DNA from: Catellatospora vulcania
GTDB lineage: Bacteria > Actinomycetota > Actinomycetes > Mycobacteriales > Micromonosporaceae
Direction of reading: 5' to 3'
Assembly (NCBI RefSeq): GCF_009720385.1
Contig: NZ_ML769302.1
Span: forward strand, 654,937-718,936
Length of the DNA stretch: 64,000 bases
Made by a program: the position numbers and the translations under genes
In this document: positions 1 to 64,000 of the stretch, piece by piece
Layout of the letters: the number at the start of each line of letters is the position of its first letter
Numbering within the stretch: the first letter of the stretch is position 1
The notes under the pieces: model-generated
The model's input: the letters and a program-made list of their open reading frames with translations, nothing else
Databases searched by the model: none
What the model was told of the DNA's origin: nothing

Positions 1-228
1 CCGCGCAGCAAGCCCGGGGCTGTCATCACCGACCAGGAGGAGGTGGTGGCCCGCGCCCTGCTGATGGCGGTGGACCAGCGGGTCATCGCGCTGGACGGCA
101 CGGTGCTGCCGCACGCCGTCGACTCCATCTGCCTGCACGGCGACACGCCCGGCGCGGTCGCCCTCGCCCGCGCCGTCCGCGAAGCCCTCCAGTACGCCGA
201 CGTCCGCCTGCGCCCCTTCCTCTCCTGA
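1..228 (+). CDS. pxpA: 5-oxoprolinase subunit A (LamB/YcsF family), C-terminal fragment
   Basis: The open frame runs in from the left edge, so only about the last 75 codons are visible. The end carries the motif SICLHGDTPGAVALARAVR, which is the C-terminal signature of the LamB/YcsF family (cleavage of 5-oxoproline together with PxpB and PxpC). The preceding stretch KPGAVITDQEEVVARAL also fits this family. The identification is from remembered family motifs; the active-site region lies outside the window. Confidence 0.85.
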   Translation, partial: PRSKPGAVITDQEEVVARALLMAVDQRVIALDGTVLPHAVDSICLHGDTPGAVALARAVREALQYADVRLRPFLS

Positions 229-245
229 CCCCCCACCCACCGTGG

Positions 246-297
246 CCGCGACTCCTAAAAGTCGGGGCCAGGTGGGGGTCGAAGCTTAAGAGTTGCG
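246..297. repeat. Degenerate copy of the ACTCTTnAAGAGT palindrome family
   Basis: The short gap between pxpA and the next gene holds CGCGACTCCT followed, about 30 bases on, by AAGAGTTGCG, an imperfect inverted pair. The words match the clear copy at 54531-54594 (CGCAACTCTT with AAGAGTTGCG), so this looks like a decayed member of the same intergenic family. It may also act as a weak bidirectional terminator between the convergent genes. Confidence 0.4.
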
Positions 298-318
298 CCG
301 CGGGAGTCGGGGCGGAGG

Positions 319-2133
319 TCAGGCGTCGAGGCCGCGCAGGATGAGGGGAAGGCGGTCAAGGCCGTCGGGCGTGATGACGACGGGCACGCCCCAGTCCTGA
401 CGGGTCAGGTGGCAGGCCGGGTACTCGGCGTCGGCGTCGCAGGTCGCCGCCTGCGCCACGACCTGGAGCACGCCCTGCGGGACCGCCGGGTTGAGGACCA
501 GCTTGCGGGACAGGTCGGTGGTCACCCCGGACCCTTCGAGCAGCAGCTCGGGCGGAGAGGCGGACACCTCCAGCCGGGTCGGGTCGCCGAAGCTGCGGTC
601 CAGCTTCTGGCCCGGCGCGGGCGTGAAGATGACGTCCAGCGTGATCGTGCCGGCAGCCAGCGGCGACGGCGGCCGCTCGACCTTGTGCCGCCCGCCGTCG
701 ACCACGCCGGCCGTGGTGGCGGCCAGCCGGACCAGCCGGTGCGCGGCCGACTCGACCACGATCACGCTGCCGTCCGCGTCGAGCACGACGTCGCTGGGCT
801 CGGCCAGTCCGCTGTCCACGGTGGACACCGTGCCGTCCTGCCAGCGCCGGACCGCGCCGTTGTACGTGTCGGCGATCAGCACCGAGCCGTCGGGCAGCGC
901 GCACACACCCAGCGGGTGCTGCAGCAGCGCCTGCTCGGCCGGGCCGTCCACGTGCCCGAAGTCGAACAGCCCCTGCCCGACCGCGGTGTGCATCTGCCCG
1001 TCCTCGATCCAGCGCAGCGAGCTGGTCTCCGAGTCGGCGAGCCACAGCCGGCGGCCGTCGGGCGAGGTGGACAGGCCGGACGGCTGCGCCATCCACACCT
1101 GGTCCAGCGCGCCGTCGCGCAGCGCCTCGACGGTGGTGCCCGCGTACAGGCCGACGGTCCGCTTCACCGGGTCGAACCACCACAGCGTGTGCGTGCCCGC
1201 CATGGCGACGATGACCTTGCCGTCGTACCAGGCGACGTCCCACGGCGAGGACAGGTCCATGGCACGGGCGTCGTGGGCGTGGTCGTCGAGGCTGGACCGC
1301 CACTGCTTGCCGGTGCCGGCGACCGTCGTCACGGCCAGGTCGTCCAGGCGTACGCCGCGCAGCAGGTGGTTCACCGTGTCCGCGACGACGACGTCATAGC
1401 CGACCAGGGCGGCGACGTCCGGCGGCAGCAGGCACACGCCCTGCGGCTCGGAGAAGCTCGCCTGCTCGGGGCCGCCGTCGGCGTGCCCGCGCGCGCCCGT
1501 GCCGACGCGCCGTCGCACCGCAGACAGGTCCCGGTCGAGCACGGCCAGGCTGTGCCGGGCCGAGTCGGAGACGAGCACGGTGCCGTCGGGCAGCGGCAGC
1601 GCCTTGCCGGGGAAGCGCAGCAGGGTGTCGCTCGGCGGCGGGGCCACGAACGGGCCGTCGCCGCGGTGCAGCGTGCCCTTCGCCTCGTGCTTGGCGATCA
1701 GCTGGTCCAGCAGCCGGCGCAGGCCTTCGGCGTGGCCCTCGCCGGCCATGTTCGCCACCACGTAGCCCTCGGGGTCGATCACCGACAGGGTCGGCCAGGC
1801 CTTGGCGGCGTACTGCTGCCACATGTCCATGGTCGGGTCGTCAAGCACCGGGTGGTCCACTCCGTAGCGCTCCACCGCGGCGGCCAGCGCCACCGGGTCG
1901 CGCTCGTGCTCGAACTTCGGCGAGTGCACCCCGATGATCACGAGCACGTCGGCGTACTGCTCCTCGAGCGGGCGCAGCTCGTCGAGCACATGCAGGCAGT
2001 TGATACAGCAGAAGGTCCAGAAATCGAGCAGGACGATCTTGCCGCGGAGATCCGCGAGCTTCAGGTCCTTTCCACCGGTGTTCAGCCATGCCCGGCCGCG
2101 CAGCTCAGGCGCGCGCACTCGTACCTCTGCCAT
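319..2133 (-). CDS. Thioredoxin-like / NHL-repeat protein
   Basis: About 604 residues. The N-terminus is a thioredoxin/AhpC-like fold with WTFCCINC near residues 39-46, giving a CxxC pair (CINC), and the motif WPTLSVIDPEG. After about residue 170 come NHL/beta-propeller repeats (PQGVCLLP, HPLGVCALPDGSVLIADTYN, SGLSTSPDGRRLWLADS). This architecture is that of the NHLRC2-like family, whose bacterial role is poorly known; a thiol-redox function is an inference. I chose the inner ATG (MAEVRVRAPE) because CATGAT lies six bases ahead of it, which would suit a leaderless mRNA; a GTG at 2151 is the alternative. No signal peptide is visible. Confidence 0.8.
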   Translation of the reverse strand: MAEVRVRAPELRGRAWLNTGGKDLKLADLRGKIVLLDFWTFCCINCLHVLDELRPLEEQYADVLVIIGVHSPKFEHERDPVALAAAVERYGVDHPVLDDPTMDMWQQYAAKAWPTLSVIDPEGYVVANMAGEGHAEGLRRLLDQLIAKHEAKGTLHRGDGPFVAPPPSDTLLRFPGKALPLPDGTVLVSDSARHSLAVLDRDLSAVRRRVGTGARGHADGGPEQASFSEPQGVCLLPPDVAALVGYDVVVADTVNHLLRGVRLDDLAVTTVAGTGKQWRSSLDDHAHDARAMDLSSPWDVAWYDGKVIVAMAGTHTLWWFDPVKRTVGLYAGTTVEALRDGALDQVWMAQPSGLSTSPDGRRLWLADSETSSLRWIEDGQMHTAVGQGLFDFGHVDGPAEQALLQHPLGVCALPDGSVLIADTYNGAVRRWQDGTVSTVDSGLAEPSDVVLDADGSVIVVESAAHRLVRLAATTAGVVDGGRHKVERPPSPLAAGTITLDVIFTPAPGQKLDRSFGDPTRLEVSASPPELLLEGSGVTTDLSRKLVLNPAVPQGVLQVVAQAATCDADAEYPACHLTRQDWGVPVVITPDGLDRLPLILRGLDA

Positions 2134-2209
2134 CTGCCAATCATGCGACACGCCCCGCCGGGGCCCGGACCGGGTGTGACCATCACTACGACCGCCGCCG
2201 AGCGGACGA

Positions 2210-2249
2210 GACGAAGGGCCCTGTGGTCACCACCACAGGGCCCTTCGTC
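2210..2249 (-). terminator. Strong hairpin terminator of the proline-rich protein gene
   Basis: Two perfect 18-base arms (2210-2227 and 2232-2249, ending in GGGCCC-CTGTGGT type sequence) are separated by a four-base loop. It lies 20 bases beyond the stop of the gene at 2269 and before the next start on the same strand. Confidence 0.8.
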
Positions 2250-2268
2250 ACTTACGAGTTCGGCGAGG

Positions 2269-4587
2269 TCACGGGGTCGGCGTGGCCGCCGGCTCCGACG
2301 GAGCCGTGGACGGCTGGCCGCCCTCCGCGCTGTTGGGCACCAGGCAGAGCACCTTGCTGCCGACGGTGACGTGCGGCTGCGTCTTGTCCGTGCACTGTTC
2401 CTTGCTGTCGCCGACCGAGACGACCTTGTACGTCTGCGGCTCCGTGCAGACGGCCGCGACGGCCAGGCCGCCCGACTGCTTGAGACAGTCCCCGACGCCG
2501 AACGTCGGATCCTGCTCGCCGCCGCTGAGCAGCTTCTGCACGCCGATCAGGACGCCGAAGGCCACCGCGAGCAGCAGCGCGCAGCCCACGACCACCATGA
2601 TGATCACGCGGCCGGTGCGGACCGGCTTGATCTCGACGGCGCCGGTGCCGGTGCCGGTCTCGTCGGGCTTGAACTTGTCGAACTTCGACTGGTCCTGGGC
2701 CAGGGGCGGCGGCGAGTCCATCGGCGGGCGCTGGCCGGGCACGAAGCCCGCGCCAGGCGGAGGACCGGACGGACGGCCCGGCGGCTGCATGGGGCCGCGT
2801 GCCGGCGGACCGGGCGGCGACGAGGGCGGTGCGCCGTACACCGACGGCGGCGGGCCGGCCGGAGCCGGCGGCGCGGCCGGAGGTACGGCGGCGGCCTGCG
2901 GAGCCCCGGCGGGCTGGAGCAGATCGCCGAACGCGTGCTGGCGGGGCTGGCGCTGAGCCGGCGCCGGGGCGCCACCCTGCGGTCCGGCCTGCTCGGGGGC
3001 AGGCGGAGCGGGCTGCTCGGCCGGACGTGCAGGCGCGCCGTACACGGTGGACGAACGGGCGATCGGCGGGGCGGCGTGCGGCTCCGCCGGAACGGGCTGG
3101 GCGCCGGCCACGGTCACCCGAGCGGTGGCCCGCGCGGCACCGGCCGCAGGCCGCGCCGGGGGCGGGGGCGGCGGCGACGTCGGCGCGGCCGCCGGAGTCT
3201 CCGGCTCGACGGGCGCGGACACCGTGGCGGAGCCGTACACCCGACCCTGGGACTTGGGCATCGAAGCGGGCACATCCTCGGCCGGGCTCACCCGGCTGGC
3301 GGTCGGCACCGACACGGAGGCGACCCCGGCGGAGGCGCGCGCCACCGACGGCGGCGGCGTGACCGGGATGGCCGGCGGCGTGCTCACCGGCGTCGTAGGC
3401 GCGGGCGGCGTGCTCACCGGACCGGCGGTCGGCGGCGTGCTCACCGGAGCCGCGGCCGGCTCGTAGGCCGGCGCAGCCGGGGCCGTGGGCTCATACGACG
3501 GGGCCGGCTCGTAGGACGGTGCGGGCTCGTAGGCCGAGGCCGGTTCGTACGACGGCGATGACGCGGGCTCGTGCGACGGCGTCGGCTCGTATGACGATGC
3601 GGGCTCGTACGACGATGCGGGCTCGTACGACGGCGACGGCGACGGCGACGGCTCGTACGACGAGGCAGGCTCGTAGGCCGGCGACGGCGCGGGCGCGTAC
3701 GACGGCGCGGGCTCGTACGACGGCGCGGGCTCATACGACGGGGCGGGCTCATACGACGGCGCCGGCTCGTAGGAGGCGGGCTCGTAGGAGGGCGACGGCG
3801 TCGGCTCGTAGGACGAGGTCGGCGCGTACGGCGCGGGCTCGTACGGCGGCGGGGCCGGCTCGTACGCGGGCGGCGGCTCGTAGGCCGGCGCGGCCGGGGC
3901 CTCCGGCTCGGGGTCCATCAGCGCGGCGACCGCGGGCGGCGGCGTCCACGGGCCGGACGGGGCGCTGGGCTTGGGCGACTCGCCCGCGGCGAAGGCGGCC
4001 CAGGAGACCGAGGAGCTGGCCGGCTCGGCCGGTTGCGGCTCGTAGGCGGGAGCGGCGGGCGGCTGCTCCTGCGGCTGGCCGAAGTCGGAGTAGTCGGGCC
4101 ACTGCTCCGCGGCGGGCGCGGCGGCGGCCGGCTGCCAGGGCTGCTCCGCGGCGGGCTCGGCCTGCCACGGCTGCTCGGCGGGGGTGGACCAGTCCTGCGA
4201 CGTGGCCCAGTCGGGCTGGGCCGACGGCGTCGACCAGTCCGGCTCGGCCGGGGGAGCCGAGGAGACGAACGGCTCGTGCGCCGCGAACGACGACGACATC
4301 TCGTGGCGGACCCCCGGGATCGGCACGACGGCCGGGGCCGGGACGTACGGCGGTTCGTCGCCGGTCGTCGCCGCGGCCGCGGGTTCGGCGGGGAATCCCG
4401 TGAACGCCGGCGGGGCCTGGCCGGCAACCGAGTCCGGCGGGAAAGACTCCTCCGGCGCGCTGCCGTACGGAGTGAAGACCGGGAACTCGTCGGGCGCCGG
4501 CGGCGCTTCGAACAAGCCGAACCCGTTGTTGCGTTCGGCTGCGTCAGCCGGCGGCCAGCCGGACTGCTGCGGTGCCTCGGACGTCAT
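2269..4587 (-). CDS. Proline-rich single-pass membrane protein with SYEPAP repeats
   Basis: About 772 residues. The first 85 percent is low-complexity and rich in Pro, Ala, Ser, Tyr and Glu, with about twenty tandem repeats of the type SYEPAP or YEPAS between roughly residues 240 and 400. It is followed by basic-acid linker DKFKPDETG, one membrane span (VIIMVVVGCALLLAVAFGV) and a C-terminal domain of about 80 residues with four cysteines (GDCL, AVCTEPQ, EQCTDK, VLCLV) that should lie outside the cell. The start is placed at MTSEAPQQ because GAGGGAGG lies about nine bases ahead. The fold recalls small actinobacterial septum/LppU-like extracellular domains, but I cannot assign a function. The repeat region may be a flexible cytoplasmic scaffold. 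Confidence 0.75.
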   Translation of the reverse strand: MTSEAPQQSGWPPADAAERNNGFGLFEAPPAPDEFPVFTPYGSAPEESFPPDSVAGQAPPAFTGFPAEPAAAATTGDEPPYVPAPAVVPIPGVRHEMSSSFAAHEPFVSSAPPAEPDWSTPSAQPDWATSQDWSTPAEQPWQAEPAAEQPWQPAAAAPAAEQWPDYSDFGQPQEQPPAAPAYEPQPAEPASSSVSWAAFAAGESPKPSAPSGPWTPPPAVAALMDPEPEAPAAPAYEPPPAYEPAPPPYEPAPYAPTSSYEPTPSPSYEPASYEPAPSYEPAPSYEPAPSYEPAPSYAPAPSPAYEPASSYEPSPSPSPSYEPASSYEPASSYEPTPSHEPASSPSYEPASAYEPAPSYEPAPSYEPTAPAAPAYEPAAAPVSTPPTAGPVSTPPAPTTPVSTPPAIPVTPPPSVARASAGVASVSVPTASRVSPAEDVPASMPKSQGRVYGSATVSAPVEPETPAAAPTSPPPPPPARPAAGAARATARVTVAGAQPVPAEPHAAPPIARSSTVYGAPARPAEQPAPPAPEQAGPQGGAPAPAQRQPRQHAFGDLLQPAGAPQAAAVPPAAPPAPAGPPPSVYGAPPSSPPGPPARGPMQPPGRPSGPPPGAGFVPGQRPPMDSPPPLAQDQSKFDKFKPDETGTGTGAVEIKPVRTGRVIIMVVVGCALLLAVAFGVLIGVQKLLSGGEQDPTFGVGDCLKQSGGLAVAAVCTEPQTYKVVSVGDSKEQCTDKTQPHVTVGSKVLCLVPNSAEGGQPSTAPSEPAATPTP

Positions 4588-4754
4588 ACGCGCACGCCTC
4601 CCTCTCTTTCGCCAGCCCTGGGGCGACACCGTGCGGAAGGAGCGCAGGGGTCAGGAGCCGAGGGGTGGCGGCCGTGCCCACCGTACCGGTACTCACGCGC
4701 GACCGGAATACGGGAGGTGGGTTCACGTCGGTGGCCTGCCAGGACCGCGACGCA

Positions 4755-4794
4755 TTGCGGCCCCTGTCGCCGGATGGCGCGACAGGGGCCGCAA
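4755..4794 (-). terminator. Perfect 16-bp hairpin after the small ORF
   Basis: TTGCGGCCCCTGTCGC at 4755-4770 is mirrored exactly at 4779-4794 with an eight-base loop. It lies 25 bases downstream of the small minus-strand ORF ending at 4819 and ahead of the proline-rich gene, which supports the small ORF as a separate transcription unit. Confidence 0.7.
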
Positions 4795-4818
4795 CGCTCT
4801 TGGAGGAGGAGAAACGTC

Positions 4819-4962
4819 TCAGTGCAGGCGTACGAAGACGGCTGCCATGGGGTCACCCAGTTCCGCGGCGCGGCGACGGTGCGCGCGCTCGGCGTGGGTG
4901 CGCTCGAGGTGGATCTGCTCGGCGCTGCGGCTCCGCGTCCGCATCTTCTTCATGATGCTCAT
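4819..4962 (-). CDS. Small basic protein, 47 residues
   Basis: A short frame beginning MSIMKKMRTRSRSAEQIHLE. It is rich in Arg, Lys, His and Glu, looks helical, and ends in AAVFVRLH. No Shine-Dalgarno sequence is seen, but AT-rich sequence (GTAATAGT) lies just ahead of the start and would fit a leaderless promoter. A strong hairpin follows the stop. I do not recognise a family; a nucleic-acid-binding or ribosome-associated role is only suggested by charge. An upstream in-frame start at 5109 seems less likely because it overlaps the adjacent permease gene. Confidence 0.5.
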   Translation of the reverse strand: MSIMKKMRTRSRSAEQIHLERTHAERAHRRRAAELGDPMAAVFVRLH

Positions 4963-5050
4963 ACCGACTATTACAGCGTATGGAGCCCTGCTAACTCCAA
5001 CGATTATTCGGTGAGCTGCACCACGGACCGACGATTCGTAGGTGAACGCC

Positions 5051-6658
5051 TCATGACCGCGGGGTGATCGCCGCCAGGAGCTCGGGTTGCCGGTGGTCGA
5101 GGATGTCACCGGCGGTGATCAGCCCGAGCCAGACCGCGCCGCCCGCGTACGCCAGCCCGACCGGCAGGGCCAGCACCGCCCCGACCGAGCCGCCGAGCAG
5201 CACCAGCAGCAGCACGGGCAGGGCCAGCACCATGCCGGCCAGCCACGCCGCCATCGCCAGGAAACTCTTCGCGACGCCGGTGCCCGTGTTGATCGCGAAC
5301 GGGTTCTGGTTCTCCGGCAGGGAGTACGCCGCCCACACCGACACGTGCATCGAGCAGGCCAGCCCGGTGCCGTACGCGGCGAACAGGGTGCCGAACATGA
5401 CCGGGAGCAGCAGCAGGTCCCCGCGCAGCACCGCGTTGAGCACCGCCAGGCCGAGCAGCAGCGGCACGATGTACCACGAGTACGCGACCGTCCTGGCCCG
5501 CAGCTCCGTCCGGCCCGGCACGCCGGACACCACGTGCATCGCGTACGCGGTGCCGTCGTAGCCGAACTGGTTCGCGATGCCGAGCCCGGCCAGCGCGCCG
5601 ACCAGCACCATCGAGCCGCCGTGCACGCTGCTCGCGACGAGGTTGCCATCCGCGCTCGGGCCGAGGTTCGTGACCACCGGCAGGAACACCCCGATCACCG
5701 CGAACGTGATCAGGCTGGCCCGCCGCCGCACGTCGCGCACCCAGTAGCGCAGCTCGCGCGTCACCATCGCGCCGTACGCGGTGCGCGGTTGACGACCGCG
5801 CCCGAAGAACCGGGCGACCGGAGCGCCGGTGGCCGTGCGCACCCGCACCGCCCCGCCGCCGGACGTGCCGAGCATCGCCGACTCCAGCGAATGGGACCAC
5901 CACCACGCCAGCAGCAGGATCGTCACGACCGTGATGGCCAGCCGCGCGGCGACCGCGCCCCAGCGCCCCTGCACCGCGTCGAGGCCCACCACGTACGGCG
6001 CGGCCAGCGGGGTCCAGCCGAGCACGTCGGCGACGGCCGTCAGCCGCTGCGTGCCGACCTGCTGCGCGCCCGAGGTGAGCAGGTACTGCAGCGGGCCCAG
6101 CGACGCGGCGAGCACGGCGAGCACGACCGCGGCCAGGTCGCGGGTCCGGCGGGCGCGCAGGGCGCGGGAGAAACCGCTGGTCACGGCCCGGCTCACCACC
6201 ACACACAGCAGCAGGCCGAGCAGCACGCCGACGGCCGCGACGACGGCCGGCAGCGGGCCCCCGGCCAGGCCCGCGCCGATGGCCAGGCCCGAGGTGGCCA
6301 GCAGCGTCCCGAACGCGGGCACGCCCAGCACCGCGGCGATCAGCAGGCCGCGCAGCAGCGTCGCCCGGGGCAGCGGCAGCAGCGCGAACCGGCCGGGTTC
6401 CAGCGTCTCGTCGACGCCGAACCAGACCAGCGGCATCATGATCCAGCCGAGCACCAGCAGCGTCCCGCCGAACGCGGGGACCAGCGGGCCGAAGTCGGGG
6501 CCGTCGGGCAGGAACGGGATGAGGAAGAACAGCGCCGCCATCGCGCCGTAGAACAGCGCGCAGAGCGCGCCGATCACGAACAGCACCACCTTGCCGGGGC
6601 GGCCGCGGAAGCCGTTGCGCAGCACGCGCAGCTTGAGGCGGGCGAAGGTCAGAGCCAT
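5051..6658 (-). CDS. ABC transporter permease (ABC-2 type exporter)
   Basis: About 535 residues with roughly twelve hydrophobic segments, beginning with a cytoplasmic stretch LKLRVLRNGFRGRPGKV and a first span VVLFVIGALCALFYGAMAALFFL. The gene starts ten bases inside the end of the ATPase gene (6649-7404), so the two are translationally coupled and should form one transporter. ABC-2 type permeases of this size in actinomycetes usually export lipids or small molecules; the substrate cannot be read from sequence. A fragment VWFGVDETLEPGRFALLPLPR lies in a cytoplasmic loop. Confidence 0.85.
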   Translation of the reverse strand: MALTFARLKLRVLRNGFRGRPGKVVLFVIGALCALFYGAMAALFFLIPFLPDGPDFGPLVPAFGGTLLVLGWIMMPLVWFGVDETLEPGRFALLPLPRATLLRGLLIAAVLGVPAFGTLLATSGLAIGAGLAGGPLPAVVAAVGVLLGLLLCVVVSRAVTSGFSRALRARRTRDLAAVVLAVLAASLGPLQYLLTSGAQQVGTQRLTAVADVLGWTPLAAPYVVGLDAVQGRWGAVAARLAITVVTILLLAWWWSHSLESAMLGTSGGGAVRVRTATGAPVARFFGRGRQPRTAYGAMVTRELRYWVRDVRRRASLITFAVIGVFLPVVTNLGPSADGNLVASSVHGGSMVLVGALAGLGIANQFGYDGTAYAMHVVSGVPGRTELRARTVAYSWYIVPLLLGLAVLNAVLRGDLLLLPVMFGTLFAAYGTGLACSMHVSVWAAYSLPENQNPFAINTGTGVAKSFLAMAAWLAGMVLALPVLLLVLLGGSVGAVLALPVGLAYAGGAVWLGLITAGDILDHRQPELLAAITPRS

Positions 6659-7404
6659 GACAGCTCCGAGCCGGTGGCCACGCGCCCGCCGACCACCGCG
6701 ACGAAGGCGTCCTCCAGGGTCCGCCCGGCGCGCACCTCGTCGAGGGAGCCGACGGCGCTGATCCGGCCGTTCGCCATGATCGCGACGTGCGTGCACAGCC
6801 GCTCCACCACCTCCAGCACGTGGCTGGAGAAGATGACCGTGCCGCCGCCGGCGACGTAACGGGTGAGGATGTCGCGGATGGCCGCGCCGCTGACCGGGTC
6901 CACGGCCTCGAACGGCTCGTCGAGCACCAGCAGCCGGGGCGCGTGCAGCAGCGCGCAGGCCAGCGCGATCTTCTTCTTCATACCGGCCGAGTAGTCGATG
7001 ACCAGCGTGCGCCCGGCGTCGGTCAGGGCCAGCACGTCCAGCAGCTCGGTGACCCGGGCGTCGATGACGTCGGGCGCCATGCCGCGCAGCAGGCCCTGGT
7101 AGGTGAGCAGCTCGGTGCCGTCGAGGCGGTCGAAGAGGCGTACGCCGTCGGGCATCACGCCGATCAGCGACTTGGCCCGGACCGGGTCGCGCCACACGTC
7201 GTGGCCGAGCACCAGGGCCCGCCCGGCGTCCGGCCGCAGCAGGCCGACGGCCATGGACAGGGTGGTGGTCTTGCCGGCCCCGTTCGGCCCGAGCAGGCCG
7301 AAGAACGAACCCGCCGGCACCGCCAGGTCCACGCCGTCCACGGCGACCTTGGTGTCGAACCTCTTGACGAGCCCTTGCAGGGCGAACGCGCTGTCCTCGA
7401 TCAC
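6649..7404 (-). CDS. ABC transporter ATP-binding protein
   Basis: About 251 residues. Walker A is GPNGAGKTTT, the signature motif is the variant YSAGMKKK, Walker B is RLLVLDEPFEAVD, and the switch histidine is in VIFSSHVLEVVERL. The YSAGM form is typical of exporters of the CcmA/NatA type. The start is a GTG (VIEDSAFALQGLVKRF); TACAGT lies seven bases ahead and no Shine-Dalgarno site is present, so the mRNA is probably leaderless. Overlaps the permease gene by ten bases. Confidence 0.9.
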   Translation of the reverse strand: MIEDSAFALQGLVKRFDTKVAVDGVDLAVPAGSFFGLLGPNGAGKTTTLSMAVGLLRPDAGRALVLGHDVWRDPVRAKSLIGVMPDGVRLFDRLDGTELLTYQGLLRGMAPDVIDARVTELLDVLALTDAGRTLVIDYSAGMKKKIALACALLHAPRLLVLDEPFEAVDPVSGAAIRDILTRYVAGGGTVIFSSHVLEVVERLCTHVAIMANGRISAVGSLDEVRAGRTLEDAFVAVVGGRVATGSELSWL

Positions 7405-7411
7405 GCGTCCG

Positions 7412-7417
7412 ACTGTA
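7412..7417 (-). promoter_or_regulatory. Candidate -10 element for a leaderless ATPase mRNA
   Basis: TACAGT on the minus strand stands seven bases before the GTG start at 7404, the spacing expected when transcription begins at the start codon itself. Same word and similar spacing as at 11200-11205. Confidence 0.45.
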
Positions 7418-7431
7418 GACGCGCGGGGCCC

Positions 7432-7461
7432 GCCCGTCGCCCCTGCGCAGAGGCGACGGGC
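7432..7461 (-). terminator. Hairpin after the DUF4153-type gene
   Basis: GCCCGTCGCC at 7432-7441 pairs perfectly with GGCGACGGGC at 7452-7461. It stands ten bases beyond the stop at 7472. There is no T-run, as is usual in this genome. Confidence 0.55.
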
Positions 7462-7471
7462 AGGCCGCGGA

Positions 7472-9400
7472 CTACCTGCGCGAGTTGAGGTTGTCGGACT
7501 CGGTGCAGGCCCGGCCGGCGGGCATGGTCTGGATGTCTTCCAGCATCTCGCGGGCGTGGGCACGGCTCAGGTTCCAGGAGTACCACTGATCCGGGTTGGC
7601 CTTCAGGTCGCGGATCATCCAGCTCAGCGCGCAGCTGCGGTACGGCTCCGGCAGCTGGGCCAGGGCCGGCGCCGCGTCCGGGCCGAGCGCCCGCAGGTAC
7701 CAGAAATCGATCTTCTGGAAGCGCTCGACGTTCTGCTCGGCGATGAAGTGCTCCGGGTTCGCGGCGCCCAGGAACAGCAGCAGCCCGGCGAAGCCCGCCA
7801 CCGCCGCCCGCGGGAACCAGGTGGCCCGCAGCTTCCACCCGGCGATCGCGATCAGGATGAACACGCCGCCCAGGTAGAGCTCGACCGAGCCGAAGAACAG
7901 CCGCTCCCGGGTCCAGCCGTAGGTGTTCTGGTAGAGCCACATGCGCCAGACGGCCGAGCCGACGATCACCATGCTCAGCAGCACCAGCGCGCCGAGCAGG
8001 GTGCGCAGCAGGATGCGGTCCTGCCGGTTCTCCTTCGCCGCCCAGCGCGACACCAGGCCGATGACGACCAGGGTCAGCATGGTCACCACCAGCAGCTGGC
8101 CGAAGCCCTGCACCGCGTACTCGGAGAAGGTCAGCCCACTGGTCTTCTGGATGTAGGCCTTGTCGCCGAAGAAGAAGCGCAGCTGCACCGCGACGAACGC
8201 GGCGAACAGCAGCACCAGGCCGCCCAGCGGCAGCGCGACCTCGATGCGGCCGATGCGCCGGGTGGCGGGCCGCTCCAGCCCGGACAGGTCCGGCGGGGCC
8301 AGCACGGTGAAGATCGCACCGGCGGTGATCAGGCCGCCGACCACGGTGTACAGCACCCCGCGGAAGATGGCGCGGGCGTTGATCTCAGGCAGGATGTCGC
8401 CCAGCAGCTTCGAGAACGCCGGGTCGGCGGAGGCGAACAGCGCACCGAAGACGACCAGCAGCACGATCGTCACGAGCAGGGACAGGCCGATGCGGCCCGC
8501 GGTGCCGCTCTTCTCCCGCGTCTTCTGCCAGGCGCTCGCGCCCTTGGCCAGCCACGGGATGGACCGGAAGAAGGCCAGCGGCAGCGCCAGCGCGCCCACG
8601 ATCACGGCGCGGACCGAGTGGCCGCCGGCCACCGCCAGCGAACCGCAGGCCAGCGCGCCGAGCACGCAGAAGACGTAGAGCCAGCCCGCGTCACGGAAGG
8701 TGCCGACGGCCAGCAGCGCCACGGCGAGCACCGCCCAGCCGACCCGGACCCAGCGCTCGACCTTCGTGTCCGGCTTCGGCCCGAACCGCGCCGCATGCCA
8801 GACCGCACCCGTCATGACCAGGCCCACCAGCAGCCAGCCGATGCCGGGCCGGCTCAGCGGCAGCGCGATCGCGGTGGCCAGGCCGCCGATCAGCGCGGCG
8901 ATCCAGGCCGCCGGACCGCCCGAGTAGTCGGGCCCTTGCCAGCGCGTCTGCAGGAAACCGGGCGGGGGCGGCGGCAGCGGCGAGAACCTGGCCATGTCGG
9001 CCGGGTAGGTCTGCGGCGGCACCGCGGCTGCCGCGACCGGCACAGCAGCCGGTACGGCAGCCGGTACGGCAGCAGGTGCAGCGGTCGTCGCGGCGGCCGG
9101 GGCGGGAGTCGCCTCGGCGGCCGGGCTTTCCGTGGCGGTCGCGGTGGCCGGGGTTCCCGGGTCCGGTGCGGTCCAAGCGTCGGCCGAGGTCTCTGCCGGA
9201 GCCTGCGCCGGGGCTGCGTCGGCGGTCGGGGCCTCCGACGTGGTGGTCGGCTCCGCCTCCGGCGCGTCCGGGGCGGTGGCCGCGGCCTTGGCGGGCGTGC
9301 GCTTGCGGGCCGGTGCCTTCTTCGCCGGCACGGTCGACTCCACGGCAGGTGGCGAGGACTCGTCAGGCTGCGGTGGGGTGTCCGGAGAGGTGTCTGACAT
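7472..9400 (-). CDS. DUF4153/DUF4173-type multispanning membrane protein
   Basis: About 642 residues. The first 150 are a disordered Ala/Pro/Thr-rich tail with KKAPARKRTPAKAAA; the rest holds about twelve membrane spans. A stretch SVRAVIVGALALPLAFFRSIPWLAKG and later VLYTVVGGLITAGAIFTVL with a soluble C-terminus containing YQNTYGWTRERLFFGSVELYLG and SWMIRDLKANPDQWYSWNLSRARA-like sequence fit the DUF4153/DUF4173 family. The function of the family is unknown. The start MSDTSPDTPP has GGAG seven bases ahead and lies 38 bases inside the histidine kinase gene, so this is the third gene of a regulator-kinase-membrane protein operon. Confidence 0.8.
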   Translation of the reverse strand: MSDTSPDTPPQPDESSPPAVESTVPAKKAPARKRTPAKAAATAPDAPEAEPTTTSEAPTADAAPAQAPAETSADAWTAPDPGTPATATATESPAAEATPAPAAATTAAPAAVPAAVPAAVPVAAAAVPPQTYPADMARFSPLPPPPPGFLQTRWQGPDYSGGPAAWIAALIGGLATAIALPLSRPGIGWLLVGLVMTGAVWHAARFGPKPDTKVERWVRVGWAVLAVALLAVGTFRDAGWLYVFCVLGALACGSLAVAGGHSVRAVIVGALALPLAFFRSIPWLAKGASAWQKTREKSGTAGRIGLSLLVTIVLLVVFGALFASADPAFSKLLGDILPEINARAIFRGVLYTVVGGLITAGAIFTVLAPPDLSGLERPATRRIGRIEVALPLGGLVLLFAAFVAVQLRFFFGDKAYIQKTSGLTFSEYAVQGFGQLLVVTMLTLVVIGLVSRWAAKENRQDRILLRTLLGALVLLSMVIVGSAVWRMWLYQNTYGWTRERLFFGSVELYLGGVFILIAIAGWKLRATWFPRAAVAGFAGLLLFLGAANPEHFIAEQNVERFQKIDFWYLRALGPDAAPALAQLPEPYRSCALSWMIRDLKANPDQWYSWNLSRAHAREMLEDIQTMPAGRACTESDNLNSRR

Positions 9401-10517
9401 CGTTGGCTCCGACTTCTGCGGGCGACTGATGAGGTATGGACTTCTGGGGCAGGGTGATGCGGATGCGGCAGCCGATCCCGCCTGGCGGGTCGACGATCGC
9501 GATGGTGCCGTGGTGCAGTTCCACCGCCCAGCGGGCGATGGCGAGGCCGAGTCCCGTGCCGCCGTCGGACGACTCGGCGCTCTTGCCCCTGGTGAAACGC
9601 TCGAAGACGCGTTCCCGGAGGGCAGGCGCGATGCCCACCCCCTGGTCGAGCACTTCGAAGACGGTCTCGGTGCCGGACGGCCGGGCGCTGACGGTGACCA
9701 GCCCGCCGGCCGGACTGTGCCGGGCCGCGTTCTCCAGCAGGTTCGCGAAGACCTGGTGCAGGCGCGCCGGGTCGGCGTTGATGGTGTGCGGGTCGACGTC
9801 GTGCAGCCGGAACCGGGTCGCGGGGGCGTTCAGGCTCGCCTCCTCGACGACCCGGGCCAGGAACTCCGCGACCGGCATCGGCACCCGGCGCAGCGTCGCC
9901 GCACCGGCGTCGACCTTCGACAGGTCCAGCAGCTCGGTCACCAGCCGGGCCAGCCGCTCGGTCTGCGCCAGCGCGGTGCGCAGCGTCGCCGGGTCGGGTT
10001 CGCTCACCCCGTCGACGATGTTCTCCAGCACCCCGTGCAGTGCGGTGATCGGCGTACGCAGCTCGTGCGACACGTTCGCGATCAGCTCGCGCCGCTGCTG
10101 GTCGCTGGCGGCGAGGTCGGCCGCCATCAGGTTGAAGGCGCGGGCCAGCTCGCCGACCTCGTCCCGGCTGGTGGCGCGGACCCGGCGGCTGTAGTCGCCC
10201 CGGGCCATCGCCCGCGCCGCCGCGGTCATCTGGCGCAGCGGCTTGGTCATGCCGTGCGCCAGCACCTGCAGCGTGATCACCCCGACCAGGGCGGCCGAGA
10301 TGGCGACCGGCCAGTTGACGAACCCGAGCCGCCCCCAGAACACCAGCAGGCCGGTCGCGCCGGAGATGCCGAGCAGGATGGCCAGCTTCAGCTTGATCGA
10401 CCGGAACGGGTCGAGCGGGCGCGGCAGCCGGTCCAGCGCCCGGTTGGACAGCACGATCAGCGGCCCCAGCACCCGGTACATGGGGTGGGTGAGCCAGTCC
10501 AGGACACGTTCGATCAC
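9363..10517 (-). CDS. Sensor histidine kinase (HAMP, HisKA, HATPase)
   Basis: About 384 residues. Two membrane spans (about residues 42-61 and 67-89) with almost no extracellular loop are followed by a HAMP domain, the H box IANVSHELRTPITALHG with the phosphorylated His near 151, and the N and G boxes (NLLENAARHS, DQGVGI, GGTGLGLAIARW). The lack of an outer sensor domain suggests that it senses the membrane, a partner protein or the neighbouring DUF4153 protein; that is inference. It starts with GTG overlapping the stop of the response regulator gene (GTGA). Confidence 0.9.
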   Translation of the reverse strand: MIERVLDWLTHPMYRVLGPLIVLSNRALDRLPRPLDPFRSIKLKLAILLGISGATGLLVFWGRLGFVNWPVAISAALVGVITLQVLAHGMTKPLRQMTAAARAMARGDYSRRVRATSRDEVGELARAFNLMAADLAASDQQRRELIANVSHELRTPITALHGVLENIVDGVSEPDPATLRTALAQTERLARLVTELLDLSKVDAGAATLRRVPMPVAEFLARVVEEASLNAPATRFRLHDVDPHTINADPARLHQVFANLLENAARHSPAGGLVTVSARPSGTETVFEVLDQGVGIAPALRERVFERFTRGKSAESSDGGTGLGLAIARWAVELHHGTIAIVDPPGGIGCRIRITLPQKSIPHQSPAEVGANDVRHLSGHPTAA

Positions 10518-11191
10518 GTGGTTTCGGCTTCCAGGGCGTATCCGACTCCGTGCACCGTGCGGATCAGGTCGGCACCCAGCTTGCGGCGCAGCGCCTTGAT
10601 GTGGGAATCGACCGTGCGGGTGCCGTAGCCCTCGGCCCAGCCCCAGATCTCGGCCAGCAGCCGCTCCCGCGGCAGCACCGCCCGGTGCCGCTCGGCGAGG
10701 TAAACCAGCAGGTCGTACTCGGTCGGGGTGAGGTGCGCCTCGGCGCCGTCCCGGCGCACCCGGCGCTCCGACCGGATGATCTCCAGGGGGCCCAGCTTGA
10801 TCGGCGCGTCCGGCGCGGTGGACCGCTCGGCCCGGCGCATGAGCGCGTGCACCCGGGCGGCGAGCACCCGCATCGAGAACGGCTTGGTGAGGTAGTCGTC
10901 CGCGCCCACGGCGAGCCCGACCAGCAGGTCGTTCTCGTCGTCGCGGGCGGTGAGCATGAGCACCGGCACCGGCCGCTGCGCCTGCACCCGGCGGCAGACC
11001 TCCAGCCCGTCGAAGCCCGGCAGCATCAGGTCCAGCACGATCAGGTCCGGCTTCAGCCGCCCCGCGGCCTCCACGGCGGCGGGACCGGTCCCGGCGTGCG
11101 CGACCGCGAAACCTTCGGCCCGCAGCCGGGCGATCACCGACCCGGCGATGGTGGGATCGTCCTCCACCACCAGGACGCGACGTTCACTCAT
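10514..11191 (-). CDS. OmpR/PhoB-family response regulator
   Basis: About 225 residues. The receiver domain shows VVEDD, the phospho-acceptor region LIVLDLMLPGFDG (Asp near 53), the Thr of MLTARDDEND and the Lys of TKPFSMRVL. The C-terminal winged helix ends in the usual TVDSHIKALRRKLGADLIRTVHGVGYALE. It forms a pair with the kinase that overlaps it. TACAGT eight bases ahead of the ATG, without a Shine-Dalgarno site, suggests a leaderless operon mRNA. Confidence 0.95.
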   Translation of the reverse strand: MSERRVLVVEDDPTIAGSVIARLRAEGFAVAHAGTGPAAVEAAGRLKPDLIVLDLMLPGFDGLEVCRRVQAQRPVPVLMLTARDDENDLLVGLAVGADDYLTKPFSMRVLAARVHALMRRAERSTAPDAPIKLGPLEIIRSERRVRRDGAEAHLTPTEYDLLVYLAERHRAVLPRERLLAEIWGWAEGYGTRTVDSHIKALRRKLGADLIRTVHGVGYALEAETT

Positions 11192-11199
11192 GACCAGGG

Positions 11200-11205
11200 A
11201 CTGTA
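11200..11205 (-). promoter_or_regulatory. Candidate -10 element of the two-component operon
   Basis: TACAGT on the minus strand lies eight bases upstream of the response regulator ATG at 11191, which fits a leaderless transcript. Confidence 0.45.
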
Positions 11206-11377
11206 GCGGTCACCTGTGCGGATCCTCAGTCCCAGTTGTGAAGGACTTGTGCGCGGCCATGGTGCGAGCGCACCGGCGGCCGCGCCGAGCGTCCCCTATT
11301 TGACCTGGGGAAGCTTCCTAACCGCAGATTGGTGCTGCACTCTGGAGATGTCACACGGGCACCGATAGAGAGGACGG

Positions 11378-11944
11378 GTGACAACGATGACCCATCCGCT
11401 GCTCCGGCCTCAGCCGCTGCGCCCCTGGCAGTTCGAGGACCTGCTCGACTCGCCGGACGACGGCTACCGGTACGAGATCTTCGACGGGACCCTGCTCGTG
11501 ACCCCACCACCTCCGCTGCCTCACGCGAACCTTGTCTACCGGCTGCGTCGTGCCCTTGATCGGCAGGCGCCCGATGCGCTGGCCGTGAGCGAAAACATCG
11601 CCGTGCTACGTCCGGACGGCACCTCTTTCTTCATCCCCGATCTGGTGATCTTCGACGCCGGCCTGCTCGACAGCTCGCTCCCGGCGCTGCCCCCGGCCGG
11701 GGTGAAGCTCGTAATCGAAGTGGTATCGCCGAGCAACCCCAGCAACGATCTGGTGCTCAAGCGTTCCGGTTACGCGATGATCGGCGTCGCCGAGTACTGG
11801 ATCGTCGACTCACGGTCCCAGGAGGTTCTGGCGCTCACCCAGCCACGTTCGGATGGCTACCTCGCTGAGGAGAAGCGCACCGGCACGATGAGCGGTGCCG
11901 CGCCGTTCCCGTACGAGCTGGATCTAGCCAAGATCTTCGCCTGA
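11378..11944 (+). CDS. Uma2-family protein (PD-(D/E)XK nuclease fold)
   Basis: About 188 residues. It shows the Uma2/DUF820 pattern YRYEIFDGTLLVTPPPPLPHA, then IPDLVIFD and KLVIEVVSPSNPSNDLVLKRSGYAMIGV, with the Asp, Glu and Lys that form a restriction-nuclease-like metal site, and ends PFPYELDLAKIF. The biological role of Uma2 proteins is unsettled; they occur in many copies in actinomycetes and cyanobacteria. The GTG start has GAGAGG five bases ahead; an ATG three codons later is possible. It is a single gene flanked by a strong terminator. Confidence 0.85.
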   Translation: MTTMTHPLLRPQPLRPWQFEDLLDSPDDGYRYEIFDGTLLVTPPPPLPHANLVYRLRRALDRQAPDALAVSENIAVLRPDGTSFFIPDLVIFDAGLLDSSLPALPPAGVKLVIEVVSPSNPSNDLVLKRSGYAMIGVAEYWIVDSRSQEVLALTQPRSDGYLAEEKRTGTMSGAAPFPYELDLAKIFA

Positions 11945-11951
11945 ACAGCGA

Positions 11952-11984
11952 AACGGCCGGGCAGCTCGCGGCTGCCCGGCCGTT
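11952..11984. terminator. Bidirectional hairpin between convergent genes
   Basis: AACGGCCGGGCAGC at 11952-11965 is mirrored perfectly at 11971-11984 with a five-base loop. It separates the Uma2 gene from the convergent sugar transferase gene and can stop both. Confidence 0.75.
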
Positions 11985-11996
11985 CTGAGGTCTTCG

Positions 11997-13565
11997 TCAG
12001 TACGCGCCCTTGCGGCGCAGCACCACGCCGACGGTGCGCCACAGGATGCTCAGGTCGTACGCCAGGGACCAGTTGTCGACGTAGTAGAGGTCCAGCCGGA
12101 CCGCCTCGTCCCAGCTCAGGTCGGAGCGGCCGGAGACCTGCCACAGGCCGGTCATGCCGGGCCGCACCAGCAGCCGGCGGCGCACGTCGCCGAGGTAGTC
12201 GCCGTCGTCGGCGGGCAGCGGGCGCGGCCCGACCAGCGACATCTCGCCCTTGAGCACGTTGATCAGCTGGGGCAGCTCGTCGATCGAGCTGGCCCGCAGG
12301 AAGCGCCCGACCGGGGTGACCCGCGGATCGTCACGGATCTTGAAGAGCATGCCGTCGCCCTCGTTCTGGGCTTCGAGCTTGCTCTTGCGCTCCTCGGCGT
12401 CGGTGTACATGGTGCGGAACTTCCACACCTTGAACACCCGGCCCTCGTGGCCGACCCGCAGCTGCCGGAAGAACGCCGGGCCGCGGTCGGTGATCGAGAT
12501 GGCCAGCGAGATCACCAGCAGCAGCGGGGCGAGCAGCAGCAGGCCGAAGAAGGCGGCGACCCGGTCCAGCAGGTTCTTGGCCAGCCAGGCCATGCCGGAG
12601 AGCTTGGGCTCCTCGACGTGCAGCAGCGGCAGGCCCTCGATCGGGCGGATGTGCACCCGGGGCCCGGCGATGTCGGTGAGCTGCGGCGCGACCACCAGGT
12701 CGATGCCGGTGCCCTCCAGCTGCCAGGCCAGGCGGCGCAGCTCGTCGGGCTCCGCGCCGGCCGAGCCGCACACCGCGATGGTGTCGGCGCGCAGTTCGTG
12801 TACGAGGTCGACGAGGTTGCGGCCGTAGTGCACCGGCACCGGAGCCTGGGCCCGGCGGGAGGCCGGCAGGTGCTCGTGCAGGTGGATGGCGACGGGCACC
12901 AGCCCGGCCTTCGGGTTGCGCGAGACGACCTTGTAGACGAAGAGCGTCTCGGGCAGCGAACCGACCAGCAGCATCCGGTATGTGGCCAGCCTGCCTCGGC
13001 GGCGCACCACGTACAGGGCGCGGCGGGCGAGCAGGCGCATGCCGAAGATGTACGCCATCGCGGCGATGATCACGAAGCCGACGGTGCCGCGGGACAGACC
13101 CTCGCCGGGCCCGGCCTTCTGGAAACCGAAGGCGAGGAAGGAGACGGTCGCCGCGACGGCGATGGTGGCGCGGAAGACCCGCTTGAACTCGTCGGTGCCC
13201 AGACCGATCACGCGCCGGTCGTATGCGCCGTTGCCCCAGAGCAGCAGCAGCCAGATCAACGGCATGATGCCGTACGCGACCAGCTGGAACTGCACGATCT
13301 GGTCGAAACCGGAGGTGACCCGATTGATCGAGAACTGGGAGATCGCGGTCCAGCTCGCCGCCATCGCACAGAGCACGTCGCCGATGACCAGGCACAGGAT
13401 GTACGGCCGGTGCCAGCGGGCCCGGCGCGCGGTAGGCCGGGCGAACGCGTTGCGGGCGACGCCGTTGGTCTTGGGCACGGGGGGCAGCTCGTATCGGTCG
13501 GCTACGTAATCCGGGACATTCGACCGCTTGGGCACGGTGGTCGGGTGCTTCAGGCTCGTCGTCAC
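11997..13565 (-). CDS. Polyprenyl-phosphate sugar phosphotransferase (exopolysaccharide initiation)
   Basis: About 522 residues. The N-terminal half has four to five membrane spans and a nucleotide-binding-like segment (YRMLLVGSLPETLFVY). The C-terminal third is the bacterial sugar transferase domain: RVAAFFGLLLLAPLLLVISLAI, then VWKFRTMYTDAEE, DELPQLINVLKGEMSLVGPRP and RPGMTGLWQVSGR. Such enzymes load the first sugar phosphate onto undecaprenyl phosphate at the inner membrane. The start is uncertain: I prefer a GTG (VTTSLKHPTT) downstream of GGGAGG; an ATG at 13664 would add 33 residues with little protein-like character. Confidence 0.85.
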   Translation of the reverse strand: MTTSLKHPTTVPKRSNVPDYVADRYELPPVPKTNGVARNAFARPTARRARWHRPYILCLVIGDVLCAMAASWTAISQFSINRVTSGFDQIVQFQLVAYGIMPLIWLLLLWGNGAYDRRVIGLGTDEFKRVFRATIAVAATVSFLAFGFQKAGPGEGLSRGTVGFVIIAAMAYIFGMRLLARRALYVVRRRGRLATYRMLLVGSLPETLFVYKVVSRNPKAGLVPVAIHLHEHLPASRRAQAPVPVHYGRNLVDLVHELRADTIAVCGSAGAEPDELRRLAWQLEGTGIDLVVAPQLTDIAGPRVHIRPIEGLPLLHVEEPKLSGMAWLAKNLLDRVAAFFGLLLLAPLLLVISLAISITDRGPAFFRQLRVGHEGRVFKVWKFRTMYTDAEERKSKLEAQNEGDGMLFKIRDDPRVTPVGRFLRASSIDELPQLINVLKGEMSLVGPRPLPADDGDYLGDVRRRLLVRPGMTGLWQVSGRSDLSWDEAVRLDLYYVDNWSLAYDLSILWRTVGVVLRRKGAY

Positions 13566-13745
13566 CTCACCTGGGTCCTCCCGTGCGTCACGTTCCTGCC
13601 CGGTGGCGCCGGCAGGTGCTGCAGCCCTGCGATGGGAACGTGCGGCAGGACGGGTGTCGCCCACATCGTTCAGTCTCGCATGGTTTGTCCGGGGTCGGGG
13701 GAGACACCGTGTTGGCGATGCGTCCGAAGACTCCAGGACCGGGAC

Positions 13746-13751
13746 ACTATA
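13746..13751 (-). promoter_or_regulatory. Candidate -10 element for the sugar transferase gene
   Basis: TATAGT on the minus strand lies about 180 bases before the chosen start of the sugar transferase gene (about 80 before the alternative start). It is the only good TANNNT word in this gap; a -35 element is not clear. Confidence 0.3.
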
Positions 13752-13772
13752 CGAACTGGGCTGTGCGTGACA

Positions 13773-14627
13773 CTAGCGCAGGAGTCTGGAAAGTCGACGG
13801 TCTGCGAGCGGTTTTCCGCCGGTTTGGCAGGTGGGGCAGTACTGCAGGCTCGAATCGGCGAACGAGACCTCACGCACCGTATCGCCGCACACCGGGCAGG
13901 GTTGCCCCGTCCGGCCGTGCACCCGCAGCCCGGCCCGCTTCTCGGACTTCAGCGTCGCCGCCTTCTGCCCGACCGAGCGCTCCAGCGCCTCCTTCAGCAC
14001 CTTCTGTACCGCTTCGTACAGGTTCTCCAGCTGCCCGGGAGACAGCCGGTCGGCCCGCGCGAACGGCGAGATGCGGGCGACGTGCAGGATCTCGTCGGAG
14101 TAGGCGTTGCCGATCCCGGAGAGCACCTGCTGGTCCCGCAGCACCCCTTTGATCTGTGAGTTGAGGGGGCGCAGCAACTCGGTCAGACCCGCCAGGTCCA
14201 GGCCGAGCGCGTCCGGCCCGAGCCGGGCGACACCGGGCACCTGGTTCACGTCGGTCACCAGGTACGCCGAGAGCTTCTTGCGGGTGCCGGCCTCGGTCAG
14301 GTCGAAGCCCGACCGGTCGGCCAGCCGCACCCGCAGCGCGATCGGCCCGCTGCCCGGTTTGAGCAACGTGTCCGGCAGCGCGTCGCGGTAGTGCAGCCAG
14401 CCCGCACGGGCCAGGTGGATCACCAGGTGCAGGTCCCCGAGCTCGATGTCGAGGAACTTGCCGTGCCGGCCGGCACCGGTGATCGTCAGTCCATGGGTCG
14501 CGGACAGGGGCGGGTCGAACGTCTTGAGGGCGCTGATCGCAGACACGTCGACCCGCTCGACGCGCTGGCCGACCGCTCGCTCGCGCAGGTACGCGGCGAG
14601 CGCCTCCACCTCGGGCAACTCGGGCAC
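13773..14627 (-). CDS. Fpg/Nei-family DNA glycosylase
   Basis: About 284 residues. The GTG-started protein begins PELPEVEAL, where Pro1 after Met removal is the catalytic nucleophile and the following Glu is needed for base excision. GRHGKFLDIEL supplies the conserved Lys, LSGIGNAYSDEIL the helix-two-turn-helix, and CPVCGDTVREVSFADSSLQYC with CPTCQ the zinc finger. It removes oxidised bases and nicks the DNA. Actinomycetes carry several paralogues, so I do not assign mutM or nei. TAGCGT seven bases ahead of the GTG suggests a leaderless mRNA. Confidence 0.9.
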   Translation of the reverse strand: MPELPEVEALAAYLRERAVGQRVERVDVSAISALKTFDPPLSATHGLTITGAGRHGKFLDIELGDLHLVIHLARAGWLHYRDALPDTLLKPGSGPIALRVRLADRSGFDLTEAGTRKKLSAYLVTDVNQVPGVARLGPDALGLDLAGLTELLRPLNSQIKGVLRDQQVLSGIGNAYSDEILHVARISPFARADRLSPGQLENLYEAVQKVLKEALERSVGQKAATLKSEKRAGLRVHGRTGQPCPVCGDTVREVSFADSSLQYCPTCQTGGKPLADRRLSRLLR

Positions 14628-14634
14628 GGCGCTA

Positions 14635-14652
14635 ACGCTACCGTTCTAGGGT
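14635..14652. promoter_or_regulatory. Back-to-back -10 elements for the Fpg/Nei gene and the glycosyltransferase gene
   Basis: On the minus strand TAGCGT (14635-14640) is seven bases before the glycosylase GTG. On the plus strand TAGGGT (14647-14652) precedes a short leader with AGGA before the TTG start at 14678. The two promoters lie within 18 bases of each other. Confidence 0.4.
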
Positions 14653-14677
14653 CAGCCGAGCAGAGAGCAGGAAACCG

Positions 14678-15832
14678 TTGAAGGTCGTGGTCGCCCACAA
14701 TCGGTACCGCTCCGAGCTGCCCTCGGGCGAGAACGTCATCGTCGACCTGGAGATGGCGCAGCTGGAAGCGGCCGGGGTCACCGTGCTGCCGTTCCTGCGC
14801 AGTTCCGATGACATCCCGTCGCTGTCGGCCGCGCAGAAGGTGCTGCTGCCGATCTCCCCGATCTGGGCCCCCTCCGCGCAGAAGGACCTGGCCAGGCTGC
14901 TCCGCGAGGAGCGCCCGGACGTGCTGCACCTGCACAACCCGTACCCCCTGCTGTCGCCCTGGGTGGTGCGCACCGCCCACGCGCACGGCGTGCCGGTGGT
15001 GCAGACCGTGCACAACTACCGCCAGGTATGCGCACCCGGCCTGTACTTCCGCGACGGCCATGCCTGCCACGAGTGCCGGGGCAAGGCGTTCGCGCTGCCC
15101 GCGATCAAGCACAAGTGCTACCGGGGCTCCACCGCGCAGAGCGCGATCATGGCGACCACGCTCGCGGTGCACCGCTCGACCTGGCGCTCGGTCGACCGCT
15201 ACATCGCGCTGACCGAGGCCATCGCCGACCATCTGCGCGATTACGGCATCACCGACCGCCAGATCACGGTCAAGCCGAACGCGGTGGAGGACCCAGGTCC
15301 GCCCCCGGCGGCCGGCGACGGCCTGCTCTTCGCCGCCCGGCTGTCCCCGGAGAAGGGGCTCGGCCTGCTGCTGGACGCGTGGCGGCGGCACCCCGACGGC
15401 GCGTTGGGCCGACTCCGGATCGCCGGGGACGGCGAGCTGCGCCCCCTGGCCGAGCAGGTGGCCGCCGAGCGCGCCGACGTCGAGTACCTCGGCCCGATGG
15501 ACCGCATGGGGGTCCGCGCCGCACTGCGCACCTCCGCCATGGTCGCCGTGCCGTCTACCTGGCACGACGTGCTACCGACCGCGATCCTCGAAGCGCTGGC
15601 GAACGGCCGCCCGGTGATCGGTACCAACCTCGGCGGCATCCCGTACCTGATCGACAACGCCGGCTTCGCGGTCCCGCCCACCGTCGACGACTGGGCCGCG
15701 GCCCTGCCCGACGCCCTGAAGGCCGCTCCCACCCTCACCGACGTGGCCCGCCGCCGCTACCTCGACACCTTCCACCCCGACGTCGTCACCGGCCAGCTCC
15801 TCGCCGTCTACGACTCCCTCCGCCGTCCCTGA
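14678..15832 (+). CDS. Family 4 glycosyltransferase (GT-B fold)
   Basis: About 384 residues. It shows the N-terminal VVVAHNRYRSELPSGEN loop, LHLHNPYPLLSPWVV, a Cys-rich insert (CAPGLYFRDG, CHECRGKAF, KHKCYRG) that could bind a metal, and the C-terminal nucleotide-sugar site with FAARLSPEKGLGLLLDAW and EALANGRPVIGTNLGGIPYLI. It probably adds a sugar to a surface polysaccharide, in keeping with the sugar transferase gene close by. It starts at TTG with AGGA seven bases ahead. The Cys-rich insert is seen in some exopolysaccharide glycosyltransferases. Confidence 0.85.
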   Translation: MKVVVAHNRYRSELPSGENVIVDLEMAQLEAAGVTVLPFLRSSDDIPSLSAAQKVLLPISPIWAPSAQKDLARLLREERPDVLHLHNPYPLLSPWVVRTAHAHGVPVVQTVHNYRQVCAPGLYFRDGHACHECRGKAFALPAIKHKCYRGSTAQSAIMATTLAVHRSTWRSVDRYIALTEAIADHLRDYGITDRQITVKPNAVEDPGPPPAAGDGLLFAARLSPEKGLGLLLDAWRRHPDGALGRLRIAGDGELRPLAEQVAAERADVEYLGPMDRMGVRAALRTSAMVAVPSTWHDVLPTAILEALANGRPVIGTNLGGIPYLIDNAGFAVPPTVDDWAAALPDALKAAPTLTDVARRRYLDTFHPDVVTGQLLAVYDSLRRP

Positions 15833-15862
15833 CCCGCCGCGCTCCCAGCCGCGTGCCGCCCA

Positions 15863-15939
15863 TGATCGGCGGACCTGCCCGGCACCTGTGGGTATCCGCG
15901 CGCAAGATACGCACAGGTGCCTGGCAAGTCGAACGATCA
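15863..15939. repeat. Long imperfect inverted repeat (hairpin family C)
   Basis: TGATCGGCGGACCTGCCCGG at 15863 onward pairs with the region ending at 15939 (23 of 28 positions match), and an inner GTATC/GATAC pair extends the stem toward a nine-base loop. It lies between the convergent glycosyltransferase and ATPase genes. It may be a bidirectional terminator or a mobile palindromic element. Confidence 0.65.
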
Positions 15940-15968
15940 AGGCCGCGCCGGTCAAGGTCGACCGACAG

Positions 15969-17414
15969 TCACGGCTCGGCGTAGAGCGCCGGGAGGTCGA
16001 CCAGCAGGACGTTGTCGGTTTCGGCGGCGCGGCGGAGGTCGGGCGTGAAGCCCGCGCCGCTGTAGCAGGCGAGCCGGGTGCCGCCGGTCCGGTGGCCCTT
16101 GGCGGCGAGCAGGTCGCGGGCCCGGCGCAGCCGGTCGAGGTGGGGCAGCCCCATGGTCTGCTGCCACTTGGCCTCGCCGAGCGAGAGCACCGCGCCCTCG
16201 GTACCCAGCACGGCCACGTCGACCTGGATCTGCGACTTGGCGGCCGGGTCCGCGACAGTGCCCGCGGCGACAGTGCTCGGCGGCGCGCCGAACAGGGCGA
16301 CTGCGTTGCGTAGGGCGTACTCCCGGCACAGTTGCTCGAAGTGTGGGCCGGCGACCTGGGCCCGGAACGTCTCCTGCCCGGCCTGCCAGGCCTGCTCGGC
16401 CATGCCCCGCTCCAGGAAGCTCCAGTTGCGCCGCATCACCGCCGAGTAGAACGTGATCAGCGGCTCCGCGATCCGGTACGTCGAGCGTCCGGTGCGGAAG
16501 GCGTCGGGCTCCTTGGACACCAGCCCGCAGTCCTCCAGCACGGTCAGTGGGTGGCTGATGTTCGTCGACGGCCGTTCCAGGTATCCGGCGATGCCGCCGC
16601 GGGTGTTGTGGCCGAGCGCGATCGCGCCCAGCACACCGTGGTAGAGCGGGGTGTCCCGGGCCCCGGTCTCCTCGGCCAGCAGGTAGCGGGCCTCGCGGAA
16701 CAGCGGGACGGACGGGTTCAGCACCGTGCGGACCACCCAGTCGCCGAAGTCGGCGAGGTCGGCGGGGGCGTCGGAGTGCACGAACTCGTGCCGGTACGCG
16801 GGTGTGCCGCCGACGACGCTGTGCAGCAGCACGGCCAGTTCCGGCTGGTCGAGCACTCCCCAGAAGTCCGCTGCGGTGCGGTAGTCCATGGGTGGCACGA
16901 CCAGTTCCAGGCTCGCCCGGCCGCGCAGCGGGGCGTTGCCGGACAGCAGGCTGCCCATCACGGCCATCGCCGAGCCGCAGACCAGCAGCTTCGACGTCGT
17001 CTCACGGGCGATCCCGCCGGGGTCCAGCACCTGCTGCAGCTGCGAGGCGAGCGCAGGACTGGCGGCGAGCAGGTAGGGCAGCTCGTCGATGATGATCAAA
17101 CCATCCGGCACCACGGCGTACAGCTGCCGGAGCGCGTCCTCCCAGTTGTGCAGCTGGAACTCGCCGCCGGTGCCCGCCCGGGCCGCCAGCGCACGTCCGA
17201 ACCGGCGCAGCGACTCCAGCTCGGTGTCCTCGGTCGCCGCGAAGTAGAAGCCGCCGGTCGCCCGTGCCAGCGCATCCAGTAGGAACGTCTTGCCCTGCCG
17301 CCGGCGCCCGCTGACCACGCCGAACCGGGCGCTGGCAGCGGGGGAGCCGGCGAAGCGGGCCAGCGCGGCCCACTCGGCGGTGCGGTCGAAGACGTTGTCC
17401 GGTTTCGCGAGCAT
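15969..17414 (-). CDS. AAA ATPase with C-terminal nuclease-like (DUF234-type) domain
   Basis: About 481 residues. Walker A is the variant SGRRRQGKTFLLDAL, Walker B is LIIIDELPYLL and sensor 1 is LLVCGSAMAVMG, as in the archaeal-type ATPase family. A winged helix follows (GGIAGYLERPSTNISHPLTVLE), and the C-terminus holds IQVDVAVLGTEGAVLSLGEAKW, which places Asp and ExK as in PD-(D/E)XK nucleases. The role of this family is unknown; defence or mobile-element links have been suggested. I chose the ATG at 17414 because TATGGT lies seven bases ahead; an ATG at 17426 would fall inside the palindrome that covers this promoter. Confidence 0.8.
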   Translation of the reverse strand: MLAKPDNVFDRTAEWAALARFAGSPAASARFGVVSGRRRQGKTFLLDALARATGGFYFAATEDTELESLRRFGRALAARAGTGGEFQLHNWEDALRQLYAVVPDGLIIIDELPYLLAASPALASQLQQVLDPGGIARETTSKLLVCGSAMAVMGSLLSGNAPLRGRASLELVVPPMDYRTAADFWGVLDQPELAVLLHSVVGGTPAYRHEFVHSDAPADLADFGDWVVRTVLNPSVPLFREARYLLAEETGARDTPLYHGVLGAIALGHNTRGGIAGYLERPSTNISHPLTVLEDCGLVSKEPDAFRTGRSTYRIAEPLITFYSAVMRRNWSFLERGMAEQAWQAGQETFRAQVAGPHFEQLCREYALRNAVALFGAPPSTVAAGTVADPAAKSQIQVDVAVLGTEGAVLSLGEAKWQQTMGLPHLDRLRRARDLLAAKGHRTGGTRLACYSGAGFTPDLRRAAETDNVLLVDLPALYAEP

Positions 17415-17420
17415 AGGTAG

Positions 17421-17460
17421 AACCATAGTTCTTAGAGGTGTAGTTCTAAGAACTATGGTT
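17421..17460 (-). promoter_or_regulatory. AT-rich perfect palindrome over the ATPase promoter (operator)
   Basis: AACCATAGTTCTTAGA at 17421-17436 is mirrored exactly at 17445-17460 around an eight-base spacer. The left arm contains TATGGT (minus strand, 17422-17427), the likely -10 element, and TTAGAA about 16 bases upstream may be the -35 element. A regulator bound here would cover the whole promoter. The site is far more AT-rich than its surroundings. Confidence 0.6.
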
Positions 17461-17468
17461 CTAACAAC

Positions 17469-18173
17469 TCAGCCGCGCAGTGCCGTACGGGCCGTGAAGG
17501 TGATGCTGGCCAGCAGGAAGCCGAAGTTGACCACGGTGAACGCGGCGATGAACCAGATCGTCAGGGCCGGGGCGACGGTCAGCACCAAGCCGGCGACGAA
17601 GATGACCGCGCCGTAGTCGCGGACCAGCTTCACGATGCGGACTGGCAGCGACGTCGAGGTGACCATCGAGTTCGCGTCACCTGCGGAGGCCAGCACGCTG
17701 GTGACGAGGTTGACCATCCAGGAGGCGGCGAACAGCGCGCCCAGCCATACCGGCGGCCGGGCAACCGCCACCAGCGCGGTGACCAGCAGGATCTGCGAGG
17801 CCACGTCGCACAGGATGTCGATCCGGGCACCCGCCGGGCTGCCCTGCCGGGTCACCCGGGCCAGCTGCCCGTCGGCGCAGTCCAGCGAGTACGCCACCTG
17901 CCAGCCCAGCAACGCGAGCAGCCCGTACAGCGGCGTGATCGCCGCGGTGCCGTCCTGGGCCCGCAGCACCAGCACTGTCGACACGGCGATGCCGAGCACC
18001 AGGTTGAGCAGGGTCAGGTGGGTCGGCTTGAGCCCCGTGCGGGCCGCGACCAGCGCGAACACCGCGCCGAGGCGCTGGCTGAACGCCTCGGAGAACAGCC
18101 CGCCGCCCCGGTTCACCGCGTAGAAGTCGGCGACCCCGGGGCGGGGCGTGGTCAGCGTGTCAGTGGACGGCAT
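17469..18173 (-). CDS. CDP-alcohol phosphatidyltransferase family protein
   Basis: About 234 residues with five to six membrane spans. The catalytic motif is DCADGQLARVTRQGSPAGAR followed by IDILCD, which contains the conserved Asp, Gly, Ala, Arg, Gly and two Asp of the family (D-G-x2-A-R-x8-G-x3-D-x3-D). Such enzymes move a phosphoalcohol from a CDP-activated donor to an alcohol at the membrane. The gene starts 14 bases inside the dehydrogenase gene and closes the three-gene operon. The donor is probably the CDP-alcohol made by the two upstream genes. Confidence 0.9.
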   Translation of the reverse strand: MPSTDTLTTPRPGVADFYAVNRGGGLFSEAFSQRLGAVFALVAARTGLKPTHLTLLNLVLGIAVSTVLVLRAQDGTAAITPLYGLLALLGWQVAYSLDCADGQLARVTRQGSPAGARIDILCDVASQILLVTALVAVARPPVWLGALFAASWMVNLVTSVLASAGDANSMVTSTSLPVRIVKLVRDYGAVIFVAGLVLTVAPALTIWFIAAFTVVNFGFLLASITFTARTALRG

Positions 18174-19230
18174 CCGCGTAGTCTGCCACCCGCTCGCCCA
18201 GCTCGTCGCGGCTGAGGTCGAGGTGTTCGAGGATGGTGTACCGGTCGGGCCGGGTCCGCGGGGCGAACTCGACCGCCGCGACGAACTCGGAGTCGCTGAT
18301 GCCGAGGTCGGCCGGCGTACGCGGCAGCCCGTGCCGCTTCAGGCAAGCGCTGAGCTGGGCGAACCGTGCCTCATGCACCTTGTCGACGGACGCGCGCAGG
18401 TAGGTGCAGAACAGCGCGCCGACGCCGCACTGCTCGCCGTGCGCCGCGGTGCCCGGCCGGAGGATGTCCAGCGCGTGCGAGATCTCGTGGCAGCCGCCGC
18501 TGGACGGCCGCGACGTGCCACAGATGGCCATGGCCAGGCCCGTGGTGATCAGCGCTTCGGCGAGCAGCGTCACGAAGACGTCGTCGGTGACGTCGCCCGG
18601 GTGGTTGATCACCGCTTCGGCCCCGGACCGGGCCATCGCCACGGCCAGGCCGTCGACGGGCTCGCCGCGTACCCGGTGCGCCAGCTCCCAGTCGGCGATG
18701 GCGCTGACGTTGCTCAGCGTCTCGCCGATGCCGGAGCGGGTCTGCCGGTCCGGCCCGGCCTCGACGAAGTCGAGGTCCACCACCACGGCGAGCGGGATGT
18801 GCACGCCGTAGGACGGCCGCCCGCCGTCGTGGTCGAGCGTCGCGATGGGGGAGGCGATGCCGTCGTTGGCGAGGCTGGTCGCCACGCTGACCATCGGTAT
18901 GCCGTACCGCGAGGCCGCGTACTTCGTGGTGTCGATGGTCCGGCCGCCGCCGATGCCCACCACCGCGTCGTAGTTGCGCCCGCGCAGGCGCTGGCCCAGG
19001 TCGAGCGCGGATTCGAGGGTGCCGCCCTCGATGTTGATGAACTCGGCCCGGTCCAGCGAGGGGCCGATCAGGTCGACGATCCGCTCACCCTGGCCCGGGC
19101 CCACCACGACCGCCACGTCGCCGCCGGCCGAGATGCGCCGGTCGGCCAGCAGTGCGGCCAGGCCCGCGACGGCGCCCCGCCGGACGTCGATGCTCAGCGG
19201 GGTCTGCACCGAGCGGGTCAGTAGCGGCAT
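18160..19230 (-). CDS. sn-Glycerol-1-phosphate dehydrogenase-like enzyme (iron-containing ADH superfamily)
   Basis: About 356 residues. The NAD-binding part shows AVVGIGGGRTIDTTKYAA, and the metal site shows VATSLANDGIASPIA, SGGCHEISHALDIL and AAHGEQCGVGALF, giving the Asp and two His expected for the AraM/EgsA branch. The ANDGIASPIA element in particular resembles the archaeal sn-glycerol-1-phosphate dehydrogenases. It would reduce dihydroxyacetone phosphate or a similar keto-phosphate. Start and stop both overlap neighbouring genes (13 and 14 bases), so it is tightly co-expressed with the nucleotidyl- and phosphatidyltransferases. Substrate stereochemistry is inferred only. Confidence 0.8.
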   Translation of the reverse strand: MPLLTRSVQTPLSIDVRRGAVAGLAALLADRRISAGGDVAVVVGPGQGERIVDLIGPSLDRAEFINIEGGTLESALDLGQRLRGRNYDAVVGIGGGRTIDTTKYAASRYGIPMVSVATSLANDGIASPIATLDHDGGRPSYGVHIPLAVVVDLDFVEAGPDRQTRSGIGETLSNVSAIADWELAHRVRGEPVDGLAVAMARSGAEAVINHPGDVTDDVFVTLLAEALITTGLAMAICGTSRPSSGGCHEISHALDILRPGTAAHGEQCGVGALFCTYLRASVDKVHEARFAQLSACLKRHGLPRTPADLGISDSEFVAAVEFAPRTRPDRYTILEHLDLSRDELGERVADYADAVH

Positions 19231-19967
19231 GCGATCTCCCGCGCGCGGGCCAGGTCGTCGTGGTTGTCGACCTCTACCCAGTCGATGCGCCCGATCGACG
19301 CGCCGCGGATGACTCCGCCGCGGTTGGCGAGCTCCTGGTAGCCGTCCTCGTAGTAGAGGTTGGGGTCCCGGTCGAAGGTGGTCTTGAGCGCGTCGGCCAG
19401 CGCGTCGGCGGCCTCGGGGCGGATCAGCGTCGCGCCGATGTACTCGCCGTGCGCGGTGGCCGGGTCCATCAGCTTGGTGATCTTCGCCAGGCGGCCGTCC
19501 TCGTGGAAGATCGCCTTCATCTCCTCGTCGGCGAGCTTCTTGTGGTCGTCGAGCGCCAGCACGATGCCCGCGTCGGCGTGCTCGGCGGCCTCGGCCGCGG
19601 CCAGCAGGGTGTGCTCCACCGAGACCGGGTGCACGGTGTCGCCGTTGACCAGCAGCACGCCCCGGGCGAAGTGCTCCCGGGCCAGCCAGAGGGAGTACGC
19701 GTTGTTCCACTCCTCGGCCTTGTCGTTGTGCACGAGGGTGAGGGTGACGCCGTACTTGCTCTCCAGGGCCGCCTGGCGGGCCTCGACGGCCTCGGCGCGG
19801 TAACCCACCACGACCACGACCTCGGTCAGCCCGACCTTCGCCAGATTGCGCAGGGCGATGTCGAAGATCGTCGTTTCGCCGTCCACCGGCACCAGGGCCT
19901 TGGGCAGCGTGTCGGTGTAGGGGCGCAGCCGGCGTCCAGCGCCCGCGGCCAGCACCATCCCGATCAT
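19218..19967 (-). CDS. Sugar/alcohol-phosphate nucleotidyltransferase (LicC-like)
   Basis: About 249 residues. It begins MIGMVLAAGAGRRLRPYTDT followed by LPKALVPVDG, the nucleotide-binding signature of NTP transferases, and carries LLVNGDTVHP and the late VDNHDDLARAREI common in phosphocholine cytidylyltransferase-like enzymes. It should form a CDP- (or other NDP-) alcohol from the phosphate made by the next gene product. It is first in the operon; GGAG lies ahead of the ATG, which follows a gap shared with the divergent CBS gene. Confidence 0.85.
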   Translation of the reverse strand: MIGMVLAAGAGRRLRPYTDTLPKALVPVDGETTIFDIALRNLAKVGLTEVVVVVGYRAEAVEARQAALESKYGVTLTLVHNDKAEEWNNAYSLWLAREHFARGVLLVNGDTVHPVSVEHTLLAAAEAAEHADAGIVLALDDHKKLADEEMKAIFHEDGRLAKITKLMDPATAHGEYIGATLIRPEAADALADALKTTFDRDPNLYYEDGYQELANRGGVIRGASIGRIDWVEVDNHDDLARAREIACRY

Positions 19968-20152
19968 TGGTGGCTCCTTCGAGGGGGGTATGGAGGTGTT
20001 TCGTCGCTGGTGAAGGCTACTGCACCTGAGCGTGGCGGCCGAGCCAGCACAAGCCGCGACCTATAACAAGTCTTGTGAGTTGCCCACAACCCGGCCCAAG
20101 ATGTCCGTACGGTGCGTTTCAATGGGGTTGCGTTCCGAAGGGGTGATTGCAT

Positions 20153-20578
20153 ATGGCTAACGCTGCACAGGCGCACGCGATGCATGTTCGTGAGGCGATG
20201 AGCAAGCCGGTCCTGATGGTCGGCCCACAGCACACGTTGCGCCAGGCGGCTCAGCTGATGGCGATGCGCCGGGTGGGCTCGGCCATCGTGATAGATCCGG
20301 ACGGCGAGGGGCTCGGCATCATGACCGAGCGCGACGTCCTCAACGCCATCGGCTCCGGCCTCGACCCGGATGTGGAGCAGTGCGCCAACCACATCACCTG
20401 GGACGTCGTCTACGCCGCGCCGCACTGGAGCCTCGAGGAGGCCGCCATGGCGATGGCCCGCGGCGGGTTCCGCCACCTGGTCGTGCTCGACGGCGACGAG
20501 GTGCTCGGCATCATCTCCGTTCGCGACCTGATGCGGGTCTGGGCACTGCGCCGGGCCGAGGCCGCCGCCTCCGTCTGA
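20153..20578 (+). CDS. CBS-domain pair protein
   Basis: About 141 residues made of two CBS motifs: HVREAMSKPVLMVGPQHTLR with GSAIVIDPDGEGLGIMTERD, and YAAPHWSLEEAAMAM with HLVVLDGDEVLGIISVRDL. Stand-alone CBS pairs bind adenosyl nucleotides and regulate partner proteins. The ATG has AAGGGG about nine bases ahead. It is divergent from the CDP-alcohol operon; no partner enzyme is evident next to it. Confidence 0.85.
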   Translation: MANAAQAHAMHVREAMSKPVLMVGPQHTLRQAAQLMAMRRVGSAIVIDPDGEGLGIMTERDVLNAIGSGLDPDVEQCANHITWDVVYAAPHWSLEEAAMAMARGGFRHLVVLDGDEVLGIISVRDLMRVWALRRAEAAASV

Positions 20579-20587
20579 CCCGCCTTT

Positions 20588-20661
20588 GACGATCTTGCGG
20601 GGAACCGTGGTTCACGCACGCCGGTTTTCGGCGGGCGGCCCCGGTTCCCGCAAGGATCGTC
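20588..20661. repeat. Inverted repeat, hairpin family B, copy 1
   Basis: GACGATCTTGCGGGGAACCG at 20588-20607 pairs with CGGTTCCCGCAAGGATCGTC at 20642-20661 with one indel. The same arms occur at 26460-26536. It lies just after the CBS gene stop. Confidence 0.7.
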
Positions 20662-20687
20662 GTGATCATGGCGGATGACACGAAGGG

Positions 20688-21827
20688 ATGGGTGGAGCGT
20701 TCTCGCATTTCGGGCGCATTAACCTGTTCAACATGACCGCCGAGCAGCTCATCTCGTTCGCCCGGGGCGCTCCGAGCCTCGACATCGTCGATGTCGAAGG
20801 GCTCAGCGCCGCGGCTGTCCGCGCCTTCGCCAACGACCCGGCCGGGCTCACCGCGTACGGCAACTCCTACGGCTACGGCCCGCTCCGCAAGTGGATCGCG
20901 GCCAAGCACGGGGTGGCCGTCGACCAGGTGCTGATCACCAACGGCTCCCTGCAGGCCGACGCGTTCCTCTTCAACCACCTCGTACAGCCCGGTGACCACG
21001 TCGTGGTGGAGAAGCCGACCTACGACCGCACCCTGCTGAACCTGAAGAACCTCGGCGCTGTCGTGCACCAGGTGACGCTGCACCCGGACGGCATCGACAC
21101 GGCGGAGCTGCGCACCCTGCTGGAGTCGGGGGTGCGCCCGAAGCTCGCGCACATCATCCCGAACTACCAGAACCCGGCTGGTGTGACGCTGTCCGAGGCC
21201 AAGCGGCACGAGCTGCTCGCGCTGGCGCAGGAGTACGGCTTCACGATCTTCGAGGACGACCCGTACGTCGACATCCGGTTCCGCGGCGACGCGCTGCCGA
21301 CGATGCTGTCGCTGGACACCGCGGGCGTCGTGGTGCACGCCAGCTCCTTCACCAAGACCGTCTGCCCGGGTGTCCGGGTCGGTTACCTGGTCGGGGACAA
21401 GCCCCTGATCGACGCGATCGCCGGCAAGGCCACCAACCTCTACATCTCGGCGGGCCAGGTCGCGCAGGGCATCGTGTACGAGTTCTGCGCCTCCGGCGAC
21501 ATCGACCGCTCGGTGGCCACGGTCAGCGCCGCGCTGGCCGAGCGGGCCACGGTGCTGGCGGAGTCGCTGCGCAAGCGGATCGACGGGGTGTCGTTCACCG
21601 AGCCCGACGGCGGCTACTTCCTCTGGATCGAGCTGCCGCGCGACGTGCACGTCGACAAGCTGCTGCCGGCTGCCGCCGAGCGCGGCGTGGCCGTGGTGAA
21701 GGGTTCGGACTTCCTGCTGGAGGGCGGGCAGAACGCGCTGCGGCTCGCGTTCAGCGCGGTCACCGCCGACCAGATCGACGAGGGTGTGCGCCGGCTCGCC
21801 GAGGCCATCGACGCCGTTCGCGGTTGA
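20688..21827 (+). CDS. PLP-dependent aminotransferase (class I/II, 2-aminoadipate-like)
   Basis: About 379 residues. The fold type I signature is clear: YGNSYGYGPLRKWIA, IIPNYQNPAGVTLS, FEDDPYVDIRF and the PLP lysine in HASSFTKTVCPGVRVGYLVG. The C-terminus has LRLAFSAVTADQIDEGVRRLAEAI. This is the group related to the MocR aminotransferase domain and to 2-aminoadipate or aromatic aminotransferases, but without the DNA-binding domain. The substrate cannot be fixed from sequence. AAGG stands close ahead of the ATG chosen; a second ATG at 20733 is possible. It is a single gene followed by the 6C-like RNA locus. Confidence 0.85.
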   Translation: MGGAFSHFGRINLFNMTAEQLISFARGAPSLDIVDVEGLSAAAVRAFANDPAGLTAYGNSYGYGPLRKWIAAKHGVAVDQVLITNGSLQADAFLFNHLVQPGDHVVVEKPTYDRTLLNLKNLGAVVHQVTLHPDGIDTAELRTLLESGVRPKLAHIIPNYQNPAGVTLSEAKRHELLALAQEYGFTIFEDDPYVDIRFRGDALPTMLSLDTAGVVVHASSFTKTVCPGVRVGYLVGDKPLIDAIAGKATNLYISAGQVAQGIVYEFCASGDIDRSVATVSAALAERATVLAESLRKRIDGVSFTEPDGGYFLWIELPRDVHVDKLLPAAAERGVAVVKGSDFLLEGGQNALRLAFSAVTADQIDEGVRRLAEAIDAVRG

Positions 21828-22035
21828 TGCGCCGGTTCGGATATCCGACGGCTGTTCTGTCGTATTTCTGACAGTCGGATCGGGGGCGGGTGGGGTTCCC
21901 CTCGCGAGGTTACGAGGATCACAATGCGTCGGGCGCCTGTCGCCGACCGAGTGATGAGCACGCGGCTTGCCGCGGTGATCGGGACCTCGTGGCGCGTGGG
22001 CCCCCGCCCGCATTGCCCCCGCCCCCAATGAAAAA

Positions 22036-22137
22036 GGAACGTCGCCCACCCCCACCCCGGGTGGCGTTCCGGCGCCGGGTGGACCGAGTCGCATTCCCCC
22101 CGATAGCGGCACACATGGTCCACCCGGCGCCTCTTTT
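22036..22137 (+). ncRNA. 6C-like small RNA (two C-loop hairpins)
   Basis: Within the 420-base gap before corA there are two adjacent stem-loops. The first runs 22036-22070 (GGAACG to CGTTCC) with a loop rich in C (CCCCCACCCC). The second has perfect 15-base arms, GGCGCCGGGTGGACC at 22071-22085 and its complement at 22117-22131, with CCCCCC in its loop, and is followed by TCTTTT. Two hairpins with C6-type loops and a terminator-like end are the mark of the actinobacterial 6C RNA. The 5' end is not determined, and the rest of the gap shows only a short doubtful ORF. Confidence 0.6.
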
Positions 22138-22249
22138 CTGCCCGCCGCGCCGAGTCCACTCACGATCACGCGCGTCCGCGCCGGTCCGACCGCCAAGTAG
22201 CCTGTCTGAGGAGTCTCCGGCGGTCGGCGACCCGGCGGAGGAGGCGATC

Positions 22250-23401
22250 GTGGTTGACGACATCCGAGACGACAACGGCCGGCGCGCCTCCAACGGCGAT
22301 CGCCTGACCCGCGCCTTCACCGCCCCCGCCCGCGTGATGGGCCGCCTGGTGGGGCTGAGCGGAGACGCCGACGCCGGTCAGGTGCCCGCGCAGCCCGGCG
22401 AGCGCCGCGACGCGATCGTGGACTGCGCCGTATACCTCGACGGCATCCGCCAGCCGTCGACCGGCGACTACCGGGAGGCGCTCGCACAGGCACGCCGGCA
22501 CCGGGGCGGGTTCGTCTGGCTGGGCCTGCACGCGCCGGACACCCAGCAGATGGAGGGCATCGCCGAAGCGTTCGACCTGCACGAGCTGGCCGTGGAGGAC
22601 GTCGTCAACGCGGGCCAGCGGCCCAAGCTGGAGCAGTTCGGCGAGGTGCACTTCCTGGCCCTGCGCGCGGCGCGCTACGTCGAGCACAAGGAGCTGACCG
22701 AGCACTCCGAGGTGGTGGAGACCGGGCAGATCATGCTCTTCATCGGGCCGGACTTCGTGATCTCCGTACGCCACGGCGAGGCCTGCCGGCTCAAGCCGGT
22801 GCGCACGCACCTGGAGGCGCGGCCCGAGCTGCTCAAGCAGGGCCCCTGGGCGGTGGCGTACGGAGTGCTCGACCACGTGGTCGACCTCTACGTGGAGGCC
22901 GCCGACGGCATCAGCCAGGACGTCGACCTGATCGAGGAGAGCGTCTTCGCCCGCGACTCCAGCGGCCGGATGCAGCGCATCTACCAGCTCAAGCGGGAGC
23001 TGGTCGAGTTCAAGCGGGCGGTGCTGCCGCTGCAGCGGCCGCTGCAGTCGCTGATCGGCGACACCCCCGAGGTCACCAAGGAACTGCGCAAGTACTTCCG
23101 GGACGTGCAGGACCACCTGGCCCGGGTCGTCGACCAGGTCAGCTCCTTCGACGACCTGCTGATCTCGATCATGCAGGCGCGGCTGGCGCAGGTGACCGTC
23201 GACCAGAACAACGACATGCGCAAGGTCGCCGCCTGGGCGAGTATCGCCGCGGTCATCACCGCGATAGCGGGCATCTACGGCATGAACTTCGACTTCATGC
23301 CGGAGACCAAATGGACCTACGGCTACCCGATGGCCCTGTCCGTGATGCTCGCGTCCTCATACGCCGTCTACCGCATGCTCCGCCGCTCCGGCTGGCTCTG
23401 A
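22250..23401 (+). CDS. corA: CorA-type magnesium/cobalt transporter
   Basis: About 383 residues. The cytoplasmic part has the CorA alpha/beta domain and long helix (FARDSSGRMQRIYQLKRELVEFKRAVLPL), and two C-terminal spans carry the selectivity signature YGMNF in IAGIYGMNFDFMPETKWTYG. The ion moves into the cell down its electrochemical gradient. I chose the GTG (VVDDIRDDNG) because GGCGGAGGAGG lies just ahead; upstream sequence in the same frame overlaps the 6C-like RNA and is not protein-like. Confidence 0.9.
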   Translation: MVDDIRDDNGRRASNGDRLTRAFTAPARVMGRLVGLSGDADAGQVPAQPGERRDAIVDCAVYLDGIRQPSTGDYREALAQARRHRGGFVWLGLHAPDTQQMEGIAEAFDLHELAVEDVVNAGQRPKLEQFGEVHFLALRAARYVEHKELTEHSEVVETGQIMLFIGPDFVISVRHGEACRLKPVRTHLEARPELLKQGPWAVAYGVLDHVVDLYVEAADGISQDVDLIEESVFARDSSGRMQRIYQLKRELVEFKRAVLPLQRPLQSLIGDTPEVTKELRKYFRDVQDHLARVVDQVSSFDDLLISIMQARLAQVTVDQNNDMRKVAAWASIAAVITAIAGIYGMNFDFMPETKWTYGYPMALSVMLASSYAVYRMLRRSGWL

Positions 23402-23410
23402 ACAAAGCAA

Positions 23411-23448
23411 GGGCACCTTCACATCGCTATGCGCTGTAGAAGGTGCCC
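23411..23448. terminator. GGGCACCTTC/GAAGGTGCCC hairpin (family A, copy 1)
   Basis: GGGCACCTTC at 23411-23420 pairs with GAAGGTGCCC at 23439-23448. It lies between the convergent corA gene and the gene at 23465 and shares its arms with hairpins at 29320-29367 and 62628-62683. Confidence 0.7.
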
Positions 23449-23464
23449 CTGTTGACGTCGAGGG

Positions 23465-24145
23465 TCACATGCGGCCGTTTTTCGACCCGCTGGACGAGTA
23501 CTTCGACGCGAAGCTGTCGGTGGCGTCGTTGGCCGCCTCCGCTGCGTCGCCGACCTTCGACTTCATGGTGTCGCGGCCGCCGCCCTTGAGCGAGGACGCC
23601 GCCTCGTGCAGCTTGTCGGCCGTCTTGTCCATGGCCTTGCTGGTGTGCTGCGTGGCCTTGTCGATCACCGAGTCGGCCTTGCCGGCCGTCTTGTCCGTCA
23701 TCGACTTGGTCTCCGAGCGCATCGACTCCAGCGCCTGGCTCGGGTCGTACTCCGACCACTGCTGCTGGCGACGGCGCTTCATGACCAGCGCACCGGCGAT
23801 GCCGACGGCCGCGCCCGCGGCGAGCAGCCCGATCAGCATCCCCGTGTTGCCACTGCGTGACACGTGGCCCCCCTTCTTGTGCTTGCGCGCCTTGGCATGA
23901 GCCTTCTTGCTGGCGTGCATGGCGTCGGCGGCGCCCTCCCGGTATGCCGCGGCGAGCGGCGTGAGGGCGGACATCGTCGAGCCCATGCCCCGCGAGGTGA
24001 CCTGGCGCATGCGTCCGGTGGTCGGACCGAACGACGCCCCGACCCCGCCGGCGGCATGTGTCGCCGCCTGCAGGAAATGGTCCCAGCTCTGGCCCATTTC
24101 CTCGCGCATCAGCTCCGCGCGCGTCTTCTTGTGAAATCCGAGCAT
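23465..24145 (-). CDS. Conserved single-pass membrane protein with Lys/Ser/Ala-rich tail
   Basis: About 226 residues. The N-terminal cytoplasmic part starts MLGFHKKTRAELMREEMGQS and includes a Gly-rich and Lys-rich stretch (SKKAHAKARKHKKGG). One membrane span (GMLIGLLAAGAAVGIAGALVM) ends in KRRRQQQ, and the C-terminal 90 residues are a repetitive, helix-forming KTADK/DKATQ region that recalls YtxH and LEA-like tails. It is shared by related actinomycetes as far as I can recall, but no function is known. Single gene on the minus strand. Confidence 0.7.
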   Translation of the reverse strand: MLGFHKKTRAELMREEMGQSWDHFLQAATHAAGGVGASFGPTTGRMRQVTSRGMGSTMSALTPLAAAYREGAADAMHASKKAHAKARKHKKGGHVSRSGNTGMLIGLLAAGAAVGIAGALVMKRRRQQQWSEYDPSQALESMRSETKSMTDKTAGKADSVIDKATQHTSKAMDKTADKLHEAASSLKGGGRDTMKSKVGDAAEAANDATDSFASKYSSSGSKNGRM

Positions 24146-24367
24146 CTTCCCCCGCCTTCCTGCCCCGCACCCCCGCGCGAGGCAGACGATCGCTCCAGAC
24201 GCCCCCGCGCCCGTGCGGTGGTATCGCAGGGCGCGCCGTCACGACGAAAGCGCGCCCCGTTCATGTCCCTGACTGCCATCCTGCCTCGCCGGACGCCATC
24301 GCACACCCGGAACGGGCACATGGGAGAATCTGTCGGTAACCAACCACTCGAATATCAGGAGTTAGAC

Positions 24368-24892
24368 GTGGCTGACGCCCGTTTCGCCGTCCTGCACACC
24401 AGCGCCGGTCCCATCCGCCTGGAGCTCTACCCGAACCACGCCCCGAAGACGGTCAAGAACTTCGTGGAGCTGGCGGAGGGCACCAAGGCGGGGGCGACCG
24501 ACCCGCGTACCGGCCAGCCGATCACCGGCCCGTACTACGACGGCACGCCGTTCCACCGGGTGATCGACGGTTTCATGATCCAGACTGGCGACCCGACCGG
24601 CACCGGTCGTGGTGGCCCGGGGTACACCTTCGACGACGAGTTCCACCCGGAACTCAGCTTCAGCGAGCCCTACCTGCTGGCGATGGCGAACGCCGGCCCG
24701 AAGACCAACGGGTCGCAGTTCTTCATCACCACCGGTGCCACGACCTGGCTGAACTTCAAGCACACCATCTTCGGCAAGGTCGCCGACGCGGACTCGCAGA
24801 AGATCGTCGACGCTATCTCCAGCTCGCCGACCGACGCCGGCGACAAGCCGCGCGAGGCGATCGTCATCGAGCGAATCGACATCGAGCGCTAA
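24368..24892 (+). CDS. Peptidyl-prolyl cis-trans isomerase (cyclophilin)
   Basis: About 174 residues of a cyclophilin domain: FHRVIDGFMIQTGDPTGTGR carries the catalytic Arg, then LAMANAGPKTNGSQFFITTG and WLNFKHTIFGKV. No signal peptide, so it is cytoplasmic. The start is the GTG of VADARFAVLHTSAG with AGGAG eight bases upstream. It is ten bases from the rhomboid gene, and the pair cyclophilin-rhomboid is a usual actinobacterial order (recalled, not verified). Confidence 0.92.
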   Translation: MADARFAVLHTSAGPIRLELYPNHAPKTVKNFVELAEGTKAGATDPRTGQPITGPYYDGTPFHRVIDGFMIQTGDPTGTGRGGPGYTFDDEFHPELSFSEPYLLAMANAGPKTNGSQFFITTGATTWLNFKHTIFGKVADADSQKIVDAISSSPTDAGDKPREAIVIERIDIER

Positions 24893-24902
24893 TCTCGCAC
24901 CC

Positions 24903-25847
24903 ATGACGTCTCCCGCACCCCAGGGTGGCCTGCCGCCCGTACCGAGCTGCTACCGCCACCCGGGGCGGGAGACGCACCTGAAATGCACCCGCTGTGAGCG
25001 GCCCATCTGCCCGGATTGCATGATCCCGGCCTCGGTGGGCCACCACTGCCCCGACTGCGTGGCCGAGGGCCGGCGTACGCAGCGCCCCGCGCTGACCCAC
25101 TTCGGCGGGTCCCAGGTCGGCATGCACGGCTACGTCACCAAGACGCTGATCGGGCTCAACCTGCTCGCGCTCATCGCCGGCGCGCTGCTGGTGGGCATGC
25201 CCGCACTGTTCGCCGGGGGCCTGTTCACCAACGTGACCGAGTGGCAGTTCATCGGCGGCGTGCTGGGCGAAACGATCACCGTGGGCCCGCAGGGGGCGAT
25301 CTACGCGGGTGCGTTCCCGGACTTCGGCTCGGTCTGGCCGGGGCTGAACGACGGTGGCTACTACCGGCTGTTCACCGCGATGTTCATCCACTACGGCGTC
25401 ATCCACTTCGTGATGAACATGTGGGCGCTGTGGGTGCTCGGCCGGCCGCTGGAGGCGGCGCTCGGCCCGGTCCGGTTCGCGGCGGCCTACCTGCTCTGCG
25501 GCATCGGCGGCAACGTCGCCGGCTACATCTTCAGCGAGAACGGGGTCGGGGCGGGCGCCTCGACCGCGATCTACGGCCTGTTCGCCATCTACTTCTTCGT
25601 GCTGAAGCGGCTGGGCCGGGACGCGTCCGCGATCATCCCGGTGATCGTGGTGAACGTGGCCATCTCCTTCGCCATCCCGGGCATCGGCATCGCCGGCCAC
25701 CTCGGCGGGCTCGCCACGGGCGCGATCGTGGGCGCCGGTCTGGCGTACGCGCCCAGGGAGAACCGGACCCTGGTGCAGACGGCCGTGCTGGTGCTGACGT
25801 TCCTCGGCCTCATGGGTGTGACAGTGGCCCTGTCACTGACCCGCTGA
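24903..25847 (+). CDS. Rhomboid-family intramembrane serine protease with N-terminal zinc finger
   Basis: About 314 residues. The N-terminus is a B-box-like zinc finger (CYRHPGRETHLKCTRCERPI, CPDCMIPASVGHHCPDC). Six to seven membrane spans follow, with the catalytic Ser in GAGASTAIYG and His in GIAGHLGGLATGA, plus the HYGVIHFVMNMWAL loop. It should cleave membrane substrates near the outer face. It lies directly after the cyclophilin gene and is probably cotranscribed. Confidence 0.9.
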   Translation: MTSPAPQGGLPPVPSCYRHPGRETHLKCTRCERPICPDCMIPASVGHHCPDCVAEGRRTQRPALTHFGGSQVGMHGYVTKTLIGLNLLALIAGALLVGMPALFAGGLFTNVTEWQFIGGVLGETITVGPQGAIYAGAFPDFGSVWPGLNDGGYYRLFTAMFIHYGVIHFVMNMWALWVLGRPLEAALGPVRFAAAYLLCGIGGNVAGYIFSENGVGAGASTAIYGLFAIYFFVLKRLGRDASAIIPVIVVNVAISFAIPGIGIAGHLGGLATGAIVGAGLAYAPRENRTLVQTAVLVLTFLGLMGVTVALSLTR

Positions 25848-25936
25848 CCTGGGAAATCGTCACATCGACGATGGTCGAGCGCTGATCGCATGAGTGACCC
25901 GCGTGACGTGTGTCACGCGCGCTCGTTGCTCCTTAC

Positions 25937-26431
25937 ATGGACGTCTTCTCGCGTACGTTCCTTCCCGCCACCGGCGAGGCCGGCATTCCCATGGCCACGG
26001 TCAGCCGGCATATGCCGATCTTCCGGCGCTGTGTCGAAGCCGGTGACGCCACCGTGCTCGTCGCCCGCGCCCTACGCCCCGAGCGCCCGCTCGGCCGTGA
26101 GTTCCTGATGCTGCTGACGTACCGCCGGCTCGTGATCACCCAGGAGAGCCGCATCATGCGCCGGCTCCGCCTGCACCTGAACACCGACCTGCGCCACCTC
26201 GCCAACGTCACCTGGCACCCGGACCCGCGCCTGTCGGCGATCGAGTTCGCGGCCACCGCCGTCGACGGCATCCGGGAGCGCTTCTGGATCCACGCGGGAC
26301 ACCCCAAGCAGGTCTGGCACCTGGACGCCCTGTTCAGCCACGTCTTCAAGCCGAAGCTGATCGCCCAGCGCACCGCCGGCATGAACGCCACCCCCTACGC
26401 CTCCTTCGCCGACCACCTCGTCGGCGCCTGA
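25937..26431 (+). CDS. Conserved hypothetical protein, PH-like
   Basis: About 164 residues, soluble, without signal peptide. The middle (LLTYRRLVITQESRIMRRLR) followed by HLNTDLRHLANVTWHPDPRL and later AVDGIRERFWIHAGHPKQVW looks like the beta strands and closing helix of a PH-like domain; that is a visual judgement. No Shine-Dalgarno site is obvious before the ATG (MDVFSRTFLP); an ATG at 25991 is an alternative. I do not know its role. Confidence 0.6.
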   Translation: MDVFSRTFLPATGEAGIPMATVSRHMPIFRRCVEAGDATVLVARALRPERPLGREFLMLLTYRRLVITQESRIMRRLRLHLNTDLRHLANVTWHPDPRLSAIEFAATAVDGIRERFWIHAGHPKQVWHLDALFSHVFKPKLIAQRTAGMNATPYASFADHLVGA

Positions 26432-26459
26432 CCCATCCCCCCGGGTCCTCGCCAAGATC

Positions 26460-26536
26460 GCGACGATCTTGCGTGAACCGTTGCCGGTACGCCCGATATG
26501 AGCGTGTCGCACCCACGGTTCGCGCAAGATCGTCGC
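26460..26536. repeat. Inverted repeat, hairpin family B, copy 2
   Basis: GCGACGATCTTGCGTGAACC at 26460 onward pairs with the arm at 26515-26536, 21 of 22 positions matching, around a loop of about 33 bases. The arms are nearly the same as those at 20588-20661. Confidence 0.75.
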
Positions 26537-26627
26537 TTTGTTGGGGTGGGGTGGGGTGGCGGCGGGGGCGGGGGAAGGTTTGCGGCGCGCTTACGTGGTT
26601 CGTACATGGGTCGGACATGATGGCGGC

Positions 26628-27308
26628 GTGAGTGAGAAAGGGCTGGTGCTCGTCGTTGAAGACGAGCGGCCTATCGCGGATCTGATCCGGCTTTACCTGC
26701 AGCGGGACGGGTACGGGGTGCAGGTGGAGTCCGATGGGGCGGCGGGGCTTGCCGCGGCGCGGAGGTTGCGGCCGGCCGCGTGTGTGCTGGACATCGCGTT
26801 GCCGTCGATGGACGGGACGGAGATCTGCCGGCGGTTGCGGGCCGAGGACATCTGGGTGCCGATCATCTTTCTCACCGCGCGCGACGACGAGGTCGATCGC
26901 ATCGTCGGGCTGGAGTTGGGGGCCGACGATTATCTGACCAAGCCGTTCAGTCCGCGGGAGCTGGTCGCGCGGCTCAAGGCGGTGCTGCGGCGCTCCGGCG
27001 GGACGCCCGAGCCCGACCGCAGCCGGGTGGTGGGGCCGGTGCGACTCGACCCCGCGCGGCGCGAGGTCACCGTCGGCGCTGCCGCCGTGCAACTGACCAG
27101 CACCGAGTTCGACCTGCTGGCGCACCTGATGAGCCGGCCCGGCCGGGTCTACACCCGCGACGAGCTGCTGTCCGCTGTCTGGGGGTACGCCGCACACGGT
27201 GGGACCCGCACCGTGGACGTGCACGTCGCCCAGGTCCGGGCGAAGCTCGGCGAGGCCGCGATCATCGTGCGCACCGTCCGGGGCGTGGGGTACACCGCCG
27301 ATGCCTGA
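26628..27308 (+). CDS. OmpR/PhoB-family response regulator
   Basis: About 226 residues. The receiver shows VVEDERP, VLDIALPSMDG (Asp near 52), FLTARDDEVD and TKPFSPREL; the winged helix ends TRTVDVHVAQVRAKLGEAAI and VRTVRGVGYTADA. It starts with GTG (VSEKGLVLVV), six bases after CATGAT and without a good Shine-Dalgarno site, so it may be leaderless. It overlaps the next gene by eight bases. Confidence 0.93.
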   Translation: MSEKGLVLVVEDERPIADLIRLYLQRDGYGVQVESDGAAGLAAARRLRPAACVLDIALPSMDGTEICRRLRAEDIWVPIIFLTARDDEVDRIVGLELGADDYLTKPFSPRELVARLKAVLRRSGGTPEPDRSRVVGPVRLDPARREVTVGAAAVQLTSTEFDLLAHLMSRPGRVYTRDELLSAVWGYAAHGGTRTVDVHVAQVRAKLGEAAIIVRTVRGVGYTADA

Positions 27309-28716
27309 CCGCCGTGCCGACCTCACCGTGCCGATCCGGGTGCTCGCCGCCCCCTCCCGGCCCACCGTCAGCACGAGCACGCTGACCACCCGGGCCGTGC
27401 TCGCCGGGGTGATCGTCGCGCTGATCACGCTGGTGGCCGGCGCGCTGGTCGCGGTGCCGCTGGCCGCCCGCGCCGCCGAGCGGGCCGCCCGGGAAGGGCT
27501 CGCCTCGCAGACCGACGTGGTGGCCCAGGTGCTGCGCTCCCGGCGGGCCGCCGCCGCGGACGCCAAGTTGATCGAGCAGCTGCGCAAGCTCGACGGAGAC
27601 GTCAACGCGTACCTGATCACCTCCGGTGCGGCCGACCGGCCCGGGCTGCCCGCCCGGGTGGTGCAGCAGGTCGCGGACGGCAAGCCGGTCAGCGAGCGGC
27701 TGGTCATGGTCGGCGGCCGGCCGTCGATGGTGGAGGGCCGCACGCTCGGCGGTGGCGACGGTGTGGTGCTCGCCCGGCCCGCCGCCACCGGGATCAGCCG
27801 GCAGGTGCTGCGCAACCTGTGGCTGCCGCTGCTGGCCGGGCTCGGCGCGGGCGTGCTGGCGGGCGTGCTGCTCGGCCGCAGGCTGGCCCGCCCCATCCGC
27901 AACGCGGCCACCGCCGCGGCCCGCCTCAGCTCGGGCGACCGCACGGTGCGCCTGGCCGCCGAGCCGCCGCAGGAGGTGGAACGGCTCGCCCACTCGATCA
28001 ACGAGCTGGCCGAGGCGCTGGCCACCAGCGAGGGACGCCAGCGCGAGTTCCTGCTGTCCATCTCGCACGAACTGCGCACCCCGCTGACCACCATCAAGGG
28101 GTACGCCGAGGCGCTGTCCGACGGCGTGGTCGGCCCCGACGGCGCCCAGGAGGTCGGGCAGACCGTGCTCGCCGAGGCCGAGCGCCTGGACCGGCTCGTC
28201 GCCGACCTGCTCTCACTGGCCCGGCTCGACGCCGCCGACTTCGCCATCCAGCTCACCGACGTCGACCTGGTGTCGCTGGTGACCTCGGCCGAGCGGGCCT
28301 TCGGACCGCGCGGCGCCCAGGCAGGCGTGCCGGTGCACGCCGAGGTCCCGGCGGGCGAGGTGTGGGTGCACACCGATCCGCTGCGGCTGCGCCAGATCAT
28401 CGACGGCCTGGTCGAGAACGCGCTGCGGGTGGTGCCGCCCGGCCGCCCGATCGTGGTGGCCGTACGCCCCCTGCCCGACCGCACCGCGATCGAGGTCCGC
28501 GACGGGGGCCCCGGTCTCACCGACGACGACCTGGCCGTCGCCTTCGAACGCGGCGCGCTGCACCAGCGCTACCAGGGCGTACGCCAGACCGGCAGCGGCC
28601 TGGGCCTGGCCCTGGCCGCGGGGCTGGCCCGACGCCTCGGTGGGGTCATCGAGGCCGGTCACGCGGCCGAGGGCGGGGCCCGGTTCACGGTTTACCTGCC
28701 CCGAACATCGGCCTGA
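27301..28716 (+). CDS. Sensor histidine kinase (HAMP, HisKA, HATPase)
   Basis: About 471 residues. A first span (about residues 32-55), an extracellular domain of about 110 residues, and a second span (LWLPLLAGLGAGVLAGVLLG) lead into HAMP and the H box LLSISHELRTPLTTIKGYAE. N and G boxes are DGLVENALRVV, RDGGPGLTD and TGSGLGLALAAGLARRLGG. It pairs with the regulator gene that it overlaps, and the lipoprotein downstream is a candidate target or co-sensor. Confidence 0.93.
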   Translation: MPDRRADLTVPIRVLAAPSRPTVSTSTLTTRAVLAGVIVALITLVAGALVAVPLAARAAERAAREGLASQTDVVAQVLRSRRAAAADAKLIEQLRKLDGDVNAYLITSGAADRPGLPARVVQQVADGKPVSERLVMVGGRPSMVEGRTLGGGDGVVLARPAATGISRQVLRNLWLPLLAGLGAGVLAGVLLGRRLARPIRNAATAAARLSSGDRTVRLAAEPPQEVERLAHSINELAEALATSEGRQREFLLSISHELRTPLTTIKGYAEALSDGVVGPDGAQEVGQTVLAEAERLDRLVADLLSLARLDAADFAIQLTDVDLVSLVTSAERAFGPRGAQAGVPVHAEVPAGEVWVHTDPLRLRQIIDGLVENALRVVPPGRPIVVAVRPLPDRTAIEVRDGGPGLTDDDLAVAFERGALHQRYQGVRQTGSGLGLALAAGLARRLGGVIEAGHAAEGGARFTVYLPRTSA

Positions 28717-28750
28717 CCGCCGCCAGGCGAGGGCGGGAGAGCCTGGCGTC

Positions 28751-29308
28751 ATGAGAAGAATCGGCCTCACCGTCGCCCTGGGTCTGTCCGCACTGCTGGG
28801 CCTGACCGCCTGCGGCCCGTCTGACATGTCGTCGGCCGCCACCGGCCTGGTCGCCTCGGTCGAGGCCGAGGCGCTCGCCGCGATGGGTGTCGCGCCCATG
28901 GACCTCGTCGCCGCCGAGAGTGAACTCGACACCACCGCCTCGCCCGCACCCGACGCCAAGGACAAGCTCGGCGAGCGGGCGGAGAACTGGCGCAAGCGCC
29001 ACGCGCTGCGGGTCGCCCTGCGCCGTGACGTGCAGCACGGCGAGGCTGTCGTGGAGAGCAAGAAGGGCCCCGTGACCGTGCTCGTCCAGCGGGGTGTGGT
29101 CACCGCCGTCGACGCGACGTCGATCACCGTGAAGTCCGCCGACGGATTCACCCAGACCTGGCACTACGGGGAGAAGCTGCGGGTGGTGGAGAAGCGGGCC
29201 ACGATCCAGGCCACCGAGCTCAAGGCCGGCGCCCAGGTGGCCGTCGCCGGCCCGAAGGACGGCGACACCCCCACCGCCCGCCTCATCGTGATCCCGCTGG
29301 CCCGCTGA
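28751..29308 (+). CDS. Lipoprotein with DUF5666-like domain
   Basis: About 185 residues. Lipobox LLGLTAC with Cys near 21 after a short hydrophobic signal peptide. The mature part has a helical, charged middle (ERAENWRKRHALRVALRRDV) and a beta domain VTAVDATSITVKSADGFTQT that resembles DUF5666/OB-like domains. It lies 34 bases after the kinase gene and ends in a strong terminator, so it is likely the third gene of this operon. Possible role in sensing at the outer face is inference. Confidence 0.75.
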   Translation: MRRIGLTVALGLSALLGLTACGPSDMSSAATGLVASVEAEALAAMGVAPMDLVAAESELDTTASPAPDAKDKLGERAENWRKRHALRVALRRDVQHGEAVVESKKGPVTVLVQRGVVTAVDATSITVKSADGFTQTWHYGEKLRVVEKRATIQATELKAGAQVAVAGPKDGDTPTARLIVIPLAR

Positions 29309-29319
29309 GCCGGCGAGTG

Positions 29320-29371
29320 AGGAAGGGCACCTTCCACGACGTATACCGTTAAGAAGGTGCCCTTCCTTTTT
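29320..29371 (+). terminator. AGGAAGGGCACCTTC hairpin with T-run (family A, copy 2)
   Basis: AGGAAGGGCACCTTC at 29320-29334 is perfectly mirrored at 29353-29367 and followed by TTTTT. This is a classic rho-independent terminator for the lipoprotein gene, and its arms match the hairpins at 23411-23448 and 62628-62683. Confidence 0.85.
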
Positions 29372-29462
29372 GTCAGGGGGCGTTGACCTCTCCTGATGTG
29401 CGGGGATCCGACACAAGGGCTAGACTCGGCCGGTCCAGCCAGCGTCAGCAGCGGAGAGCCCC

Positions 29463-30167
29463 GTGAAGCTATCGATTCTCATGCCGGTCTACAACGAAGA
29501 GGCCCGGCTTGGCGAGGCGCTCAAGCAGGCACTCGCCGTCGACTACCCGTGTGAGATCGAGCTGGTCGTGGTCAACGACGGCAGCAAGGACCGCACCGCG
29601 GAGATCCTGAACACCTGCGACGACCCGCGGCTGCAGGCCTACCACCACGCGAAGAACGCCGGCAAGGGCGCGGCCATCCGCACCGCCGTCGAGTCCGCGA
29701 CCGGTGACTACATGGTCATCCTGGACGCCGACCTGGAGTACGACCCCAAGGACATCCCCAAGCTGCTCGGCCCCGTGCTCGACGGCCGCGCCAAGGTCGT
29801 CTACGGGAATCGCAGCTTCGGCGGCCACGCCGCCTTCTCGTTCTGGTACGTGATGGGCAACAAGGGCGTCACCCTGTTCGCCAACGTGCTGTTCAACTCG
29901 TACATCGGCGACCTCGAGACCTGCTTCAAGCTGATGCCGCTGGAGCTCTACCGCTCGCTGAACGTCAAGTCCAAGGGCTTCGGCATGGAGGCGGAGGTCA
30001 CCGGCAAGCTCCTGCGCCGCAAGAACCGGCCGTACGAGGTGCCGATCAGCTACACCGCCCGCACCCGCGAGGAGGGCAAGAAGATCACCGCGATGGACGG
30101 GATCGAAGCCCTGCTGATCCTCATGCGCGAGCGGCTGCGCCCGGTGCCGAAGTCGGCCCGGAAGTAA
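29463..30167 (+). CDS. Family 2 glycosyltransferase (polyprenol-phosphate mannosyl/glucosyl type)
   Basis: About 234 residues. GT-A fold with ILMPVYNEEARLGEAL, VVVNDGSKDRTAEIL, AGKGAAIRTAVESATGDYM and VILDADLEYDPKDIP (DxD-type), as in dolichol/polyprenol phosphate sugar transferases. There are no membrane spans at the C-terminus. It probably charges polyprenyl phosphate with a sugar for cell-envelope synthesis. GTG start with GGAGAG ahead. Its last 47 bases overlap the convergent oxidoreductase gene. Confidence 0.85.
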   Translation: MKLSILMPVYNEEARLGEALKQALAVDYPCEIELVVVNDGSKDRTAEILNTCDDPRLQAYHHAKNAGKGAAIRTAVESATGDYMVILDADLEYDPKDIPKLLGPVLDGRAKVVYGNRSFGGHAAFSFWYVMGNKGVTLFANVLFNSYIGDLETCFKLMPLELYRSLNVKSKGFGMEAEVTGKLLRRKNRPYEVPISYTARTREEGKKITAMDGIEALLILMRERLRPVPKSARK

Positions 30168-31092
30168 CCAGCAACACCTTGCCGACGTGCTCGTTGGCCG
30201 AGACGGTCCGCTGAGCGGCCGCCGCCTCGGTCAGCGGCAGCACGCGGTCCACCACCGGGCGGATCGCGCCTGACGCGAGCAGCGGCCACATGTCCCGCCG
30301 GACCCCCGCCACGATCGCGGCCTTCTCCGCCGCGGGCCGGGAGCGCAACGCGGTCGCCGTGACCGAGGCCCGCTTGGCCAGCAGCGCGCCCAGGTTGAGC
30401 TCCGCTTTCGTGCCGCCCTGCAAGCCGATCACGACAAGCCGGCCGCCGGTCGCCAGCGCCTGCACGTTGCGCTCCAGATAGGCCGCACCGATGATGTCCA
30501 GGATCACGTCCGCGCCCACGCCGGTGAAATCGTCGCTGGTGTAGTCCAGGCACTCGTCCGCGCCCAGCTCCCGCAGCTGCTCGTGCTTGGCCGCCCGCGC
30601 CGTGGCCACCACCCGCGCACCCAGTGCCTTGGCGTACTGGATCGCGAACGTGCCCACGCCGCTGCCGCCGCCGTGGATGAGCACCGTCTCCCCGGCCCGC
30701 AGGCCCGCGACCATGGTCAGGTTCGACCACACCGTGCACGCCACCTCGGGCAGCCCGCCCGCGGTGACCAGGTCCACGCCGTCCGGCAGCGGCAGCACGT
30801 GTGCCGCGTCGACCGCCACCAGCTCCGCGTACCCGCCCCCGCCGAGCAGCGCGCACACCTCGTCGCCCGGCCGCCACGGCCCGGCACCCTGCTCGATCAC
30901 GCCTGAGCACTCCAGGCCCGGGTACGGCGGCGCGCCCGGGGGCGGCGGGTAGACGCCGGCGACCTGGAGCAGGTCGGCCCGGTTGACCGCGGTGGCAGCG
31001 ATCCTGATCAGCACACCGCCCTCGGCCGGGACCGGATCGGGGACCTCTGACCAGGCAAGTTCACCCTTGGCGGGGATCGTCATCGCGTGCAC
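30121..31092 (-). CDS. Quinone oxidoreductase / zinc-free alcohol dehydrogenase (PIG3-like)
   Basis: About 323 residues. GroES-like N-terminus (VNRADLLQVAGVYPPPPGAP) and Rossmann motif ETVLIHGGGSGVGTFAIQYA, with AAAAQRTVSANEHVGKVLL at the end. The family (TP53I3/PIG3-like) reduces quinones with NADPH. The start is a GTG (MHAMTIPAKG) with ATG three codons later. The final 15 codons are read antisense to the glycosyltransferase gene; I see no frame damage on either side. Confidence 0.88.
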   Translation of the reverse strand: MHAMTIPAKGELAWSEVPDPVPAEGGVLIRIAATAVNRADLLQVAGVYPPPPGAPPYPGLECSGVIEQGAGPWRPGDEVCALLGGGGYAELVAVDAAHVLPLPDGVDLVTAGGLPEVACTVWSNLTMVAGLRAGETVLIHGGGSGVGTFAIQYAKALGARVVATARAAKHEQLRELGADECLDYTSDDFTGVGADVILDIIGAAYLERNVQALATGGRLVVIGLQGGTKAELNLGALLAKRASVTATALRSRPAAEKAAIVAGVRRDMWPLLASGAIRPVVDRVLPLTEAAAAQRTVSANEHVGKVLLVTSGPTSAPGAAARA

Positions 31093-31167
31093 CAGACCAT
31101 CTTGCCCCGAGACCGGTCCGGACGGGCGCGCGGCACGTCTGGCACACTGGTCGTCGGCGATACGCCA

Positions 31168-31254
31168 GGAGGGTTCGCCTAGTGGCCGATGGCGGTGGTC
31201 TTGAAAACCACTAAGGCAGCGATGTCTTCAAGGGTTCGAATCCCTTACCCTCCG
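31168..31254 (+). tRNA. tRNA-Ser (anticodon UGA)
   Basis: 87 bases with acceptor stem GGAGGGT/ACCCTCC, a long variable arm typical of serine, T arm GGGTTCGAATCCC and anticodon loop CTTGAAA. The 3' CCA is not encoded. Confidence 0.95.
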
Positions 31255-31270
31255 CCGCGAACCAGCGGAA

Positions 31271-31320
31271 CACGGCTCAGGGCCGGCGGGAGAAACTCTT
31301 CCCGCCGGCCCTGAGCCGTG
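31271..31320 (+). terminator. 21-bp hairpin after tRNA-Ser(UGA)
   Basis: CACGGCTCAGGGCCGGCGGG at 31271 onward is mirrored through 31320 with an eight-base loop. It follows the tRNA by about 15 bases. Confidence 0.75.
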
Positions 31321-31393
31321 CTGGTGCCGCATGGGTGAGACTCCGGCGAACGGCCGGTCTCCACCGTGTGGGCGCGGCACTTACATTGAGGGA

Positions 31394-31430
31394 GTGCGGC
31401 CCTCGGACCCAGGATGTTCGAGGGCCGCAC
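31394..31430 (-). terminator. Hairpin after the small secreted protein gene
   Basis: GTGCGGCCCTCG at 31394-31405 pairs with CGAGGGCCGCAC at 31419-31430, 12 bases beyond the stop at 31443. Confidence 0.65.
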
Positions 31431-31442
31431 CCGTTCGCACCG

Positions 31443-31715
31443 TCAGACCGCCGCGAGCCGGCAGGCCACGTCCGCCGTCGCCGGCGGGACGCTCAGCAGG
31501 GTGAGCTGCGTGGTGCAGACGGTGTAGGACAGGTCGCCCAGGGTGCAGGCGAGCCCGAACTCGACCCCGCCGAAGCCCTGCGCCGCCAGGTACGCGCTGC
31601 AGTCGCCGGGGGTGGCGTGGGCCGGGGTGGCCGCGATCGCCGATGCTCCGGCGAACGCGAGGGTGGCCGCGCCGATGACGGCGAGCCGCTTGCCGATGCC
31701 GTTGAGCTTGCGCAT
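31443..31715 (-). CDS. Small secreted protein with four cysteines
   Basis: About 90 residues. A signal peptide (MRKLNGIGKRLAVIGAATLA through AATPAHA) precedes a mature part of about 55 residues beginning TPGDCSAYLAAQGF with Cys in GDC, LACTL, TVCTT and VACRL, which could form two disulfides. GGAGG stands eight bases ahead of the ATG. Small exported proteins of this type are common in actinomycetes and mostly unstudied. Confidence 0.75.
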   Translation of the reverse strand: MRKLNGIGKRLAVIGAATLAFAGASAIAATPAHATPGDCSAYLAAQGFGGVEFGLACTLGDLSYTVCTTQLTLLSVPPATADVACRLAAV

Positions 31716-31932
31716 CGTGACACCTCCATAACTAGGAGTGATAGGAGATGCCAACATATCGATTCGTGCGGAGCGGCGATAGCTTCCGTCACTCCTTCGG
31801 CGAGGAGTGAATCGCAGGTGGAGACACTGAAGCGCGGCTCACGCCGTTCATCTACATAGGAATCGAGTTCACGCGCCGCGATGGGGAACGAGACTCGTGA
31901 AACGGTGTTCCTTGCCGGGCAACGGCGGGAGG

Positions 31933-32733
31933 TCAGCGCAGGCAGCAGCCGGAGCAGACCTTCGGCTGCGGCAGGGTGAAGGCCAGGCAGCAGGTGCGCC
32001 GGTGGACCTCGGGCTCGCCGTTCTCGCCCGTGCCGATGTCGACCAGGTCGGCGAGGTCCAGCGCGTCGAGCAGCTGCTGGGCGGCGCCGGCGGAGGTCGA
32101 GCCCGGCAGGGCGGGCGCGCTGCGCAGCACCGCGTACGCGATGCCGGAGGCGACGGAGCCGAGCAGGGTGCGCCGGCCGACCTTGACCTCGGCGCGGATG
32201 CGCTCGGACAGCGGGTCGAGGTGATGGTCGAGCAGGCTGGTGCGCAGGGTCTTGAGCAGCAGCGTCTCGTCCGGCACGACGGTGATGCCGGGCATGCCGG
32301 AGTGCGCCAGCGGGTCGTCGGGCAGCACCGCGACCTGAGGGGCGCGCAGGCCGACCTGCACCAGGGCCGCACCGGGCTCGTCGCCGCCGAAGCGCAGCAG
32401 GGTGGTGTCCGTGTCGACGATCGGCACGCGGCGTGCGGCGGCCCAGCTGAGCACGGCCGGCATCGCGACCCAGTAGGTGTACGACTTCCAGGCCAGCGTC
32501 GCGGCGGCGTGCGGGGCCGCTCCCCAGCGCTGGACGGCGGTGTCGAACAGGGCCGGCAGGGCCGAACCGTCGAGCAGTCGGCCGGCCGGGGTCCAGCCTT
32601 CGTCGTCGGTCACCAGCAGTGGATCGGCGAGCCCGTGCACGGCCGAGAGCCCTCGGCGACGGCGTACTGCACTGAGGGTGACGGCGAGGGGGCGCAGAGC
32701 GTCGGTCAGGACCAGAGGCGTTAGTGTACGCAC
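31933..32733 (-). CDS. FhuF-like ferric siderophore reductase, 2Fe-2S
   Basis: About 266 residues. The C-terminus CCLAFTLPQPKVCSGCC supplies the cysteines of the FhuF iron-sulfur site, and the preceding HRRT and SGIAYAVLRS fit the family. These cytoplasmic proteins reduce iron in siderophores to release it. The start is uncertain: the GTG at 32733 has GAGG six bases ahead; other GTGs lie up to 32772. An IdeR/DtxR-type box upstream (32801-32819) supports iron regulation. Confidence 0.8.
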   Translation of the reverse strand: MRTLTPLVLTDALRPLAVTLSAVRRRRGLSAVHGLADPLLVTDDEGWTPAGRLLDGSALPALFDTAVQRWGAAPHAAATLAWKSYTYWVAMPAVLSWAAARRVPIVDTDTTLLRFGGDEPGAALVQVGLRAPQVAVLPDDPLAHSGMPGITVVPDETLLLKTLRTSLLDHHLDPLSERIRAEVKVGRRTLLGSVASGIAYAVLRSAPALPGSTSAGAAQQLLDALDLADLVDIGTGENGEPEVHRRTCCLAFTLPQPKVCSGCCLR

Positions 32734-32800
32734 TCGTTCCTCACCGAACCTTTCTCGCACATGCACCAGCACATCACGGGGTTGACCTCACTGTACCCCG

Positions 32801-32819
32801 ATAAGGCTAGGCTAACCAG
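32801..32819. promoter_or_regulatory. IdeR/DtxR-type iron box
   Basis: ATAAGGCTAGGCTAACC matches the actinobacterial iron-box pattern TTAGGTTAGGCTAACCTAA well in its core and right half. It lies about 70-85 bases ahead of the FhuF-like gene, so iron-loaded IdeR should repress it. Confidence 0.55.
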
Positions 32820-32919
32820 ACCGGTGCCAGTTTACGCCAATTCGCTCACCGTGTGTCACTTCTGCGGGGGTTCTGGCGACTGCCGCACCGCCTGGCCGCT
32901 TGATCGCCTGTCAAGGTTT

Positions 32920-32948
32920 TTGTCAGGTAATCAGCAGTTCCCATTAAC
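32920..32948 (+). promoter_or_regulatory. Candidate promoter of the XRE gene
   Basis: TTGTCA at 32920-32925 and ATTAAC at 32943-32948 are 17 bases apart, about 60 bases before the micro-ORF and 90 before the XRE start. Confidence 0.3.
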
Positions 32949-33009
32949 TGGTCCCGTAGCCGCGAAGAATGAGGATTCACGACGAGCGGAGGAGGGGGCG
33001 GGGTGTGGC

Positions 33010-33039
33010 ATGACCGAGCGGAGCGAGGCAGGGTCATGA
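33010..33039 (+). CDS. Micro-ORF coupled to the XRE gene (MTERSEAGS)
   Basis: Nine codons encoded by a GAGCGGAGCGAGG repeat. A strong Shine-Dalgarno region (GGAGGAGGGGGCGGGG) lies ahead, and the stop TGA shares bases with the ATG of the next gene (ATGA at 33036-33039). The arrangement is the same as in the micro-ORFs at 53374 and 60237-60364. It may be a translation relay rather than a functional peptide. Confidence 0.4.
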   Translation: MTERSEAGS

Positions 33040-34007
33040 GCGTTTCGCCGGTGGAACGCGCCGTCGAGGCGTTCGCCGCCGAGCTCGGCCGGTGGCGGAT
33101 CGACCGCGGCATGACCAAGAAGCAGCTCGCCAGCAGGATGGGGTTCGATCCGTCGTACATCAGCCACATCGAGGGCCGAAGACATCGGCCGACCGAGGAC
33201 TTCGCCCGCCGGGCCGAAGCCGTGCTCAACGCGGGCGGCGTGATCTGGCGCCGCTTCCAGGAGTACGAGGAGGCCAGGCAGGCTCGCGGGCCGGCCACGC
33301 TGCTCACCCGGGAACCGGCGGTGCCCACCCAGTGGCTGCCGCCCGGCACGGGCCTCGTCGTCGAGCTGGAGGAAGCCCAGCTGACGTACGTGGACGGCGG
33401 CTACCACGTCATCGTGCGCCGCGCCCTCTACAACGCGGGCAACGAGCCGGTGACGCGTTACCTGATCCGGGTCGCCGTCGACCGCTACCCCGGCCAGCCG
33501 CAGCGCTCCAACGCCCACCACCGGGCGTACCCGCTCGGGCTGGACGAACTGCACCTGGTGGCGTTCTGCGGGGAGCCGGGGGCCGCCGAGCCCATGGTGT
33601 GGCGGGCGAAGCAGGACCGTGACGCGTTCAAGGAGATCTGGCTGCTGTTCGAGAACGCCGACGGCCGGTTTCCGCTCTATCCTGGCGAGCGGACCACCGT
33701 GGAGTACCGCTACCGCGTCGACGAGCTGAAATGGGGCAGCTGGTTCGAGCGCGCGGTCCGGCTGCCCACGCGGCGGCTGGTGGTGCAGATGCGCTTCCCG
33801 GCCATGCTCGACCCGCAGGTGTGGGGTGTCGAGACGTCCATGGCGGCCGAGGAGGCTCCGCTGCGCACCCCGATCGTGCGCGAACTGGAGGGCGACCGGG
33901 CGGTGTTCACCTGGCGCACCGAGGACCCCTCGCTCAACGCCCGGTTCCAGCTGCAGTGGCGCTTCCGCGCCGTGACCTCCGCACCGCCCGTGGTCGCGGC
34001 GCACTGA
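33036..34007 (+). CDS. XRE-family DNA-binding protein
   Basis: About 323 residues. The N-terminal helix-turn-helix is RGMTKKQLASRMGFDPSYIS followed by HIEGRRHRPTEDFARRAEAVL. The C-terminal 230 residues (VELEEAQLTYVDGGYHVIVR, then RALYNAGNEPVTRYLIRVAVD) form a beta-rich domain that I do not recognise beyond its frequent occurrence in actinomycete XRE proteins. Target genes are unknown. The ATG overlaps a micro-ORF stop and also has AGGCAGGG ahead. Confidence 0.8.
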   Translation: MSVSPVERAVEAFAAELGRWRIDRGMTKKQLASRMGFDPSYISHIEGRRHRPTEDFARRAEAVLNAGGVIWRRFQEYEEARQARGPATLLTREPAVPTQWLPPGTGLVVELEEAQLTYVDGGYHVIVRRALYNAGNEPVTRYLIRVAVDRYPGQPQRSNAHHRAYPLGLDELHLVAFCGEPGAAEPMVWRAKQDRDAFKEIWLLFENADGRFPLYPGERTTVEYRYRVDELKWGSWFERAVRLPTRRLVVQMRFPAMLDPQVWGVETSMAAEEAPLRTPIVRELEGDRAVFTWRTEDPSLNARFQLQWRFRAVTSAPPVVAAH

Positions 34008-34015
34008 CACACGAC

Positions 34016-34040
34016 GAGGCCCGCCGGTCCGGCGGGCCTC
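34016..34040. terminator. Bidirectional hairpin between convergent genes
   Basis: GAGGCCCGCC at 34016-34025 is mirrored at 34031-34040, between the XRE gene and the flavohemoglobin gene. Confidence 0.65.
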
Positions 34041-34058
34041 AGGTCGGTGGGCGGCGGC

Positions 34059-35171
34059 TCAGTGCTCGCTGAAGGCGTCGTACCGGATGCGGGTCTGCGG
34101 CACCTTGAGCTGCGACACCGCGCGGAGCGTGCCGCGAACCATGCTCGGCGAGCCGGAGACGAAGAAGTCGTGCTCCATCCACGGGCCGAACCTCGCCAGC
34201 GCGTCGGCGACCGAGCCCTCCTCGCCGCCCCAGCCCGGGTCGTCACTGCACACCGGCACGATCGACAGCCACGGGTACGCGGCCGCCATCTCCTGCAGCG
34301 CCGCCAGGTCGTAGAGGTCGTCGCGGTTGCGCGCGCCGAAGAAGACGTGCACCCAGCGGGTGCGGTTGAACGTGGTCAGGTCCTCCAGCAGCGCCTTGAT
34401 CGGCGATAGCCCGGTGCCGCCGGCGACGAAGACGATGTCGCGGGTGGACCGGCGGTCCAGCACCATGGACCCCATCGGGGCGGCCAGCCGCACCAGGTCG
34501 CCGACCTGCACCCGGCGCACCAGCGCGCCGGAGACCCAGCCCGCGCCCAGCGCCCGCACGTGGAAGTCCATCGTGTTGTCGGTGCGCGGCGCGTTGGCGA
34601 CCGAGTAGGTGCGCCACACCCGCGGGTGGAACTTGGGCGCCTCGACCGACACATACTGCCCGGCGCGGTACTCCAGCTGCTGGAACGGGCGCACGGTGAG
34701 CATCGCGATGTTGTTGGCGCGGCGCTCGTGCGCGATGACCTCCGCGTGCCACCAGGCGGGGTTGCTGTCCGCCGAGGCGCCCGCGAGCATCTTGCGGGCG
34801 ATGACGTCGTACGCGTCCCGCCAGGCCTGGTCGTACTCGTAGGACCACTCGGGCCCGGCGAACGTGCGCATCGCCTCCAGCAGCGCCGCGCCGACCACCT
34901 CGTAGTGCTCGGGCACCACTTGGAACTTGCGGTGGTCGCGCCCGAGTGAGCGCAGATACTCGTCGAACCGTTCCGGGTCGTCGACGGACTGCACCGCGGT
35001 CACGATCGCCCCCAGCAACCGGGCCCGCTGCACGTCCATCGTCACCGGGAACATGTCCCGCACGCCCGGATTGTTGAGGAAGATCCGCGCGTAGAAATAG
35101 CCGGCCACTTTGTCCTGTTGCTCCTCGACAAGTGTCCAGCTTTCTTTCAACAGCCGCTGAAGGTCGCTCAC
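34059..35171 (-). CDS. Flavohemoglobin-like protein (globin + FAD/NAD reductase)
   Basis: About 370 residues. The globin part (residues about 5-135) has DKVAGYFYARIFLNNPGVRD, the proximal His of LGRDHRKFQVVPEHY and the Tyr of the FYARIF helix. The FAD part shows RTYSVANAP and the NAD part VFVAGGTGLSPIKALLEDL with DDPGWGGEEG and GSPSMVR. Such proteins convert nitric oxide to nitrate in the cytoplasm. It is shorter than Hmp of enteric bacteria (about 396). The start is GTG (VSDLQRLLKES). A palindrome lies in the divergent promoter region. Confidence 0.88.
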   Translation of the reverse strand: MSDLQRLLKESWTLVEEQQDKVAGYFYARIFLNNPGVRDMFPVTMDVQRARLLGAIVTAVQSVDDPERFDEYLRSLGRDHRKFQVVPEHYEVVGAALLEAMRTFAGPEWSYEYDQAWRDAYDVIARKMLAGASADSNPAWWHAEVIAHERRANNIAMLTVRPFQQLEYRAGQYVSVEAPKFHPRVWRTYSVANAPRTDNTMDFHVRALGAGWVSGALVRRVQVGDLVRLAAPMGSMVLDRRSTRDIVFVAGGTGLSPIKALLEDLTTFNRTRWVHVFFGARNRDDLYDLAALQEMAAAYPWLSIVPVCSDDPGWGGEEGSVADALARFGPWMEHDFFVSGSPSMVRGTLRAVSQLKVPQTRIRYDAFSEH

Positions 35172-35204
35172 GTTCGTAACGATGTCAACGCAACGCGGTC
35201 GCCC

Positions 35205-35223
35205 GTCGCACAGACTGTGCGAC
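35205..35223. promoter_or_regulatory. Perfect palindrome between divergent genes
   Basis: GTCGCACA-GAC-TGTGCGAC, eight-base arms around three bases, sits in the 63-base gap between the flavohemoglobin and CPBP protease genes. Position and symmetry suit a repressor or activator site serving one or both. Confidence 0.5.
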
Positions 35224-35234
35224 CCTCTTGTGTC

Positions 35235-36032
35235 ATGGCTGCTGAAGAGCTCGTCCGGGGGATCACCGCCCCCACCCGACCGGTCCTGCGCAACGAGGTC
35301 TGGTTGCTGCTCGGCGTCTCGCTCGGGCACTCCGCGGTGTGGTCTGCGCTGTCGCTGATCGACAAACTGACCCGCCCGGCGCCACTGAACCAGCAGGCCT
35401 CCGAGCTCAACGTCGCGCGCACCCCGGACCGGCCCTGGCTGGATCTGGCGTTCCAGCTCGCCGGCATCTTCTTCGCGCTGGTCCCGGCCCTGTTCGCGGC
35501 CCACCTGCTCAACCGCGGGCCCGGCTGGGACGGCCGCTTCGACGCACGCGGCCTGCTCGGGCTCGACGGGACCCGCCGCGGCTTCGACGCCGGATCCGGG
35601 GCGCTGCTGGCCGCCGCGATCGGCATCCCCGGGCTGGCCCTGTACGTGGCCGCCCGGGAGCTGGGCCTGAACACCACCGTCGTCGCCGAAGGCCTCGGCG
35701 AGGTGTGGTGGGCGCTGCCGGTGCTGCTGCTGGCCGCGGTGCAGAACGCGATCCTGGAGGAGGTGGTCGTCGTCGGCTACCTGATCACCCGGCTGCGCCA
35801 GCTGTCCTGGGGCGTGCCCGCCGTGATCGCGACCAGCGCGCTGCTGCGCGGCGCTTACCACCTCTACCAGGGCTTCGGCGGTTTCGTCGGCAACGCGGTG
35901 ATGGGCGTGGTGTTCGCGCTGTTCTTCCTGCGCTACCGGCGCACCGGGCCGCTGATCGTGGCGCACTCGCTGCTCGACATCGTGGCTTTCGTCGGATACG
36001 CCCTGCTGGCCGACCAGCTCGACTGGATCTGA
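35235..36032 (+). CDS. CPBP-family intramembrane metalloprotease (CAAX-like)
   Basis: About 265 residues with seven to eight spans. The catalytic motifs are NAILEEVVVVGYLITRLR (EEXXXR-like with Glu-Glu), SALLRGAYHLYQG and VAHSLLDIVAF. The family acts on membrane proteins or peptides; substrate unknown. The ATG begins 12 bases after the palindrome at 35205-35223. Confidence 0.85.
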   Translation: MAAEELVRGITAPTRPVLRNEVWLLLGVSLGHSAVWSALSLIDKLTRPAPLNQQASELNVARTPDRPWLDLAFQLAGIFFALVPALFAAHLLNRGPGWDGRFDARGLLGLDGTRRGFDAGSGALLAAAIGIPGLALYVAARELGLNTTVVAEGLGEVWWALPVLLLAAVQNAILEEVVVVGYLITRLRQLSWGVPAVIATSALLRGAYHLYQGFGGFVGNAVMGVVFALFFLRYRRTGPLIVAHSLLDIVAFVGYALLADQLDWI

Positions 36033-36066
36033 GCGATCTTCGCCCAAGCGGGGTAAGCATGCATTC

Positions 36067-36441
36067 ATGCGGACTCTCGCGAGCGTGCTCGCCCCGGTGT
36101 TGTCCGGGGCGGCCTACCTGCTGCTGATCCCCTGGGACCTGCGCAACCGGCCGGAGCACCCGGGTGAGCTGATCGAGACGACACCGGTGCGCACCTGGGC
36201 CGTGGTGGTGTTCGTGCTGGTGCTGCTCGCGCTGGGGCTGTGGCTCGGCCGGGCCGGGGTCCCGCCCTGGCAGGCGATGCCGCTCGGCGCGGGCGTGCCG
36301 TCGGCGCTGCTGCTGGTGTCGTACCTGACCCACCGGGCCCCGGACGCCAACCCGTGGCCCCTGGCCTGGGTCTGCTTCACGGTGCTGATGGCGGGCGCCG
36401 TGCTGGCGGCCGCGTTCGCCGGGCGGCTGTCCGCCCGCTGA
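36067..36441 (+). CDS. Hypothetical membrane protein, four spans
   Basis: About 124 residues with four hydrophobic helices (VLAPVLSGAAYLLLIPW, WAVVVFVLVLLALGLWLG, PSALLLVSYL, WVCFTVLMAGAVLAAAFAG). It lies 34 bases after the CPBP gene and is probably cotranscribed. No family recognised. Confidence 0.65.
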   Translation: MRTLASVLAPVLSGAAYLLLIPWDLRNRPEHPGELIETTPVRTWAVVVFVLVLLALGLWLGRAGVPPWQAMPLGAGVPSALLLVSYLTHRAPDANPWPLAWVCFTVLMAGAVLAAAFAGRLSAR

Positions 36442-36445
36442 CGAA

Positions 36446-36476
36446 GCAAGGGGGCGGCCCACGGCCGCCCCCTTGC
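36446..36476. terminator. Bidirectional hairpin between convergent genes
   Basis: GCAAGGGGGCGGCC at 36446-36459 mirrored at 36463-36476 with a three-base loop, between the small membrane protein gene and the secreted repeat protein gene. Confidence 0.75.
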
Positions 36477-36481
36477 GCGTA

Positions 36482-38806
36482 TCAACTGAACTGGTAGGAC
36501 ACGACCGTCGGGGTGCCGTTGGCGTAGACGCGCACCGACGTCGCCGAGGCGAAGTCCGTGCCGCCGTACCAGCCGTGCCGGTTGCCGCTGCCCGTGTCGT
36601 ACTGGAACTTCACGTGCTGCGAGCCGAGCACCCGGAACACCGCCTCGGCGCCGGACTGCTCGACCCAGGCGTAACCGGCCACGTCACCGGTGCCGACCGT
36701 GTACGCCACGGCGAAACCACCGGGCGGCCCGCCGGCGACCGTCACCCGGACCTCGGTGCCCAGCTTGAGCTGCTGGTCGAAGGTGGTGGTCTGACCCGCC
36801 TGCACGCTCACCTCGACCGCGTCGTGCCGCTTGGCCTGTGCGCCGCTCCACTGCCAGGCGTGGGAGCCGGTCCGGAAGCTCAGCGGCCACTGGTACGGCC
36901 CGAGGAAGTCGACGGTGTACCGGCCGTCGCCGCCGATCGCGACCTCCCCGAGGCTGCCGTTGCCGACCACCGGGGTGGCGGCCGCGACCTTGCCGCCGGT
37001 GACCGGAGCCCCGTCGGCGCCGGTGACGACACCGGTGATGACACCGGCACGGTCCATCCGGATCTTGTGGATGTCGCGCAGCTGGCCCGCCGTGAACGTC
37101 CACGACTTGGCCTCGCGCTGGTCACCGGTGCCGCCGTCCTGGCCGACCCACTGCGCGCCGTAGGGCGAGTCACCTTCCGGCAGCGCGAAGACCTGGTAGC
37201 GGCCCGCCTCGACGAAGATCGTTACGTAGCCGTCGGCCGCACTCGCCGACTGGCAGCCCTCGAACAGCCGGAACCGGTCCGTGGTCGCCGGGTGCAGGCA
37301 GACGCCCTCGATCGGCGCGCCGGTCTCGGCGTCGACGATCTGGGCCTTGAGCCGGGCGTACGGCTGCAAGGCCACCTCGATCTCGGTCTGCTCGCCCGCC
37401 ACCGCGGTGACCTGCACGCCCACCGTGTTGACGAAGCCCATGGCGTAGACGTTCAGCTCGTGGGCGCCCGCGGGCACGTCGGGCAGCAGCGCGACACCCT
37501 GCCAGCCCACCGCGTGGAACCGGCCGGACGACACGGAGAAGTCCTCGATGACGGCACCGGTGACGGCGTTCTTCGCGGTGATCCGGACGCTGCCGCCGGG
37601 CAGCTTCGTGTCGTCCACGTACACCGTCTGGCTCGCCGCGACGGTGATCGTCTCGGCCTCGGCCGCACTGACCTTGCCGTACGCCCACTGGCTGATTCCG
37701 TGGTCCGTCGAGGAGAAATAGACCTTGTAGTCACCCTCCGGGATGTCGTATCGGCGCCAGTAGCCGTCGAAGTCGGTCGTCGCGGTGAACCAGCCGCCGT
37801 TGACGGTGTCCTCGAAGGAGACCCTGACGTTGTCCAGGCCGTTGCCCGTGCTGTCGGTGAACCTGCCCTGCGCCCGGCCGGTGCCGCGCAACACCTCGTC
37901 GACGGTCGTCACCGTGTCCGCGGCAACCGTGAACACCTGGGCGTCCGCGCGGGACCGGCCGCCCGGCACGTACTTCATCGACTCGCCGAACTCCAGGCCG
38001 ACCACGTAGTCGCCGGGCAGGACGTCGATCCGGTACGCGCCGTTGCCGTCGGTGCTGGCGACGCCGATGTCGTTGCCGCCGGTCACCGGCTCGGCGACGA
38101 CCGTCTGCCAGGCCACGGGCGAGCCGTCGACCCGGGTGACGCGCCCGGCGACGGTGCCGACGGCCAGCGCCGTCTCGTCGACGGTGATGGTCTGGCCTTC
38201 GACGACCTCGTACAGGCCCGCTTCGCTGTATTCGCGCTTGCCGGGCGCGTACTGCTCGGCGATCGGCCCGGTGAACCGGAGCCGCTGGGGCCCGGTGGGC
38301 GAGGAGAGCGTGTAGTAGCCGTTCTGATCGGTGTACGTGCCCGTGATGCTGTTGGCGTCCGGCAGCGCGACAGAGACCCAGCACCAGGCGATCGGGCTGC
38401 CGTCGGGGCGGGTGACCCGGCCGGTGATGGTCCCGACGGGGATCAGGCTGTCGTCCACGACCGTCTCGGCGCCCGAGGTGACCGTGATCGGCGTGCCCGA
38501 GTCCCAGTCGACGGCGCGGTGAGCGTACTGGGGCAGCCGACCCGGCGGCATGAAGTAGACCCGGTAGTCGTTGCCGGGCACCAGGTCGGCGATCCGGTAG
38601 CGGCCGTCCTCGTCGGTGACGGCGGAGCCGTAGCTCTCGCCGTAGGCGTCCACCGCGACGCCCGCGACGGGCACGCCGTGGTCGGTGAGCTGTCCGGTGA
38701 TGGTGCCGGTTGCGGGTGCGGCCTGCGCCGGCGCGGTCAGTCCCATGGTGGCGACCGCGACGGTGAGCAGCGTCAACCCGAGCCGGCGCAGCGTGTGTCT
38801 GCGCAT
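36482..38806 (-). CDS. Secreted Cna-B/carboxypeptidase-regulatory repeat protein, paralogue 1
   Basis: About 774 residues. A signal peptide (LRRLGLTLLTVAVATMG, cleavage near APAQAA) is followed by six to seven beta-sandwich repeats of about 90 residues, each opening with GxITGRVTxxDG (GTITGQLTDHGVPVAG, GTITGRVTRPDGSPIA, GTVAGRVTRVDGSPVA). The last 90 residues hold a different beta domain ending GGTDFASATSVRVYANG. No sorting signal or transmembrane anchor is seen, so it is probably released or wall-associated. GAGG precedes the ATG. It is a tandem paralogue of the next gene upstream. Confidence 0.8.
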   Translation of the reverse strand: MRRHTLRRLGLTLLTVAVATMGLTAPAQAAPATGTITGQLTDHGVPVAGVAVDAYGESYGSAVTDEDGRYRIADLVPGNDYRVYFMPPGRLPQYAHRAVDWDSGTPITVTSGAETVVDDSLIPVGTITGRVTRPDGSPIAWCWVSVALPDANSITGTYTDQNGYYTLSSPTGPQRLRFTGPIAEQYAPGKREYSEAGLYEVVEGQTITVDETALAVGTVAGRVTRVDGSPVAWQTVVAEPVTGGNDIGVASTDGNGAYRIDVLPGDYVVGLEFGESMKYVPGGRSRADAQVFTVAADTVTTVDEVLRGTGRAQGRFTDSTGNGLDNVRVSFEDTVNGGWFTATTDFDGYWRRYDIPEGDYKVYFSSTDHGISQWAYGKVSAAEAETITVAASQTVYVDDTKLPGGSVRITAKNAVTGAVIEDFSVSSGRFHAVGWQGVALLPDVPAGAHELNVYAMGFVNTVGVQVTAVAGEQTEIEVALQPYARLKAQIVDAETGAPIEGVCLHPATTDRFRLFEGCQSASAADGYVTIFVEAGRYQVFALPEGDSPYGAQWVGQDGGTGDQREAKSWTFTAGQLRDIHKIRMDRAGVITGVVTGADGAPVTGGKVAAATPVVGNGSLGEVAIGGDGRYTVDFLGPYQWPLSFRTGSHAWQWSGAQAKRHDAVEVSVQAGQTTTFDQQLKLGTEVRVTVAGGPPGGFAVAYTVGTGDVAGYAWVEQSGAEAVFRVLGSQHVKFQYDTGSGNRHGWYGGTDFASATSVRVYANGTPTVVSYQFS

Positions 38807-38917
38807 ACGTCCTCAAGGTGTGAGAGGGGATGTGCACACACGGGTGATGAAGGGCCCCCGTGAATGTGGATCGCACATTAGCGGTCCGGTCCGTCAATGC
38901 GCTGCCCGATATCAAGA

Positions 38918-38952
38918 GGGCGGGGCCGGGACGAAACGTCCCGGCCCCGCCC
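38918..38952 (-). terminator. 16-bp GC hairpin between the two paralogues
   Basis: GGGCGGGGCCGGGACG at 38918-38933 is mirrored at 38937-38952. It follows the stop of the upstream paralogue by 15 bases. Confidence 0.75.
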
Positions 38953-38966
38953 GTGCAGGTGATCCG

Positions 38967-41270
38967 TCAGCTGAGCACGAACACCGTGTTGCCGCCCGCC
39001 GGGACGGACACGACGGTCGCGTGCTCGCGGTCGGCTCCGCCGTACCAGTTCCAGCCGTCGCTCTCGATCCAGCGGATCTTCACCGTCTGCGGGCCGAGCA
39101 CCCGGAACGTGGCTCCGTCCGCGAAGCTCTGCTCCGTCCACCCGGCGCCGGAGACGTCGCCGGCGGAGGCGTTCTCGACCAGGACGAACCCGGTGCCGAG
39201 CTGGCCCGGGACCTTCACGGTGATCAGGTTGCCCCGGGTCATCTTGTAGTCGTAGGTGGTGGTCTGACCTGCCGTCACCGTGATCCGCTCGGAGATGAAC
39301 CGGTTGCCGGTGCCGCCGCTCCACTGCGGAGCGTGGTCCAGCGCCTTGAACAGCAGCGGCCACTGGTACGGCCCGAGGAAGTCGATGGTGTACCGGCCGT
39401 CGGTGTCGACGTCGACCGAGCCGAGCCCGCCGCCGACGTTGAAGCCCTCGTCGAGCACCCGGACCGAGCCGTACTGGATGCCGCCCGTCTTGGTGGTGAC
39501 CTTGCCGGTGATCGTCCCCGCCTTGTCCATCTTGATCGTGGGTGCGGTGAGGGTCTGCCCGGCGGTGAGGGTGAAGTCCCGCGCCTGGCCCTGCAGGCCG
39601 GTGCCGCCGTTGGCGCCGAGCCACTGCGCGCCGTATCCCGGCGCGTTCGACGGGAAGGCGAACAGCTGCACCTTGCCGGGGTCGACGTTCAGCGTGACCT
39701 TGCCGTCGGCGGCGGTGGGCTCACAGCCGTCCGGCAGCACCGGGTGCGCCGGCAGGATCGTGAAGACGCAGACACCGGCCAACGGCAGCCCGGTCGCCTT
39801 GTCCACGACCTTGGTGACCAGCTTGGCCTGCGGGGTCAGCGTGAGCACGACCGTCGCCTGCTCACCCGCGGTGATGGTGACCGGAACGTCGGTCGCTGCG
39901 TAGCCGTTCGCCCAGGGGCGCACCACGTAGTCCCCGGCCCGCAGGTCGGAGATGGTGACGACCCCGTTGTCGGTGCTCTCGGAGCGGACGCCCACGTCCA
40001 CCGAGAACGAGCCGACCGCGGCACCGGTGATCGCGTTCTTCGCGGTCACCTTCAGGCTGCCGCTGGGCAGCTTGACGTCGTCGACCACGGTGTTCTGGCC
40101 GGCCGTGACGGCGACCCGGTCCGCGGCGCCGTAGCTGGTCTTGCCGCGCGCGTACTGGTCGACGCCCTGCGCGCCGTCGAACCGCACCACGTACTGGGCG
40201 GCGGGCAGCTCGGGGAAGCTGTAGGCGCCGTCCGCGTCGGTCGTCGCCGACACGTCCAGGTACCTGCCGTCGGCGGCGTTCTGGAGCCCGACCGAGACGT
40301 CGGCCAGCCCGTCGCCGCCGGCGTCGGTGAAGTGCCCGGAGATGGAGCCGGTCGGCAGCAGCTGCTGGTCCACGGTGCGCACGCTGTCCGCCGTCACCGT
40401 GACGGTGCCGGCGGCCTGCTCGGTCCACACGTTCGGGTACCACTGCTGCAGCCCGGACTCGCGGGTCACGCGCATCCGCCACTCGCCGCTGAACACGCCG
40501 TCGATCCGGTAGGTGCCGTCGGCTTCGGTGTACGCGCTCGGGCCGTAGTTGCCGTTGACCTCGAAGAGCTGGACGTCGACACCGGCGGCGGGTCCACCGT
40601 CGGCCGCGGTGATCCGGCCGGCCACGCTGCCGGCCGGCAGCTTGGTGTCGTTGACGGTGACCGTCTGGCCGGCGGCGACGTCGAAGTACGTCGCGGCGCC
40701 GTTGTCGCGGGCGCCGTACGCCCACTGGGACGTGCCGTTGCCGAACTGGAACTGGACCTGGTAGCGGCCCGGGTGCACGCCCAGCGTGAAGTCGCCGTCC
40801 GAGAACCAGGCCGACGAGCTCATGCCGTTGTCGGCCTGCGCGGTGATGTAGGCGCTGAGGCCGTTGCCGTCCGCGTCGACCAGGCGACCGGTGACGGTGC
40901 CGAACGGCAGCAGGCTCTCGTCGACGGTGGTCACCGCCCCGGCGGTGACCGCGATCTGGGCAGCCTCGTCCCAGGTGCGGCCGTTGTGGGCGAACTGCTC
41001 CGGGTGGCCTGCGGCCTGGAACTGGACGACATACGGGCCGGGTGTAAGCCCGGTGATCTCGTATCGCCCGGTCGAATCGGTGGAGGCGGAGCCCCAGCCG
41101 TCGCCCGAGGCGTTGACCTGGGCGTCGGCGACGGGCTGGCCGTTGTAGGTGAGGTGTCCGGTGATGGTGCCGGTGTCCGGGTCGGCGTGGGCAGGCGCGG
41201 CCAGTCCCATGGTGGCGATGGTCGCAGCGAGCAGCACGAGTCCGACCCGGCGCAGCGGTGTCCTGCGCAT
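38967..41270 (-). CDS. Secreted Cna-B/carboxypeptidase-regulatory repeat protein, paralogue 2
   Basis: About 767 residues with the same plan as paralogue 1: signal peptide (LRRVGLVLLAATIATMG, AAPAHA), then repeats GTITGHLTYNGQPVADAQV, GTVTGRLVDADGNGLSAYI, GSVAGRITAADGGPAAGVDV, GSISGHFTDAGGDGLADVSV, and a similar C-terminal domain ending YGGADREHATVVSVPAGGN. The ATG at 41270 has GAGGA ahead; longer in-frame starts read into a region without protein-like character. The two genes differ mainly in the middle repeats, indicating an old duplication. Confidence 0.8.
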   Translation of the reverse strand: MRRTPLRRVGLVLLAATIATMGLAAPAHADPDTGTITGHLTYNGQPVADAQVNASGDGWGSASTDSTGRYEITGLTPGPYVVQFQAAGHPEQFAHNGRTWDEAAQIAVTAGAVTTVDESLLPFGTVTGRLVDADGNGLSAYITAQADNGMSSSAWFSDGDFTLGVHPGRYQVQFQFGNGTSQWAYGARDNGAATYFDVAAGQTVTVNDTKLPAGSVAGRITAADGGPAAGVDVQLFEVNGNYGPSAYTEADGTYRIDGVFSGEWRMRVTRESGLQQWYPNVWTEQAAGTVTVTADSVRTVDQQLLPTGSISGHFTDAGGDGLADVSVGLQNAADGRYLDVSATTDADGAYSFPELPAAQYVVRFDGAQGVDQYARGKTSYGAADRVAVTAGQNTVVDDVKLPSGSLKVTAKNAITGAAVGSFSVDVGVRSESTDNGVVTISDLRAGDYVVRPWANGYAATDVPVTITAGEQATVVLTLTPQAKLVTKVVDKATGLPLAGVCVFTILPAHPVLPDGCEPTAADGKVTLNVDPGKVQLFAFPSNAPGYGAQWLGANGGTGLQGQARDFTLTAGQTLTAPTIKMDKAGTITGKVTTKTGGIQYGSVRVLDEGFNVGGGLGSVDVDTDGRYTIDFLGPYQWPLLFKALDHAPQWSGGTGNRFISERITVTAGQTTTYDYKMTRGNLITVKVPGQLGTGFVLVENASAGDVSGAGWTEQSFADGATFRVLGPQTVKIRWIESDGWNWYGGADREHATVVSVPAGGNTVFVLS

Positions 41271-41414
41271 GTGGTCCTCGACTGGTGTGAAGGAGGGGTT
41301 GAACACAGCGAGGGGAAGTCCCCGTGCGCGACACGGTATCCGCTTTGCTCTCGGCCGTGGGGGCACGGTATTCTTCTGCGTCGGTGGTCAACAGGGCAAC
41401 CTGAGGATCGCCAT

Positions 41415-41505
41415 GGAGGCTTCGCCTAGTTCGGTCTATGGCGCCGCACTGCTAATGCGGTTGGGGTCTTAAAGCCCCTCCCGGGTTCGAATCCCGGAGC
41501 CTCCG
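41415..41505 (+). tRNA. tRNA-Ser (anticodon GCU)
   Basis: 91 bases, acceptor GGAGGCT/AGCCTCC, long variable arm, T arm CGGGTTCGAATCCCG and anticodon loop CTGCTAA. No encoded CCA. Confidence 0.95.
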
Positions 41506-41564
41506 CGCAGGACCACCTGAACGGCCGGGAAACCGGCCGTGTATGCTGATCCCGCACCAAGCGA

Positions 41565-41637
41565 GCGCCCGTAGCTCAATGGATAGAGCATCTGACTACG
41601 GATCAGAAGGTTAGGGGTTCGAGTCCCTTCGGGCGCA
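41565..41637 (+). tRNA. tRNA-Arg (anticodon ACG)
   Basis: 73 bases, acceptor GCGCCCG/CGGGCGC with discriminator A, anticodon loop CTACGGA, T arm GGGGTTCGAGTCCC. The A34 should be edited to inosine. Confidence 0.95.
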
Positions 41638-41642
41638 CAGAA

Positions 41643-41672
41643 GCCCCCCTGAGCAGCAATGTTCAGGGGGGC
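41643..41672 (+). terminator. Hairpin after the tRNA-Ser/tRNA-Arg pair
   Basis: GCCCCCCTGA at 41643-41652 pairs with TCAGGGGGGC at 41663-41672, followed by GTTTGCGTTT. It stands five bases after tRNA-Arg. Confidence 0.7.
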
Positions 41673-41775
41673 GTTTGCGTTTCCGGGTTTCGACGTGCTG
41701 CATGAGCGTTGTCGGCGCACACGCCGTCGCGCCCGCACCACCGTGGCGGCGCGGGCGTGCAGGCGTCGGAGGGGG

Positions 41776-42000
41776 TCAGTCCTTGCGGTTGGGGTCCTTG
41801 ACGAAGACTCCGTCCCCTTGGCGTCCCTCGATCAGGCCCTCGGCTTTGAGCACCAGCATCGCGCCGCGGACGGAACCGTAGCTGATCTGGTACTCCTCCC
41901 GGATCTGGCTGATGGACGGCAGTTTGTCGCCCGGCTTCAGCTCCCCCGAGCGGATCTTCTCGCGGATGGCGTTAGCCAGCCGCTCGTACTTCGCGGTCAT
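41776..42000 (-). CDS. Small GntR-type winged-helix regulator
   Basis: About 74 residues, only the winged helix of GntR: MTAKYERLANAIREKIRSGE, then KPGDKLPSISQIREEYQISYGSVRGAML and LIEGRQGDGVFV. There is no effector domain. Such short GntR proteins occur both as free regulators and in integrative plasmids. GGGAGA lies six bases ahead of the ATG. It faces two tRNA genes, but no integrase is present. Confidence 0.8.
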   Translation of the reverse strand: MTAKYERLANAIREKIRSGELKPGDKLPSISQIREEYQISYGSVRGAMLVLKAEGLIEGRQGDGVFVKDPNRKD

Positions 42001-42364
42001 ACCATCTCCCATGGCTCGCCTCAGTAGTAGATCACCGTCACTCGCCCCGAATCAACTCTTCAGCTGGATATCTAGACATAGTCAACTAGCTCGTTTATGG
42101 TGATGGCGGTCTCATCTCCCTGGCTCGCACCCCGGGGATGGAGACCGTTGGTGTGCCGACTGCTGCGAGGGACGCGTAGGCGGTATGCCGGGCGCGGCGG
42201 ACGCTTCACGTGTGCCGCGAGCCGCCGCGCCCTCCAGTGCGCCGACGTCATCGGGTCGGTCGCCACGCTCGCATGGTCGGGTGTCTATATAAGATCCAGT
42301 CGGCGGCCGGACCTGGCCATTCGGCCGATGGGAGAGCCGCACGCAGAGCGCCGTTACCAAAACG

Positions 42365-42378
42365 TTACTGATCAGCAA
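42365..42378. promoter_or_regulatory. TTACTGATCAGCAA near-palindrome, site 1
   Basis: Near-palindromic word of the TetR-operator kind, about 255 bases ahead of the DUF6230 gene. It matches the word at 42488-42501 at 11 of 14 positions. Confidence 0.4.
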
Positions 42379-42487
42379 ATCTCGACGGTGTGTGACGCCC
42401 GTCATCGGCAAAGCGGGCATCTTCTGCGAAATGCCAGGCGATTCATGACGGTGCGTCACTGCAATGGAACGAGCACACCACCGACTG

Positions 42488-42501
42488 TTACTGGTCAGTA
42501 G
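42488..42501. promoter_or_regulatory. TTACTGGTCAGTAG near-palindrome, site 2
   Basis: Second copy of the operator-like word, about 130 bases before the DUF6230 start, with TAC/GTA ends around a GGTC core. Confidence 0.4.
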
Positions 42502-42632
42502 CTTGGCTCTTGTGGTCCGCGTCATAAGACGGAAACATCGTCGGCACCCCGAGCGCGGTCTCACCCTGCGCACGGCGAAGACAGACCCCGCAGGCGGTGC
42601 GCCGCGGGGCAACCCCATCGCGAGGAGGACCT

Positions 42633-43259
42633 GTGAAGGACTCGCAAGGCAATCTGGTACTGGGCAGTACCAGATGGCGGCGCTTCGCCGCCGTGGTGAT
42701 CCCGGCGACCATCGCGGTCTCCGGCCTGATGGCCGGCGTGGCCAACGGCGCCGTCCCGGTCACCTTCCATGTCTCCGGGCAGACCGCCAAGATCTCGGCG
42801 GACAAGCTGGTGGCCGACGGCTTCAGCCAGTACGGCAGCGTGGTCCAGGAGAAGAACGGCACGCCGCACCCGGTGGCGATGTCGGCGATCAAGGACGCGA
42901 CGCTGACCAACCTGTGCCAGTCGGTCACCACGCCGATCCCGGGCCTGGGCAACGTCACGCTGTTCATCCGGGCCGGCCGTGAGGACGGCGCGCCGGTGAA
43001 GGCGAAGGACCTGCTCATCGGCATGGACAGCCTGGAAGGCGACGCCGTCTTCACCAACATCAACATCGGTGCGGACGCCTCCGAGCTGACCGCCGGCGGT
43101 CCGCACCACGGCCAGGCCGGCCTGTTCGGCCAGGAGGCCGACCGCGCCGACATCACGGGCGTCAAGCAGATCGCCCGGCTGACCCAGGCCGGCACGTTCG
43201 CGCTGAACGGGCTGTCGCTGACGGTCTCCATGGACAGCACGGGCTGCTTCGCTGGCTGA
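42633..43259 (+). CDS. DUF6230-family secreted protein
   Basis: About 208 residues. N-terminal hydrophobic segment RFAAVVIPATIAVSGLMAGV acts as signal or anchor. The body (PVTFHVSGQTAKISADKLVA, GFSQYGSVVQ, MDSLEGDAVFTNINIGADAS) fits DUF6230, whose members are paired with DUF6114 proteins in actinomycetes. Function unknown; a lipid- or membrane-related role is my guess from the pairing. GTG start with GAGGAGG ahead. Confidence 0.8.
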   Translation: MKDSQGNLVLGSTRWRRFAAVVIPATIAVSGLMAGVANGAVPVTFHVSGQTAKISADKLVADGFSQYGSVVQEKNGTPHPVAMSAIKDATLTNLCQSVTTPIPGLGNVTLFIRAGREDGAPVKAKDLLIGMDSLEGDAVFTNINIGADASELTAGGPHHGQAGLFGQEADRADITGVKQIARLTQAGTFALNGLSLTVSMDSTGCFAG

Positions 43260-43322
43260 GCTGTTGACCGGGGACGTGTCGGCTAGGCACGTTCCCGGTC
43301 ACCCTGATTCTTGGAGGCACCC

Positions 43323-44678
43323 GTGACCCTGTGGCAGCGGTTCAGCGCCTGGCGGCGCAGCCGGCCGTTCTGGGGTGGTCTGCTGGCCGCACTGGCCGGC
43401 GTGGAGATCATCGCCACCACGAAGATGACCCTGGACGGGGCCACCCTCAGCGTCGGCATCAACGGCTTCCAGGCACTGCTCATCCCGCTGATGCTCGTGC
43501 TGGCCGGCCTGCTGGCCTGGTTCACGCCCGCGCAGCGGATGTTCTACGGCCTGATCGCCGTGTTCGTCGCGATCTACTCGCTGCTCGCCGTCAACCTGGG
43601 CGGCTGGTTCCTCGGGACGCTGCTCGGCATCGCCGGCGGCGGCCTGATCTTCGCGTGGAACCCGGCCGACGGTGACCCGGCGGGCGGTGGCGAGCCGGAG
43701 TCCGGTGACGACGGCGACCAGCACGCGGACATGGACGGCCTGCTCGACGGCCCGATGACGGACACCCTGCCGCGCGCGGTGAACCCGCTGCGCGACGGAG
43801 TGCCCGCCCCCCGCCAGGCAGGCGACGACCAGACCGTCGCCGACGACCGGCACCACGGCGGCCCGCGTCACGCCGCCATGGTGATCGCCGTGGCGACGCT
43901 CGCGGCCAGCGCACTCAGCCTCGTCGTGGCACAGCAGCCGGCGCGGGCCGCGGACTGCGGCACGCAGACGGCGGCGGTCCGGACCGGGCCGGTGCGCGAG
44001 GTCATCGGCGGGATCCTCGACGCGGTCGGCGGCCTGCTCGGCGCCGACCAGGCGTCGCCCAGCCCGTCGCCGTCGGCGTCGCCGGAACCGTGCCCCTCCC
44101 CGGAGGAGCCGTCGGCGTCACCGACCGGGGGGCCGAAGCCGTCGGCCTCCCCGAAGCCGGATCCGTCCGGCAGTCCCTCGCCGAGCGGGTCGGCCTCGCC
44201 CGACCCGTCCGGCAGCCCCACCCCGTCGCCCGCGCCGATCATCAAGGCAGCCCGTGGCCAGCAGCCGGTCGCCGAGCGGCCGGCGCTGATGACGGGCAGC
44301 CGGGTGACGATGTACGGGCTCGCCTTCGACGGGATCGTCGAGCTGCCCACCAAGGACGGCGGGACCGTACGGACGCTCCGCTTCTCCATGGACAAGTCGG
44401 ACACCAACGATTTCCGGCTGCGGGTGTACGGCAAGGACAACTGGGTCACCGACATCACCACGCCCAAGCTCACGGTGGAGGGCGACCGGGTGTACTTCTA
44501 CACCAGCCGGTTCCGGGGCAAGGCCCTCGGCGTGCTGGACGTCGACTACACGCCCGACGAGCCGCCGCTGCTGACGCCGCCGCTGGTCTTCTTCACCGAC
44601 CCGGTGATCGACCTGGTGTACGTCGACTCGCCCAAGCTGCGGGCACCCGACATGAAGATCGACGAGCACCGGATCTGA
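43323..44678 (+). CDS. DUF6114-family membrane protein
   Basis: About 451 residues. The N-terminus RFSAWRRSRPFWGGLLAALAGVE and four spans form the DUF6114 region. A hydrophilic loop and a fifth span (AMVIAVATLAASALSLVVA) lead to a Pro/Ser-rich linker (SPSPSASPEP type) and a C-terminal beta domain (VTMYGLAFDGIVELPTKDGG) about 130 residues long that should lie outside. GTG start with TTGGAGG six bases ahead, 63 bases after the DUF6230 gene. The long C-terminal extension is unusual for DUF6114 proteins as I remember them. Confidence 0.78.
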   Translation: MTLWQRFSAWRRSRPFWGGLLAALAGVEIIATTKMTLDGATLSVGINGFQALLIPLMLVLAGLLAWFTPAQRMFYGLIAVFVAIYSLLAVNLGGWFLGTLLGIAGGGLIFAWNPADGDPAGGGEPESGDDGDQHADMDGLLDGPMTDTLPRAVNPLRDGVPAPRQAGDDQTVADDRHHGGPRHAAMVIAVATLAASALSLVVAQQPARAADCGTQTAAVRTGPVREVIGGILDAVGGLLGADQASPSPSPSASPEPCPSPEEPSASPTGGPKPSASPKPDPSGSPSPSGSASPDPSGSPTPSPAPIIKAARGQQPVAERPALMTGSRVTMYGLAFDGIVELPTKDGGTVRTLRFSMDKSDTNDFRLRVYGKDNWVTDITTPKLTVEGDRVYFYTSRFRGKALGVLDVDYTPDEPPLLTPPLVFFTDPVIDLVYVDSPKLRAPDMKIDEHRI

Positions 44679-44689
44679 GCACGACCAAG

Positions 44690-44727
44690 AGGCCCCCGGC
44701 CGCGGAGCGCTCCGCGGCCGGGGGCCT
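44690..44727. terminator. 17-bp bidirectional hairpin
   Basis: AGGCCCCCGGCCGCGGA at 44690-44706 mirrored at 44711-44727, between the DUF6114 gene and convergent deoD. Confidence 0.8.
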
Positions 44728-44745
44728 TGTCGTGTGCGAGGTGGG

Positions 44746-45456
44746 TCAGGCGGCGACGACGGTGTCGAGCGCGATCTCGACCATCTGCGAGAACGTCTGC
44801 TCGCGCTCCTGCGCCGTGGTGGCCTCGCCGCGCTTGATGTGGTCGCTGACGGTGAGGATGGTCAGCGCGCGGGCGTCGTAGCGGGCTGCGATCGTGTACA
44901 GCGCCGCCGACTCCATCTCCACCGCGAGCACGCCGTAGTCGGCGAGGGTGTCGTACAGGTCGGGACGGTCGGTGTAGAAGGCGTCCGCGGCCAGGATCGG
45001 GCCGACGCGCATGGTGATGCCGCGCTGCTCGGCCACCTCGACCGCCTTTCGCAGCAGGGCGAAGTTCGCCACCGGCGCGTAGTCGATCAGGCCGTCGAAG
45101 CGCATCCGGTTCATGTTCGAGTCGGTGCTCGACCCGATCGCGGCGACCACGTCGCGCAGGTTGAGCGACTCGGCCAGGGCTCCGCAGGAGCCCACCCGGA
45201 TCAGGGTCTTCACGCCGTACTCGTTGATCAGTTCGTGCGCGTAGATGGAGGCCGAGGGCATGCCCATCCCGGAGCCCTGCACGGAGACCCGGGTGCCCTG
45301 GTAGGTGCCGGTGAAACCGAACATGTTGCGCACCGTCGAGTAGCACTTGGCGTCCTCGAGGTAGTTCTCCGCGATCCATTTGGCCCGTAGCGGGTCGCCC
45401 GGCATGAGGACCCGGTCCGCGATCTCACCGGGCTTGGCGCCGATATGCGTACTCAT
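44746..45456 (-). CDS. deoD: Purine-nucleoside phosphorylase, DeoD type
   Basis: About 236 residues, the usual DeoD length. Signature motifs [38 protein letters not shown] and [15 protein letters not shown] are present. It cleaves purine nucleosides with phosphate in the salvage pathway and forms hexamers. The start is [11 protein letters not shown]; sequence further upstream in this frame overlaps the serine tRNA and is not used. Confidence 0.93.
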
Positions 45457-45618
45457 TAGCCGATCTTCCCACGCGGTCGTCGGGCCCCGGCGGCAGATCA
45501 GCCCCAGGCGGCTTCGGTCACCTCTGCCTCGCCGCGTCGGAGCCAGGGGCACGATCTGCGCGAAAAAGGAGAACGCCCGGCTGTCCGTGGAAGGACTGCC
45601 GGGCGTTCTGCCGTTTGG

Positions 45619-45705
45619 CGGTGGCGGAGGGATTTGAACCCTCGGAGGAGTTACCCCCTCACACGCTTTCGAGGCGTGCTCCTTAGGCCGCTCGGACACG
45701 CCACC
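45619..45705 (-). tRNA. tRNA-Ser (anticodon CGA)
   Basis: 87 bases on the minus strand, acceptor GGTGGCG/CGCCACC, long variable arm and anticodon loop CTCGAAA. No encoded CCA. Confidence 0.95.
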
Positions 45706-45727
45706 GCCGGAGACTCTACACGAAGGT

Positions 45728-46267
45728 TCAGCAGCTCCCGAAACCGGTATTGAAGAGTCGGGTCAGGTACTCGCCGTAGCCCGCCACGGCCTTCTGCACG
45801 GTGACGCCGTCGTGCAGGAACAGGTAGCCGCGATCGCCCTGGACGACCAGCAGCCCGTCGAAGCGGTGGCTGCCCGCGGGCGCGGTCAGCACCTGGGCGT
45901 CCGGGTACGCGGTCCGGGCTTCCTGCAGCGAGCTGCCGGTGTGCACGCCCTCAGGGGTGCGCAGCGGCGCGTCGAACCACATCATCACCAGCCGGTCGTC
46001 GGCGGCGAAGACGAGGTTGCCCTGCGGCATGCCGGTGACCTGGGTGCTGCAGCCGTTGCGTGCCTTGTCCAGGCGCGGTTCGAGGTCCGCGCGCTTGGCG
46101 CCGAAGCGCACGTCGCGCACCCCCTGCAGGTGGACGATGTCCGGTCCCTGGACCACCGGCGTGGCGCTGACGGCCGGCCCCTGTGCCGGGGCGGTCGTGG
46201 CCTGCGTCGCCTGGGCGCACGCTGCGCTCAGCATCATGACGGTCGCGAGGGCGAGAGCTCCGCGCAT
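45728..46267 (-). CDS. Putative lipoprotein
   Basis: About 179 residues. Lipobox MLSAAC with Cys near 17, a Thr/Ala/Pro linker, then a domain with [17 protein letters not shown] and [19 protein letters not shown]. The layout recalls small actinobacterial lipoproteins that end in a compact domain with two Cys (NGCSTQV and final GSC). TATAGT lies about 65 bases upstream on this strand (46332-46337). No function assigned. Confidence 0.7.
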
Positions 46268-46331
46268 GGCTGTCCCCCTAAAGACAACGGCCTGTGAGGC
46301 GACTCCCACCGGGGGTGAGGTCGTGCCCTCG

Positions 46332-46337
46332 ACTATA
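46332..46337 (-). promoter_or_regulatory. Candidate -10 for the lipoprotein gene
   Basis: TATAGT on the minus strand, about 65 bases before the ATG at 46267. The rest of the 46268-46627 gap shows an AT-rich stretch near 46400 but no gene. Confidence 0.35.
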
Positions 46338-46570
46338 CGACTACATTCCGTGACTGCCACCTCACGCTGAGGTCGATTCACGTTGCACCTTGCCCGTTTA
46401 TATCCAGTCTGGCGGTGTTTTATGCATCGCTAACCAGGTGAAAGTTCCCAGAGAGGGATGAAAGTCCGCCCAGAAATCTGCGGCGCCCGGAGCCGTCCAG
46501 CGGAGAAGGCCCGCATGGAACAGAACGGCGGCCTCGGGCCCGCGGTGACGATGAGGCCCCGAAACGGCGG

Positions 46571-46600
46571 AAGCCCCGGATCCACAGGGGACCGGGGCTT
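46571..46600 (-). terminator. Hairpin after tRNA-Ser(GGA)
   Basis: AAGCCCCGG at 46571-46579 pairs with CCGGGGCTT at 46592-46600, some 28 bases beyond the 3' end of the tRNA. Confidence 0.55.
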
Positions 46601-46627
46601 TGCGCGGCGCATATGCTGCGCTGGTGG

Positions 46628-46712
46628 CGGAGGATACGAGATTCGAACTCGTGAGGGTTTTATCCCAACACGCTTTCCAAGCGTGCGCCCTAGGCCTCTA
46701 GGCGAATCCTCC
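46628..46712 (-). tRNA. tRNA-Ser (anticodon GGA)
   Basis: 85 bases on the minus strand, acceptor GGAGGAT/ATCCTCC, long variable arm, anticodon loop TTGGAAA. No encoded CCA. Confidence 0.95.
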
Positions 46713-46774
46713 GTCGAGAAGGATACATACCGGGGTCGGGGTCGGCACGTGCACCCCCGCCGGGTACAGTTTGC

Positions 46775-46865
46775 TCAGCCCCCGTGCGGCGGCACCCTGT
46801 GAACCTCCCCAGGGCCGGAAGGCAGCAAGGATAAGCAGGCAATACCGGGTGCACGGGGGCCCTTT
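46775..46865 (+). ncRNA. ffs: Signal recognition particle RNA, small bacterial type
   Basis: The closing stem GCCCCCGTGC (46778 onward) pairs with GCACGGGGGC (46851-46860), and the apical part has the hallmark GTGAACCTCCCCAGGGCCGG and AAGGCAGCAAGG of 4.5S-type SRP RNA. CCTTTCG follows the stem. It lies upstream of ybaB-recR as is usual near dnaX in many bacteria. Confidence 0.93.
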
Positions 46866-46978
46866 CGTGCCCACGCCCGCCGCCCGCGGCCACTCGACCT
46901 CATGATCAATATTCGTGACGGTGGCGGGGACTAGGCTGAGGGCGACATCCGACGGGTGACTGGTAGGGGAGTGCGGCG

Positions 46979-47308
46979 ATGCGGCCGGGTGGACAGCCGA
47001 ACATGCAGCAGCTGATGAAGCAGGCGCAGAAGATGCAGGCGCAGCTGGCCTCGGCGCAGGCGGCCCTGGCGGAGGCTGAGGTCACCGGCACGGCCGGCGG
47101 CGGGCTGGTGACCGTGAAGATGACCGGTTCCGGCGAGTTCCGCAGCATCTCCATCGACCCCAAGGCGGTCGATCCGGAGGACGTGGAGACCCTGGAGGAC
47201 CTGGTGTCCGCCGCGATCACCAATGCCGCCGACGAGGTGCGCAAGCTCACCGAGCAGAAGATGGGTCCGCTGTCCGCCGGTCTCGGCGGCATGGGCCTTC
47301 CCTTCTAG
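46979..47308 (+). CDS. YbaB/EbfC-family nucleoid-associated protein
   Basis: About 109 residues. [40 protein letters not shown] and [18 protein letters not shown] are typical. It forms dimers that bind DNA. Twelve bases separate it from recR, with which it is usually linked. Confidence 0.93.
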
Positions 47309-47320
47309 GCCCGGCCGACC

Positions 47321-47914
47321 GTGTACGAAGGCGCGATCCAGGACCTCATCGACGAGCTCGGCCGGCTCCCCGGAGTGGGGCCCAAGAGCGCCCAGCGCAT
47401 CGCGTTCCACGTGCTCTCGGCCGATCCGACGGACATCAAGCGGCTGGCCGCCGCGCTCACCCGGGTCAAGGAGCAGGTGCGCTTCTGCGTGCTCTGCTTC
47501 AACGTCGCCGAGGAGGAGCAGTGCCGCATCTGCCGCGATCCGCGGCGGCGTGACGATGCGCTGTGCGTGGTCGAGGAGCCCAAGGACGTCGTGGCGATCG
47601 AGCGGACCAACGAGTTCCGCGGCCGCTACCACGTGCTCGGCGGGGCGATCAACCCGCTGGAGGGCATCGGGCCCGACCACCTGCGCATCCGCGAGCTGAT
47701 GGCCCGCCTCAGCTCGGGGCTGGTGACCGAGCTGATCCTCGCCACGGACCCCAACACCGAGGGCGAGGCGACGGCGACGTATCTCGCGCTGCTGGTCAAG
47801 CCGATGGGTATCACGGTGTCCCGGCTGGCGAGCGGCCTGCCCGTCGGCGGCGACCTGGAGTACGCCGACGAGATCACTCTCGGTCGCGCCTTCGAGGGCC
47901 GACGGACCCTCTGA
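47321..47914 (+). CDS. recR: Recombination mediator protein RecR
   Basis: About 197 residues. Helix-hairpin-helix [20 protein letters not shown], zinc finger [20 protein letters not shown] and Toprim domain [20 protein letters not shown] with [15 protein letters not shown]. It loads RecA at gaps together with RecF/RecO. GTG start. Confidence 0.95.
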
Positions 47915-48281
47915 GCGGCCGTTCAGCGCCGTAAAGATTTGCATAGTTCGATGTCTTCTTAGCTTTTACCTGCGATTTTCTTCGTACCTGGCGTCCGTTT
48001 TTTATAACGCCCTCATCACGGACCGGCCTGAACTTGGTTACAGGCACCCTGTGAGCTTGACGCCGGACGAACTTGCGAAGAATGCTCTGATCATGCGGTG
48101 GCGTGCACCACACTCCACCGCTGTCGCCCTGTCATCTGACCGCCCCCACGGTGGAGAGAGGGTCGGGCGGCGCGAATCACGCAGGTAACAACCGAGCGGA
48201 TGTCGCGCGCGGCGCACCGCCCCCCGCCCGTCCGGGCGTACCGGTGCGACGTCGTCGCCTCCGCAGGGAGGCAGCCGGTAT
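47915..48281. other. Intergenic region before the Opp operon
   Basis: No gene seen. The part 47930-48020 is markedly AT-rich for this genome (TTTGCATAGTTCGATGTC, CTTAGCTTTTACC, TTTTTTATAACG). TTGACG at 48058-48063 with GAATGC 17 bases later (48081-48086) is a possible promoter for the transporter operon. A short hairpin-rich GC segment precedes the start at 48282. Confidence 0.4.
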
Positions 48282-49292
48282 ATGGCCACGCGAACCGACA
48301 CCTCGGCCCCCGAGGGGACGAAGGCGCCAGCGAAGGCGATCGAGGGACGCTCCCTCGGCCGCATCGCCTGGACGCGCCTCAAGCGCGACAAGGCGGCCAT
48401 GGCCGGCGGCATAGTCGTGATCCTGCTGATCATCATGGCGGTCTTCGCCCCACTGATCGTGAGCTGGTTCGGCCACCCGCCCAACGAGTTCCACCAGGAT
48501 GCCGACCTGCTCGCGGCAGAGCTGGGCGGCCTGCCGCGCGGCGACTTCCTCTTCTTCGAGAACAGCGGCATCAGCGGTGACTTCCTCTTCGGCCTGGAGC
48601 CGCAGAACGGCCGCGACCTGTTCAGCGAGATCGTCTACGGGGCCCGGGTCTCCCTGCTGATCGCCTTCCTCGCCACCCTGGTGTCGGTGCTCATCGGCTC
48701 GGCCATGGGCGTCATCGCCGGCTTCTTCGGCGGCATGGCCGACACCGTGATCAGCTTCCTGATGAACGTCTTCCTGGCGTTCCCGCTGCTGCTGTTCGCG
48801 ATCGCGCTGGTCGGCGTGCTGCCCGACACGGCGTTCGGGCTGACCGGCAACTCGCTGCGCATCGCCCTGCTGATCTTCATCATCGGCTTCTTCAACTGGC
48901 CGTACATCGCCCGGATCGTGCGCGGGCAGACGCTGTCGCTGCGCGAGCGCGAGTTCGTCGACGCCGCCCGCAGCCTGGGCGCGCGCGGGCCGTACATCAT
49001 CGTCAAGGAGATGCTGCCGAACCTGGTGGCGCCCATCCTGGTCTACGCCACCCTGCTGATCCCGACGAACATCCTGTTCGAGGCGGCGCTGTCGTTCCTC
49101 GGCGTCGGTGTGCAGCGGCAGGTCGTCGGCGAGCCCGGTGTCACCTGGGGCGGTCTGCTCTCGGACGCGGCGCGCAACTCGGTGGTCCACTTCATGTTCT
49201 TCCCCGGCATGGCGATCTTCATCACCGTGCTGGCCTTCAACCTCTTCGGCGACGGACTCCGCGACGCGCTCGATCCCAAGAGCAAGCGCTGA
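48282..49292 (+). CDS. Oligopeptide/dipeptide ABC transporter permease (OppC/DppC-like)
   Basis: About 336 residues. Six spans; the N-terminal GRIAWTRLKRDKAAMAGGIV, GARVSLLIAFLATLVSVLIG and the EAA loop EFVDAARSLGARGPYIIVKE with PNLVAPILVYATLLIP mark an OppC-type subunit. It is first in a five-gene operon C-A-B-D-F. A large hydrophilic insert (residues about 65-110) is usual for the family. Confidence 0.9.
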   Translation: MATRTDTSAPEGTKAPAKAIEGRSLGRIAWTRLKRDKAAMAGGIVVILLIIMAVFAPLIVSWFGHPPNEFHQDADLLAAELGGLPRGDFLFFENSGISGDFLFGLEPQNGRDLFSEIVYGARVSLLIAFLATLVSVLIGSAMGVIAGFFGGMADTVISFLMNVFLAFPLLLFAIALVGVLPDTAFGLTGNSLRIALLIFIIGFFNWPYIARIVRGQTLSLREREFVDAARSLGARGPYIIVKEMLPNLVAPILVYATLLIPTNILFEAALSFLGVGVQRQVVGEPGVTWGGLLSDAARNSVVHFMFFPGMAIFITVLAFNLFGDGLRDALDPKSKR

Positions 49293-49361
49293 CCCGAGCC
49301 AACGCAACACCACCCACAGCGCGGTTCGAGACACGGACCGCTCCCCCCAGGGAGGAAGTTA

Positions 49362-51119
49362 GTGAGAAACAAGGGAAGGGTGCTGGCGGCGGCCACGGCC
49401 GTTTTCGCACTCGCGGTGACCGCAGCCTGCGGCTCCGGTGAAGAAACTCCGAAGACCCAGGAGGTGAAGCCCGAGTTCAACGGTGCGCTCACCTCGGTGT
49501 TCAACCCGTCTGACAAGCCGGGTGGCACGCTCAAGATGGCCATCTCGTCCGACTGGGACTCCGTTGACCCCGGCGACACCTACTACGGCCTCTCCTGGAA
49601 CCTGCTCCGCCTCTACGGCCGGTCGCTGGTCATGTTCAAGCCGGCTCCGGGCGCTGCCAGCTCCGAGCTGGTCCCGGACCTCGCCGAGAGCCTGGGCCAG
49701 CCCAGCGACGGCGGCAAGACCTGGACGTACAAGCTGCGCGCCGGCGTCAAGTTCGAGGACGGCACGCCGATCACGTCGAAGGACGTGAAGTACGCGGTCA
49801 TGCGGTCGATGGACAAGGAGGTGCTGGTCAACGGCTACACCTACTTCAACGACTTCCTGGACCTCGAGGCCGACTACAAGGGCCCGTTCAAGGACAAGGC
49901 CGCCGACACCAAGGCGATCGAGACCCCGGACGACCAGACCATCGTCTTCCACCTGAAGTCCGCCTTCGGTGGCTTCGACTACTTCGCGATGCTGCCGGCC
50001 ACCGTGCCGGTGCCGGCCGCGAAGGACACCGGTGTGAAGTACAAGGAGCACGTCGTCGCCTCCGGCCCGTACATGTTCGACAAGTACGAGGCGGGCAAGG
50101 GCTTCACGCTCAAGCGCAACCCGAACTGGGACAAGGCGACCGACCCGAACCGCAAGGCTCTGCCGGACGCGTACGACGTCAAGATCGGCCTGAACGCCGA
50201 CGACATCGACAACCAGCTCATCTCGGGTGACCTGCACGTCGACATCGCGGGCACCGGTGTGCAGCCGGCCGCGCTGCCGAAGGTGCTGCAGAACGAGGAC
50301 ATCAAGGCGTACGCCGACAACCCGGCCGTCGCCCGCCTCTGGTACACCTCGATCAACCCGAAGGTCGCTCCTTTCGACAAGAAGGAGTGCCGCGAGGCCG
50401 TCATGTACGCGATGGACCGCACCTCGTACCAGGCCGCCTTCGGTGGCGAGTTCGCCGGTGGCCAGATCGCCACCAGCATCATGCCGCCGCAGATCCCGGG
50501 CTACGCGCCGACCAACGTCTACCCGGCGGGTGCGGACAACAAGGGTGACCTGGACAAGGCCAAGGCCGCGCTGCAGGCTTGCGGCAAGCCGGACGGCTTC
50601 GACGTGACGATGGGCTTCCGGGCCGAGCGTCCCAAGGAGAAGGCGACCGCCGAGGCGTTCCAGCAGGCGCTGGCCCGCGTGGGCATCAAGGTCACCATCA
50701 AGGGCTTCCCGACCGGTGACTACTTCTCGCTGTACGCCGGCAAGCCGTCCTACCGCAACAGCCCGTCCACCGGCCTGGGCCTGATGGCCAACGGCTGGGG
50801 CGCGGACTGGAACGACGGCTACGGCTTCCTGTCGCAGATCGTGGACAGCCGGGTCATCCGTGACTCGGGCGGCTCGTCGAACCTCTCGGTCATCATCCCC
50901 GAGGTCGACACCCTGATCGACCAGGCGCTCGCCGAGACCGACGTCAAGAAGCGCGAAGCGCTCTGGGCGCAGATCGACAAGCGCGTCATGGAGGAGGCGG
51001 TCATCCTGCCCGGCGTGTGGTCCAAGGCCCTCACGCTGCGTGGCAAGGGCGCGACCAACGTCTTCGTCAACGAGGCGTTCGGTCAGTACGACTACCTCTC
51101 CATGGGTGTGGCGCAGTAA
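49362..51119 (+). CDS. Peptide ABC transporter substrate-binding lipoprotein (OppA/DppA-like)
   Basis: About 585 residues. Lipobox AVTAACG with Cys near 23. SBP_bac_5 features: GGTLKMAISSDWDSVDPGD, WTYKLRAGVKFEDGTPITSK and DVKYAVMRSMD, PGYAPTNVYPAG. It should capture peptides outside and hand them to the permeases. GTG start with GGAGG ahead. The strong hairpin after it may raise its level relative to the permeases. Codon use is highly biased, as expected for an abundant protein. Confidence 0.93.
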   Translation: MRNKGRVLAAATAVFALAVTAACGSGEETPKTQEVKPEFNGALTSVFNPSDKPGGTLKMAISSDWDSVDPGDTYYGLSWNLLRLYGRSLVMFKPAPGAASSELVPDLAESLGQPSDGGKTWTYKLRAGVKFEDGTPITSKDVKYAVMRSMDKEVLVNGYTYFNDFLDLEADYKGPFKDKAADTKAIETPDDQTIVFHLKSAFGGFDYFAMLPATVPVPAAKDTGVKYKEHVVASGPYMFDKYEAGKGFTLKRNPNWDKATDPNRKALPDAYDVKIGLNADDIDNQLISGDLHVDIAGTGVQPAALPKVLQNEDIKAYADNPAVARLWYTSINPKVAPFDKKECREAVMYAMDRTSYQAAFGGEFAGGQIATSIMPPQIPGYAPTNVYPAGADNKGDLDKAKAALQACGKPDGFDVTMGFRAERPKEKATAEAFQQALARVGIKVTIKGFPTGDYFSLYAGKPSYRNSPSTGLGLMANGWGADWNDGYGFLSQIVDSRVIRDSGGSSNLSVIIPEVDTLIDQALAETDVKKREALWAQIDKRVMEEAVILPGVWSKALTLRGKGATNVFVNEAFGQYDYLSMGVAQ

Positions 51120-51178
51120 GCAGCACACCTGCTCCAACCCACCTGGCAATCATCAAAGGTAGGTGAAGGCGCAGGGTG

Positions 51179-51217
51179 GCCGGTCCGGCCGGGCTCGTTT
51201 TGCCCGGCCGGACCGGC
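51179..51217 (+). terminator. 16-bp hairpin between the binding protein and OppB genes
   Basis: GCCGGTCCGGCCGGGC at 51179-51194 is mirrored exactly at 51202-51217. As the genes on both sides belong to one operon, it may act as an attenuator or RNA stabiliser for the upstream mRNA rather than a full stop. Confidence 0.6.
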
Positions 51218-51233
51218 TGCCCAAGCCGAAATC

Positions 51234-52247
51234 GTGGTCACTTTCTTCATCCGCCGGACCATCGGCGCGGTGCTGATGCTCTTCGTGGTCAGCATCTCGA
51301 CGTTCCTGATCTTCTTCGGCCTGCCGCGCCTCGCCGGCGCCACGCCCGAGACCTTCGCCGCGCGATACCTCGGCCGGACCGCCGATGCGCACGCCCAACA
51401 GCTGTTCGCCGAGAAACTGGGCTTCTACGACCCGCTCTGGCTGCAGTACTGGAACTGGATCAAGGCGATCTTCGTCGGCACCGACTACGACTACGGCACC
51501 GGCATCGAACACTGCGCCGCACCCTGCTTCGGCTACTCGTTCCGAACCAACCACCCGGTCTGGGACGACCTGGTGGACCGGCTTCCGGTCACCTTCTCGC
51601 TGACCGTGGGGGCCTCGATCCTCTGGCTGGTGGGCGGTGTCGCGGTCGGCGTGCTGAGCGCGCTGCGCAAGGGCAGCTTCTTCGACCGGGCCGCGATGAC
51701 CGGCGCGCTGGCGGGTGTGTCGCTGCCGCCGTACTTCACCGGCCTGATGTTCCTCTACTTCTTCAGCTACCAGTTCGACCTGACCGCGCCCGGCGGCACC
51801 TACGTCAACTTCACGGATGATCCGGGGGAGTGGGCGTTCAGCCTGATCCTGCCCTGGATCACGCTGGCGATGCTGAACGCGGCGGCCTACGCCCGGTTCA
51901 CCCGGGCCGGCATGCTCGACACGATGGGCGAGGACTTCATCCGCACCGCGCGGGCCAAGGGCCTGCACGAACGGGTGGTGGTCACCAAGCACGGCCTGCG
52001 CGCCGCGCTGACCCCCATCATCACGATCTTCGGCTTGGACGTCGGCCTGCTGCTCGGCGGCGCGATCCTCACGGAGAGCACCTTCGGGCTCAAGGGCCTG
52101 GGCTACTTCGCCATCGACGCCATCAACAAGCAGGACTTCCCACAGATCATGGGCGTGACGATGTTCGCGGCGTTCTTCGTCGTCGTCGCCAACCTGATCG
52201 TCGATATGCTCTACGCGGTGGTCGACCCGCGGGTGAGGCTGTCATGA
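51234..52247 (+). CDS. Oligopeptide/dipeptide ABC transporter permease (OppB/DppB-like)
   Basis: About 337 residues, six spans. N-terminal VTFFIRRTIGAVLMLFVVSI and the EAA loop EDFIRTARAKGLHERVVVTK with HGLRAALTPIITIFGLDVG identify OppB. The GTG start lies 16 bases after a hairpin. Its stop overlaps the next start (ATGA). Confidence 0.92.
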   Translation: MVTFFIRRTIGAVLMLFVVSISTFLIFFGLPRLAGATPETFAARYLGRTADAHAQQLFAEKLGFYDPLWLQYWNWIKAIFVGTDYDYGTGIEHCAAPCFGYSFRTNHPVWDDLVDRLPVTFSLTVGASILWLVGGVAVGVLSALRKGSFFDRAAMTGALAGVSLPPYFTGLMFLYFFSYQFDLTAPGGTYVNFTDDPGEWAFSLILPWITLAMLNAAAYARFTRAGMLDTMGEDFIRTARAKGLHERVVVTKHGLRAALTPIITIFGLDVGLLLGGAILTESTFGLKGLGYFAIDAINKQDFPQIMGVTMFAAFFVVVANLIVDMLYAVVDPRVRLS

Positions 52248-53377
52248 ACACCGTGATCTCTCCTCGGCAGGATCCCACCGCCCGGCCGTTCCTTGAGCTG
52301 CGCGATCTGAAGATCCACTTCCCGACCGACGACGGCGTGGTCAAGTCCGTCGACGGACTGTCCTTCTCGCTGGAGCGGGGCAAGACGCTCGGCATCGTGG
52401 GCGAGTCGGGCTCCGGCAAGTCGGTGTCCAGCCTGGGCATCCTCGGCATCTACCACCGCCGCAACGCGAACGTGTCGGGCGAGATCTGGCTGGACGGCCA
52501 GGAACTGGTCAGCTCGTCGCCGGAGACCGTACGCGGGCTGCGTGGCAAGCGGATGGCGATGATCTTCCAGGATCCGCTGTCGGCGATGCACCCCTACTAC
52601 ACCGTCGGCGCCCAGATCATCGAGGCGTACCGGGTGCACCACAAGGTGTCCAAGAAGGTCGCCCGCAAGCACGCGATCGATCTGCTGGCCCGGGTCGGCA
52701 TCCCGCAGCCGGACAAGCGCGTGGACGACTACCCGCACCAGTTCTCCGGCGGTATGCGCCAGCGCGCGATGATCGCGATGGCGCTGTCCTGCGACCCGGA
52801 GCTGCTGATCGCCGACGAGCCGACCACCGCCCTCGACGTGACGGTGCAGGCGCAGATCCTGGACCTGATGCGCGACCTGCAGCAGGAGTTCAACTCCGCG
52901 CTGATCATCATCACCCACGACCTGGGCGTCACCGCCGAACTCGCCGACGACGTGCTGGTCATGTACGGCGGCAAGTGCATCGAGTACGGCGCGGCCACCG
53001 AGATCTTCGAGAACCCCGAGCACCCGTACACCTGGGGCCTGCTCGGCTCGATGCCGCGGCTGGACCAGCCGGTCACCGAGCGGCTGCTGCCCATCAAGGG
53101 CACGCCGCCGTCGCTGATCAACATCCCGTCCGGCTGCGCCTTCCACCCGCGCTGCGCCTTCGAGGGGCGCACCGCGGGAGCCAGTGACACGCTCGTGCCC
53201 GAGCTGCAGCTCACCGGTACCAGCGGGCACCGGGTGCGCTGCCACATGCCGGCGCAGGTGCGTCAGCAGATCTGGCGTGACGAGATCAAGCCGACCCTGG
53301 AGGGCACGGGGCAGAGCGTGGCGAGCATGTCAGAGCTGCCGTCGGCCTCCGACGAGCAAAGCGAGGAGGTCGCATGA
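52244..53377 (+). CDS. Oligopeptide ABC transporter ATP-binding protein (OppD/DppD-like)
   Basis: About 377 residues. Walker [17 protein letters not shown], signature [15 protein letters not shown], Walker [15 protein letters not shown] and the C-terminal oligo_HPY region with [12 protein letters not shown]. The last residues [10 protein letters not shown] resemble the end of the following micro-ORF, so the repeat has extended into the 3' end. The TGA shares ATGA with the micro-ORF start. Confidence 0.93.
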
Positions 53378-53445
53378 GCGAGCACAGCGAGCGATTCATG
53401 TGGCTGATCGATGCGGCCGACGAGCGAAGCGAGGAGGTCGCATGA
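53351..53445 (+). repeat. 68-bp spaced duplication of GACGAGCRAAGCGAGGAGG
   Basis: The block GACGAGCRAAGCGAGGAGG plus TCGCATGAG occurs at 53351 and again 68 bases later at 53419, differing at one position. Each copy carries a Shine-Dalgarno core (GAGGAGG) and an ATGA stop/start. Confidence 0.8.
53374..53445 (+). CDS. Micro-ORF of 23 codons between the two Opp ATPase genes
   Basis: It begins [15 protein letters not shown] and ends DERSEEVA. Its ATG overlaps the stop of the OppD-like gene and its TGA overlaps the start of the OppF-like gene, so ribosomes could pass through all three frames. It is made by the duplicated GAGCGAAGCGAGGAGG block. I regard a coupling role as more likely than a functional peptide. 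Confidence 0.45.
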
Positions 53446-54458
53446 GTACCCCTGACGAGGCGCTGCTGTCGGTGCGCGGCCTGAAGAAGCACTTCCCGAT
53501 CACCAAGGGCGTGCTGCGCCGCAAGGTCGGCGCGGTGCAGGCCGTCGACGGCCTCGACTTCGACGTGCTGCCGGGAGAGACGCTCGGCCTGGTCGGCGAG
53601 TCCGGCTGCGGCAAGACGACCACCGGCCGGCTGCTGACCCGCCTCATCGAGCCGACCGCCGGCAGCATCCACTTCGAGGGCCGGGACATCTCGCACATGT
53701 CGCAGGGGCGGCTCCGCCCGTTCCGCCGCGACCTGCAGATGATCTTCCAGGACCCGTACTCGTCGCTGAACCCCCGGCACACGGTCGGCGCCATCGTCGG
53801 CGCGCCGTTCCGGATCCAGGGCGTGAAGACCGAACACGGCGTCAAGCGCGAGGTGCAGAAGCTGCTGGAGCTGGTCGGTCTCAACCCCGAGCACTACAAC
53901 CGCTACCCGCACGAGTTCTCCGGCGGCCAGCGCCAGCGCATCGGCATCGCCCGCACGCTCGCCCTGAAGCCGAAGATGATCATCGCGGACGAGCCGGTGT
54001 CGGCACTGGACGTGTCGATCCAGGCTCAGGTGGTCAACCTGCTGGAGGACCTGCAGACCGAGCTCGGCCTGACCTACGTGGTGATCGCGCACGACCTGTC
54101 GGTGGTGCGCCACATCTCCGACCGGGTCGCGGTGATGTACCTCGGCAAGATCGTCGAGGTCGCCGACCGCGAGTCGCTGTACCGTGCACCGCGCCACCCG
54201 TACACGGCCGCACTGCTGTCGGCGGTGCCGGTGCCCGACCCGCGCCGGCGCGAGCTCGGCCAGCGTGAGCGCATCCTGCTCACCGGCGACGTGCCCAGCC
54301 CGATCAACCCGCCGTCGGGTTGCCGGTTCCGGACCCGGTGCTGGAAGGCGCAGGACATCTGCGCGACCACGCCGCCGCCGCTGGTCCGCCACGGCGACGA
54401 CAACGCCGGTCACCTGGCCGCCTGCCACTTCCCGATGGCCCTGGGCGAAAAGCGCTGA
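53442..54458 (+). CDS. Oligopeptide ABC transporter ATP-binding protein (OppF/DppF-like)
   Basis: About 338 residues. Walker [15 protein letters not shown], signature [17 protein letters not shown], Walker [15 protein letters not shown] and C-terminal [15 protein letters not shown]. Last gene of the operon; a hairpin terminator follows. Start at [10 protein letters not shown] directly after GAGGAGG. Confidence 0.93.
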
Positions 54459-54473
54459 CCGCGACACCCACGA

Positions 54474-54506
54474 AAAGGCCCCGAGGCACACGCCCTCGGG
54501 GCCTTT
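54474..54506. terminator. Terminator of the Opp operon
   Basis: AAAGGCCCCGAGG at 54474-54486 mirrored at 54494-54506 with a short loop, 15 bases after the stop. Confidence 0.75.
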
Positions 54507-54530
54507 CCACGTCTCCCCCACCCCCACCCG

Positions 54531-54594
54531 CCGCAACTCTTGAAGAGTCGCAGCCATCGGCCACCACGAGGGCGCGACTCTTTAAGAGTTGCGG
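54531..54594. repeat. Double palindrome ACTCTTnAAGAGT, hairpin family D
   Basis: CCGCAACTCTTGAAGAGTCGC at 54531-54551 and GCGACTCTTTAAGAGTTGCG at 54574-54593 are inverted copies (20 of 21), and each arm is itself nearly palindromic. Degraded relatives lie at 246-297. Position between the convergent Opp operon and dnaX. Confidence 0.75.
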
Positions 54595-54646
54595 CCCGGA
54601 GCGCGGCGGGGCCGGGTGGTCGCGCGGTGCGGTAGGGCGGGGTGGG

Positions 54647-56824
54647 TCAGTCGAGTTTTTCGAGGTTGAAGCTGCGGCGGAGGGAGTCGACGGCGGCCTG
54701 CTCGGTGGTCTGGCGGGCCACGGCGGCGTCGACGATCTCGTCGGTGGGCTCGTCGCCGGGGTCGAAGCCCTCGATGGTGCGCGGCGGCGGCCCGTCATAC
54801 TCCGGGTCGTACGGCGGTTCCTCCAGTGGGGGGCCGTCGTCGGTGGCCGCAGCGCGCCGTCCCGTGGACTGTGCGGGTGCGGCCGGTGCGGCTCCGCCCA
54901 CACGGGCCGGGGTCGGCCAGTCGTCGCCCGCGGGCGCGGGGGCGCGCGCCGGGGCCGCCTTCGGCGGCGTGTTGCGCGGCGGAGCGGAGGCCGGGGCGAC
55001 CGCCGCGGCGCGGGGATCTCCGCCGACCTCGCAGCGCAGCTGCCACTTGCCGCCGAGCACCTGGTGCACCGCCTCCATCAACGGGGTGGGGTCGTTCTCC
55101 ACCCCGTTGGCGTGGATCTTGTGCTTGAACAGCAGCACCAGCGTGTTGCCGTCGATGTCGCGGACCACCGCCTCGCGGGCGAACGCCGCCGCCTTCTTGC
55201 TGGTGCGGCCCACCAGCCGGACGATCTCGTCCCAGGACCGGCGTACCGCCGTCGCGTCGTCCGTCCCGGCCTGCGGCGTGCTCGCCGCGACGGCCGCGGG
55301 GGCAGGCGCGGCCGCGGGCGCCGGGGTGGTTTCGGTGCGAGCTGGTTCGGGCACCCGGGCCGGTTCGGCCGTGCGGGCCGGTTCGGGCGAGGGCCAGGAG
55401 TCGGCAGCGCGGCGGTCCGGGTCACCGTCCGGCCGGGTCGCCTCAGGGCGGGCGGCCGAGCCGGGCTTCTCGTGTGCCGCGGCACTGGCCGCAGCCGCCC
55501 GAGCGGCCTCGCGACCGGTGAGCGCGGAGGCTCCGGCGCCGTCGGCGGTCCGTTGGTCGGAACCGGAGTCGCGCTGGCCGGGGGCGGTTTCGCGCTGGGC
55601 TTGGCCCGTCGGCGCCTGCGGACGGACCGGGGTGTCGTCGCCCGCCGGGCGCGCGACCGCGCCGGGCACGAAACCGGTCTCCAGCCGCTCCAGGCGCTGG
55701 AGCAGGGCGGCTCCGGACTCGTCCGCGGCGGGCAGCAGCATGCGGGCCGCGATCAGCTCCAGCAGCAGCCGCGGCGAGGTCGCGCCGCGCATCTCCACCA
55801 GCCCGTTGGCCACGATGTCCGCGCAGCGGGACAGGGTCGCCGAGCCGAGCTGGGCGGCCTGCGCCTGCATGCGCGTCAGCTGCTCCTCGGGCACGTCGAT
55901 CAGGCCCTTGCCGGCCGCGTCCGGCACCTGCCGCAGGATGATCAGGTCGCGCAGCCGTTCCAGCAGGTCGTTGGCGTAACGCCGGGAGTCGTGCCCGGCC
56001 TCGGCGACCCGGTCGATGGCGCCGAACGCGGCCGCCCCGTCCCCGGCGGCCAGCGCGTCGACCATCTCGTCGATCAGGGCGTTGTCGGTGACCCCGAGCA
56101 GCGCCACCGCGCGCGCGTAGGTCACCCCGGCCGGTCCGGAGCCCGCGATGAGCTGGTCGAGCACGGACAGGCTGTCCCGGGCCGAACCCCCGCCCGCCCG
56201 CACCACCAGCGGCAGCACCAGCGGCTCCACCGCGACGCCCTCGAGCTTGCAGAGCTGCTCCAGGTATGGCCGCAGCGCGCTCGGCGGGATGAGGCGGAAC
56301 GGGTAGTGGTGGGTGCGCGAGCGGATGGTGCCGAGCACCTTCTCCGGCTCGGTGGTGGCGAAGATGAACTTGACGTAGTCCGGCGGTTCCTCGACCAGCT
56401 TCAGCAGCGCGTTGAAGCCCGCCGACGAGACCATGTGCGCCTCGTCGATGATGTAGATCTTGTAGCGGCTGATGGCGGGCGCGAAGAACGCTCGTTCACG
56501 CAGCTCCCGGGCATCGTCGACACCGCCGTGACTGGCCGCGTCGATCTCGATCACATCGATCGAGCCGGCCCCATCGGGGGCCAGGGCCTTGCACGAGTCG
56601 CACTCGCCGCACGGCTCCGGGGTCGGGCCCTTGGCGCAGTTCAGCGAGCGGGCCAGGATGCGCGCGCTGGAGGTCTTGCCGCAGCCGCGGGGGCCGGAGA
56701 AGAGGTAGGCATGGTTCAGCCGACCGCTCTTGAGCGCCTGGATGAGCGGCTCGGTGACATGGTCCTGGCCGATCACCTCGGCGAAGGTGCGAGGCCGGTA
56801 CCTGCGATACAGCGCCAGCGCCAC
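54647..56824 (-). CDS. dnaX: DNA polymerase III subunit gamma/tau
   Basis: About 725 residues. N-terminal ALYRRYRPRTFAEVIGQDHV, Walker A FSGPRGCGKTSSARIL, zinc finger CAKGPTPEPCGECDSC, KIYIIDEAHMVSS and FIFATTEPEKVLGTIRSRT. A Pro/Ala-rich linker follows residue 400 and a tau-like end. It is the clamp-loader motor of the replisome. GTG start with AGGAGGTG eight bases ahead; the upstream extension is not used. It faces the Opp operon and is separated from ybaB-recR by it. Confidence 0.95.
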   Translation of the reverse strand: MALALYRRYRPRTFAEVIGQDHVTEPLIQALKSGRLNHAYLFSGPRGCGKTSSARILARSLNCAKGPTPEPCGECDSCKALAPDGAGSIDVIEIDAASHGGVDDARELRERAFFAPAISRYKIYIIDEAHMVSSAGFNALLKLVEEPPDYVKFIFATTEPEKVLGTIRSRTHHYPFRLIPPSALRPYLEQLCKLEGVAVEPLVLPLVVRAGGGSARDSLSVLDQLIAGSGPAGVTYARAVALLGVTDNALIDEMVDALAAGDGAAAFGAIDRVAEAGHDSRRYANDLLERLRDLIILRQVPDAAGKGLIDVPEEQLTRMQAQAAQLGSATLSRCADIVANGLVEMRGATSPRLLLELIAARMLLPAADESGAALLQRLERLETGFVPGAVARPAGDDTPVRPQAPTGQAQRETAPGQRDSGSDQRTADGAGASALTGREAARAAAASAAAHEKPGSAARPEATRPDGDPDRRAADSWPSPEPARTAEPARVPEPARTETTPAPAAAPAPAAVAASTPQAGTDDATAVRRSWDEIVRLVGRTSKKAAAFAREAVVRDIDGNTLVLLFKHKIHANGVENDPTPLMEAVHQVLGGKWQLRCEVGGDPRAAAVAPASAPPRNTPPKAAPARAPAPAGDDWPTPARVGGAAPAAPAQSTGRRAAATDDGPPLEEPPYDPEYDGPPPRTIEGFDPGDEPTDEIVDAAVARQTTEQAAVDSLRRSFNLEKLD

Positions 56825-57070
56825 GGGCGTACACCTCCTACGAACGTCGCCCGCTACCGTACCGCGCAGGTCTGACCACCGGCCTGCTGGACCGGTGCGC
56901 GCTGCGGCCCCGCCGGGCGATATGTCTCCGGTGTCCGGGGCGATTCCGAACAACGGTTCGGTATCACTTGCCCGCTCGCACGTGCGACAACACATCGACG
57001 GCCGTTATGGTCAGCCCAGGGTGACCCTGCGTCGTCGAGTTCTCACGCAAATAGGACAGAGGTGGCCGCG

Positions 57071-58741
57071 ATGCGCGCGCGACGGTGGCGGATCTGGTCG
57101 GCGGCGATCACGGCGGCGGCGCTGCTGCCCGCCGCGGGTTGCACCGGCGACAAGGACGGCCCGCCCGTCACCGCGTCCAGCCCCCCGCCCGCCGTGAGCA
57201 CCGAGGACAGGCTGGTCTTCGCGATGGGCCAGATCCGCATCCTGGACCCGGCCCTGTCGCCCGACGCCGAGTCGCTGCGCATCACCCGGCAGGTGCTGGA
57301 GACGCTGCTGCAGCCCGAGCCGGGCGCCGCAGTGGCCGGGCCGGGCCTGGCGGAGACCTTCTCCGTCGACGGCACGGGCACGGTCTGGACCTTCCACCTG
57401 AGGCAGGGCGTCAAGTTCCACGACGGCGCCGACCTCGACGCCGCGGCGGTCTGCGCCAACTTCCAGCGCTGGCATCGCTTCCCTGCGGCGCTCCAGGTGG
57501 GCGACATCAGCGCGGCCTGGCAGATGGTCTTCGGTGGCTTCGCCAAGAACGCGTCGAGCCGCCTCGGGGCTAGCCTGTTCAAGTCGTGCACGGCCCGCGA
57601 TCCGGCCACCGCGGAGATCGCGCTCACCCGGGCCAGCAGCCGCTTCCCGGCGGCCTTCACCCTGCCGGCGTTCGCCATCTCCAGCCCGAAGGCGCTGCGC
57701 GAGAAGGCCGCGGACAAGCCGGTCGCGGGCAGCCGCTACCCGGCGTACGGCAACAGCCCGGTGGGCACCGGTCCCTACCGCTTCGTGTCCTGGGACAAGC
57801 CTGGCCGCAAGGTGGAGCTGGAGGCGTTCGAGGGCTACCACGGCGCGGCCGCCAAGGTGAAGCACCTGGTGTTCCAAACCGTCGAGGCGGGGCTGCGCAA
57901 GCAGGCGCTGCTGGACGGCAAGATCGACGGCTACGACCTGGTCGCGTTCGCCGACCGCAAGCCGCTGGCCGAGCAGGGCTTCCACGTGCTGACCCGGCCG
58001 GCGTTCAACACGCTCTACCTGGGCATCAACCAGAGCGGCAACCCGGCCCTGGCCAAGCCGGAGGTGCGCCAGGCGATCGCGTACGCCGTCGACCGGCAGC
58101 GGCTGGTCGCCGAGGTCTTCCCCGAGGGCGCGAAACTCGCGCTGAACTTCCAGCCCGAGCTGCTCCCCGGTTACAACCCCGGCGTCGAGGCGTACCCGCA
58201 CGACCCGGCCAAGGCGAAGGAGCTGCTGGCCGCCGCGGGCTACGGCAGCGGGCTGCGGCTGCGCTTCCACTACCCGCGCAACGTCACCCGGCCGTACCTG
58301 CCCGACCCGAAGAAGATCTTCGAGCTGCTGGCCGCCGACCTCCGCGCCGCCGGGATCGAGGTCGACGGGGTCGAGCAGCGCTGGACGCCGGACTACCTGA
58401 ACACGGTGTCCAAGGGCAACGCCCACGACCTGCACCTGTACGGCGTGACCGGCAACTACGGCGAGGCCTACGACTTCATGGGCCAGCTGTTCGCCAAGCC
58501 CAACGCCGAGTTCGGGTTCACCGACGCCGAGCTGTTCGCGCAGCTCAAGGCGGTCGACGGGACGGGCGACCCGGCCCGGCGGCGACCGCTGTACGAGCAG
58601 CTGAACGCGCGCCTGCTGGAGCTGCTGCCCGCCGTGCCACTGGCACACGGGCCGGACGCGCTGGTGCTGGACAAGAACCTGATCGGGATCACGCCCAGCC
58701 CGCTCACCGATGAGGACTTCGCCGTCGCGCTGTTCACCTGA
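57071..58741 (+). CDS. Peptide ABC transporter substrate-binding lipoprotein, orphan
   Basis: About 556 residues. Lipobox ALLPAAGC with Cys near 24. SBP_bac_5 features: MGQIRILDPALSPDAESLRI, WTFHLRQGVKFHDGADLDA, GNSPVGTGPYRFVSWDKPGR and AFNTLYLGINQSGNPALAKP. No permease or ATPase genes adjoin it, so it may use the Opp system encoded nearby or act as a sensor. ATG with GAGGTGG ahead; a GTG three codons upstream is possible. It is divergent from dnaX. Confidence 0.88.
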   Translation: MRARRWRIWSAAITAAALLPAAGCTGDKDGPPVTASSPPPAVSTEDRLVFAMGQIRILDPALSPDAESLRITRQVLETLLQPEPGAAVAGPGLAETFSVDGTGTVWTFHLRQGVKFHDGADLDAAAVCANFQRWHRFPAALQVGDISAAWQMVFGGFAKNASSRLGASLFKSCTARDPATAEIALTRASSRFPAAFTLPAFAISSPKALREKAADKPVAGSRYPAYGNSPVGTGPYRFVSWDKPGRKVELEAFEGYHGAAAKVKHLVFQTVEAGLRKQALLDGKIDGYDLVAFADRKPLAEQGFHVLTRPAFNTLYLGINQSGNPALAKPEVRQAIAYAVDRQRLVAEVFPEGAKLALNFQPELLPGYNPGVEAYPHDPAKAKELLAAAGYGSGLRLRFHYPRNVTRPYLPDPKKIFELLAADLRAAGIEVDGVEQRWTPDYLNTVSKGNAHDLHLYGVTGNYGEAYDFMGQLFAKPNAEFGFTDAELFAQLKAVDGTGDPARRRPLYEQLNARLLELLPAVPLAHGPDALVLDKNLIGITPSPLTDEDFAVALFT

Positions 58742-58897
58742 CAGATCCCCCGGCGGGAACGGCGCGTGTCGCAGCCATCGGATTGTCTGGTTATGCGGCG
58801 ATAAGCGGTAGCCTGCCACCTTGCCAGAGCAAATCGACCCGCATAGCGCGGGCCGCGCCGCGCGCACGGGTCACGTGCCGCGCTCGATGGGGGAATC

Positions 58898-59992
58898 GTG
58901 GTCCGCAGCTGGATGACCGTCGCGTTCGGAGCCGCCCTGGGTCTCGCCGCGGGGCTGCCCGCGGCCGCCGCCCCGGCCGACGGCGGGCTCAAGCTCGACC
59001 TGCCGGCCGCGGCCGGGGCCACCGCGCTCGGCGGCGGGGACACCGTCGTCAGCCTGAAGAACACCACCGGCCACGACCTGAGCAAGGTCGTGCTCCAGGT
59101 GCGGCTGACCGGCGGTCTCGGCCAGCGGGTCGAGCTGGCCTCGGCCGACTGGTGCGACCACACCAAGACCACCGCCACCTGCAAGGTCGACCGGATCAAC
59201 CCGGGCCAGGGCTTCGCCATCCGGCTGGACCTGCGCGCCCGCGAGAAGGCCGCGCTGGGCGAGGCGGGCACGGTGTCCGTCAGCGCCCGCGGCATCGGCG
59301 TGCCCGCGGCGTACGGCACGTTCGGGGTCGCCATCTCGTCGCCGCCCTACACCGACGTCGCGGCGGTCGCCGAGCAGCCGCGGGTGGACCTGCACACCGG
59401 GGACACCGCGACGCTCGGCGTGCTCTACCGCAACACCGGCCCGGTGCCCGCCCGGCTGCGCGTCGCCGATCCGGTCGCGGCCGGGTTCGACGACGTGGCC
59501 TGGTCCGACTGCCCCGAGGACGACGGCGACGCCTGCCTGGTCGAGCTGCCTGCCGGACAGTCCCGGCGGCTCGGCTTCACCATGCGCCTGACCGGCGCGG
59601 AGCCGGCGGAGCCGCACGTCGCGATGACGGTCGAGGGCGCGTACGACCGGATCGTCACCGACAACCTGGCCGTCTACATGGTCTGCGTGTACGACACCGG
59701 CCGCTGCACCAGGCACCTGCCCGGCACCCGCAGCGACGTGTTCGCCGAGCCCGCGCCGCGGGCCGTGCCGGTTGACCCCGCCGCGGCCGGGCCGGACTCG
59801 GAGAACCAGGCGGTCACCCTGACGCAGCCCGAACACGTGCCCGTCGCGGTGCAGGAGGAACTGGCCGCCGACGAGCCCTACAGCTTCTTCGACGAGGTGA
59901 CCGGCATCCTGGTGTACTCGATGCTGGGCCTGCTCATCGTCGGCACCAGCATCGCCCTCGCCCTGCGCAAGCGCGCCGCGGACCGCGGCTGA
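58898..59992 (+). CDS. Secreted, membrane-anchored protein with Ig-like domains
   Basis: About 364 residues. Signal peptide (TVAFGAALGLAAGLPAAAA), about 300 residues of beta-rich outer domain with TVVSLKNTTGHDLSKVVLQV and LGVLYRNTGPVPARLRVADP, and a C-terminal span GILVYSMLGLLIVGTSIALAL ending in RKRAADRG. The two halves look like DUF11/CARDB-type sandwiches. Likely a cell-surface protein; partner unknown. GTG start. Confidence 0.75.
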   Translation: MVRSWMTVAFGAALGLAAGLPAAAAPADGGLKLDLPAAAGATALGGGDTVVSLKNTTGHDLSKVVLQVRLTGGLGQRVELASADWCDHTKTTATCKVDRINPGQGFAIRLDLRAREKAALGEAGTVSVSARGIGVPAAYGTFGVAISSPPYTDVAAVAEQPRVDLHTGDTATLGVLYRNTGPVPARLRVADPVAAGFDDVAWSDCPEDDGDACLVELPAGQSRRLGFTMRLTGAEPAEPHVAMTVEGAYDRIVTDNLAVYMVCVYDTGRCTRHLPGTRSDVFAEPAPRAVPVDPAAAGPDSENQAVTLTQPEHVPVAVQEELAADEPYSFFDEVTGILVYSMLGLLIVGTSIALALRKRAADRG

Positions 59993-59994
59993 GG

Positions 59995-60240
59995 TCAGCC
60001 CTCCGGGCGGTTCAGCAGGCCCACGGCCAGCGCGTGCAGCGCCTGGGCGGGGTCGGTGACCGGCACGGTCGCGCCGGTCACCGTGTACCACTCCTCGGCG
60101 CCCAGGTACTGGACGCGGAGCCGGGCGGTGCCGTCGCCGCCCAGCTCCGTGGCGAGCGTCAGCTCACCGGTGACCACGCCCACCTCGTCGGTCATGACAC
60201 CGCCAGGCCCGGCCACGATGTTCGTGGTCAACGCGCTCAT
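59995..60240 (-). CDS. Small hypothetical protein
   Basis: About 81 residues: MSALTTNIVAGPGG then VMTDEVGVVTGELTLATELG and GDGTARLRVQYLGAEEWYTV. A small beta-rich soluble domain is suggested. Its ATG overlaps the stop of a micro-ORF (ATGA at 60237-60240); the second Met at 60195 is a possible alternative start. I know of similar short proteins in Micromonosporaceae but no function. Confidence 0.6.
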   Translation of the reverse strand: MSALTTNIVAGPGGVMTDEVGVVTGELTLATELGGDGTARLRVQYLGAEEWYTVTGATVPVTDPAQALHALAVGLLNRPEG

Positions 60241-60311
60241 GCTGCGAACCCGCTTCGCGCGTTCGCAGCATGAATACCGGCGCTGATGATTCGCTCGCTT
60301 CGCGCGCTCAT
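60237..60311 (-). CDS. Micro-ORF 2 of the relay, 24 codons
   Basis: It begins MSARSERIISAGIHAA and ends ARSGFAA. Its ATG lies inside the stop of micro-ORF 1 (ATGA) and its TGA overlaps the ATG of the small gene at 60240. The words GCGCGAAGCGAGCGAATCAT and GCGCGAAGCGGGTTCGCAGC repeat within it, and GCTGCGAAC/GTTCGCAGC forms a hairpin. Coding status uncertain. Confidence 0.45.
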   Translation of the reverse strand: MSARSERIISAGIHAANARSGFAA

Positions 60312-60364
60312 GCGATGAACCTGCTACGGATGTCCACCACACGAGTGCGGGCGTGCTCGCTCAT
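60308..60364 (-). CDS. Micro-ORF 1 of the relay, MSEHARTRVVDIRSRFIA
   Basis: 18 codons. The ATG overlaps the stop of the HNH lipoprotein gene (GTATGA at 60361-60365) and the TGA overlaps the ATG of micro-ORF 2. The beginning MSEHAR resembles MSEHSER of the Opp micro-ORF. The frame is kept by the overlaps, not by a recognisable protein family. Confidence 0.45.
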   Translation of the reverse strand: MSEHARTRVVDIRSRFIA

Positions 60365-61041
60365 ACACAGGTCCCCAGCATGTCGGTCAGGGCGGCCTTC
60401 TCGGCCGTGGTCACGGTGAGTTTCCAGTGGGTCTTCACCGTGATCCATTGTTGCGCATAAGTGCACCAATAGTCCTTGCTTGGCGGCTTCCAGGTCGACG
60501 GGTCCTGGTCGCCCTTGGACCGGTTGCTGGTCGCCGACACCGCGAACAGCTGCGGCCGGTCCAGGTCGTTGGCGAACTGCGAGCGCTTCTCGTTGGTCCA
60601 CTCGTCCGCGCCGGAGCGCCACGCGTTGGCCAGCGGCACCATGTGGTCGATGTCCACCTTGAGCGGGTCGCTGGTCTTGAGGCCGTCGTACACGCTGGAC
60701 CACTCGCCGCCGGTGACGTTGCAGCCGTCCAGCTTGATCTTCTTGCCGTCGCGGGCGAGCACGGTGTCGCGCACGTCGCAGTTGGACCCGGCCTTGTTCC
60801 AGTGCGGGAACTTCTCCCGCGTGTAGCCGGTCATCGGCCGCGCGGCGGCGACCTTCAGGGTGGACAGTGACGCGAGCGCGTTGCTGCCCGCGTTCGGGTC
60901 GACGTTGACGCCACCGGGCCCGGCCGGGCTGCCGGGACCGCTTTCGACCGGGTCGCAGGCGGTGGTGGTCGCGACGGCCGCGACGGCCGCCACCAGGAGC
61001 AGGAGAATTCTGGTACGTCTGGGGCGTTTGGGGGATCGCAC
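60361..61041 (-). CDS. HNH-endonuclease-family lipoprotein (DUF1524-like)
   Basis: About 226 residues. Lipobox VATTTAC with Cys near 29 follows RTRILLLLVAAVAAVATTTA. The nuclease domain has DVRDTVLARDG, DIDHMVPLANAWRSGADEWT, DLDRPQLFAVSATSNRSKGD and W..Y..CTYAQQWITVKTHW, the His-Asn-His arrangement of DUF1524/GmrSD-type HNH proteins. It should face outward and may cut extracellular DNA. I chose the GTG (VRSPKRPRR) as start; an ATG at 61080 would give an acidic, atypical signal peptide. It heads a chain of two micro-ORFs. Confidence 0.85.
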   Translation of the reverse strand: MRSPKRPRRTRILLLLVAAVAAVATTTACDPVESGPGSPAGPGGVNVDPNAGSNALASLSTLKVAAARPMTGYTREKFPHWNKAGSNCDVRDTVLARDGKKIKLDGCNVTGGEWSSVYDGLKTSDPLKVDIDHMVPLANAWRSGADEWTNEKRSQFANDLDRPQLFAVSATSNRSKGDQDPSTWKPPSKDYWCTYAQQWITVKTHWKLTVTTAEKAALTDMLGTCV

Positions 61042-61127
61042 CCGCTCACCATACGAGTAGTCCTCACCATCACCACGCATCCGTCACCTTCGCGTTACCC
61101 GGCGCGGCGGCGGGCGGGGGGACGACA

Positions 61128-62615
61128 ATGGACGGAATGGAGCCGGTCGGACTGCGGATGAGCAGCGCCGCCGGGCGGGGCACGCTCGCCGCGGCGGTGC
61201 TCGCCTCCGGCATGGCGTTCCTCGACTCCACCGTGGTCAACGTGGCGCTGCCGACGCTCGGGCGCGAGCTGGGCGCGAGCCTGGCCCAGCTGCAGTGGGT
61301 GATCAACGGGTACACCCTGACGCTGGCCGCGTTCGTGCTGCTCGGCGGCGCGCTGGGCGACCACCTCGGGCGGCGTCGGATATTCGTCACCGGCGTCGTC
61401 TGGTTCACCCTGGCCTCGCTGGTGTGCGGCATCGCGCCGAACGTGGAGACGCTGATCGTGGCCCGGGTCGTGCAGGGTGTGGGCGGGGCGCTGCTGGCGC
61501 CCGGTTCGCTGGCCCTGCTGCAGTCGTCGTTCCGGCAGGAGGACCGCGCCCGTGCGATCGGGGCCTGGTCCGGGCTGGCCGGCACGACCACCGCGCTCGG
61601 CCCCTTCGTCGGCGGGGTGCTCATCGACCAGGTGTCCTGGCGCTGGATCTTCCTGATCAACCTGCCGCTGGCCGTGGTGGTCGTCTGGCTGAGCAAGGTC
61701 TACGTGCCGGAGAGCCGGGACAGCGCGTCGGCGCACCACTTCGACGTGGCCGGGGCGCTGCTCGGCGCGACCGCGCTGGGTGGTGTCACGTACGCCCTGA
61801 TCGCCTGGCCGGAGCAGGGATTCGCGTCGATCGCGGTGCTGGGCGGGTTCGTGCTCGGGCTGGCCGGGGCGATCGGCTTCCTGCTGGTGGAACGGGCTCG
61901 GGCGACGGCCGCGATGCTGCCCCTGCGGCTGTTCCGCTCGCGCGTGTTCTCCGTGCTCAACCTGTACACGGTGCTGACCTACGGCGCTTTCGGCGGCTTC
62001 TTCTTCCTGCTCGTCATCTACCTGCAGACCGGGCTCGGCTACGACGCGCTGGAGGCGGGGCTGGCCACGCTGCCGATGACGCTGATCATGCTGCTCGGCT
62101 CGGAGCTGTCCGGCGCGGCAGCCACGAAGTTCGGGCCGAGACTGCAGCTGACGGTAGGCCCACTGTGCTGCGGAGCGGGAATCATGCTGATCCGCGAGAT
62201 CACCCCCGGCGTGAGCTACCTGACCGGGATCCTGCCCGGCGTGCTCATCTACGGCCTCGGGCTGACGCTGCTCGTCGCGCCGTTGACCGCCTCGGTGCTG
62301 TCCGCCGTCGAGGTGCGCTTCGCCGGGGTCGCCAGCGGCGTCAACAACACCGCGGCACGGGCCGGTTCGCTGCTCGCCGTGGCGGCGCTGCCGCTGGTGG
62401 TGGGGCTGTCGGGCGAGGAATACGAGAACGGCGCGGCCCTGGGCGCAGCGTTCTACGACGCCGGGATGTGGTGCGCCGGGGCGATGGTCCTCGCCGCCGT
62501 GCTGGCCCTGTTCGTGTGCGGCAAGGTCCGCCTGGACCGCCCGGCCCGCACGGCCGCCCCCGAGCAGCGCGAGAGCCACCTCCCGCAGGTCCTCCAACGC
62601 GGCCGCTGCCCCTGA
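61128..62615 (+). CDS. MFS transporter, DHA2 (EmrB/QacA) family
   Basis: About 495 residues with about fourteen spans. FLDSTVVNVALPTLGRELGA is the DHA2 motif C region, GDHLGRRRIFV motif A, and LGPFVGGVLIDQVSWRWIFL motif C. It should export drugs or a metabolite with proton exchange. Unlike many of its kind it has no adjacent TetR gene here. Start at MDGMEPVGLR; the exact ATG is uncertain by a few codons. Confidence 0.9.
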   Translation: MDGMEPVGLRMSSAAGRGTLAAAVLASGMAFLDSTVVNVALPTLGRELGASLAQLQWVINGYTLTLAAFVLLGGALGDHLGRRRIFVTGVVWFTLASLVCGIAPNVETLIVARVVQGVGGALLAPGSLALLQSSFRQEDRARAIGAWSGLAGTTTALGPFVGGVLIDQVSWRWIFLINLPLAVVVVWLSKVYVPESRDSASAHHFDVAGALLGATALGGVTYALIAWPEQGFASIAVLGGFVLGLAGAIGFLLVERARATAAMLPLRLFRSRVFSVLNLYTVLTYGAFGGFFFLLVIYLQTGLGYDALEAGLATLPMTLIMLLGSELSGAAATKFGPRLQLTVGPLCCGAGIMLIREITPGVSYLTGILPGVLIYGLGLTLLVAPLTASVLSAVEVRFAGVASGVNNTAARAGSLLAVAALPLVVGLSGEEYENGAALGAAFYDAGMWCAGAMVLAAVLALFVCGKVRLDRPARTAAPEQRESHLPQVLQRGRCP

Positions 62616-62627
62616 ACCCCGGACCGA

Positions 62628-62683
62628 ACGAAGGAAGGGCGCCTTCTTGACGGACGTCCGTCAAGAAGGCGCCCTTCCTTCGT
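62628..62683. terminator. Perfect 56-base palindrome (family A, copy 3)
   Basis: Two 28-base arms meet without a loop at 62655/62656, built from AAGGAAGGGCGCCTTCTTGA and its complement. It separates the convergent MFS and leuA genes and shares its arms with 23411-23448 and 29320-29367. Confidence 0.85.
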
Positions 62684-62688
62684 CTTGG

Positions 62689-64000
<1,312 letters not shown>

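Follow-up and report, generated by a model that had tools for sequence, protein, structure and literature searches.

A probable relay of two MIRU-type elements inserted into a stop/start overlap of Catellatospora vulcania

Two Micro-ORFs Joined by ATGA Overlaps

The window, that is, the whole stretch of 64,000 nucleotides of Catellatospora vulcania DNA that was analysed, carries on its minus strand an HNH gene, two micro-ORFs and a small gene, in this order, joined by three ATGA overlaps:

60361..61080, minus strand: HNH gene, putative lipoprotein with a GmrSD_C (HNH-type) domain, 3' end GTATGA
60308..60364, minus strand: element 1 with micro-ORF1, 18 codons (MSEHARTRVVDIRSRFIA), 53 bp between ATGAs
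60237..60311, minus strand: element 2 with micro-ORF2, 24 codons (MSARSERIISAGIHAANARSGFAA), 71 bp between ATGAs
59995..60240, minus strand: downstream small gene, 81 codons, starting on the third ATGA

The domain of the HNH gene was identified by Pfam (PF07510, GmrSD_C, E 8.7e-13); the gene has 46 related loci, and its nearest relatives are seven Catellatospora records of 71–95% identity. For the small gene the Pfam search gave no domain, and the reading upstream of its inner ATG is retained in congeners. An earlier note on this DNA had described two micro-ORFs in an ATGA chain leading from the HNH gene to the small gene, and we confirmed both coordinates and frames. The repeated word to which it drew attention, GCGCGAAGCG, is indeed present twice in micro-ORF2 (within 60251-60264 and 60296-60309), but is missing from micro-ORF1.

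Element 2 is a hairpin variant of a repeat family, for which we built a model, R1, from 30 C. vulcania copies, element 2 being one of them; it is matched by R1 with E 3.7e-12 (G000:C3:715173-715247) and by nhmmer with E 5.6e-8. Element 1 was not matched by R1; in C. paridis a similar insert of 53 bp is present on its own, and element 1 is probably an internally shortened copy.

The ATGA chain taken alone is weak evidence, being only mildly unlikely by chance. Chains of two micro-ORFs of 12–40 codons joined by ATGA only, of which the window has one, were present in 5 of 120 dinucleotide-shuffled strands, and when GTGA and TTGA links were also allowed some chain appeared in every one of the 120.

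A Repeat Family with a Frame Rule

In the C. vulcania genome R1 gave 103 matches at E<=0.1. The frame was counted in 68 copies, drawn from 99 of the 103 matches, that end in DTGA on either side and extend to the left end of the model; the 31 of the 99 left out miss DTGA at one end, or the left model end. From DTGA to DTGA, 63 of the 68 have a spacing of 2 mod 3, and the mini-ORF is open in 62; five copies are exceptions to the frame rule, and one copy that keeps it has an in-frame stop. The inserts are 55 to 77 bp long, with 29 of the 68 at 71 bp, and shared ancestry accounts for part of this agreement in length. Among the lengths other than 71, 34 of 39 are 2 mod 3 (binomial p 5e-12 against 1/3), one third being only a rough baseline since, as a control, the adjacent DTGA lies in that frame in 6/47 cases for the next upstream and in 19/40 for the next downstream.

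To describe the neighbourhood, a frame was called coding-like when it had 300 nt without stop and its highest GC at third positions. Such a frame starts at the right DTGA in 58 of the 68 copies, ends at the left DTGA in 41 and does both in 35; in the same test 3200 random RTGA positions gave 34% beginning, 3.4% ending and 1.1% both. Eight of the 10 copies with no coding-like frame downstream adjoin another copy, and element 2 fails this test only because the small gene has 81 codons. An SD-like word (GGAG, GAGG, AGGA or GGGG) precedes the right start in 66/68 copies and 16% of the random RTGA positions; element 2 is one of the two copies that lack it. The frame and position of the repeats near start codons, which the earlier note had proposed to score, are hence non-random.

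Empty and Filled Sites in Catellatospora

We compared the focal junction with that of ten other genomes of the genus. In three of them (C. bangladeshensis, Catellatospora sp. KI3 and C. tritici) the TGA of the HNH gene directly overlaps the ATG of the small gene. Six others have a single insert with ATGA at both ends, of the following lengths:

71 bp: G122, C. coxensis, C. sichuanensis
74 bp: G127
65 bp: C. methionotrophica
53 bp: C. paridis

C. vulcania has two stacked inserts, of 53 and 71 bp. All eight ATGA-to-ATGA links of the junction, congeners and C. vulcania together, are open and 2 mod 3, which is the only spacing able to link the frames. The remaining congener, G128, has an unrelated 40-bp spacer, so the overlap is not strictly required here. 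Given orthologous sites both empty and filled, and eight of eight links open and in frame, the overlap would most simply be ancestral and the micro-ORFs two insertions. Of the earlier reading, in which a repeat had been shaped into a relay between two genes, the repeat with its kept frame and ATGA ends remains, but it is not one repeat: two inserts are stacked in an ATGA overlap that already existed.

The window has another site of this family, where two copies lie in tandem:

53314..53377, plus strand: degenerate family copy that reads as a C-terminal addition to the upstream gene
53374..53445, plus strand: the window's second full copy of the family, ATGAs 68 bp apart, forming a tandem with the degenerate copy at 53314..53377

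In four congeners the gene here still has its short ancestral end, which overlaps by ATGA, and in G128 a short end with GTGA; in the remaining genomes the C-terminal extension arises from the degenerate copy, followed by the second copy in C. vulcania, G122, C. coxensis and C. paridis. Elsewhere, the L033 site 11420-11541 is empty in C. sichuanensis and C. methionotrophica. At L033 +7728 (G000:C8:235727) a bare GTG start has received an element in C. vulcania, C. paridis, G122, C. methionotrophica and C. sichuanensis; the site is empty in C. coxensis and, as read from the flanks, in the five remaining genomes. The target is, for this reason, not always a stop/start overlap. The spacing of this element reads as an in-frame N-terminal extension.

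The number of tandem units at one site differs among species. Four tandem copies were seen at L167 9552-9838 of C. sichuanensis, with fewer in the other species read there, and L131 (G000:C15:129104-129315), with three nearly identical 71-bp tandem copies, is a possible variable-number locus.

Predicted Hairpins and Paired Changes

A stretch of 221 nt at the focal junction folds far below its shuffles (z -5.4). The structures that we consider are:

60237..60273, minus strand: right hairpin of element 2, an inverted repeat with a 13-bp outer stem, the ATG of the small gene in the 3' arm and no SD-like word
60308..60344, minus strand: right hairpin of element 1, with a stem of 13 bp that includes G-U pairs and has the micro-ORF2 start codon in its 3' arm
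60289..60311, minus strand: left module of element 2, in which T at position 23 faces the first base of ATGA, with family covariation L1-L23

The right hairpin of element 2 has a predicted energy of -28.7 kcal/mol (z -8.4), and that of element 1 of -15.5 kcal/mol (z -3.0). The right end of the element could fold into a stem, TCATGCC...GGCATGA, closing at the start codon that follows it. For 85 distinct right ends taken from two species, 90.3% of the cells at pairs 4-7 are paired; with the 3' arms reassigned (1000 shuffles) the figure was 83.5% at most. The outermost pair is present in only 51%. Among the copies at the focal site of C. vulcania and its relatives, 7 of 8 fold, at -15.5 to -29.8 kcal/mol, into outer stems of 12-13 bp whose 3' arm contains the ATG; the C. 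paridis hairpin folds no better than its shuffles. In the eight hairpins together pairing is found in 95.2% of cells. The covariation score was higher than in any of 500 shuffles and about three times that of the best slid version. Double changes occur in three pairs; the count of doubly changed pairs was matched by 30/500 shuffles, and that of doubly changed cells by 15/500. For eight related sequences, these paired changes are strong but not conclusive support for a start-codon hairpin, and template-switch correction of palindromes would be another source of them.

The left module can be written as DT-GA-GC-GA-GC-(3 nt)-GC-GA-GC-GA-AY. The first base of its DTGA varies together with position 23 (L1-L23, n=78: A-T 48, G-C 19, A-C 7, G-T 2, two others; Fisher p 2.8e-10, with copies treated as independent), and in a scan for covariation only the loop pair L11-L13 scored higher. 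The same first-base rule was looked for in 31 distinct elements of other genera by means of an ad hoc pattern, in which the position is not strictly fixed and six elements are unreadable: it is kept in 24 of the 25 readable ones, and, when the other six were read by eye, five fit the rule and L102 does not. Beyond the closing pair the signal for pairing in the stem is modest (0.915 observed for six stem pairs, shuffled maximum 0.889). Folding energy gave no low z-score for the left hairpin with either DNA or RNA parameters, and RNAfold drew the GA-interrupted left stem for the GTG forms; the case for a left hairpin rests on covariation.

The core GCGNAGC is present in the right module of 53/68 copies and in the left module of 25/68. 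In the available part of PMC4686876 this heptamer is described as a GNA-loop DNA minihairpin, extraordinarily stable for any N, which would explain the free n in the earlier note's GAGCGnAGCGAG.

As regards the strand, R7-R31 and R10-R28 each show T-G 7 times, with C-A absent from the listed types, favouring a structure in the coding strand; R4-R34 (C-A 8, T-G 2) and L1-L23, with the A-C and G-T counts given above, would favour the opposite one, perhaps because start codons are constrained at these positions.

Frame and Peptide of the Mini-ORFs

By codon position 1, 2 and 3 the entropy is 0.69, 0.86 and 0.66 in the left module (52 copies) and 0.64, 0.96 and 0.79 in the right module (60 copies), so that neither module has an excess at third positions. 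A peptide function of the mini-ORFs was considered and is unsupported, position 2 and not position 3 being the most variable. Frame and length are kept while the peptide is not evidently under selection, and for this reason the pattern points to the passage of ribosomes over a peptide product; the mini-ORF peptides would be by-products.

Occurrence in Other Actinomycetes

In a second species, left out of the R1 model, 26 of 28 copies are 2 mod 3, after 5 of 33 matches were dropped from the frame count. At E<=0.001 the 11 genomes of the genus have 8–147 matches each, C. vulcania having 88; with 150 candidates scored per genome, the high counts are possible lower bounds. In other genera of the order, among the matches listed, 67 of 67 full-model matches have a length that is a multiple of three, and in other orders of the class, again among the matches listed, 36 of 42 do; such lengths agree with the frame rule, which requires them. 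These two counts cover listed matches over model positions 1-75 and check the matched length, with end letters read for 33 rows. At E<=1e-4 matches occur in 20 of 197 class genomes, five of the 20 being from the same order; at E<=0.01 they occur in 65 of 121 order genomes, single matches near this threshold being unreliable. Rfam returned two matches, both far under the family cut-offs.

Comparison with MIRUs and Other Repeats

According to the available part of PMC12548453, which cites Supply 1997, mycobacterial MIRUs insert at start codons and have an internal ORF coupled at -4 nt; the parts available of PMC12548453, PMC4213456 and PMC2734929 describe them as short repeats with an internal ORF that form tandem arrays. 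The MIRU units of senX3-regX3 are given as 77 and 53 bp in the portion available of PMC4213456, and both lengths are 2 mod 3. The device was thought in the earlier note to be undescribed; this did not hold, since the same architecture is described for mycobacterial MIRUs (PMC12548453, available part), and coupling by a repeat that carries a micro-ORF is known already.

The C. vulcania family was compared with MIRUs trait by trait. It is a short interspersed repeat in many copies (103 matches in its own genome and 8-147 per genome of the genus); its internal small ORF overlaps the flanking stop and start (open and linked in 62/68, coding-like frame on both sides in 35/68); it is inserted at DTGA or start codons, with empty sites in relatives at the focal junction, L033 11420-11541 and L033 +7728; and the number of tandem copies is polymorphic at the between-species level.

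We searched, moreover, for GAGCGnAGCGA followed by GAGGAG, which we take to be the MIRU core motif. One genus lacks it (0 of 17). Across 397 order genomes it is present in 17, which belong to a single other genus, and the reversed control gave no matches. AcpS from that genus matches PDB 3ne1/3h7q with E below 1e-74, and these structures are presumably mycobacterial. Among 15 such cores in 12 loci, 8 have DTGA on both sides: five measure 50, 50, 50, 53 or 65 bp (2 mod 3), of which the 65-bp one contains an internal stop and the other four are open, and three are off the rule, namely one of 54 bp and two units of the tandem L211. GAGCGnAGCGA and the reading frame are common to the R1 family and these units (GDDAERSDEEERRR; AERSDEEER and DERSEE), which suggests a common origin of the R1 family and MIRUs, likely but not proven, the core being the one that we assumed and not taken from published units.

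The likeness comprises short repeats that form tandems, an internal ORF, insertion at start codons, coupling at -4 nt, which for the R1 family is predicted, and the presumed core GAGCGnAGCGA followed by GAGGAG. Unlike MIRUs, the R1 family ranges beyond mycobacteria, its units are mostly 56-86 bp with two hairpin modules and the first-base covariation, and in some copies a long stem would lock the start codon that follows. REP/BIME and other MITE-like palindromes are short, intergenic, hairpin-forming and present in many copies, and so is the R1 family; in contrast to them, its elements lie at gene starts, keep the frame and have a mini-ORF with an SD-like word, and no Y1 transposase with matching ends was found in the genus. 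Rickettsia palindromic elements lie inside ORFs and are tolerated by staying in frame with host genes; R1 elements also stay in frame, but many are intergenic and end in a stop/start overlap. A search by title and beginning of abstract, in which subscription literature is thinly covered, gave no paper on MIRU-like repeats outside mycobacteria. New here are the wider range among actinomycetes, the predicted hairpin that would lock a start codon, with its paired changes, and the covariation between the first base of the overlap and an internal base.

A Proposed Ribosome Relay and Its Alternatives

We consider it likely that two MIRU-type elements were inserted, one after the other, into the ATGA overlap that joined the HNH gene to the small gene, and that they form a ribosome relay. 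Insertion, the empty sites, the conserved frame and the position at gene starts are shown here. Each element would start right after a start codon, carry a mini-ORF in fixed frame and end with a new DTGA. A ribosome finishing the HNH gene would restart on micro-ORF1, next on micro-ORF2 and next on the small gene, and we infer such termination-reinitiation through both micro-ORFs from the layout of the sequence. The small gene may be translated mainly by ribosomes delivered in this way, its dependence on the relay being greater because the SD-like word is missing and its ATG is predicted to be buried in a 13-bp hairpin.

That the chain arose by chance from overlaps in GC-rich sequence is next to impossible in our judgement: the shuffled strands with an ATGA chain of two micro-ORFs, 5 in 120, would leave room for it, but it is refuted by the orthologous sites, empty and filled, by a family of 103 matches and by the frame rule kept in other genomes. 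The chain is real because relatives have empty sites and a genome-wide family keeps the same frame; the claim that it is unlikely by chance thus stands on these grounds, and not on the chain itself. It is possible, and we lean against it, that the elements are neutral or selfish and make no useful relay, the ATGA ends and the frame surviving only since copies that harm genes are lost. Mini-ORF peptides that are not conserved, 8 to 147 matches per genome within the genus, as for spreading repeats, and tandem arrays would all fit; yet the frame is kept over lengths of 56-77 bp, suggesting that it matters, to the host genes at least, that the mini-ORF is translated through. An element may be selfish in origin and still work as a relay.

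Rather unlikely, to our mind, is that the hairpins and the GA-flanked GCGNAGC are single-stranded DNA ends for a transposase of IS200/IS605 or REP-like type, with the translational layout merely following from the choice of target. The L1-L23 covariation does look like that of a guide with its target, DNA minihairpins with a GNA loop are described as very stable (PMC4686876, available part), and Y1_Tnp is found in 6 of the 11 genus genomes, which have more matches (28-147 vs 8-88, Mann-Whitney p 0.022). However, the C. vulcania genome has no Y1_Tnp (PF01797) despite its 88 matches, no element lies near any of the nine Y1_Tnp loci, where the core motif is absent and R1 scores 11.1 bits at best (E 0.015), and the Y1_Tnp locus whose ORFs were inspected looks like an ordinary tnpA/tnpB pair. 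The trait of IS200/IS605 or RAYT systems, a Y1 transposase with matching hairpin ends, was found neither in the C. vulcania genome nor at the nine congener loci, and a Y1 transposase was rejected as the mover, these loci showing no element-like ends.

Returning to the relay of inserted elements, one may tentatively, and with more doubt than trust, extend it to a class-wide actinomycete family of micro-genes aiming at stop/start overlaps. The closing base of the left hairpin would read the first base of DTGA (A-T, G-C), the GA-flanked GCGNAGC minihairpin would be a core common with MIRUs, and the right hairpin would provide either an SD or a start-codon lock opened only by the relaying ribosome. 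Insertion would then be harmless, and a loose coupling could become obligatory.

If this is right, MIRUs would be one branch of a large actinomycete repeat family and not a mycobacterial curiosity, and the family would spread in gene-dense genomes by restoring the very overlap that it interrupts. It would give a comparative handle on how MIRUs move, and on whether micro-ORFs whose peptide is unimportant are retained because they deliver ribosomes. Such genomes would be expected to show N-terminal and C-terminal extensions specific to a lineage, and tiny ORFs starting MSERSER.

As a minor observation, positions 33010-33039 of the window (plus strand) hold an ATGA, a GA-flanked GCGNAGC core and, 26 bp on (2 mod 3), a further ATGA, directly preceding an apparent XRE-type frame; this may be a minimal solo element.
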